Positions 1 through 35,561 of a stretch of DNA of 35,561 nt are shown here, piece by piece. Made by a program: the position numbers and the translations under genes. How positions within the stretch are numbered: the first letter of the stretch is position 1; the number at the start of each line of letters is the position of its first letter. The stretch is from positions 1-35,561 of the forward strand of contig JAHJAU010000068.1 of assembly GCA_018813785.1 (NCBI GenBank), written 5' to 3'. A model generated the notes under the pieces. It was not told the DNA's origin. It saw only the letters and a list, made by a program, of their open reading frames with translations, and did not search any database. Origin of the DNA: Patescibacteria group bacterium (GTDB lineage Bacteria; Patescibacteriota; Patescibacteriia; SG8-24).

Positions 1-141
1 CATTACAACCACGAGCGTCGTCACACCGGTCTCAGTATGAACAAGCTTACGCCCGCGCAGAAGGTCGCCTCAGTCTACCTGTCACGGACAGTACATTATC
101 CACATTTGGTAACTGGAACACTGCAACAGTACAAGATTTGA
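1..141 (+). CDS. C-terminal fragment of an integrase-core (IS481/IS3-like) transposase, truncated by the window edge
   Basis: Frame 1 reads HYNHERRHTGLSMNKLTPAQKVASVYLSRTVHYPHLVTGTLQQYKI*. YNHERRHTGL...TPAQK is typical of the rve C-terminal end. Confidence 0.7.
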   Translation, partial: HYNHERRHTGLSMNKLTPAQKVASVYLSRTVHYPHLVTGTLQQYKI

Positions 142-213
142 CATCAGATTCAGGTGCGGTAAGGTCGTTCTCCAGTGGACGCCGGTATCATAATTTAGTA
201 TGATTTCAATACT

Positions 214-441
214 ATGAACGAGGACAAAATTATACAAAAGCTCATCGAACTGGACGAAAAGATAGATAAACTGCCTTTACAAGAATATGTGGATGCGAGA
301 TTTGACGATGTTATGAGCACTCTTGATGCGCACACCAAAATGTTAGAGCGTCTCGACCAAGAAAGGCTTTTTACGATTGAACGCGTGAAACGTATCGAGG
401 ACGATGTCCAGCAACTCAAGACTCAACTGAAACTAGCTTGA
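214..441 (+). CDS. small hypothetical coiled-coil protein
   Basis: 75-aa ORF, charged and helical, followed by hairpin ccggccatc-gaaa-gatggtcgg (about 474-498). Confidence 0.55.
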   Translation: MNEDKIIQKLIELDEKIDKLPLQEYVDARFDDVMSTLDAHTKMLERLDQERLFTIERVKRIEDDVQQLKTQLKLA

Positions 442-510
442 ATGGTTCTAACATACTCCACGAGCTTCTGCTGAGCCGGCCATCGAAAGATGGTCGGTTT
501 AAGTGATTCG

Positions 511-571
511 GTGTCAGGTCTTGCATTCTAACATTTCCTATTGTGGGCAATGATATTATGTAAGACCTGGC
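511..571. repeat. palindromic repeat, GTCAGGTCTT family, copy A
   Basis: Arm CAGGTCTTGCAT (515-526) pairs with ATGTAAGACCTG (558-569). Similar arms occur at 2821-2898 and 5096-5175. Confidence 0.6.
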
Positions 572-594
572 TTCGAAATTACAACATATAGAAT

Positions 595-1071
595 ATGGAA
601 TCAATACCGTCCACGAAACTTTTTGCTAGCGTCGTCCTTCAAAAGAACAACCGTGTTCTCGTGCTCTCTGAAAAGGATGATGAAGGGGAGGTAAAGTACA
701 ATATCCCTGGTGGTAGTATTGAGATGGGGGAATCTCCAAACGAGGCCGCACTTCGTGAATGCGTGGAAGAGACTGGGCTCACAGCGCGCATTACTGACTT
801 TATTCAAGTGGTCTGCAACACGTGGCTCAACAAACGTTCGGTGCTCCTGTACTTTTCTGGATGCTCCGACAGTGAATCCATGAAATTTGAGGATGGTATC
901 GAAGGGGCATGGATGACCCTTGATGAGATACTCGCCATCCCCGATATCTCATTCGTGTTCGGTTCGAAGTCAGCGATATTGAACGTGTTGGATAGCAAAC
1001 AGAGTACGAAGATAGGACTTCGATTGAGAAAGTCGGGCGAAGAAGTAGACTGGCAGAAGAGTCCCAGATAA
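595..1071 (+). CDS. NUDIX hydrolase
   Basis: Nudix box-like GGSIEMGESPNEAALRECVEETGL. Confidence 0.85.
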   Translation: MESIPSTKLFASVVLQKNNRVLVLSEKDDEGEVKYNIPGGSIEMGESPNEAALRECVEETGLTARITDFIQVVCNTWLNKRSVLLYFSGCSDSESMKFEDGIEGAWMTLDEILAIPDISFVFGSKSAILNVLDSKQSTKIGLRLRKSGEEVDWQKSPR

Positions 1072-1290
1072 TACTTCCGACTTTCTTTCCTCACAGAAGA
1101 GTTCTAACATAATCCGCGAGCCCTTGCCATAAAAATCATCTGGTTTTCCCGGGTGGTTTTTGTTTGCCGCACACAATCATATTAAATAAATCAGTGCTGA
1201 GAACGCACGCGTCGCGGCTGGTCACGCGGTCAAATGCATGCTTAACTAAGGATAATCTCGGAACGATATAAAGCCAAATAGGACACACAT

Positions 1291-2787
1291 ATGGAAAAAT
1301 ATCTTAAACTCATGTTGCTTGCCAGTCTAAGTGTCTCCGTCTTCTGGACGGTCTTCCTCTGGAATTTTTGGTCACGCGACTTCTGGGCGCTCGGGGCTAA
1401 CGCCTTCGTTTACCTAGCCGCTCTTGTTAGTCTTTTCTTGTGGGTATTGCACCGGGAAGGCGTCAACCTGCGGCGCTGTCTCTATTGGGTGATACCAATC
1501 GGTTTGATTATCCTCAGTTTTCTTCTGTACGACAACCCGTTCCTTAAGACGATCAACATACTCGTCTTACCGGTCTTATTCGCGATCTTTTATAATTTCA
1601 GCCTGATCGAAGAGGGCGAGCGATTGCATTGGGATTCGCGTCTGGTTGTGCGGCTTGTCTGGCGTACAGTGTCTCTTTTGGGTAGTCTGGTTCGTTCAGC
1701 TAGATCCCATGTTCTACTGCTTTTCCCGGTGCACTGGAAGTATGGCTTAGGCGGACGGATCGTCGTCGGCGTCGCCATCCTGCTCATAATTTCGGCGACG
1801 GTCGTCGTTCCTCTGCTTGCTTCAGCCGATACGCAGTTCGCCGCGGCGCTTGATGGATTCATGCGCTGGTTCCAGAACCTAATTTCTACCACTGTCGTTT
1901 CCAGGATTCTGTTGAGCCTCGTCCTATCGGTCGGCACCACGGCCGCCCTTATAGCTTGGGGTCGGAAGTTCGTCCACGCGGCGGAAGCGAAAGAAGAAAA
2001 GTCCGCCGACTCCGTCATCGCTGGAATTGTGCTGGGTGGCATTCTCGCGCTGTACTTGCTCTTCCTCATTCTGCAGCTCAACCGGCTAGTGATCGGGTCG
2101 TTACCGTTCGAATTCAAGGACGTCGAGCAGGCAGTGAAGAGTGGTTTTTGGCAACTGCTCGTTCTCTCTGTCGTAAATATCGTGATTTTTTTGGCCGCCT
2201 ACCGCAAGACAGTCCCGGCCGTTCAGAAGATGCTACTTGCCTTCGCCATCGCGTCGATCCTACTCCTTGCGTCGGCCGCGCAGCGCATGGGGCTCTACGT
2301 TATCGGTTATGGCTTCAGTTACGAGAAGCTGTTCGCTAGCTATACCGTTCTTTTCTGTGCGATTTTGTTCGGTTGGCTGATTTACGGCATGTTCACTCCG
2401 AAGCGGGTCAATATTCTGAAGTTTTTGATCGTGCTGTTCGCCTGGATGTACGGCATACTGACAATGTTGCCGATTGAGCGGTTCATTTTCAGCGCCAACC
2501 TAGCGCTTGCTCAACGGGAAGACACGCGGATTCGGCTGTACGAGATGACGATGCTATCACCGGACGTTCTCGGTTCGGTCAGAAAAACGATAGCCGACGG
2601 TGGTGGGCTGGGGGAGCCGCTTCCATTCTTTGATACAGTTTGTCGGCTTGACGGGTGTGTCAGAACCGAATTTTCGGCCGGGATGACGCACCCTGACTGG
2701 GGAATCTGGATTACCCGCAATGAGAGTTTATTGCGGGAAAAGGCGTGGTATGAGAAGAATTTGAGCAATTTTATCTTATCTGAGTGA
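1291..2787 (+). CDS. multi-TM membrane protein, DUF4153/DUF4173-like
   Basis: 498 aa with many TM segments. Motifs VVPLLASADTQF and AAQRMGLYVIGYGFSYEKLFASYTVLF resemble these DUF families. Confidence 0.6.
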   Translation: MEKYLKLMLLASLSVSVFWTVFLWNFWSRDFWALGANAFVYLAALVSLFLWVLHREGVNLRRCLYWVIPIGLIILSFLLYDNPFLKTINILVLPVLFAIFYNFSLIEEGERLHWDSRLVVRLVWRTVSLLGSLVRSARSHVLLLFPVHWKYGLGGRIVVGVAILLIISATVVVPLLASADTQFAAALDGFMRWFQNLISTTVVSRILLSLVLSVGTTAALIAWGRKFVHAAEAKEEKSADSVIAGIVLGGILALYLLFLILQLNRLVIGSLPFEFKDVEQAVKSGFWQLLVLSVVNIVIFLAAYRKTVPAVQKMLLAFAIASILLLASAAQRMGLYVIGYGFSYEKLFASYTVLFCAILFGWLIYGMFTPKRVNILKFLIVLFAWMYGILTMLPIERFIFSANLALAQREDTRIRLYEMTMLSPDVLGSVRKTIADGGGLGEPLPFFDTVCRLDGCVRTEFSAGMTHPDWGIWITRNESLLREKAWYEKNLSNFILSE

Positions 2788-2800
2788 GCCGCGCGTGCTA

Positions 2801-2898
2801 TGGGGTCAAGGCTTAATTTCGGGGTCAAGTCTTGTATTTTAACATCAAGCAATAAAATTTTTTGGTTCGGAAATATTGAGAAACAAAACTTGACCCCC
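2801..2898. repeat. palindromic repeat, GTCAGGTCTT family, copy B, with a partial extra left arm
   Basis: GGGGTCAAGTCTTG (2821) pairs with AAAACTTGACCCC (2885-2897). An extra ggggtcaaggctt lies at 2802-2814. Confidence 0.55.
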
Positions 2899-2949
2899 AG
2901 TACATGAGCCGATGAAAGAAGTTTTTCAGTTTGGTCAAAATAATCCATC

Positions 2950-3321
2950 ATGCTAGGATATTTCTGTATGAATGAAGAAATCGTCATAAGTAGTGATAAA
3001 ATTTCGCTGTCGGATATTATCGGGCTGTCAAAGAAACGCTTTGGAGACATGGTTAAGGCTGTCGTTGATATCGAAACGCGAGTGGTTGCCTTTGGAGGAG
3101 AATTGCATGCTGATGAGGAGCAGGTACTGTTGGATCGAGGTTCCAAACAGAATGATCTGTGGGGCATCAATATCTATCATGAACTGCCGCGCGACCAATG
3201 GATCGAGTTCGATTCCATGATCAATATTCGTCCCAGCCAAAGGAATCTCTCCAGAGGCGTTGAAGACGAAGAAGTTCGTCGAGTCATCGTCGATATCGTA
3301 AATAAAATGATAACGGACTGA
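2950..3321 (+). CDS. DUF5674 family protein
   Basis: RFGDMVKAVVDIETRVVAFGGELHADEEQVLLDRGSKQNDLWGINIY...IEFDSMINIRPSQ...RGVEDEEVR matches the remembered DUF5674 pattern. Confidence 0.8.
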   Translation: MLGYFCMNEEIVISSDKISLSDIIGLSKKRFGDMVKAVVDIETRVVAFGGELHADEEQVLLDRGSKQNDLWGINIYHELPRDQWIEFDSMINIRPSQRNLSRGVEDEEVRRVIVDIVNKMITD

Positions 3322-3322
3322 C

Positions 3323-3664
3323 ATGGAATACCAGCACGAGAAATTAGCCCGGGGGAAGTGGTACACCCTAACCTTAGCCGAGCAAATGGGTAATATTGGA
3401 AGTGAGGTCGGTCGAGCCGGCTCGTGGCGGGAAAGAGGTCAGCAAGAATATTTTGACAAGGCATTTGAACGCGCTTTGGAGTTGTTTGATTTAACGCTGG
3501 CCGATGAACGCTGGAAGGGCGCGAGGCGTCGAGAAATCGCTCGGGCGCGTGATCAGGTTTGTGAAGTGCTAAAATACGGCGGTGTTGATGAGTCTCTAAA
3601 ATCACTTAATAACTATTTTTTCAAATTTGCCCTGGCGGCACGGATGTTGGCGGGTAGCGCATAA
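3323..3664 (+). CDS. hypothetical helical protein, probably translationally coupled to the DUF5674 gene
   Basis: ATG one base after the upstream stop (tgacatg). LAEQMGNIGSEVGRAGSWRERGQQEYFDKAFERALELFDLTL. Confidence 0.7.
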   Translation: MEYQHEKLARGKWYTLTLAEQMGNIGSEVGRAGSWRERGQQEYFDKAFERALELFDLTLADERWKGARRREIARARDQVCEVLKYGGVDESLKSLNNYFFKFALAARMLAGSA

Positions 3665-3950
3665 GACAATTAATGAATCGTCGGATATTCCAGGGTTTCG
3701 ATATTGCTCAAGAGCCACTGTTTTAGCCGGTCACCATCATATGGTGGTCGGTTTTGATTTGTAGCGTCATTGATGTAAAAAATCTAGACTGTCGCATGAC
3801 CCCCCCCTTTTTTTGACACTGTCAAGCGTTTGTTTGACAACGATTTGTTTGATCTGATTTTATTTTTTCCCCCAAAGGAGCTCGTGCCGTATTTGAAGTG
3901 AAAGAGACCAGGCTTTTTTAAAAATGAACACGCTAATTTAAAATATGAGG

Positions 3951-5015
3951 TATCGGACATTTCGTGTTGGTGAAATCAGCGATTTTCTTCTAGATTTAGC
4001 GTGATTCTGGAACATTTATGGTCGTATGACCATAAATGCAAACAGAAAGAGGTGTGGAAAGTGCGAAAAGCCGATGCGAAGATGGGGCAAGACACCCGCA
4101 GGGAGGCAGCGCTGGCAGTGCGTGCCGTGCGACCGGACGGGAACAAGAGCGAGACGTGACGTCACGAACAAAAGCAGAAAGTCGCTGTTTCTCACATGGG
4201 TCCGCGGCAAGGCAGCCGTAGCCGATGTGGCGAAAAGGGGCGGGGGTTATCGTACGGACCCTGTATCGGTGGTTCGCCCCGTTCTGGACGAACCCGCCGC
4301 GGGCAAGGTGGTCGGCACGTTCCCGCGTGCTGGTCGTGGACGGCGTGTCCATCGTGAAGCACGAAGCAGTCGCGCTGCTGGCGGGGAATCCGGAAACCTC
4401 CGAGCCGGTCGGCTGGTGGTTCGCGGCCTGCGAAAATTTTGATGCCTGGCGCACCTTTCTGCTCCGGCTCAGGTCCCGTGGCGCGAACCCGGAGTTCGTG
4501 GTCAGCGACGGCCAGAAGGGGCTGCTTAAGGCGGTGCGGGAGGTATTCCCTGTGGCGGTGACGCAGCGCTGCGCCGTGCACGTGCATCGGTAGGCCATGG
4601 TCTGGCTCACCCAAAACCCGCAGACTGCGGCCGGACGCGAGCTGCGCGCAATCGTGTCGGCGCTGTTGCTGGTGTGTACGGCCGCGCAGCGCGACGCGTG
4701 GCTGAAGTCGCTGCGTTCGTGGGAGACACGGCATTCGGACTTTCTCAAAGAACGAACCCATGGCGAGAGTCGTTGGTGGTACACGCACCGAAGGCTGCGC
4801 GCAGTCAGATCACTGCTCAAGAACGCGGCTCCGGACCTGTTCCGCTACGTGGACAATCCAGCGGTGCCAAGGACGTCGAACCACGTCGAAGGCGGGTTGA
4901 ACAGCCGCATCAAGGAGCTGCTGCGCTCGCATCGCGGCCTATCAAAAAACCAGCGACTCGCGCTGGTGTGCTGGTATTTGGATTCACGCCGAAAATCAAC
5001 ACGAAATGTCCGATA
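3951..5015 (+). mobile_element. IS256/IS1249-like insertion sequence, degenerate
   Basis: 19-bp perfect terminal inverted repeats: tatcggacatttcgtgttg at 3951-3969 and caacacgaaatgtccgata at 4997-5015. They flank a broken transposase with elevated GC. Confidence 0.85.
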
Positions 5016-5016
5016 G
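4026..5016 (+). pseudogene. IS256/IS1249-like transposase with one frameshift and one in-frame amber stop
   Basis: N-terminal zinc-ribbon-like CGKCEKPMRRWGKTPAGRQRWQCVPC in frame 4026. It continues as VRTLYRWFAPFWTNPP in frame 4225. TAG after CAVHVHR, then MVWLTQNP...TSNHVEGGLNSRIKELLRSHRGLSKNQRL in the same frame. Confidence 0.85.
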
Positions 5017-5095
5017 CTCGCTTTGTATTTTCTGGCCTAACCTTAATATTCTCGTGGGGTTGGTACGTGTTTTTTATGGATCGATTTACAGCTTA

Positions 5096-5175
5096 GAGTC
5101 AGATCTTGTCCCAGCTAACATTTTTTATAATATAAGCTGCCATAAAACAATCCGGATGTTAAAAAAGACCTGACC
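5096..5175. repeat. palindromic repeat, GTCAGGTCTT family, copy C
   Basis: Left arm gtcagatcttgtcccagctaacat. Right arm on the reverse strand is ggtcaggtcttttttaacatcc. Confidence 0.5.
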
Positions 5176-5287
5176 ACGGCTTGAATCATAGATTCAAGTT
5201 CTAATTCTCAGAGTATGTGTATAAAAAACTATGTTCCAGCAGTGTAATCTCGTATATTTAATTTCTTAAGAAGTTAATAAATTAAAT

Positions 5288-7150
5288 GTGCAAAATTTAT
5301 TTAAGACCCAAGAAAAATTAACTAGATTACGACAGAGAGTTCAGCTACTAGGAAAATCAGCAGGTCAATCTGGTTTAGCAAAGAGATCTCTAATTTTGAT
5401 AATAGTTATTTTAACTTTAGCTGGATTGGGATCTGCCGCCCAAGCGGTCGGAATTATTCCAACAACCGCACTTAAAAAATCTTTAGAATCCAAAGTGGGT
5501 AGTTTTATTTCTCCTGCCCCCATAAAAATAAAAGAATTTGCGATCGCTGATCATTTGTTTACGGCTCTCAGCGAGACACAGCGAGCCGAGCTCGCCTCAC
5601 GCTTGGGTTTTATTTGGTCAGGTGATTATTATGCCGGCAATTGGCGTGACTATAATCCAAGTCTTTTGGTCGGGCATTATGTAACGATCAATGGTTTTGA
5701 TACTGGTCGATCACCTCGTTGTGTAACAAATAACGATTGTTTTAACAGCTTGACGGGCTATACCTGTCAGTTTCCAAGACCGAACAATCGATATTATCAG
5801 TGGTGGGTTGATGGTGAAGGAATTTGTGAGCGTCCATGGGGTTATCCTGGCTGGGGTTCATGCGCGACTAATTCGGATTGCGCCATCAGTGAGTTAACTT
5901 CTGCTGGCGGTCTCCCTTATCCAGGTGAGTGTGACGTTATTAATCACGTCTGCCGATATTCGATCCAACAAAAAAGAGCCATAGAATTTAATTACTGGCA
6001 GGAACACTATCGTCCGGATTGGATTTTGTATCGTTGTTCAGCGAGCGGTGAGCCGCTTCCGGGAGGACAACATCCGGATAATGTTGCCTGGATTCCCGGC
6101 GGAGCGCAGATACCGGTCAACTACACCAACGCCTCAGTTAGAGAAGAATATAAAAGACGTATTAGTGAGGTTTATGATCGGAATCCTGGTCGTTACACCG
6201 TGTTATCGATCGACAATGTTTACCCAACGAATCGCAGTCGAGCCTGTGGTGTTTTCAATAGCGACGGAAGCTTCAGGCGAATTTTTCAAGGAAAGTCAGA
6301 ATTTAATGTCACAGAGTGTCGTGCTTACCGAGGATTTTGTGACATGGATTACGTCATGAAAATTAATGATTGGTTACAGGATTTAAGAAAATTTTCCAAA
6401 AAATATCTAAACAATTCCAAATTGATGATCAACTTGGTTAATCATGCCGGCATAGACTATGCTAGTTTGATCAATCAACCGGTGCCTGCAGATCATCCCT
6501 ATCTTTCCAGATATTTTTATTCGACTGTCGACGGTATTTTAGATGAGTCTGGTTTTACCCAAAATGAAAATCGACAAGGGACTATTGTTGGTAAGCCTCT
6601 TGATTGGAGCTATGCGCACAATGCGAGCACCGAACAAACCTGGACAAATCAAAAGGGCTACGCAGAGCTGGCCAATTCTTTGGGGCTTTATTACTTTAAT
6701 AAAAATGGGGTCGCTGGATTATACAGCATGAGCGAAGAGGGGAAGAAGCAGGCAGCCGAGTGGGCATTCGCTTCGTTTTTGATCTCCAATCCAGGTAACA
6801 TGAGTTTTTACTTTTGTTCAAACCCAGATAACTGGCAGGTCGAGAATATTCTGGACTGGCCACAACTGAATATTGATTACGGTCGACCTTGCGATCCAAT
6901 GCGAACCACTGATAATCCTTTGGTGTTTAGACGAACTTATAACCATGCCTTTGTTATCGCTCATACTGGCGACAGTTTATCAGCAGACTATGAGGCAACT
7001 TTACCGACTGCCGAATTTTATGAGTGGAACGAGCTTACCGAGAATTATGATCGTAGAGTAGAATCGAGAACAGTTACCACCGCTTATCAACGGGGTTACG
7101 TTTTATATACCCCGGAAAATTTGTGCGATCGGCCTCTTCGCGAGAGATAA
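5288..7150 (+). CDS. exported or membrane-anchored putative glycoside-hydrolase-like (TIM-barrel) protein
   Basis: N-terminal hydrophobic segment (SLILIIVILTLAGLGSAAQA). WSGDYYAGNWRDYNPSLLVGHYVTING, VLSIDNVYPTN and KINDWLQDLRKF recall GHL-type hydrolases. CxxNxDC motifs. GTG start. Confidence 0.5.
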   Translation: MQNLFKTQEKLTRLRQRVQLLGKSAGQSGLAKRSLILIIVILTLAGLGSAAQAVGIIPTTALKKSLESKVGSFISPAPIKIKEFAIADHLFTALSETQRAELASRLGFIWSGDYYAGNWRDYNPSLLVGHYVTINGFDTGRSPRCVTNNDCFNSLTGYTCQFPRPNNRYYQWWVDGEGICERPWGYPGWGSCATNSDCAISELTSAGGLPYPGECDVINHVCRYSIQQKRAIEFNYWQEHYRPDWILYRCSASGEPLPGGQHPDNVAWIPGGAQIPVNYTNASVREEYKRRISEVYDRNPGRYTVLSIDNVYPTNRSRACGVFNSDGSFRRIFQGKSEFNVTECRAYRGFCDMDYVMKINDWLQDLRKFSKKYLNNSKLMINLVNHAGIDYASLINQPVPADHPYLSRYFYSTVDGILDESGFTQNENRQGTIVGKPLDWSYAHNASTEQTWTNQKGYAELANSLGLYYFNKNGVAGLYSMSEEGKKQAAEWAFASFLISNPGNMSFYFCSNPDNWQVENILDWPQLNIDYGRPCDPMRTTDNPLVFRRTYNHAFVIAHTGDSLSADYEATLPTAEFYEWNELTENYDRRVESRTVTTAYQRGYVLYTPENLCDRPLRER

Positions 7151-7332
7151 ATTATATTTTTGTTAAAGCATTTTTAAACAAAGTATCGGTTAATAAAAAA
7201 CTTCCATTTGTTTGGAGGTTTTTTATTATAACTCACCGTTTATTATCCACAATTGGTAACTGAGACATGATAACAGTACAATTGTTGTTGGGGATAAAGC
7301 ATTGCGGATTTATCTTCTTAAACGGCGTATCT

Positions 7333-8712
7333 ATGGGTAATTTGAACACTTTTGACGTGGCGATAGTTGGTACTGGTCCGGCCGGAATGTTTGCTGCTCT
7401 GGAATTGATAGATATTAATCCGGAAATTCGGATTGTGATGTTTGAACAGGGTCCGGTTAGACCAAAAGGTGACAGGGATAATATTACTTCCGGTTGGGGT
7501 GGCGCTGGTGCTTTTTCAGACGGGAAATTAGATTTGGGCTCGTGCGTGGGCGGTACCATCGGGCAATGTATCGGTGAGGAGCAGTTTCGTGAGCTGATGG
7601 CGTATGTTGACTCACGTTATTTGGAGTTTGGTGGACGACCGGATATCGTTGATGCCCAGGCCAATCCCGAAACCTGGTCCAAGGTTTTGGATTTGCGTCG
7701 CCGGGCATTATCGTCACATTTGGATTTGGCCTATTTTCCAATTAGACACCTGGGCACTGATACGGCCTACACCATTGTTGAAAATATCCGGCATTATCTT
7801 CTGGCGCGTGGCGTGGTGATTCTTTCTAATTGTCCGATTGTTGAGTTGCGACCCGAGCATTTTGGTTTATCGGTTGTAACCGAACAAGGTGAAGTGGTAG
7901 CAGCGAGTTATGTATTGGCTGCTCCGGGTCGAAGTGGGGCAGACTGGTTCGCTGGCGAGGCGCGTCGTTTGGGTTTGAGATTAAAGAATAACGGAATAGA
8001 TATTGGTGTTCGGGTTGAAACAAGAAATGATGTTCTGAAAGAGATAACCGATCTTTTATATGAAGCCAAGCTGTATTGTGAATCGAGTCGCGGTGATCGC
8101 GTGCGAACTTTTTGCATGTGCCCCGGTGGATATGTAGCTACGGAAGATTATCGTGGTTTAAGAACAGTGAACGGTCATTCTTATAAAGATAAGAAGAGTG
8201 ACAATGTAAATTTTGCAGTGCTAGTGACACAGATTTTTACTGAACCATTTGATGACTCACTTGGTTATGGCAAGCATATTTCAAAACTGGCGAATCAGCT
8301 GGCTGGTGGAGGAGTGTTGGTACAGCGCTTAGGTGATCTGCGCGATGGTCGTCGATCCAAAGAAGAAAAAATGCGTACCTGGATGGTCCAGCCCACACTC
8401 ACACCACCCCAGGCGATACCCGGTGATTTGGGTCTGGCCATTCCTCATCGTCATCTCGAAGGCATTGTTGATATGCTTGACGCCATGGAGTCGATTGCGC
8501 CGGGCATCGCTTCCAAACACACCTTGCTCTATGGAATCGAAGTAAAATTTTATTCGAATCAAGTGGAGGTCAACGAGCAAACATTTGAGACGGCTCTGCC
8601 AGGATTGTATGTAGCTGGCGACGGTTCAGGCTATACCCGCGGTTTATTACAGGCTTCAATGAATGGTGTGTTGGTTGCTCAGGATATAATACGGAAATAT
8701 GGTTGTGAGTGA
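7333..8712 (+). CDS. FAD-dependent dehydrogenase (COG2509-like)
   Basis: FDVAIVGTGPAGMFAALEL dinucleotide-binding motif, GWGGAGAFSDGKL, C-terminal GLYVAGDGSGYTRGLLQASMNGVLVAQ. The internal ATG at 7333 is preferred over 7267. Confidence 0.85.
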   Translation: MGNLNTFDVAIVGTGPAGMFAALELIDINPEIRIVMFEQGPVRPKGDRDNITSGWGGAGAFSDGKLDLGSCVGGTIGQCIGEEQFRELMAYVDSRYLEFGGRPDIVDAQANPETWSKVLDLRRRALSSHLDLAYFPIRHLGTDTAYTIVENIRHYLLARGVVILSNCPIVELRPEHFGLSVVTEQGEVVAASYVLAAPGRSGADWFAGEARRLGLRLKNNGIDIGVRVETRNDVLKEITDLLYEAKLYCESSRGDRVRTFCMCPGGYVATEDYRGLRTVNGHSYKDKKSDNVNFAVLVTQIFTEPFDDSLGYGKHISKLANQLAGGGVLVQRLGDLRDGRRSKEEKMRTWMVQPTLTPPQAIPGDLGLAIPHRHLEGIVDMLDAMESIAPGIASKHTLLYGIEVKFYSNQVEVNEQTFETALPGLYVAGDGSGYTRGLLQASMNGVLVAQDIIRKYGCE

Positions 8713-8797
8713 TTTGATTCACCAATATTTTAATTTTATTTTTGTCTAACTTAAAATAAAAAATAACAAGTTAATTCTTTCTAATTTAAGTGGTGTT

Positions 8798-9271
8798 ATG
8801 GATATTCAATTAAATCAACAAAATAAAGAATCTAAAAAAAGACAAAGGTTTATTGTTGGTATAGTTATTTTAGTGTCAGTTGCCGTGATTTATTTGTTTA
8901 TTTGGCCAGTCACAGGATTAAATATTGATAAAAATTGGCGATGTACAATTCGGGGTGGAGAGATGGTTTCTGGCAGCTGCGGGATTTTCGGATGCACTAA
9001 CAGGTGTTCACCTATATATTCTGATACCGGAAAGAGATGCCTGTCCTCTGAGGAGTGCAAGGGGAGGTGTCTTATAACAGTGCCACTCTTTCCTGAAGAA
9101 GATAGAATCCCGGAAGAGTGTCCAAAAAATAAAGAAACTGATCTTTATGAGTGTAGTAAAGAAATTTCTGGTGCGTGTACTAGAAATAAATATTGGACCA
9201 ACGATTGCCTCCTTTATTACGAATTAGTTAAGCCGGGCCAACTTAGAGCGAAGAAGCAATGCATTTTATAA
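8798..9271 (+). CDS. hypothetical single-TM Cys-rich protein
   Basis: N-terminal TM (FIVGIVILVSVAVIYLFIWPV) followed by multiple Cys residues. Confidence 0.6.
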   Translation: MDIQLNQQNKESKKRQRFIVGIVILVSVAVIYLFIWPVTGLNIDKNWRCTIRGGEMVSGSCGIFGCTNRCSPIYSDTGKRCLSSEECKGRCLITVPLFPEEDRIPEECPKNKETDLYECSKEISGACTRNKYWTNDCLLYYELVKPGQLRAKKQCIL

Positions 9272-9275
9272 ATTA

Positions 9276-9410
9276 ATGTCAATTATTCGTGTTGTTCGGC
9301 ATAGAGAAACTGATTATAACCAAGAGGGTAAATATTTGGGTCGGATTGATGTTCCGCTTAACCGGATTGGACGAGAGCAGGCAGCAGTCATTGACATTTT
9401 GTCTTTTTAA
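9276..9410 (+). pseudogene. N-terminal remnant of a histidine phosphatase (phosphoglycerate mutase-like)
   Basis: 44-codon ORF MSIIRVVRHRETDYNQEGKYLGRIDVPLNRIGREQAAVIDILSF*. RHRET and GRxDxPLNxxGxxQA are the family N-terminal motifs, and the rest of the domain is absent. Confidence 0.75.
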
Positions 9411-9438
9411 TTTTAAGATCCTCTCTTAAGGAGGAGCG

Positions 9439-10035
9439 ATGGAAGATCTTTCTAGGTATTCGACTGAAGAGCTGCAGGCTGAGTTGGCTCGACGTGGGCA
9501 AACAGAGCGAGAGCAGCCAGTCGGCGCTGACTGGTATTATTTGCCAATCGAAGATGACGAGAGTGTTTTTATCGGCCTTGTCCATCGTCGATTTTGGCAT
9601 CGACATCATTCACTGCGGGATCAGCACATTTCGCGATTGGTCAAATTACCTCCAGGATTTGCCGAGGTCATGGAATCTCGTTTCGAGCACAACGGAAGTT
9701 ATGAAGAAGCTTGTCGGTTACTCGAGTATTTGGGTTATCGGCCGGCTCCAATCGGTGGCGGTCTAGTGGTACACATCACAGAGATCGCCGGCAGGCGTAT
9801 GCGAGTTGATTGCATCTGCGATACCGATGAGCAGCGCGCCATATTTGACAGCCACAGTAAGACACGAAGAGGTTTCCATAACGAGGCCGAGTATCGGCGG
9901 TGGATTGAGTCGCTCGTTCCGGGAACTGTGCTGGAAATTTATCCCGATCGATATGAAAGTGGTTTCAGTGCCTGTTTGATGAATCGAACTTTGGCTAAAT
10001 CATTACCTCCACACCCAGAGGGAATCCGGGATTAG
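9439..10035 (+). CDS. hypothetical protein
   Basis: 198-aa ORF with SD aaggagga upstream and hairpin plus T-run downstream (about 10050-10080). Confidence 0.65.
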   Translation: MEDLSRYSTEELQAELARRGQTEREQPVGADWYYLPIEDDESVFIGLVHRRFWHRHHSLRDQHISRLVKLPPGFAEVMESRFEHNGSYEEACRLLEYLGYRPAPIGGGLVVHITEIAGRRMRVDCICDTDEQRAIFDSHSKTRRGFHNEAEYRRWIESLVPGTVLEIYPDRYESGFSACLMNRTLAKSLPPHPEGIRD

Positions 10036-10171
10036 ATATTGTCTTGAATATCAGCATCGAGTTTTTATACTCGGTGTTTTTTAACCCCTCAAAAATAAAA
10101 GTAAAGTTGTGAGTTAAAGCGGTCAGAGAAGTATTTTTTGTAATTAGAAAAAATAAAAAATGTTGAAATTT

Positions 10172-10380
10172 TAAAGGCGCCCCTGTTGCGTTGGGGGCGC
10201 CTGATGTAGAGAAAGAGTTAATAGAAAGGCATTTTACCACCTTCCTTTCTTGATTTCTCCGGGGATCGACTCTTCGTCGTCGAGAACCCCGGGCCGCGGC
10301 CATTAAGCTCAAACAATGAGGGATTGAGGGGCTGTCTCCGTTAGCCCCATACCCAGTACCCAGCTAAAGAACTTATCGTA
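10172..10380 (-). ncRNA. candidate small structured RNA (four hairpins)
   Basis: Promoter at 10387-10415 followed by hairpins at 10328-10348, 10259-10292, 10223-10250 and 10175-10202. No ORF over 5 codons is evident on this strand. Confidence 0.5.
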
Positions 10381-10386
10381 CAAAAC

Positions 10387-10415
10387 ACTATAACAGATCT
10401 GGACAATATTGTCAA
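10387..10415 (-). promoter_or_regulatory. sigma70-like promoter TTGACA-N17-TATAGT
   Basis: Reverse strand TTGACA(10415-10410) atattgtccagatctgt TATAGT(10392-10387). Confidence 0.7.
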
Positions 10416-10584
10416 GAGTTATTGACAGAATTAATAGCTTGAACTTCGGAACCCCCAGCATCATCACCAACATCATTCGTACGTTGTTACTTAGATCATT
10501 TTTAGTTGAAATCAAAACACCCTGTGTCTACAGAGTGTTTTATACTTTCATCATCGAGTTTTTTCTAATTCAGAAATATACCAG

Positions 10585-11586
10585 TTATAGTTTGGGGCGC
10601 CTGACATCACCGGGGTCTCTGTTTGATTCATAACCTCTGGTTTGCGGTAGTCTTTTGACGTCGGGCAATTTCTCGGACTTAAGTAAGGCATCATATTCTT
10701 TATCGGCCCGAACAAAGTTATTCCAGGCCACACGGAATCCCGGGCGGATCATTTTCGCAGCGTGTTTAACTTTAGACCAGGAAGAGGTTAGCAGACCTCG
10801 CGCGTATTCATCAGCGTCACTGATGCCATATTTACGAGCCAAACGCTCTCGGGATTTTTTGGCTGTCTCAGCTAAATCTTGCAGACGATCTGATTCGAGC
10901 AATTGTTGATATTGTTCAAAACCAGCCCGTTCTGACATTTGTGGCGCTTGGGCAGATTCAGCGTTAATCGATTCAGCTACTTTTTGTCGTTCCAATTCAG
11001 CTTCTTGTTCTTGAGCTTCTGCTTGTTGAGCTTCTTTTTCATACTCAGGCTCAACTATAATTGACGCCTCTTCTTGATGCTTTTCTTTATTGCTGTGACG
11101 TTCACGCTCAACCTCTTCAATCTCTCGACGAACTTTCTCCAAGCCTTCTTCACCCAGTAAGGTAGCCGCTTCTTGCTCGCGTTGTCTCATTTCATTTAAT
11201 TTTTTTTGTCGCTGAACAGCTTCTTTAGCTTCAGCCTTATATCCCTGAACTCGTTCCCAACGTTCTGTCGCGGCGATTGCTTCTTTTAGATTACTCTCTT
11301 TGGCTCGATCTTGTGCTTGCTTTAATTCCGGATCAGACTCGATAATTTCCTGTATTGTCGCTTCATAGGTATCAGGAGTAGTAGCAGCGGCAGCTATAAT
11401 TTCAGCGCTGTTATTTGGAGTATCAGCCAGGTTTTGATTAGCCAAAGCTTCCTTGGCAGCCTTAGTTACATTTTCGAACCTTTCTTCTTTGTCGCGCTTG
11501 GCAGCGCGGAATTCTTTGATTTTTCTTTGAGTTTCCTCCGACTGTTTTTTAATGTCGTCTGGTACGTTACTCATAGTTTCACCCAT
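10585..11586 (-). CDS. hypothetical Glu/Ala/Gln-rich coiled-coil protein
   Basis: 333 aa with long charged helices. C-terminal SDADEYARGLLTSSWSKVKHAAKMIRPGFRVAW resembles the neighbour at 11761-12204. Confidence 0.7.
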   Translation of the reverse strand: MGETMSNVPDDIKKQSEETQRKIKEFRAAKRDKEERFENVTKAAKEALANQNLADTPNNSAEIIAAAATTPDTYEATIQEIIESDPELKQAQDRAKESNLKEAIAATERWERVQGYKAEAKEAVQRQKKLNEMRQREQEAATLLGEEGLEKVRREIEEVERERHSNKEKHQEEASIIVEPEYEKEAQQAEAQEQEAELERQKVAESINAESAQAPQMSERAGFEQYQQLLESDRLQDLAETAKKSRERLARKYGISDADEYARGLLTSSWSKVKHAAKMIRPGFRVAWNNFVRADKEYDALLKSEKLPDVKRLPQTRGYESNRDPGDVRRPKL

Positions 11587-11760
11587 ATTATTGAAAATAA
11601 TGTTTTCGTATTTAAAGTGTAAGAAAAGTTAACTATTATCGCTAATAATTTAGCATAAAAATGTCTTTTTGTCAATGGTTTTCATCTAAATTAAGCTAAT
11701 TTTTTAAATTTATTTGTGCCAGTGCTCAATCTTGGCCGTTCCAAGTGGTTGCTTTTTAAA

Positions 11761-12204
11761 TCAGCTCCAAGCCGTTCGATAACGGCTACTGCTGGCCATT
11801 TTCCCAAAGTGTCTTAGCTTTTTTTCGAAACCGCGCCAACCGGTCATGGATTTAGCACAAGCATCAGCATCGCTGGTTTTAGGATCCAGCGTATTTATGT
11901 AAACGCTTCTTTCCGCATCTAAAAACGCCTGCTGTTCAGCCATTTCTTGAACAGCCTTGGCTGCTTTTTCTTGTTCTATTTTAGCACTGGTTTCAGCAAT
12001 AATTCTTTCTGCCCAACTCATTTCACCCGCTTCTTTTCTTTTTTGCGCTTCAGCTACAGCTTGCTGTACCGCATCTTCAATGTTTTCTTTTAGCGTCGGT
12101 ACACTTTCAAACTCCTCACGAGCTAACCTAGTCCGTTCTTTAAAGTCTTCATCAGTAAATTGATCTGGAAGATTTGGGTATCGCTCTCCATGACCTGATC
12201 GCAT
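11761..12204 (-). CDS. hypothetical protein sharing a C-terminal motif with 10585-11586
   Basis: SDADACAKSMTGWRGFEKKLRHFGKMASSSRYRTAW aligns with the neighbour, and the ORF stops immediately after it. Confidence 0.6.
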   Translation of the reverse strand: MRSGHGERYPNLPDQFTDEDFKERTRLAREEFESVPTLKENIEDAVQQAVAEAQKRKEAGEMSWAERIIAETSAKIEQEKAAKAVQEMAEQQAFLDAERSVYINTLDPKTSDADACAKSMTGWRGFEKKLRHFGKMASSSRYRTAWS

Positions 12205-12335
12205 AACTTAGTTTATTAAAAATAAGAAGGAATCTCTCTTAATTATATTAAAATTTGCAGTTTTTAACGAGGGTTAGAGATTGACGAATCAGCCTCATTC
12301 AGTTATATTTTCGTCTGATCTTAGCCGAAAAATTA

Positions 12336-13727
12336 ATGTCAAAATATCATCTCATTACTTTAGGCTGTCAGATGAATAAGTCAGACTCCGAGCGCTTGGC
12401 GGCCTTATTGGATAAAATTGGCCTTGAGGAGACTGCTCGACCTGAGGAGGCAGATTTTATTTTGCTTAATTCTTGCTCAGTACGACAGACTGCCGAAGAT
12501 CGCATTTTTGGTCAGGTGCGTAATTTTGCTAAATTGCGAAAAAATAATCCGCGCTTGGTGTTGGGAGTGACTGGCTGTATGGCTGGCCGTGATGTTAAGG
12601 GTGATTTGCGTCGTAAATTGCCCGAAGTTGATCTTTTTTTTCCAACTCGCGATATGGTTCATCTGCCTCGCTGGCTGGCTGAGCATGGTTTAGTAGAGAT
12701 GGGGGAGTTTGCGACAGCCGGCAATTCAGATTCGGACATCGATTATTTAAGAATCACCCCCCGCTATAACAATCCTCATCAAGCCTTTCTTTCGATTCAA
12801 ACCGGCTGCAATAATTTCTGTACTTATTGTGTGGTGCCGTATGCGCGCGGCATGGAACGAAATCGGCCGGCGGTTGATATTTTAGCCGAAGCTCGCGCGT
12901 TGGCTGAACAGGGAACAATTGAAATCACACTGCTGGGACAAACCGTTAATAGTTATCTGGCACCAGATAGTCGGGTTGCTTTTTCTATTGCTAATCCGTA
13001 TGAAAATCATTTTGCGGCTTTATTGTGGGAGATCAATCACTTACCCGGGATTCAACGTATTCATTACACCGCGCCACATCCTAACAGCATGACTGATGAG
13101 GTTATCGATGCACTGGCTTTGCCTAAACAAGTGAATTATTTGCATTTACCAGTGCAGACAGGAAGTGATGAGATGTTACAGCGAATGAACCGTAAATATA
13201 CTCGGGCTGATTTTCTCGATGTTATTCAACGCATTAAAGCGCGGGTACCTGGTATTGCGCTAGGAACGGACATTATCGTTGGTTTTTCTGGTGAAACCGA
13301 AGAGATGTTTCAGGCGACAATTTCTTTGTATCAAGAAGTAGAGTTCGATATTTCTTATACCGCTATGTACAGCCCTCGAACTGGTACACCAGCTTGGCGG
13401 GCATTTAAGGATGATGTACCACGAGCAGAAAAACGACATCGTTGGCGACGGCTACATGAGCTGATGGAGACAATTGTCTGGCGCAAGAATCAGAAATTTG
13501 TTGGACGAGTGGTTGAGGTGTTGGTTGAAAGTTGTGAAAACGGGGTTTGTTTTGGCAATTCACGAGAAATGAAATTAACGCGTTTTCCTGGTGATTCGGA
13601 GCTGATTGGGCAGATTGTTCCGGTAAGAATTTCCTCTGCTTATGAATGGACCCTGGACGGCGTTTTGGAATACGAGCTGGATTTGGCTCAAATATGCGCA
13701 AAGGAAAACCAAAAGCAATTGTCATAG
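12336..13727 (+). CDS. miaB: tRNA-2-methylthio-N6-dimethylallyladenosine synthase MiaB
   Basis: LGCQMNKSDSERLAALL, NSCSVRQTAEDR, GCMAGRD, radical SAM CNNFCTYCVVPYARG. Confidence 0.92.
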   Translation: MSKYHLITLGCQMNKSDSERLAALLDKIGLEETARPEEADFILLNSCSVRQTAEDRIFGQVRNFAKLRKNNPRLVLGVTGCMAGRDVKGDLRRKLPEVDLFFPTRDMVHLPRWLAEHGLVEMGEFATAGNSDSDIDYLRITPRYNNPHQAFLSIQTGCNNFCTYCVVPYARGMERNRPAVDILAEARALAEQGTIEITLLGQTVNSYLAPDSRVAFSIANPYENHFAALLWEINHLPGIQRIHYTAPHPNSMTDEVIDALALPKQVNYLHLPVQTGSDEMLQRMNRKYTRADFLDVIQRIKARVPGIALGTDIIVGFSGETEEMFQATISLYQEVEFDISYTAMYSPRTGTPAWRAFKDDVPRAEKRHRWRRLHELMETIVWRKNQKFVGRVVEVLVESCENGVCFGNSREMKLTRFPGDSELIGQIVPVRISSAYEWTLDGVLEYELDLAQICAKENQKQLS

Positions 13728-14626
13728 TTGGACCGACAGCGTCCGGCAAGACATCTTTGGCTATTCAATTAGCCCGAGAATTTAATGGTGAAATAGTTTC
13801 AGCTGATTCACGTCAATTATATCGCGGTACGGATATTTGTACTGATATACCATCAGGCAAATGGCGAGCATTTAAGAGGCGCCGTGCTTATTTGGTAGGT
13901 GGCGTGCCACATTATTTATTAAACAGTGAGTCACCGGCTCGACCAATCACTGTTTCAGAGTATCGACGCCGGGCAGTGTGGCGTTTGAGAGAGATTGCTT
14001 CGCGTGGCAAGCTGCCTTTTTTAGTTGGAGGTACCGGGCTATACATACGTGCAGTGGTTGATAATTTTTTAATTCCAGCGGTTGAACCTCAGCCAAAAAT
14101 TAGGGCTAAATTAGAATGTTCTTCGACTGTTAAGCTCTACAGCACCTTGAGGCGTCTCGATCCTGAATATGCCGCCAGGATCAGTCCTGGGAATCGTCGT
14201 TATATTATTCGAGCGCTTGAGGTTATTAAAATAACGGGAAAGCCTTTCTCTGCACAACAAAAAATACAAACACCACAGTTTGATTGGTTTCAAATTGGCG
14301 TGGACCGACCACGTCAACTGCTTTATAGTCGTATCGACCAACGGGTTGAGCAGATGGTGGAGCGGGGGCTACTTAAGGAAACGGAGCGATTGGCGCGTCG
14401 TTACGGCTGGTCAGCCCAGATTATGAGTTCATTAGGCTATAAACAGCTCCATGATTTTTTTATTGGAAAAATATCTTTAGCCGACGCTTTAAATTTGATC
14501 AAACGTGATACTCGTCATTATGCCCGCCGTCAATTAACCTGGCTACGTCGTGATAATCGGGTAAAATGGGTTGACTCAGCGACTAAAGTTCGCCTGTTGA
14601 TAACTCAATTTCTAAAACAAACCTAA
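13694..14626 (+). CDS. miaA: tRNA dimethylallyltransferase MiaA
   Basis: IVIVGPTASGKTSLAIQLA, GEIVSADSRQLYRG, FLVGGTGLYIRAVV. The start at 13694 overlaps the miaB 3' end. Confidence 0.93.
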   Translation: MRKGKPKAIVIVGPTASGKTSLAIQLAREFNGEIVSADSRQLYRGTDICTDIPSGKWRAFKRRRAYLVGGVPHYLLNSESPARPITVSEYRRRAVWRLREIASRGKLPFLVGGTGLYIRAVVDNFLIPAVEPQPKIRAKLECSSTVKLYSTLRRLDPEYAARISPGNRRYIIRALEVIKITGKPFSAQQKIQTPQFDWFQIGVDRPRQLLYSRIDQRVEQMVERGLLKETERLARRYGWSAQIMSSLGYKQLHDFFIGKISLADALNLIKRDTRHYARRQLTWLRRDNRVKWVDSATKVRLLITQFLKQT

Positions 14627-14648
14627 ACCACATTAATGGGTCTTAGGG

Positions 14649-14677
14649 TTGACAATTAGCCTAAATTGTGCTAAAGT
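14649..14677 (+). promoter_or_regulatory. sigma70-like promoter TTGACA-N17-TAAAGT
   Basis: TTGACA at 14649, 17-nt spacer ending in TGC, TAAAGT at 14672. Confidence 0.5.
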
Positions 14678-14950
14678 GCCTTGTTCGGCATTTACTCCTG
14701 GTTAGGCAATTAACCGAACCAACCATTCTTTAAAAGAATTGGTTTGAAAGAGCGATTTTACGCTCAATTAAGCAAAAAATATAGCATTAGCTTATTTTAT
14801 TGCCAAGGCATCTCCCTAGCTCGCAATTTTAATGCGTCAGGGGATTTGGTGCGGGATCGTCGAAACCCTAACCTGGCAGTAGCAATTTCTGGCTGTTTTA
14901 GGCCAAAAATGCTAACCTTTAACCAGAATTAACTAATTTCTCACACATCT

Positions 14951-15124
14951 ATGGCAGACGAAGTTATCGGCTATTGCGTTAAATGCAAAGCCAAGCAGCC
15001 AATGGCTGAAACCGAAAAGGTTGAGATGCCCGCCAAAGGGGGCGGAACTCGACCGGCTATGAAAGGCAAGTGCCCAGCTTGTGGCACAGGTATGTATAAG
15101 ATTTTGCCGAAGAGCGAGGCTTAA
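14951..15124 (+). CDS. DUF5679-like small zinc-ribbon protein
   Basis: 57-aa ORF MADEVIGYCVKCKAKQPMAETEKVEMPAKGGGTRPAMKGKCPACGTGMYKILPKSEA*, two CxxC pairs. Confidence 0.85.
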   Translation: MADEVIGYCVKCKAKQPMAETEKVEMPAKGGGTRPAMKGKCPACGTGMYKILPKSEA

Positions 15125-15146
15125 GAGCTAAAACATTCGACATCAG

Positions 15147-15170
15147 AAAAACGCCCTCAGGGGCGTTTTT
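15147..15170. terminator. rho-independent terminator
   Basis: aaaaacgccc-tcag-gggcgttttt. Confidence 0.85.
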
Positions 15171-15245
15171 CTATTAGAAAAGTGATGGGTGATTTTAGAG
15201 CAAGAGCTGTCTAGTAATTTTAGCGTCGTCTGTAGTTTGAATTTA

Positions 15246-16781
15246 TTACATTTTTCCTAATTCTTCTTCGAGTAAGCGTCGTGCCTCTTCAGGTGGTGCT
15301 TTGCCGCGCGAAACCTTCATTACTTGACCGACTAAAAATTGTACAGCCGTAGTCTTACCTTTTCGCCAATCTTCGACCGCCGGAGGATTATCAGTTAAAA
15401 CTTGTTTAACTATTTTATCTAGCTTACTCAAATCATTCATTTGACCGAGATTTTTTTCTTCCATGATTATTGATGGATCGGCACCAGCTTGAGTCATTTC
15501 ATTTAAAATAATCAGAGCATTCGGTCCGGTTACTTTATTCGTTTGCACCATGGTTAACAGCTCGGCAAAATTTTCTGGTGTGATTTTGACTGTTCTGATG
15601 TCCAGCTTATGTTCGGTCATTACTCCGACCAATTTGGTGAGTAACCAGCCCGAGACTAGCTTAGCTCGACGCTCTGGAGTTAATGGTTCGATATTGGGAT
15701 CGGCACTAGCAACACTCGAAGTCCACTCATCAAGCTCACTAAACACTCGCTCGGCAAAATCTGCCAGTTCTTTTTGTTCGCACATGGTTTTCGCTTCGGC
15801 TCGTGATAGATTGTACTGCTCCATAAATCTGAGTCGGCGCGCTTCTGGTAATTCACTGATTGAAATTTGCTCGCGTATTTCAGTGAGATCCATGGGGGGC
15901 AGATCTGGCTCAGGGAAGTAACGATAATCACTCGATCCTTCCTTGGTGCGTTGCTCAATTGTTACACCGCGTGCATCATCCCAGCCACGAGTAGATTGTA
16001 TGGCCGGCGGTTTTCCATCCAGCCATAATTTGGTCTGTCGTTTGATTTCATATTCAAGTGCCCGTTCAACCGCCCGAAAAGAATTGAGATTTTTGAGTTC
16101 GGTTTTAGGACTAAATTGTTTCACCCAGTCTTCATTGAGTGGATTATCCGGAACTTCGCGTAAAGATATATTCGCATCACAGCGCATATTTCCCTTTTCC
16201 ATGTCCGCATCAGACACATTAAGATAACGAAGCATCAGCCGCAATTCCTGCAAAAAAGCTTTAGCTTCAGCCGGAGAGCGTAGATCGGGCTCAGTAACAA
16301 TTTCTACCAGTGGCGTGCCACCACGATTGTAATCAACAAGTGATACTTTACCGTCGCCGGTGCCCGAATGTTGCAGTTTGGCCGCGTCCTCTTCAAGGTG
16401 GACGCGAGTGATGCCAACACGAAATTCACGTTCGTCGTCTTGACTCTCATTGATCCGCAAGATTAGTTCGCCGCGCTCGGCAATGGGCAGATCAAATTGT
16501 GAAATTTGATAACCCTTCGGTAGATCTGGATAGAAATAATTTTTTCGGTCAAATTTGGAGCGAGTCGCTAATTGAGAACCTAAAGCCTTGGCAATTTTAA
16601 GCCCGTTCATTACTGCTGAGCGATTGATATTAGGCAGGGTTCCGGGGTGGCCAACACACGTTGGACAGATGTTGGTGTTCGGCGGATCGAGTTCGCCTCG
16701 ATTCGGGCAAGCACAAAACATCTTAGTGTGAGTTTTAAGTTGAGCATGAATTTCTAGTCCGATGACCGGTTCTAGTCGCAT
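15246..16781 (-). CDS. gatB: Asp-tRNA(Asn)/Glu-tRNA(Gln) amidotransferase subunit B
   Basis: EPVIGLEIHAQLKTHTKMFC, CPTCVGHPGTLPNINR, DYNRGGTPLVEIVTEPDLRSP. Confidence 0.95.
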   Translation of the reverse strand: MRLEPVIGLEIHAQLKTHTKMFCACPNRGELDPPNTNICPTCVGHPGTLPNINRSAVMNGLKIAKALGSQLATRSKFDRKNYFYPDLPKGYQISQFDLPIAERGELILRINESQDDEREFRVGITRVHLEEDAAKLQHSGTGDGKVSLVDYNRGGTPLVEIVTEPDLRSPAEAKAFLQELRLMLRYLNVSDADMEKGNMRCDANISLREVPDNPLNEDWVKQFSPKTELKNLNSFRAVERALEYEIKRQTKLWLDGKPPAIQSTRGWDDARGVTIEQRTKEGSSDYRYFPEPDLPPMDLTEIREQISISELPEARRLRFMEQYNLSRAEAKTMCEQKELADFAERVFSELDEWTSSVASADPNIEPLTPERRAKLVSGWLLTKLVGVMTEHKLDIRTVKITPENFAELLTMVQTNKVTGPNALIILNEMTQAGADPSIIMEEKNLGQMNDLSKLDKIVKQVLTDNPPAVEDWRKGKTTAVQFLVGQVMKVSRGKAPPEEARRLLEEELGKM

Positions 16782-16912
16782 ATTATCAATAATTAAACAG
16801 ATTACTTGTTTGATTAGGATTGCATTTTGGGCTCAGTATTTCAAGTTTGAGAAGGAGAGACACCTGAATATTTAATCCCCACTTAATTTATTGGCTTGAT
16901 TCAATCTAAAAA

Positions 16913-16928
16913 CCGAACCCAGGTTCGG
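16913..16928 (-). terminator. hairpin terminator of the 16951-17712 gene
   Basis: ccgaacc-ca-ggttcgg; on the minus strand it is followed by TTTTT. Confidence 0.6.
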
Positions 16929-16950
16929 CTTTTGATTACTATAAAATCAA

Positions 16951-17712
16951 CTAACCTTTTCTTTTTAAATCCAACCACAGGGCGATATCTGCTCCAAGCA
17001 CCAAAGCCATGGCAAAGCCTTTGGTGGTTTGTGGCACAATCGCCGTGATCAGGGTGTGAGTGCGTGACAATTGACTGGCGTCTGGTAATTGACCAAAAAA
17101 CATTCGAATGTCGCCGAGCACTCCACCTAGAAGTAGATAGATCAGAGAATCGGCCAAGGAGGCAGCCACACTGAAGAATAACAAGGGGATCAAAACACGC
17201 AGAAAAACTTCCCACCAGCGACCGGTGACCAAATTGCGACTAGCCGCCAGAGCTGAAGTACCACCAATATTGTCCAGCACGGTGTGATAAGCCGAAAATT
17301 TAAACCAAATAAAAAAGATCAGCGCTGGAATAACAAGCAGAAAAAATCCAAAAAAGATAGCTAGGCTGGTTAAAATTGATACCCAAAGCAATGGCAGGAG
17401 ACGATGAAAGCCATGATGCAGTGAGTCGCGGACATCAATGATTTTTGTGTTGGCTAAGCCCTTGGCCGTGATGTCAATCATAGCCGCAGTTACTGCCAGG
17501 AAAGCCAGTGATGCCGGAATAGACAACATGACGAACATCATCAGCTGTTCAACTTTATTTTGTACTACGGATTGCAGCAAAACTAACAAAGTCCACTGTA
17601 GAACACTCAAAACCACAATCCAGACCACCATTTCGGCGTAGGCCCGGAAATTTTTACGAAAGTTTTTCCAGGAGACAGCAATTAGATCAGCTGGACCAAT
17701 AAGTTGAGACAT
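16951..17712 (-). CDS. hypothetical multi-TM membrane protein
   Basis: About six hydrophobic segments (e.g. LLWVSILTSLAIFFGFFLLVIPALIFFIW). Confidence 0.7.
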   Translation of the reverse strand: MSQLIGPADLIAVSWKNFRKNFRAYAEMVVWIVVLSVLQWTLLVLLQSVVQNKVEQLMMFVMLSIPASLAFLAVTAAMIDITAKGLANTKIIDVRDSLHHGFHRLLPLLWVSILTSLAIFFGFFLLVIPALIFFIWFKFSAYHTVLDNIGGTSALAASRNLVTGRWWEVFLRVLIPLLFFSVAASLADSLIYLLLGGVLGDIRMFFGQLPDASQLSRTHTLITAIVPQTTKGFAMALVLGADIALWLDLKRKG

Positions 17713-17862
17713 GTGAGTAACGGTTGATTAGAGGAATCTTAGTTCAGGAGATCAGACGATATTTGGCCAAGATTCTTATTAATGTCAGCAGTATATCATT
17801 TTTGAGTTGGGTCGCGAAGACAGGACTCGATAACAAAAAAGAGCCGAGCCGGCTCTCTGTCT

Positions 17863-18561
17863 TTACTTTACGATTGTCGTGGTGGTTTGTTCGGCTGGCT
17901 GGAGTAGGGGAGTCACAGCCGCCCAAGTCAATTCATGAATAGCTTCACGGGTCAGCAAATTTCCTTTCGGAGCACATTCGATTAATGTGTAGCCGGTGAA
18001 GTTTTGTGTGATCTCCAGATAGGTGCGTTCAGCCGCTCGAAGATGATCAGGATCAGCCTCATGGGCATCTTTAGTCTGACCACGATTCTCAATGAGCTGA
18101 AGAGTGGTTTCAGCCGGTACGTGCAAAATGATATTACGATCCGGCTTGGGAATTCCGAACAAGCCAAACTCCAGCTCCATAACCCAACGATAATAGTTGA
18201 ATCGTTCGGTGGCGTCTCTGAGTTTACTGCCCTGGTGACCCAAGTTCGAGGCAACATAACGATCGCAAACTACATGTCGTCCAAATGCGAGTTCAGCCCG
18301 AATTTTATGACTGATAGCGTATCGATCCACGGCGTAAAATATGGATGCGCGATAAGGGCCGACTTCTTCAGGTGTACCATATTTTCCGGCCAGGTACTCC
18401 TCAACCATTCCGGCACTTTTTTGACCGTATTGCGGAAAGGCAAAGGTGACAACCGGAAGATGAAGAGCTTGTAGTCGTTTGACCAGCAAGTCAGCCTGAG
18501 TCTGCTTACCTGATCCATCCGTACCTTCAATGACAATGAACTTTCCGTGTTGAGTAGCCAT
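17863..18561 (-). CDS. tmk: thymidylate kinase
   Basis: FIVIEGTDGSGKQTQADLLVKRL P-loop, VCDRYVASNLGHQGSK. Confidence 0.9.
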   Translation of the reverse strand: MATQHGKFIVIEGTDGSGKQTQADLLVKRLQALHLPVVTFAFPQYGQKSAGMVEEYLAGKYGTPEEVGPYRASIFYAVDRYAISHKIRAELAFGRHVVCDRYVASNLGHQGSKLRDATERFNYYRWVMELEFGLFGIPKPDRNIILHVPAETTLQLIENRGQTKDAHEADPDHLRAAERTYLEITQNFTGYTLIECAPKGNLLTREAIHELTWAAVTPLLQPAEQTTTTIVK

Positions 18562-18587
18562 GTTTCCTCCTGGGTTATTACGTGATT

Positions 18588-20264
18588 TTAAGCGTTATTT
18601 TTTTCTAAAGCTCTCTCTTTCACTCGTTGCTGCGCTTCTGAATCAGCCCGAGCCCATTGATAATCGTTATAATCAACGAATTTAATGGCTTCAGCCAACC
18701 AGGGTGAGCGTTGGCTTAGGGCTCGATGCATCTCTTGGCCAACTCGTCGATAACTGGCATGACCCTGCGGTATAGTACGTAGTTCTATTAAATGGAAAGC
18801 TTCGCGGTCATTAAGTCCCATCAACCAACGCACTTTATTACCATGTAGTGTAGCGTAGGAAGCCTCAGCCGGGAAGTTCGGCAGTAGTCGTTCGTATAAA
18901 GCCACAGCTCGTTCGTGGCATCTGTGAGCACGATCGGCGTAACCGGCGGCAATTAAATCTTCAGGCAGTGAGAAACCCAGCAATGGGGAGAATTTTTGGC
19001 GGAGCTGGGTGGTCATGCGGTGACGCATCAGATCTTTATAAGTACCGAAATCAGTGAGTAAATCGAAAATATGTGGATAGCCTGCTTCGAAAGCTCTTCC
19101 CGGTCGGTCGCGTCTAGTTTGACGATCTCCAATGTAAGCCTGGCTGATTTCCTGGCGCTGCTTTGGAGCCATGTCTCGGATGATCGTTCGAAGTTGGGCA
19201 AGTGATAATCGAGTATAAGGATAAAGCATGTGAGCCAATGTCAGTCCATCTGCCTCATCTTGCATTATGTCCTGGACAGATTCGCCCTGCATTAAACGCA
19301 GGGCTAGATATTGTTCACCACTATCGACGAGAGTGACATAACCTTTAGTTTCCGGTTCGACACCAGCAAGTAATCGATCAGCCAGAACATGCATTTGATT
19401 ACGAATCGTTATTTGATAATCATTGCATTTAGCGCGTTTTACATAGCGTGGCATGATTTGATCCAGCGCGCGGTGAGCCTGTTCGCCAAGTCGCTGAACT
19501 TCCGGAATGTCGCTGGTGTAGCAGTGTGAGATCAGTCCCTGAAAGAATCGTCCATTGCCAAAGATGCCAACATTAGTCTTGGTTGATAGCGGTAAAAGAT
19601 AGCGCAGAGTGTCGCAAGCCTTAGTGCGAATGTCCATTTTATAAGTTCGCTGGAAGGCCTTGATATCATTGTTGTCTGTCAATTCAGTCAGATGTTCTTT
19701 ATGTCCATCGCCGTTAATATCATATTCAGCCAGCTCGACCGGTTTCAGTTTGCGATAATATTGTTGCATCGGCTCGACCAGGTCAGCATAAGTCGAGAAA
19801 ATAAAATCCATGGTTTCGATATAGGTGCTGGCATGTTCGGAATTCATGATTTCCGGCGGCCGAACATACATCCAATGACCGTTGTTGTCACGCTGATCAT
19901 AAAAGACATATCGGGTTGATTGTTCAATGGGTGAACCACCGATGCGTCGATCCTCGATCTCTTTGGTGGCGATCATTGAAATTTCTTCGAATGAAACATG
20001 AGCACCTTCAAGTTCACCGACCGAATCATCACCAAAAGCGATTAAAACTCGTTCGATCAAATCCTGGGCTCGCGCCGCATCGATGTTTCCTTCGCTGATG
20101 AATTCTTTTAAGAGTGTATCGCGAAAGCCGCCCGGAGCCCGGCTATAACGGGCATAGATCGCGCCCACCAAACCTGGCATATTGCGTACCGCAAAGACAT
20201 TGTCATCAACCGAAGTGACATATTTTTCCAGTAATTTTTTTTCTTCCGGGGTGAAGTTGGGCAT
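18588..20264 (-). CDS. thyX: FAD-dependent thymidylate synthase-like protein with two tandem ThyX domains
   Basis: 558 aa. N half: RRIGGSPIEQSTRYVFYD. C half: RHRMTTQLRQKFSPLLGF and LRTIPQGHASYRRV. Confidence 0.8.
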   Translation of the reverse strand: MPNFTPEEKKLLEKYVTSVDDNVFAVRNMPGLVGAIYARYSRAPGGFRDTLLKEFISEGNIDAARAQDLIERVLIAFGDDSVGELEGAHVSFEEISMIATKEIEDRRIGGSPIEQSTRYVFYDQRDNNGHWMYVRPPEIMNSEHASTYIETMDFIFSTYADLVEPMQQYYRKLKPVELAEYDINGDGHKEHLTELTDNNDIKAFQRTYKMDIRTKACDTLRYLLPLSTKTNVGIFGNGRFFQGLISHCYTSDIPEVQRLGEQAHRALDQIMPRYVKRAKCNDYQITIRNQMHVLADRLLAGVEPETKGYVTLVDSGEQYLALRLMQGESVQDIMQDEADGLTLAHMLYPYTRLSLAQLRTIIRDMAPKQRQEISQAYIGDRQTRRDRPGRAFEAGYPHIFDLLTDFGTYKDLMRHRMTTQLRQKFSPLLGFSLPEDLIAAGYADRAHRCHERAVALYERLLPNFPAEASYATLHGNKVRWLMGLNDREAFHLIELRTIPQGHASYRRVGQEMHRALSQRSPWLAEAIKFVDYNDYQWARADSEAQQRVKERALEKNNA

Positions 20265-20405
20265 ATGTCGGTTGGCGATGGTTATTAGTTGACTGCGACC
20301 AGTTTAGCACTCGAGGCTGGGTAAGCAACGGTAATTTAGCGTAGTTTATCCACAAAAATGCTGGAGATTACTTTTTTTATCTGGTTTTGGTAGGGTAGAA
20401 GCACT

Positions 20406-20996
20406 ATGAGTAAAGGTTTGTGTGTCGTTATTACCGGGTCATCCGGTGCCGGTAAGACGTCGGTTGTCCGTCGTCTACTAAAGCAAATTTCGGGTTCGGC
20501 GCGGTTGATTACAACCACATCCCGAGAGCTGCGGCCAGAAGAAGTTAATGGCGTGGACTATAATTTTGTCTCGCGTCAGCAATTTGAGAAACTGGTTAAG
20601 CAGGGAAAGTTCCTTGAATGGGAAGAGAATTACGGTAATTTGTATGGCTCAGAACGAGCTGTGCTCGAGCAAATGCTAGAGCGGCATTCAGTAGTTCTGG
20701 TTACGCTTGATGTTCGTGGTGCCAAGTCGTATCAGAAGGTCTACCCTAGCGCTATTATTGTAGCTTTGTCTGTTCCAGTAGATCAGATTTTGGAGCGTAT
20801 TACTGCTCGGGCACCGATCGATTCGGCTGAGCTTGAGCGACGTATTGAGGCAGTGACCAGAGAGCAGGCTGAAATTGATACGTTTGATTTTATTGTGGAA
20901 AATCGAGCTGGTCAACTGGAAACAAAAACCGTCCCACGCACTGAGAAGATCATCCTTAACGAGCTGACCAAGCGTCAATCATCGACCAGAGCGTAA
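20406..20996 (+). CDS. gmk: guanylate kinase
   Basis: VVITGSSGAGKTSVVRRLL, TTTSRELRPEEVNGVDYNFVS, FLEWEENYGNLYGS. Confidence 0.92.
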   Translation: MSKGLCVVITGSSGAGKTSVVRRLLKQISGSARLITTTSRELRPEEVNGVDYNFVSRQQFEKLVKQGKFLEWEENYGNLYGSERAVLEQMLERHSVVLVTLDVRGAKSYQKVYPSAIIVALSVPVDQILERITARAPIDSAELERRIEAVTREQAEIDTFDFIVENRAGQLETKTVPRTEKIILNELTKRQSSTRA

Positions 20997-21161
20997 GGTC
21001 AGAAACCACAAATAAAGAGGCTTTTCATCAGTCTCTTTTTTAATTCAACTGCGCGGCGGTGAAATTTTAAGCGTGATAACCCGAAGATTAGTTTTGCTGA
21101 ATATAAAATCACCGGCATGAGCCGGCGGCCAGGTTTTGATTCTCTGTTCTGAATATTAATG

Positions 21162-21590
21162 TCAACCAGTACTACCAAAGCCACCTCGATTTTTGGCTGT
21201 AGCCAGTTCGTGCTCCACCAGTTCAATCCGGGCAATCGGAACGATCAAGGCCTGAGCAATGCGCTCGCCGCGTTCAACAGTGACCATCACGTCAGTATAG
21301 TTGAATAGTTGTGCCAGTAGTTCATCTTTTGGGCCACGATAATCTTGATCGATGATACCGATGCCATGTGGTACAGATAATCCTTTTTTCTTTGGTGTGG
21401 AAGATCGTGCAGCGATAATCAACGCATAACCCGGAGGAATCTGGACGATTAGATTTGTTGGAATAAGGGCAATGGTTTGTGGTTCTATTACAACCGTTTC
21501 GCGCGCGTATAAATCAAAAGCAACTGCGCCAGCAGTTTCGTATTTAGGGAGAGGTAGTGATTTGTCGATGCGAGTGACGGGTAGCTGCAT
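21162..21590 (-). CDS. dut: dUTP diphosphatase
   Basis: AGAVAFDLYA, ARSSTPKKKGLSVPHGIGIIDQDYRGPKDEL, RGERIAQALIVP, NRGGFGSTG. Confidence 0.93.
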   Translation of the reverse strand: MQLPVTRIDKSLPLPKYETAGAVAFDLYARETVVIEPQTIALIPTNLIVQIPPGYALIIAARSSTPKKKGLSVPHGIGIIDQDYRGPKDELLAQLFNYTDVMVTVERGERIAQALIVPIARIELVEHELATAKNRGGFGSTG

Positions 21591-21652
21591 ATAAGATGAA
21601 GGCGCGGGAGTATAACCAACTTAGGAATTCATCATGAATTCTATATCCGATT

Positions 21653-22045
21653 TTACATTATTCCGGTTGCTTCGCCTATGGCATCGATAATGAATCGAGC
21701 CGCTGAAAATGAGATCAGCATGATAAACAAACCAATAACGGCATTTTTGATGCCAGCAACTGCTTCTTCGCGTTTTTCTTCATTCCCACCATGAGTCATG
21801 TATTTAAAGCCCGACCACAAGATGATTAACATCAACAGAAAACCCATCAAGCCAATAAATATTTGAATCAGCTGAGCCACAATTTCACGGATGTCTTTGT
21901 CAGGCAAACCAAGAGTTTCAGCGTAGGGCATTCCGATGTCAACCTGGGCAATCGCCGGTAGAGCCCAAAATAAACAAACCGCAAAACTGGTTGCTGAGGC
22001 AACCAGTATTTTTGTGGATAAACAGTTTAACGGTTTTTCAGTCAT
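21653..22045 (-). CDS. TrbC/VirB2-like pilin (Mbov_0395-type)
   Basis: Signal peptide then two TM segments; LIQIFIGLMGFLLMLIILWSGFKYMTHGGNEEKREEAVAGIKNAVIGLFIML. Confidence 0.75.
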   Translation of the reverse strand: MTEKPLNCLSTKILVASATSFAVCLFWALPAIAQVDIGMPYAETLGLPDKDIREIVAQLIQIFIGLMGFLLMLIILWSGFKYMTHGGNEEKREEAVAGIKNAVIGLFIMLISFSAARFIIDAIGEATGIM

Positions 22046-22060
22046 TATTTTACAGTCCAA

Positions 22061-22744
22061 TCATCTGGCAACTTTGATGCTCGGCCCCATGGTCGAGGTG
22101 ATAAATACGTTCTTAATATAGTTACCCTTGGAAGACGAAGGCTTGGCTTTCTTTAAAGCCTCCATTAAGGTCTCAAAGTTTTCGCTCAGTTTAGCTTCAC
22201 CGAATGAGGCGCGACCAATTACCTGATGAATATTAGCCGTGTCATCGTTTTTGAAAGCCACCTTGCCGCGCTTCATAGCTTCAATAGTTTTGCCGATGTT
22301 TGGTGTGACTGTCTCATTCTTTGGACTTGGCATTAAACCACGAGGTCCAAGTATTTTTGCGATTTTGGCCAGCTTCGGCATCATATCCGGAGTGGCGACA
22401 GCCACATCGAAATCACATTTGCTGGTTTTGGCAATTTCCGCGATTAATTCCTCACCACCAATTAATTCAGCCCCAGCTTTCTGAGCCTCTTTTTCTTGAT
22501 CAGGTGTGCTGACGAAAGCTGCCACCTTTTTTGTCTTACCAGTTCCATGAGGCAGGGTGACAGTGGAGCGCACCTGCTGATCACCCTTTTTGGGATCAAT
22601 ACCCAGGCACACGTGCACCTCGATTGAAGAATCAAACTTGGTGTTTGAAGTTTTTACAGCCAGAGCGATCGCCTCAGCCAGCTCATAAGTTTTTTTGTTA
22701 TCGAAAGAGGATTTGAGTTCGTTATAGCGTTTACCGTGTTTCAT
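22061..22744 (-). CDS. rplA: 50S ribosomal protein L1
   Basis: MKHGKRYNELKSSFD, LGPRGLMPSPKNETVTPNIG, NYIKNVFITSTMGPSIKVA. Confidence 0.95.
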   Translation of the reverse strand: MKHGKRYNELKSSFDNKKTYELAEAIALAVKTSNTKFDSSIEVHVCLGIDPKKGDQQVRSTVTLPHGTGKTKKVAAFVSTPDQEKEAQKAGAELIGGEELIAEIAKTSKCDFDVAVATPDMMPKLAKIAKILGPRGLMPSPKNETVTPNIGKTIEAMKRGKVAFKNDDTANIHQVIGRASFGEAKLSENFETLMEALKKAKPSSSKGNYIKNVFITSTMGPSIKVAR

Positions 22745-22818
22745 ATGATTGTGGTTCAGGCGAGCCCAAGGCTCTCCCACATTTAGATAATTATTCGAAT
22801 TAAATTAATCGTCTGTTT

Positions 22819-23250
22819 TTAATCAACAACCTCTAATCCCATTTGCCGAGCCGTACCCTCGATAGTTCGCATGGCTGAGTCAATATCCCGAGTGTTAAGA
22901 TCCGGCATTTTCTTTTCAGCAATTTCTCGCACTTGAGCTTTGGTAACTTGGCCGCATTTTTCGGCCAGTGGTTTGCCCGAGCCTTTCTTGATTCCCGCGG
23001 CCTTTATCAGTAATTGTGCCGCTGGTGGGGTTTTCAGAACAAAACTATAGGATCGATCTTCATAAACATTGATGACACAAGGAATGATGTCACCACCCAG
23101 TTGCTGGGTTGCCGCGTTGAATTTCTGACAGAATTCCGCGATGTTCAGACCGTGCTGACCGAGAGCCGGACCCACGGGCGGCGCTGGATTGGCCTGACCG
23201 GCCGGAATCTGTAACTTAATCTGTGTTTTGAGTTTTTTCTTGCTAGCCAT
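22819..23250 (-). CDS. rplK: 50S ribosomal protein L11
   Basis: [35 protein letters not shown]. Confidence 0.96.
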
Positions 23251-23410
23251 AATGATTAGTTGAATTGGAAAAGGGGCCAGATTGCCCGACGGGCGGAGAG
23301 AAGCGGCCTGAGTCCCAGACCCTCCGCTTGCTGTGCGAAGGTTACAGCAAAATTAGTCCCTTTGCAAGGGGTAGAGTCTTTGATTTCAGTTAGGAGATCA
23401 GATGAATAAA

Positions 23411-23434
23411 AAACACCGTAAATTAGCGGTGTTT
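23411..23434 (-). terminator. terminator of the 23449-24129 gene
   Basis: aaacaccg-taaattag-cggtgttt; minus strand continues TTTTTATTC. Confidence 0.7.
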
Positions 23435-23448
23435 ATTGAATTGATCGT

Positions 23449-24117
23449 TCAACCGTCAATGCCTACGGATTTGAGGTCGCGGAACAATTCTGGCTGTAAA
23501 TCGAAAAAGCGTTCGTTTTTTGGTGGTTTAACGTCTACCGGTCGTACCGCATCCCAGCGTTGTGGTGAGCAGGGGAATGGATGTCGAGCGTCATGAATTT
23601 TGATCGCCTCGATTGTTGTACCAGCCGACAGCACAATGAAGTTTCGATGCATGCCATCCATCAGAAGCAATCGTGTGTCGTGCTGCTCGATAATCGGCGG
23701 TAGGTAATGAGCCAGAGCGATTGAGCCATCGGCAGTTCGACCCAGCACGATTTGCGCGGTGAGTTTGGCGAAGCCTTTGGTCAAACAGAAGCCGTCAAAC
23801 AGGCTGCGGAAGTTTTCAATCAGTGAGCCGTAATTTGCCCGCTCAACAAACGTTTGACCCACCATGAGCGAGCTTGGATCAATTCGCATGGTTTGAATTT
23901 TACAGCCGGCGAAGGGGTGAGCGGTTGGATCTCCTCGTAGAGTTACGCTTTCGAGCAGGCGGCAAAGATATGGTTTGGGCATAGCCTGAATGCTCAGCAC
24001 TTGGTTTAGATCACGCAAGGACACAAAGCGATCTGCCTCTGTCCAATGCGCCAGAAATTCAGAGCGCTGAATTCCAGTCCGTTGTTCGAATTCATTCAGA
24101 TTCACTGGATTGAACAT
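23449..24117 (-). CDS. hypothetical protein with a DGxHR-like motif
   Basis: LLLMDGMHRNFIVLSAGTTIEAIKI. SD ggag lies 6 nt before the ATG at 24117; the ORF opens at 24129. Confidence 0.65.
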   Translation of the reverse strand: MFNPVNLNEFEQRTGIQRSEFLAHWTEADRFVSLRDLNQVLSIQAMPKPYLCRLLESVTLRGDPTAHPFAGCKIQTMRIDPSSLMVGQTFVERANYGSLIENFRSLFDGFCLTKGFAKLTAQIVLGRTADGSIALAHYLPPIIEQHDTRLLLMDGMHRNFIVLSAGTTIEAIKIHDARHPFPCSPQRWDAVRPVDVKPPKNERFFDLQPELFRDLKSVGIDG

Positions 24118-24193
24118 GATTTTCTCCATGTGTTGATAAAGATCGTGTGGCGATAATAACAGGCTGAATGATTGAGTGTAAAGTTGATAATTG

Positions 24194-24237
24194 AAAAGTG
24201 TCAGATAGTTTTTTGCTCAAAACTGCCTGACACTTTT
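24194..24237. repeat. palindromic element, copy 1
   Basis: aaaagtgtcagatagtttt-ttgctc-aaaactgcctgacactttt; reverse-complement-related copy at 32690-32732. Confidence 0.75.
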
Positions 24238-24461
24238 TAGGTTTGACACCCATATCCCTTTGTAGCAAACTTTTTAGCTCTTTTAAAAATGGTCTTTAGC
24301 TACTGGAGAGATTTCAACCCAGCAGCGGTGCTTGCAAGTATTTGCTCTTAGCTCTTTGACCCTTAATTTTGTGCTTTGATCCCTTGAACTTTGCCCTTTG
24401 GCGCGTGCCCCTGCACCTGGTGTTTCCACTACGCCGGGCGTTTTTTAAAATCAAAAACAAA

Positions 24462-24484
24462 CCCCGCATCAGATCGATGCGGGG
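24462..24484 (-). terminator. terminator of the 24514-25686 gene
   Basis: ccccgcatc-agatc-gatgcgggg; minus strand continues TTTGTTTTTG. Confidence 0.75.
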
Positions 24485-24513
24485 CAGTGAGAGGTTTTTT
24501 GTGGGATACAGAA

Positions 24514-25626
24514 TTACTCGTTGAGTTTTAGATCGGCGAGAGCGGCGAAGGGGTTGTGAGTGAGACCAACCGGTTTTTTCCCATGAGGTACAGGTCGACC
24601 GTCGCGACGATTTTCTTGAAATCGTGTTGACGACGGTTGCTGCCCAGCGAGGACAGCGGTTGGCCGAGTCGGGGTAGGTTTTTCAGCCGTCGGTCGCGGA
24701 GTCGGTTGCCGGGGAACATTGGTCATAGGTGAGGTGCTGATGATAGGCCGATTGAAAGCCGAGCCGTTCTCGATGGCCCGTCGCAAACACTCGGCGAGTC
24801 CTGCACCATCCGGCTGAGCCACAAGCGGAATGAATCCGCGTCGCGGTTCGTTCACGAGCAGACCGGGCAGGCTCTCCTTCAGACCCTCGAGATGCATGCC
24901 GGTCGAGAGAACGACATGACCATCCGGCTGAGCCACGACCGCAATGATGTTGTGTGGACCTTCCTGCTGATTGGCCCACCAGCAGGCGTAGGTGAAAAGG
25001 CGCGGGCTGGTTGACTTGGTATGCACGACGACATACCTAGTGGGCTTGAAAGGCGCGCCCGCCTTTTTGTTGCGGGTCGTCCGCCAAGCCGTGATCCGAC
25101 TGGTCAGAGCTGGATCCAGGAAATCCGACTTGGCTTGCAGCCAGGCTGCCTGATAGGCATCGAGACAACGCTCCAGCCAGTTGTGGCAGTCTGGGTTGAC
25201 AGCGATCATTCGGTCGTAACCCAACGAATCGCGAACCAAGTCCGTGAGCTGGGAATATTCATCCTCATCACCCGCTTTTCTCTCCAGCTCAAGATCGATC
25301 GCATCGAATGCTGACCGGACATACTTCGCGATGGCTGCCTGACCAAGTGGTCCATCATCCTGGGCGAGCTGGCCGTTGATGGCGCTGATCACATCCGGCC
25401 GGGTGTTTGGCCAGCGTGGATGATCTTGATCGATGAGTTCATGCGAAACCGGGAGACCGCGCTCTTCGTAATCGATGAGCACCTGAGCCAACGGCTGGAG
25501 ATGGGCGACACAGCTACTGCTGTGTCGGTTCCAGGCCTTGCGCAGTGTTGACTGCGGCGAACCCTCTTCCTCGGGGGACACGCCCAAGTAGTCGATGAAC
25601 AGTTTGCCAATCAGACTCCGTTCCAT
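24514..25626 (-). CDS. hypothetical protein
   Basis: Long ORF (370 aa from this start). SD ggagg before the ATG at 25626; an alternative start is 25686. Pro-rich C-terminal region. Confidence 0.65.
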   Translation of the reverse strand: MERSLIGKLFIDYLGVSPEEEGSPQSTLRKAWNRHSSSCVAHLQPLAQVLIDYEERGLPVSHELIDQDHPRWPNTRPDVISAINGQLAQDDGPLGQAAIAKYVRSAFDAIDLELERKAGDEDEYSQLTDLVRDSLGYDRMIAVNPDCHNWLERCLDAYQAAWLQAKSDFLDPALTSRITAWRTTRNKKAGAPFKPTRYVVVHTKSTSPRLFTYACWWANQQEGPHNIIAVVAQPDGHVVLSTGMHLEGLKESLPGLLVNEPRRGFIPLVAQPDGAGLAECLRRAIENGSAFNRPIISTSPMTNVPRQPTPRPTAEKPTPTRPTAVLAGQQPSSTRFQENRRDGRPVPHGKKPVGLTHNPFAALADLKLNE

Positions 25627-25734
25627 TTCTGCCTCCAAGGCGGCCTGTTTAAGGCCGAAAAAGCGGACCATGGATCCGCGAAACACACTTTTTGTATCGA
25701 ACTAATCATTGATCACTCGACCAATGAACGGCTT

Positions 25735-25764
25735 AATATAACAAAAAAGTTAGGGAGTGTCAAT
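25735..25764 (-). promoter_or_regulatory. sigma70-like promoter TTGACA-N17-TATATT
   Basis: Reverse strand TTGACA ctccctaacttttttgt TATATT. Confidence 0.7.
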
Positions 25765-25828
25765 CCGTGAATCTTAAAAATGCCAGACAGCTTTTGAATT
25801 AAAATTATTTGACTCTTTATCACTGTAT

Positions 25829-25870
25829 TAAAAATCACCAGTCATTTTATGAATGATCTGGTGATTTTTT
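25829..25870 (-). terminator. terminator of nusG
   Basis: aaaaatcaccag-tcatt...aatgatctggtgattttt. Confidence 0.75.
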
Positions 25871-25883
25871 AGCCCAGGCTCAA

Positions 25884-26429
25884 TTAGATTTTCTTCACCT
25901 GCAGGAAGTCCAGTTCTACTGGAGTCTCACGACCAAACATAGAGACCAGTACTTTAATCTTACCGCGCGATTGATCAATCTCAGACACCTTGCCCTCGAA
26001 TCCTTTGAACGGACCATCGGTGATACTGACCGGAGAGTTAACATCGACATCAATTTTGTATTCTGGCTCATCGACACCCATGCGCTTCTGCAAAGATTTA
26101 ATTTCGTTATCCGACAATGGTGAAGGGACGGTACCGGCACCGATAAATCCGGTAACGTTAGGTGTATTTCGCACCACATACCAAGAGTCATCAGTTACAA
26201 CCATTTCGACTAACACATAGCCAGGGAATATCTTTTCTTCAACAATTTTACGCTTTCCATTTTTGATTTTTATCTTTTTTTCCTTGGGGATCATGATATC
26301 AAAAATTTTGTCCTGCATGTCCATGGATTCGATTCTTTGTCGGAGATTGTGGGCTACGTTTTCCTCATAGCCGGAATAAGTGTGAATGGCGTACCAGCGC
26401 CGTCCACGGTGTTCTGTTTGTTTCGGCAT
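25884..26429 (-). CDS. nusG: transcription termination/antitermination protein NusG
   Basis: WYAIHTYSGYEENVAHNLRQRIESM, FPGYVLVEMVVTDDSWYVVRNTPNVTGFIGAG, C-terminal KOW GPFKGFEGKVSEID. Confidence 0.95.
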   Translation of the reverse strand: MPKQTEHRGRRWYAIHTYSGYEENVAHNLRQRIESMDMQDKIFDIMIPKEKKIKIKNGKRKIVEEKIFPGYVLVEMVVTDDSWYVVRNTPNVTGFIGAGTVPSPLSDNEIKSLQKRMGVDEPEYKIDVDVNSPVSITDGPFKGFEGKVSEIDQSRGKIKVLVSMFGRETPVELDFLQVKKI

Positions 26430-26467
26430 AAATTTCGTTAGCTACTCCCGCCGGAGTTGCCAATGAG

Positions 26468-26677
26468 CTATCTCAAGTTGATAAATTGTTGAAATCCAAT
26501 CTCAAACAGTTTGTCCGCAATGGTGAAAAAAGCACCGACGGCCAGCGAGAGACCAACCACGATCATGGTGTCGCGGATAACCTGTTTGCGAGTGGGCCAA
26601 GAAACCTTTTTTAACTCTTCGCGTGAATTGCGGATGTAGTTAGTAAGTGGATTGTTGGTTAGCGATATATTCGCCAT
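26468..26677 (-). CDS. secE: preprotein translocase subunit SecE
   Basis: YIRNSREELKKVSWPTRKQVIRDTMIVV. The start at 26677 is supported because the upstream ORF extension overlaps the promoter. Confidence 0.9.
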   Translation of the reverse strand: MANISLTNNPLTNYIRNSREELKKVSWPTRKQVIRDTMIVVGLSLAVGAFFTIADKLFEIGFQQFINLR

Positions 26678-26731
26678 ATTTAATGGTTCTAAAAACCGCC
26701 CATATCGGCGGTGATTCACTTGTTTAAGTGG

Positions 26732-26778
26732 ACTATACATGATGATTTGCTGGTTGTCAATTTCTGGTTGTCAATTTC
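26732..26778 (-). promoter_or_regulatory. secE-nusG promoter with duplicated -35 element
   Basis: TATAGT at 26737-26732 and TTGACA at 26760-26755 (17-nt spacer). A second TTGACA lies in a perfect 14-bp tandem duplication (26751-26778). Confidence 0.7.
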
Positions 26779-26812
26779 TATCCTGTCAGGCTGATTAAGT
26801 CAGAATAAAAAA

Positions 26813-26832
26813 ACGACGCAGTAATGCGTCGT
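26813..26832 (-). terminator. terminator of the 26869-27405 gene
   Basis: acgacgca-gtaa-tgcgtcgt; minus strand continues TTTTTT. Confidence 0.75.
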
Positions 26833-26868
26833 GATTGCAAAGTAGGCTAGGAGCTGTCAGCTGACTAG

Positions 26869-27405
26869 TTACGGGTTCAGCAGGCGGCGTTCGATATCCT
26901 GATGCTGGCGTTCAGCTCTCTCTGCAGAGCTTTGCTGCTCAAGCTTCCACTGATTGTGCCTGAAACTGCGATTCCAATCTCCAAGTGACATGACGACCCG
27001 CGTGCCATCGGGGCAGTAGTTGTAGAACGCGTCTTCGGTCACTATTGGAGTGCGGTACTCGACCAGCACATGGCCTTCCAGTCGTCGCAACAGGTGCAGA
27101 CTGGTACCGTTTCGCTCGGTAAAGCAGTCGGTTTCCTGGCCGACCGGCGTGAAAATCTCGTGACTGTCGATCAGTTCGAAAGAATCGGTCAGTGAGAAAG
27201 GCCCCCACCAGTTGCTATAGGTGGAGTAGAAGTGACCAGTCAGAAAGGGAGCGCTTCCGACCGACAGACAGAGCAACAGCCAGAGACCGACACCGATAAA
27301 AGTCGGGATACTGCTCTTTTTTGCTCGATTTCGGACTGGTTCGAGATTCGGATTAGCATCCGACTCGACATCTGTCTCGGGCGGGGCTTGGAAAGGAGCT
27401 ACCAT
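26869..27405 (-). CDS. hypothetical single-TM protein, paralog 1
   Basis: MVAPFQAPPETDV start, one TM, NWWGPFSLTDSFELI...; homologous to 27536-28075. Confidence 0.75.
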   Translation of the reverse strand: MVAPFQAPPETDVESDANPNLEPVRNRAKKSSIPTFIGVGLWLLLCLSVGSAPFLTGHFYSTYSNWWGPFSLTDSFELIDSHEIFTPVGQETDCFTERNGTSLHLLRRLEGHVLVEYRTPIVTEDAFYNYCPDGTRVVMSLGDWNRSFRHNQWKLEQQSSAERAERQHQDIERRLLNP

Positions 27406-27444
27406 TTGATCCTCCTCGTTCGGCGGTTAATTGCCGACGTAAGA

Positions 27445-27473
27445 AATTAACACGCTCGAAATTATTTTGTCAA
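27445..27473 (-). promoter_or_regulatory. promoter TTGACA-N17-TTAATT of paralog 1
   Basis: Read directly; same hexamers and spacer as the paralog 2 promoter. Confidence 0.65.
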
Positions 27474-27490
27474 TAGCTTTTGACACAAAA

Positions 27491-27506
27491 GATGCCCGCA
27501 GGCATC
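27491..27506 (-). terminator. terminator of paralog 2
   Basis: gatgcc-cgca-ggcatc, with TTTTG following on the minus strand. Confidence 0.6.
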
Positions 27507-27535
27507 TTGTTTGAGTTTAAAGTAGGATTTTGCGT

Positions 27536-28075
27536 TTACTGAGCAAGCAGACGTCGCTCGATTTCACGATGGCGTTGTTCAGCTGCCAGAGCCTCATTTC
27601 GGTCTGCCAGCTGCCAACGATAGCTCCTGACCTTGGAATTCCAGTCGTGGAGCGACATGATGATTCGCGCTCCGTTCGGGCAACGAGTATACCAGTCGTC
27701 TGCGCTAACTCTCGGTGTACGATATTCGATCAGTACGTAATCTTCGACGTGGTTGAGTAGGTGCAAACTCGCATTCCGTCTTTCCGGCCAGCAGGTAGTT
27801 TCTGTATCGACTGGCGTGAAATCGTTGGCATCACTGAACAACTCGATCGAGTCAGCCAGAGGAAACGGACCCCACCAGTTATTATAGACGTTGGAAAAAT
27901 GAGCTGAGAGACCAACAGCCACAAAAGACAAGCTGGGCAGAGCAATGATAGCGATTATAATTAGTGTCGAGGAAATATTGCTGCTGTTTTTCTTCTGGTT
28001 TTGAGTTGATTTGGTTTTCGGGTCGTTGCCTGATCCGACATCTGTCTCGGGCGGGGCTTGGAAAGGAGCTACCAT
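27536..28075 (-). CDS. hypothetical single-TM protein, paralog 2
   Basis: MVAPFQAPPETDV...YNNWWGPFPLADSIELF...CPNGARIIMSLHDWN. Confidence 0.75.
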   Translation of the reverse strand: MVAPFQAPPETDVGSGNDPKTKSTQNQKKNSSNISSTLIIIAIIALPSLSFVAVGLSAHFSNVYNNWWGPFPLADSIELFSDANDFTPVDTETTCWPERRNASLHLLNHVEDYVLIEYRTPRVSADDWYTRCPNGARIIMSLHDWNSKVRSYRWQLADRNEALAAEQRHREIERRLLAQ

Positions 28076-28114
28076 TTGATCCTCCATGTTCGGCGGTTAG
28101 TTGCCGACATAGGA

Positions 28115-28143
28115 AATTAACAGACGTTAACTAGATTTGTCAA
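28115..28143 (-). promoter_or_regulatory. promoter TTGACA-N17-TTAATT of paralog 2
   Basis: Read directly from the reverse strand. Confidence 0.65.
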
Positions 28144-28183
28144 TCTTTGTAAATCATCTTTGTAAATCACCTCGCCGGTAACA

Positions 28184-28214
28184 AAAATCCGGCTAGGTTG
28201 TTAGGCCGGATTTT
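28184..28214 (-). terminator. terminator of gyrB
   Basis: aaaatccggc...gccggatttt. Confidence 0.75.
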
Positions 28215-28232
28215 CTATTTATAATATTAGAT

Positions 28233-30359
28233 TTAGATATCCAGATTTTTAACATTTTTGGCGTGGGTCTGGATAAATCTTTTGCGCGGTTCAACATCCG
28301 AACCCATCAATATACCGAAGATTTGTTCTGCCCGAGCCGCGTCATCAATAGTGACTATTTTCATGATGCGTTTGGTCGGATCCATGGTGGTTTCCCACAA
28401 TTGATCCGGATTCATTTCACCCAAACCCTTATAGCGCTGGACATTCACCCCGCTAACAGTTTTTACTTCACCTTCCTCAGTCTCGCCATTTCCAAGAGCT
28501 TCTTCTACGGCCGCTTTGGCCGCCTGCTTTTTAGTACTGGCTTTTCCCGTTTCCAATTTAGCTGATTTGGCCAGTAGTTCGGCTGTTAGTTTATCCCGCT
28601 CTTCCTCTGAATACGCATAGTGGAATTCTTTACCCTTAGCCACGCGATACAGCGGAGGTTGAGCGATATACAAATGGCCACGCTCGATGAGTTCACGGAA
28701 GTAACGATAGAAAAGTGTCAGGAGTAACGTGCGGATATGAGCGCCGTCAACATCAGCGTCAGTCATGATCACAATGTGTTCGTAGCGCAGGCCTTCTATG
28801 TCAAACTGTTCACCGATGTTGGTACCCAAGGCGATGATCAGCGATTTGATTTCGTTATTGGTGAGAATCTTGTCCAGTCGGGCGCGTTCCACGTTCAGGA
28901 TTTTACCGCGCAAAGGCAGAATTGCCTGGGTTTCACGATCGCGACCCTGTTTGGCTGAACCGCCGGCTGAGTCACCCTCAACGATAAATAACTCTGACCG
29001 CGAAGCATCACGAGTCGAACAATCCGCCAGTTTACCAGGCAGAGTCAGTCCTTCGAGTACTCCTTTTCTTAAAATAGTGTCGCGAGCGGCTCGGGCAGCG
29101 AGCCTGGCTCGTGAGGCAATAACACATTTTTCGATGATCGCCTGAGCGTCTTTCGGGTGTTCCTCAAGGAATATCTCTAGGGCTTCAGCCAGCACCGCCT
29201 CAACAGCCGTTCTGGCTTCTGGATTGCCAAGCTTAGCCTTGGTTTGACCTTCAAACTGCGGTTCTTTGAGTTTTATACTAACTATTGAAGTCAGTCCCTC
29301 GCGCGAGTCATCACCGGTAATATTGTCATCTTTCTCTTTGAGGATGTTATTTTTGCGCGCGTAGTTGTTCAGTACGCGAGTCAAAGCGGTTCGGAAACCG
29401 ACCACATGCATTCCACCTTCCGGATTGTAAATATTATTAGCAAAGGCGAAACCATTCTCTTGGAAGTCATCAGTGTACTGCAAGGCAATTTCTACTTCAC
29501 CCACGTCGTCACGTTCTTTTCGTACATGGAAAATATTTGGATGCTTAGCTTCTTTTTGGTGGTTGAGGTGAGCTACATATGATTTAACTCCACCCTCAAA
29601 ATAGAAAGTGTGATTTTTTTCCAATTCTTTACTGCGTCGATCTTGAACAATGATTTTAATTCCAGCCGTTAGATATGCTTGCTGACGCAAGTGAGAGATA
29701 ATCGTATCCCAGTTAAAATCCACTGTTTCAAAAATCGCCGCATCTGGTTTGAAAGTGATAGTGGTGCCCGTACCTCGGATGGCTTTGACTGCTTTGACCT
29801 TGCCTTTGGGCTTGCCGTAATTGTATTCCTGCATCCAAAGCTTGCCGTCGCGTTTTACTTCGGCTCTAACATAATTGGATAAGGCATTGACCACTGAGAC
29901 ACCCACGCCGTGTAAGCCACCGGAAACTTTGTAGCCGCCAGCGCCAAATTTACCGCCAGCGTGCAGTTTGGTCATCACCAGTTCCAACGCTGATTTTTTG
30001 AATTGTTTGTGCATCTCAACTGGAATGCCACGACCGTTATCTTCAACCGAAATCGAGCCATCTTTATTCAAGGTGACGGTGATGGTGTCGCAGTGACCGG
30101 CCATAGCCTCATCAAACGAGTTGTCCACGACCTCCCAAATTAAGTGATGCAGACCAGATGCGCCAGTTGAACCGATGTACATGCCAGGTCGACGACGGAC
30201 TGGCTCAAGACCTTCCAGCACCTGAATTTGTTTGGCGCCGTACTCGTTTTTATCGGCCACAGCTTTTTTGGGTTTGGTCACAGCTTTCGCTGACGCGGCT
30301 TTTTGCGGTCGGTCAGATTTTTTACCTTTGCTATTTTTTGCTCCTTTTTTAACAACCAT
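28233..30359 (-). CDS. gyrB: DNA gyrase subunit B
   Basis: VRRRPGMYIGSTGASGLHHLIWEVVDNSFDEAMAG, SELFIVEGDSAGGSAKQGRDRETQAILPLRGKILNVE, DADVDGAHIRTLLLT. Confidence 0.95.
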   Translation of the reverse strand: MVVKKGAKNSKGKKSDRPQKAASAKAVTKPKKAVADKNEYGAKQIQVLEGLEPVRRRPGMYIGSTGASGLHHLIWEVVDNSFDEAMAGHCDTITVTLNKDGSISVEDNGRGIPVEMHKQFKKSALELVMTKLHAGGKFGAGGYKVSGGLHGVGVSVVNALSNYVRAEVKRDGKLWMQEYNYGKPKGKVKAVKAIRGTGTTITFKPDAAIFETVDFNWDTIISHLRQQAYLTAGIKIIVQDRRSKELEKNHTFYFEGGVKSYVAHLNHQKEAKHPNIFHVRKERDDVGEVEIALQYTDDFQENGFAFANNIYNPEGGMHVVGFRTALTRVLNNYARKNNILKEKDDNITGDDSREGLTSIVSIKLKEPQFEGQTKAKLGNPEARTAVEAVLAEALEIFLEEHPKDAQAIIEKCVIASRARLAARAARDTILRKGVLEGLTLPGKLADCSTRDASRSELFIVEGDSAGGSAKQGRDRETQAILPLRGKILNVERARLDKILTNNEIKSLIIALGTNIGEQFDIEGLRYEHIVIMTDADVDGAHIRTLLLTLFYRYFRELIERGHLYIAQPPLYRVAKGKEFHYAYSEEERDKLTAELLAKSAKLETGKASTKKQAAKAAVEEALGNGETEEGEVKTVSGVNVQRYKGLGEMNPDQLWETTMDPTKRIMKIVTIDDAARAEQIFGILMGSDVEPRKRFIQTHAKNVKNLDI

Positions 30360-30375
30360 AAATAGGGTCACATGA

Positions 30376-30394
30376 AAGTCCGCACTCGCGGACT
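30376..30394. promoter_or_regulatory. hairpin in the gyrB 5' leader
   Basis: agtccgc-actc-gcggact perfect inverted repeat about 20 nt before the start codon. Confidence 0.45.
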
Positions 30395-30534
30395 AATACG
30401 CGAGGATATTAGCACGGTGACGCACTTTGGGCAAGGTGACTCAGGCCAGCTTAGCGGTTGACAAAATTGATCAATTATGCCAAATTAATCTGTCGGTTGA
30501 GTTGGTTTTTGCGTGACGAGATAAGGAGGGAACG

Positions 30535-31008
30535 ATGGCCGGGAACAGGATCAGTCAGGTGGTGGTAATGGATGAACTTGATGGTACAGTCGATGAATTT
30601 CGGCAGGTGTTCAACATCGAAGATTGTCTGTTGTTTCCATATGATGAGCGTTGCGATAATCCGGTTCGCCTTGTGGCCGGGGATCGACTTCATTATGGTC
30701 CGGTACAGACCGTTGGTCAGAGTTGCCTAATGTTGCGGGTTGTTATTCTGACTCTGGAAGGTTCAAGGGAGACGCAGACTCGTTTGGCGATCTATGGTCG
30801 ACGTCAAAGTTCGGGGGAGCATCGGCTTAACTCCGGTTACTTCGCAGTTCGAGCACTGCTGATTCCAGGTGACCAAATCCAAGATGCCTGGTCAGAGATT
30901 CAGTCGGCGGTGGCAGCTGGTAATGTTTGGACCGTCAGCAAGTCAGCTGGATATCCAGTACTGTTTCTTACGTGTAATGACGGCAAGGTCGAGTGGCGGC
31001 AGATCTAA
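30535..31008 (+). CDS. hypothetical protein
   Basis: 157-aa ORF, SD aaggaggga before the ATG, strong terminator downstream. Confidence 0.7.
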   Translation: MAGNRISQVVVMDELDGTVDEFRQVFNIEDCLLFPYDERCDNPVRLVAGDRLHYGPVQTVGQSCLMLRVVILTLEGSRETQTRLAIYGRRQSSGEHRLNSGYFAVRALLIPGDQIQDAWSEIQSAVAAGNVWTVSKSAGYPVLFLTCNDGKVEWRQI

Positions 31009-31056
31009 CGATTGATCGTTCACATTTCAGATCAGACGAACGAAGTCTCATTGATG

Positions 31057-31086
31057 AGACGACTGCTTCTTAGTCGTCTTTTTTTT
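31057..31086 (+). terminator. terminator of the 30535-31008 gene
   Basis: agacgact-gcttctt-agtcgtct followed by T-run. Confidence 0.85.
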
Positions 31087-31232
31087 GTACCTGTCACCCT
31101 CGACAGGTAAAAGGGACAGGCACACTAAGAATTTTTTATTTTTTAGAGAAAAATAAAAAAAACGGGTGATGACCCGCTCTGATTAAATTGACGAGATTGG
31201 TGATGTTTGCCATCAGGTAGAGACAAGTGGCT

Positions 31233-31520
31233 CTATCCGATCTGGTTGGCGAACAGCTGACGAATTTCTGATGGGCACTCTGCTGGTTGCCAGCTCGGGT
31301 CGTACAAACCCTGATCGAAGCTCAGGCGATCGTATTCGAATTCTCCCGGTCTCTTACCGTAACCAAGATGCGTTTGCAGATCAAAGAACTTTAGAACTTC
31401 GATAGTCACACCTTCTGCCCGGGCGATAGCCTCAACGATACGCTCCGCAACGTTGATGGTTGAAGTGGTTTGGGTAATACCGGTGAAGGTACAGCGGTCA
31501 TCGATGATGACATACAACAC
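31233..31520 (-). CDS. hypothetical protein; may start upstream and be interrupted by an in-frame TAA
   Basis: 95-aa ORF from a non-ATG start. An in-frame GTG with an SD at 31574 leads to TAA at 31547-31545. Confidence 0.5.
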   Translation of the reverse strand: MLYVIIDDRCTFTGITQTTSTINVAERIVEAIARAEGVTIEVLKFFDLQTHLGYGKRPGEFEYDRLSFDQGLYDPSWQPAECPSEIRQLFANQIG

Positions 31521-31790
31521 TTCACCGACCGCTCGATTATACCCTTAATAACGGAGATGTTTGATTTCCGGCACGATTTTCTCCCTGGTTTAGTGCGACT
31601 CATCACTATAGTTGAAGCGTCTTTTTTGTCAATGACCCAAAAATGATCGGGCTAACTGATATTAGGTTGAAATAAATTCGGTTGCAGCTCATGGCTTCAG
31701 CTATCTATTTTGATCCAGGATCGAGCAAACTTAGTTGGTGTGGTCGCGCGCGTTTGGTATCATGATTAGGTAATGACTAGTTTTTATATT

Positions 31791-32666
31791 ATGGATACAG
31801 CTCCCGGTTCAGGTAATGAACTTACCGAGAAACAACTAAAGCTTGGTTATTGGTGGATAACCAATCGGCTTTTAGTTAAAAAGATTTTGACAGTCGTTTT
31901 AGGTGTGGTTGGTTTTTCGTTGTTGGCTTACGGTGCCTGGGGTTTTGCTGACTGGTTTATTGGTTCGGGTGTACGTGAACGAGCCGGGACAGCATTACTG
32001 ACTAAAAATTTAACGGATTACACTTTTTTTCGTGAGTCGGGTCAACCCAAGCCACTGGTGACACAATCACCACTCGTTTTGTCCTCAGGGGAGGGGAGAT
32101 ATGATTTGGTGGCCAAGGTTAGTAATCCGAATTATCGCTGGTGGGTCGAATTTAGTTATAAATTTTCTGGAGCGGATTCATCCGATAAGATTTATGCCGA
32201 ATATCTTCTTCCAACCGACACTCGTTACATTTATGTTTTGGGAGTGAAGGCAGAGCGGAAACCAGTACCCACACTGGAGATTGTCGATATTCATTGGCAT
32301 CGAGTCGATGGTCATTTTATTCAGCCGGATTATCTAGCTTGGGCTACTGAACGACTGGATTTTACTATTGAAAATCCAAAGTATAACCCACCCGACCCCA
32401 ACTCACCGATTCCGGTCAGTCGAGCCAGTTTCCGGGTGATCAATGGAACCGCTTATAGTTATGTCGCTGCGCCATTTTTTGTGGCGTTGTACAGCGGGAA
32501 CAGATTAGTGGGTGTGAATCGTGTCGTGGCCACGCGATTTTTAGCTGGGGATCAGCGGGAGATAGAAGCCAGTTGGTTTACCGATTTGCCAAGCGTAACA
32601 CGGGTTGAGGTACTGCCAGAACTGAATATTTTTGACAATAAAATATATTTGAAGCCTGGGGAGTAA
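31791..32666 (+). CDS. hypothetical single-TM protein with extracytoplasmic domain
   Basis: One TM (ILTVVLGVVGFSLLAYGAWGFADWFI) followed by a beta-rich region. Start at 31773 or 31791. Confidence 0.7.
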   Translation: MDTAPGSGNELTEKQLKLGYWWITNRLLVKKILTVVLGVVGFSLLAYGAWGFADWFIGSGVRERAGTALLTKNLTDYTFFRESGQPKPLVTQSPLVLSSGEGRYDLVAKVSNPNYRWWVEFSYKFSGADSSDKIYAEYLLPTDTRYIYVLGVKAERKPVPTLEIVDIHWHRVDGHFIQPDYLAWATERLDFTIENPKYNPPDPNSPIPVSRASFRVINGTAYSYVAAPFFVALYSGNRLVGVNRVVATRFLAGDQREIEASWFTDLPSVTRVEVLPELNIFDNKIYLKPGE

Positions 32667-32689
32667 AGAAATAGTTTTCGTATAGATAT

Positions 32690-32732
32690 AAAGTGTCAGG
32701 TGGTTTTGGTGCTAAAACTATCTGACACTTTT
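32690..32732. repeat. palindromic element, copy 2
   Basis: aaagtgtcaggtggtttt-ggtgct-aaaactatctgacactttt; the right arm is the exact reverse complement of the copy 1 left arm. Confidence 0.75.
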
Positions 32733-32814
32733 TATACTTGTTTGGGATTGGCTGGGGTGATACAAGATAGTTAGATAAACATTTTACCGACGGTTTATAA
32801 AAATTAACCTGCTT

Positions 32815-33624
32815 ATGGACAGACTAGAAATATCAACAATTCGTGATGGTTCGTTGGAACAAAATGAAGCTGGAGATTCGGAACAAAGAGGTGTGCAGCT
32901 TGGTAAATTTTTTGAATTAAAAGACTCTGAGATTGATGAAACGACTTTTAACTTACTCAAGCTCATGCTTGAGCAATATAATGAGTTGAGTCATATAGAG
33001 GTCGTTTTCATTCCCCCAGAAGAAACACCAGACACCGGAGGTTTTTTTCATCGAATTCAAGTTGATGAGAAAACTTTTATTCCCACTATATTTATTGTTT
33101 CTGAAGATCAGGAGCATTTACAAAGACTAAAAGATACTCGTCGTTCTTCTTCTCAAAGAGTTGCTGATTTACTTGGAGTGGATTTTTCACAGCTTAGTCC
33201 CAGACTGCTGAGACAATTCATCATCGCGCATGAGATGGGTCACGCAAATGATTATGTAAAAAATTATGAAACCAATCCCGAGTATCAGGGCTCGGATGCA
33301 GCAGAAGAATGGGATGTACACTATGAAGCGAATTTGTTAACCATGCCGGCCTCTGGATTCGATCCAGTTAGTCTGCGAGAGGAGGTCTCTAAATTTGAGA
33401 GTTTGGGAGATTTTTTGGCGGCTTACCCGGATGTTGCAAAAATAATTGAGCCCAAGGGAATAAAAACAGTCCAGGATCTTTTTAATGCACAAGAAGTCGC
33501 ATATCGGACTTCTCCATATGAAAGCCAGGCTGACAATTTTGCCGCTGATTTTTTGCGAAGAAATGCCAAAGAATTAAATATTTCCGAATTGGCAAATGAT
33601 GGAGGCTGTGATGAAGCGGCCTAA
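32815..33624 (+). CDS. putative zinc metallopeptidase-like protein (HExxH)
   Basis: RQFIIAHEMGHANDYVKNY carries HEMGH inside a hydrophobic helix-like context. Confidence 0.6.
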   Translation: MDRLEISTIRDGSLEQNEAGDSEQRGVQLGKFFELKDSEIDETTFNLLKLMLEQYNELSHIEVVFIPPEETPDTGGFFHRIQVDEKTFIPTIFIVSEDQEHLQRLKDTRRSSSQRVADLLGVDFSQLSPRLLRQFIIAHEMGHANDYVKNYETNPEYQGSDAAEEWDVHYEANLLTMPASGFDPVSLREEVSKFESLGDFLAAYPDVAKIIEPKGIKTVQDLFNAQEVAYRTSPYESQADNFAADFLRRNAKELNISELANDGGCDEAA

Positions 33625-33636
33625 AAAAGCGAATTT

Positions 33637-34773
33637 ATGTCGAGAACTGCTACCAATGACATCGTAAAATACGATTGGTTATTATTGGTCGCAATTATTC
33701 TGCTGGCTGTTTTTGGTTTGTCCGCACTTTACAGCACATCATTGGCTGGGGTGGTGAGTTTGCCTGGTGCGGCGGCAACTGAGCCAAACTTTGCTATTTT
33801 TTGGAAACAGTTTTGGTTCGCGGTGGTCGGTTTGTTGCTGGCCTTGGTTTTACCAGCCTTTGATTATCGTGTTTTAGCCGGGGCAGCGCGAGTGTTGATG
33901 GTGTTTTCTGTTATTTTATTGCTGGCGGTTTTGCTTTTTGGCACAACAATCCGTGGAACGACTGGTTGGTTTGGCATTGCTGGTTTTGGTATTCAGCCAG
34001 TTGAATTGGTTAAATTATTTCTCATCGTCTTTTTAGCAAAATATTTTAATGATTATGCCGGCAAGGAGCGTGGCCTAAAGCACGTGTTAGTTTCGGCCTT
34101 GGTTACTGCGCCAGTCGTCGGTTTAGTGATGTTGCAACCAGATTTCGGTTCAGCTTTATTATTAATGATAATTTGGGGCTCGCTGGCACTGGTCTCTGGT
34201 ATACGACGAACCCATTTAATTATTATGTTGTTGGTCTTGGCGGCGGCCGCGTTGTTTACCTGGTTCTTAATTTTGCAGCCCTATCAAAAGGGTCGCGTTA
34301 CTTCTTTTCTTGATCCGGAGAGCGATCCATTGGGCCGAGGTTACAACGTTACGCAGTCTATTATTGCTATTGGTTCCGGTGGGCTGACAGGGAAAGGCAT
34401 GGGTTACGGCTCACAAAGTCAGCTGCGGTTTTTACCAGAAAGACAAACCGATTTTATTTTTGCGGTCATCGCCGAAGAGCTCGGATTTCTTGGGGTATTG
34501 TTTCTATGTGGTTTGTTTGCCGTAGTGTTTTGGTGCGGGTATAGATTAGTGCGTGAATCTCGCGATGATTTTACGTTATATCTAACACTGGGGATCACCA
34601 TCTCCATTGCTGTGGAGGTGTTTGTAAATCTGGGGGGTAATTTGCGCTTGATACCAGTAACTGGTGTTACTTTGCCGTTTGTTAGTTATGGCGGTAGTTC
34701 GTTATTAGTTAAATTTGTAATGATCGGGGTTCTGCAGTCAGTAGCCATGAAGGGGAGATTACCCTCCAATTGA
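33637..34773 (+). CDS. rodA: RodA/FtsW SEDS-family protein
   Basis: LQPDFGSALLLMIIWG, FLPERQTDFIFAVIAEELGFLG, PVTGVTLPFVSYGGSSLLV. Confidence 0.88.
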   Translation: MSRTATNDIVKYDWLLLVAIILLAVFGLSALYSTSLAGVVSLPGAAATEPNFAIFWKQFWFAVVGLLLALVLPAFDYRVLAGAARVLMVFSVILLLAVLLFGTTIRGTTGWFGIAGFGIQPVELVKLFLIVFLAKYFNDYAGKERGLKHVLVSALVTAPVVGLVMLQPDFGSALLLMIIWGSLALVSGIRRTHLIIMLLVLAAAALFTWFLILQPYQKGRVTSFLDPESDPLGRGYNVTQSIIAIGSGGLTGKGMGYGSQSQLRFLPERQTDFIFAVIAEELGFLGVLFLCGLFAVVFWCGYRLVRESRDDFTLYLTLGITISIAVEVFVNLGGNLRLIPVTGVTLPFVSYGGSSLLVKFVMIGVLQSVAMKGRLPSN

Positions 34774-34817
34774 TCTTAACAGGTGATCGGTGGGGTAGAG
34801 GTGGAAAACCATGAGTT

Positions 34818-34842
34818 AAAGAAGCGGTTCAGCTTCTTTTTT
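34818..34842 (+). terminator. terminator of the rodA/ftsW gene
   Basis: aaagaagc-ggttca-gcttcttttttg. Confidence 0.8.
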
Positions 34843-34979
34843 GCATAATGACTGATCACTAACGTCGATTTTATTGAAGTTTTAGATGAATTTTGACCGT
34901 TGAGCTAAAAAATGGTACTATATCAATAAGGATATCCGCAGACAAAAAAGTCAAAATTTGCGGAGTCTAAAATAAAAAT

Positions 34980-35327
34980 ATGAAAGCATCTGCAAAAAAG
35001 AATTTATCGCCCATGTTTGGTGATGATGTTAAGCTGATTTCTTATTGTCCGCTTTGTGGCTCGAGTTATACACCACTCCAAACACAAATTTTGGGTGAGA
35101 AAGAAGACAGTCACTTAATGCACATCCAGTGCGGTAATTGTTCGAATGCTATAATTGCGCTGGTTATTATTTCTTCGGTTGGTGTCAGTTCGGTTGGCTT
35201 GGTGACTGATCTTGGTTCCGAGGAAGTAGATCGATTCAGGGGAGACTGCCAGGTTACCACTAATGACGTTATAGACATGCATCATTTACTGCAAGATGAA
35301 GAGAAATTGTTTGCCAGACTGGCCTAG
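34980..35327 (+). CDS. hypothetical zinc-ribbon-like protein
   Basis: CPLCGSSY...IQCGNCSNAI, two CxxC pairs. Confidence 0.7.
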   Translation: MKASAKKNLSPMFGDDVKLISYCPLCGSSYTPLQTQILGEKEDSHLMHIQCGNCSNAIIALVIISSVGVSSVGLVTDLGSEEVDRFRGDCQVTTNDVIDMHHLLQDEEKLFARLA

Positions 35328-35350
35328 TAATTTAGATAAAAGATTAAGAA

Positions 35351-35374
35351 AGACCGGTTGAGGCCGGTCTTTTT
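35351..35374 (+). terminator. terminator of the 34980-35327 gene
   Basis: agaccgg-ttgagg-ccggtct-tttt. Confidence 0.75.
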
Positions 35375-35426
35375 GCTCGCTGGGAGCCATGCTATGGTCG
35401 CAAGTCTTGGAAAATTTTTTATAAAA

Positions 35427-35450
35427 AAGATCGTCGAGTTGGACGATCTT
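35427..35450 (-). terminator. terminator for a minus-strand gene entering from the right edge
   Basis: aagatcgtc-gagttg-gacgatctt; minus strand continues TTTTAT. Confidence 0.65.
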
Positions 35451-35471
35451 AAAGATGTGTTTTGGTTGACC

Positions 35472-35561
35472 TCAACTGGTGATGGTTGCTGAGTTCCGTT
35501 GGTTCGATCGCCGTAAGGCGAAGTTGATGAGTAAAACCAGCAGTGGGATCAGAATGAGTGC
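35472..35561 (-). CDS. C-terminal end of a membrane protein, truncated by the window edge
   Basis: Minus frame ALILIPLLVLLINFALRRSNQRNSATITS*, a TM helix plus basic tail ending just before a terminator. Confidence 0.5.
   Translation of the reverse strand, partial: ALILIPLLVLLINFALRRSNQRNSATITS

Follow-up and report, generated by a model that had tools for sequence, protein, structure and literature searches.

The window, a 35,561-nucleotide stretch of DNA from a Patescibacteria group bacterium, contains two convergent genes, 9439-10035 (+) and 10585-11586 (-), with a candidate RNA between them on the minus strand. The RNA is preceded by a promoter at 10387-10415 (-), with the -35 TTGACA starting at 10415 and TATAGTG at 10392-10386. 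The 17-nt spacer before TATAGT closes with TG and one base, giving an extended -10, and the promoter scan scored the whole at 11 out of 12. The genome, of 1.19 Mb, has two exact occurrences of TTGACAN14-15TGNTATAGTG (12 across 13 genomes), and the reversed control gave no match in the same search. The promoter is therefore exceptional and above chance.

The gene upstream, 10585-11586 (-), is followed on its 3' side by an inverted repeat, AAAACACTCTG/CACAGGGTGTTTT (10514-10541, -), which is probably a terminator that sets this gene apart from the RNA. At the other end of the RNA, hairpin 4 (10175-10202, -) is a 9-bp GC stem, AGGCGCCCC/GGGGCGCCT, of -19.1 kcal/mol with a 10-nt loop, and is a probable intrinsic terminator. 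A stem as long as this was found in only 5 of 1,000 shuffles, which puts it above chance. The preliminary description had also taken it as a possible terminator, but its U tail is weak (UUUAAAAUUU) and a simple terminator scan did not call it, the loop being longer than 8 and the Ts few. That the RNA forms a transcription unit of its own is a well-supported prediction, given its strong promoter, the terminator-like repeat at 10541-10514 behind the upstream gene and the final 9-bp GC stem. The preliminary description had proposed a standalone sRNA in this convergent setting. The setting holds and the sequence supports a separate unit, with a recognisable promoter and a terminator whose U tail is weak, but a noncoding role in trans now seems less likely. 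The gene 10585-11586 (-) and its neighbour 11761-12204 (-) form a tandem pair 5' of the RNA; both are orphan and rich in Glu, Lys and Ala, neither has a PHROG match, and Pfam gave sub-cutoff matches for the second only.

Every piece named in the preliminary description, from TTGACA-N17-TATAGT through the four hairpins that follow it on the minus strand, was found in place, although single-sequence folding alters two of the hairpins. GGGGCT/AGCCCC (10348-10328) sits inside a rod closed by UAAGUUC/GAGCUUA, making a longer arm at 10304-10375 (-). Hairpin 2, CCGGGG..TCGAC/GTCGA..CCCCGG, lies at 10259-10292 (-). Hairpin 3 (AGAAAGG..CCTTTCT, 10223-10250, -) is shifted in register in the MFE structure, where AGGAAGGUG pairs with UGCCUUUCU, and is predicted to mask a Shine-Dalgarno sequence (SD) and part of a start codon. 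The fold beats shuffled sequences only modestly. The z score of the whole 211-221 nt is about -2.6 to -2.7, weakening to -1.6 to -1.7 once the terminal stem is removed, and among 211-nt segments drawn at random from the window, 8.6% have a z of -2.7 or lower. A strict count gives two perfect stems of at least 6 bp, which 66 of 1,000 shuffles match; apart from the 9-bp terminal stem, the hairpins taken together are not clearly above chance.

The SD match is exceptional and is the strongest part of the observation. The extended SD AGAAAGGAAGGTGG (10237-10250, -) pairs with GGATCACCTCCTTTCT of the 16S tail and leaves a single base bulged, bearing out the earlier claim of a near-full complement with one extra base. 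Its binding energy, calculated against the 16S tail of relatives as the assembly lacks the genome's own, is -19.2 kcal/mol, ranking first among the sequences upstream of 1,024 ATGs in the window. Seven of eight neighbouring ORF starts have no clear SD. The preliminary description had called for comparison with the genome's own 16S 3' end; a search of the genome found no 16S gene, but the tail of relatives, GGATCACCTCCTTTCTA, fits the SD. Nine relatives in the class have this tail, and eight of the nine belong to the same order; in a tenth, which is from a different family of the class, the sequence is CTTTCAA.

The core of the SD lies 7 nt 5' of an ORF of four codons, ATGCCTTTCTATTAA (ATG-CCT-TTC-TAT-TAA, encoding MPFY; 10218-10232, -), which the preliminary description had also noted. 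The sequence thus places an SD at what would be a working distance before the start of a few-codon ORF. Because of this spacing we read it as a translation start rather than as a contact with the ribosome in trans, and the earlier idea that the RNA contacts the anti-SD is not favoured over an ordinary ribosome-binding site. The other earlier idea, that the RNA hides an SD, agrees with the folding, which predicts an unpaired probability of about zero for the SD core. Within the ORF, CCTTTCTA is identical to the end of the 16S tail, and would therefore pair with the SD and mask it. We rejected a longer ORF of 105 aa, 9995-10312 (-), in which an internal GTG falls within the SD: this ORF crosses the terminator stem, runs antisense into the convergent gene, has no spaced SD and matches nothing in Pfam or PHROG. 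An attenuator was also rejected, there being no gene downstream on the same strand.

We searched widely for relatives of the RNA. Rfam release 15 gave no match at gathering threshold in the window, and at permissive thresholds all matches scored far below gathering and lay on the + strand. ARAGORN and the tmRNA model RF00023 found no tRNA or tmRNA in the window; the genome's tmRNA match is on another contig (G000:C81:7686-7974). The models for 6S RNA (RF00013) and the bacterial small SRP RNA (RF00169) matched nothing in the window or the whole genome at E<=1, while their controls were detected. The assembly is 97% complete, MAG assemblies being incomplete, and these two models neither explain the RNA nor place such RNAs elsewhere in it. 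No Rfam family or housekeeping RNA thus accounts for the RNA, in line with the earlier impression that it lacked the hallmarks of tmRNA, RNase P, SRP and 6S.

BLASTN against 57 genomes of the class returned the locus itself, the second promoter copy in the same genome and short weak matches, but no homologue; beyond the locus itself, that promoter was the sole match with E <0.01. A single-sequence covariance model (R1) run on the same 57 genomes matched itself alone. Plasmids gave no match, nor did phages, which were searched with the RNA as part of a longer query. The pattern of hairpin 3 plus the mini-ORF had one exact match in IMG/VR, viral and in an unrelated context, and six scattered exact matches in GTDB contigs, from unrelated organisms, that we take as chance. 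Of the two flanking genes, 9439-10035 has a single relative (G002, 46%); for 10585-11586 there is a partial one that is clear (G007, 34%), besides a weak match on contig C75 of its own genome. The sequence read next to these contains nothing that recognisably resembles the RNA. No homologues with covariation were therefore found among the 57 class genomes, plasmids and phages, and by these searches the candidate RNA is an orphan, seen in one genome only. Conservation in relatives had been set in the preliminary description as the test that could refute a functional RNA; it returned no homologue at all, and any function is putative. The literature searched yielded no small-RNA study of this small-genome lineage.

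Taken together, the locus probably encodes a short transcript under a strong promoter, in which the ribosome-binding site of a four-residue ORF is genuine but hidden by folding. We tentatively prefer, at somewhat less than an even chance, to see it as an independent, lineage-specific transcript of minigene type with a masked translation start for MPFY. The very strong extended -10 promoter would produce a transcript of ~210 nt, starting at about 10380, ending at the GC hairpin at 10175 and folding as a row of hairpins. The only functional site recognised in it would be the translation-initiation region, the extended SD 7 nt before the AUG followed by the MPFY ORF. This region would be mostly closed, since CCU-UUC-U in the ORF repeats the 16S tail and so pairs with the SD. 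The RNA would act in cis, a 30S subunit that opened the hairpin starting translation and then stopping almost at once. The computed basis of this picture is the promoter, the strength and placement of the SD, its predicted masking and the absence of homologues; transcription, termination, ribosome loading and any regulatory effect are what we infer. The reading draws further support from the other exact promoter copy, which precedes a covarying structured RNA, and from the units with this promoter in the family, most of which read as a leader, a start codon and an ORF. Against it count the lack of any homologue that could show selection on the ORF or the fold, a fold that beats shuffles only modestly, and the weak U tail of the terminator. 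A more elaborate version, an abundant lineage-specific RNA whose ORF masks its own SD by copying the 16S 3' tail (CCTTTCTA), serving not as a protein message but as a minigene or a ribosome trap that can be switched, seems to us improbable.

The minigene-type transcript has partial parallels in known systems. The two-codon minigene mg2 of the axe-txe operon lies upstream of the toxin gene and acts on it in cis (PMC8708949). Both are few-codon ORFs with their own start region inside a short leader-like RNA, but the candidate is followed only by a terminator-like stem and a convergent gene, with no downstream gene on the same strand, and its SD is masked. Bacterial sRNAs carrying short ORFs have been surveyed (PMC5521070). 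They too are short independent transcripts with a possible coding region, but the surveyed ORFs are of 10-50 amino acids, a range above the candidate's four codons, and the candidate lacks conservation. Like tmRNA (RF00023), the candidate would be a short ribosome-engaging RNA with a short reading frame, but it has no Rfam match and the tmRNA match of this genome is on C81. With 6S and the small SRP RNA it would share being short, highly transcribed and structured, but neither model matches in the window.

The reading we rank next, though we think it rather doubtful, is that the locus is the remnant of a small-protein gene, its promoter, leader, SD and terminator kept and its ORF cut to four codons by a deletion or a new stop. 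Units with the same promoter in the family mostly read as a leader, a start codon and an ORF, a minority reading as noncoding, and one of them, in G002, has an ORF of ~34 codons followed by a hairpin, the same architecture as the candidate. The orphan status of the RNA also fits a remnant. An undecayed promoter and a near-perfect SD would be odd in a relic, however, and the 15 nt between stop codon and terminator stem hold no recognisable protein remnant.

Somewhat less probable again, and in our view unlikely, is a purely noncoding sRNA acting in trans, in which the stretch resembling an SD decoys or contacts the 16S 3' end, or is there by coincidence. The strong promoter, the several hairpins and the terminator-like end are what such an RNA would have, and the complementarity to the 16S tail reaches AGAAAGG. 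But the SD has the right spacing to an ATG, which makes a trans-acting RNA that contacts the anti-SD less likely, and it is base-paired in the fold; the RNA is not conserved and its fold z is modest. It is very unlikely that there is no functional RNA here, only a chance or decayed intergenic promoter-like site with hairpins: the RNA is an orphan, its hairpin count is unexceptional and 8.6% of the segments from the window fold equally well, but chance would have to bring a near-unique promoter, the window's best SD and a 9-bp GC stem together in the right order and spacing. We therefore prefer the minigene-type transcript, followed by the gene relic, the noncoding sRNA and lastly chance.

The second exact copy of the extended promoter in the genome lies upstream of a covarying structured RNA. 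This copy is outside the window (G000:C13:7712-7741) and precedes two tandem RNAs of ~190 nt each, at G000:C13:7290-7481 and 7498-7692 (-) (L068, L051). Each has a long closing stem with conserved AUGGAGG-GGGA / UCCGUCUCCA, an apical UNCG-type loop and a four-way junction, and the first copy folds with a z of -7.96, the second with one of -3.78. A model built from four copies gave matches in 11 of the 57 genomes, the RNA often occurring in pairs. In an alignment of 15 copies, which was fitted to the model and so leans towards the modelled structure, 91.3% of cells pair and 39 of 51 pairs have changed on both sides; neither the 500 shuffles nor any slid version came near the observed covariation. 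With the refined model, and no more than six candidates scored in each genome, 28 of the 381 genomes of the class gave a match at E<=1e-4. Further loci include G007:C1, G009:C28, G005:C13, G006:C3, G002:C31, G004:C16 and G008:C2, with G001:C25, G011:C75, G040:C2, G333:C1, G102:C24 and others.

In most genomes of the family a strong promoter lies 40-80 nt upstream of the RNA. The RNA is near glyS in several of these genomes, with frr upstream in some, and adjoins rpoB in two more distant genomes, these genes being named by inspecting translations and not by family search. Rfam gave no match on L036 and L037 or on eight further loci, and by the records scanned this is apparently an undescribed conserved family. 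We considered whether the RNA in the window might be a diverged copy and rejected this: the best match of the family model R2 in window positions 9800-10800 was 8.7 bits over 34 bases on the + strand, and the RNA is not a member.

Other strong-promoter units showed features of their own. L053 (G005:C6) and L060 (G002:C63) have a common leader hairpin, with ATACCTCCTCCTTATCC / ATATCTCCTCCTTATCC in the loop, just 3' of the promoter at locus position 1501 and before ORFs resembling secreted proteins. The CCTCC in this hairpin resembles an anti-SD string, and the hairpin is a possible conserved cis element. L049 (G001:C11) has a unit under a strong promoter, from locus position 1501 on, with CAGGATCCAGTAACGCGGTTATTTAGCCTGATAACGGA twice, a terminator and no obvious ORF.

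Transcription of the RNA in the window would mean that a small-genome lineage has a short RNA at high expression, and would offer a clean way to test how ribosomes behave on a masked four-codon ORF. The more valuable result is the use of its rare promoter as a pointer, which led to a strongly covarying RNA family in related genomes.
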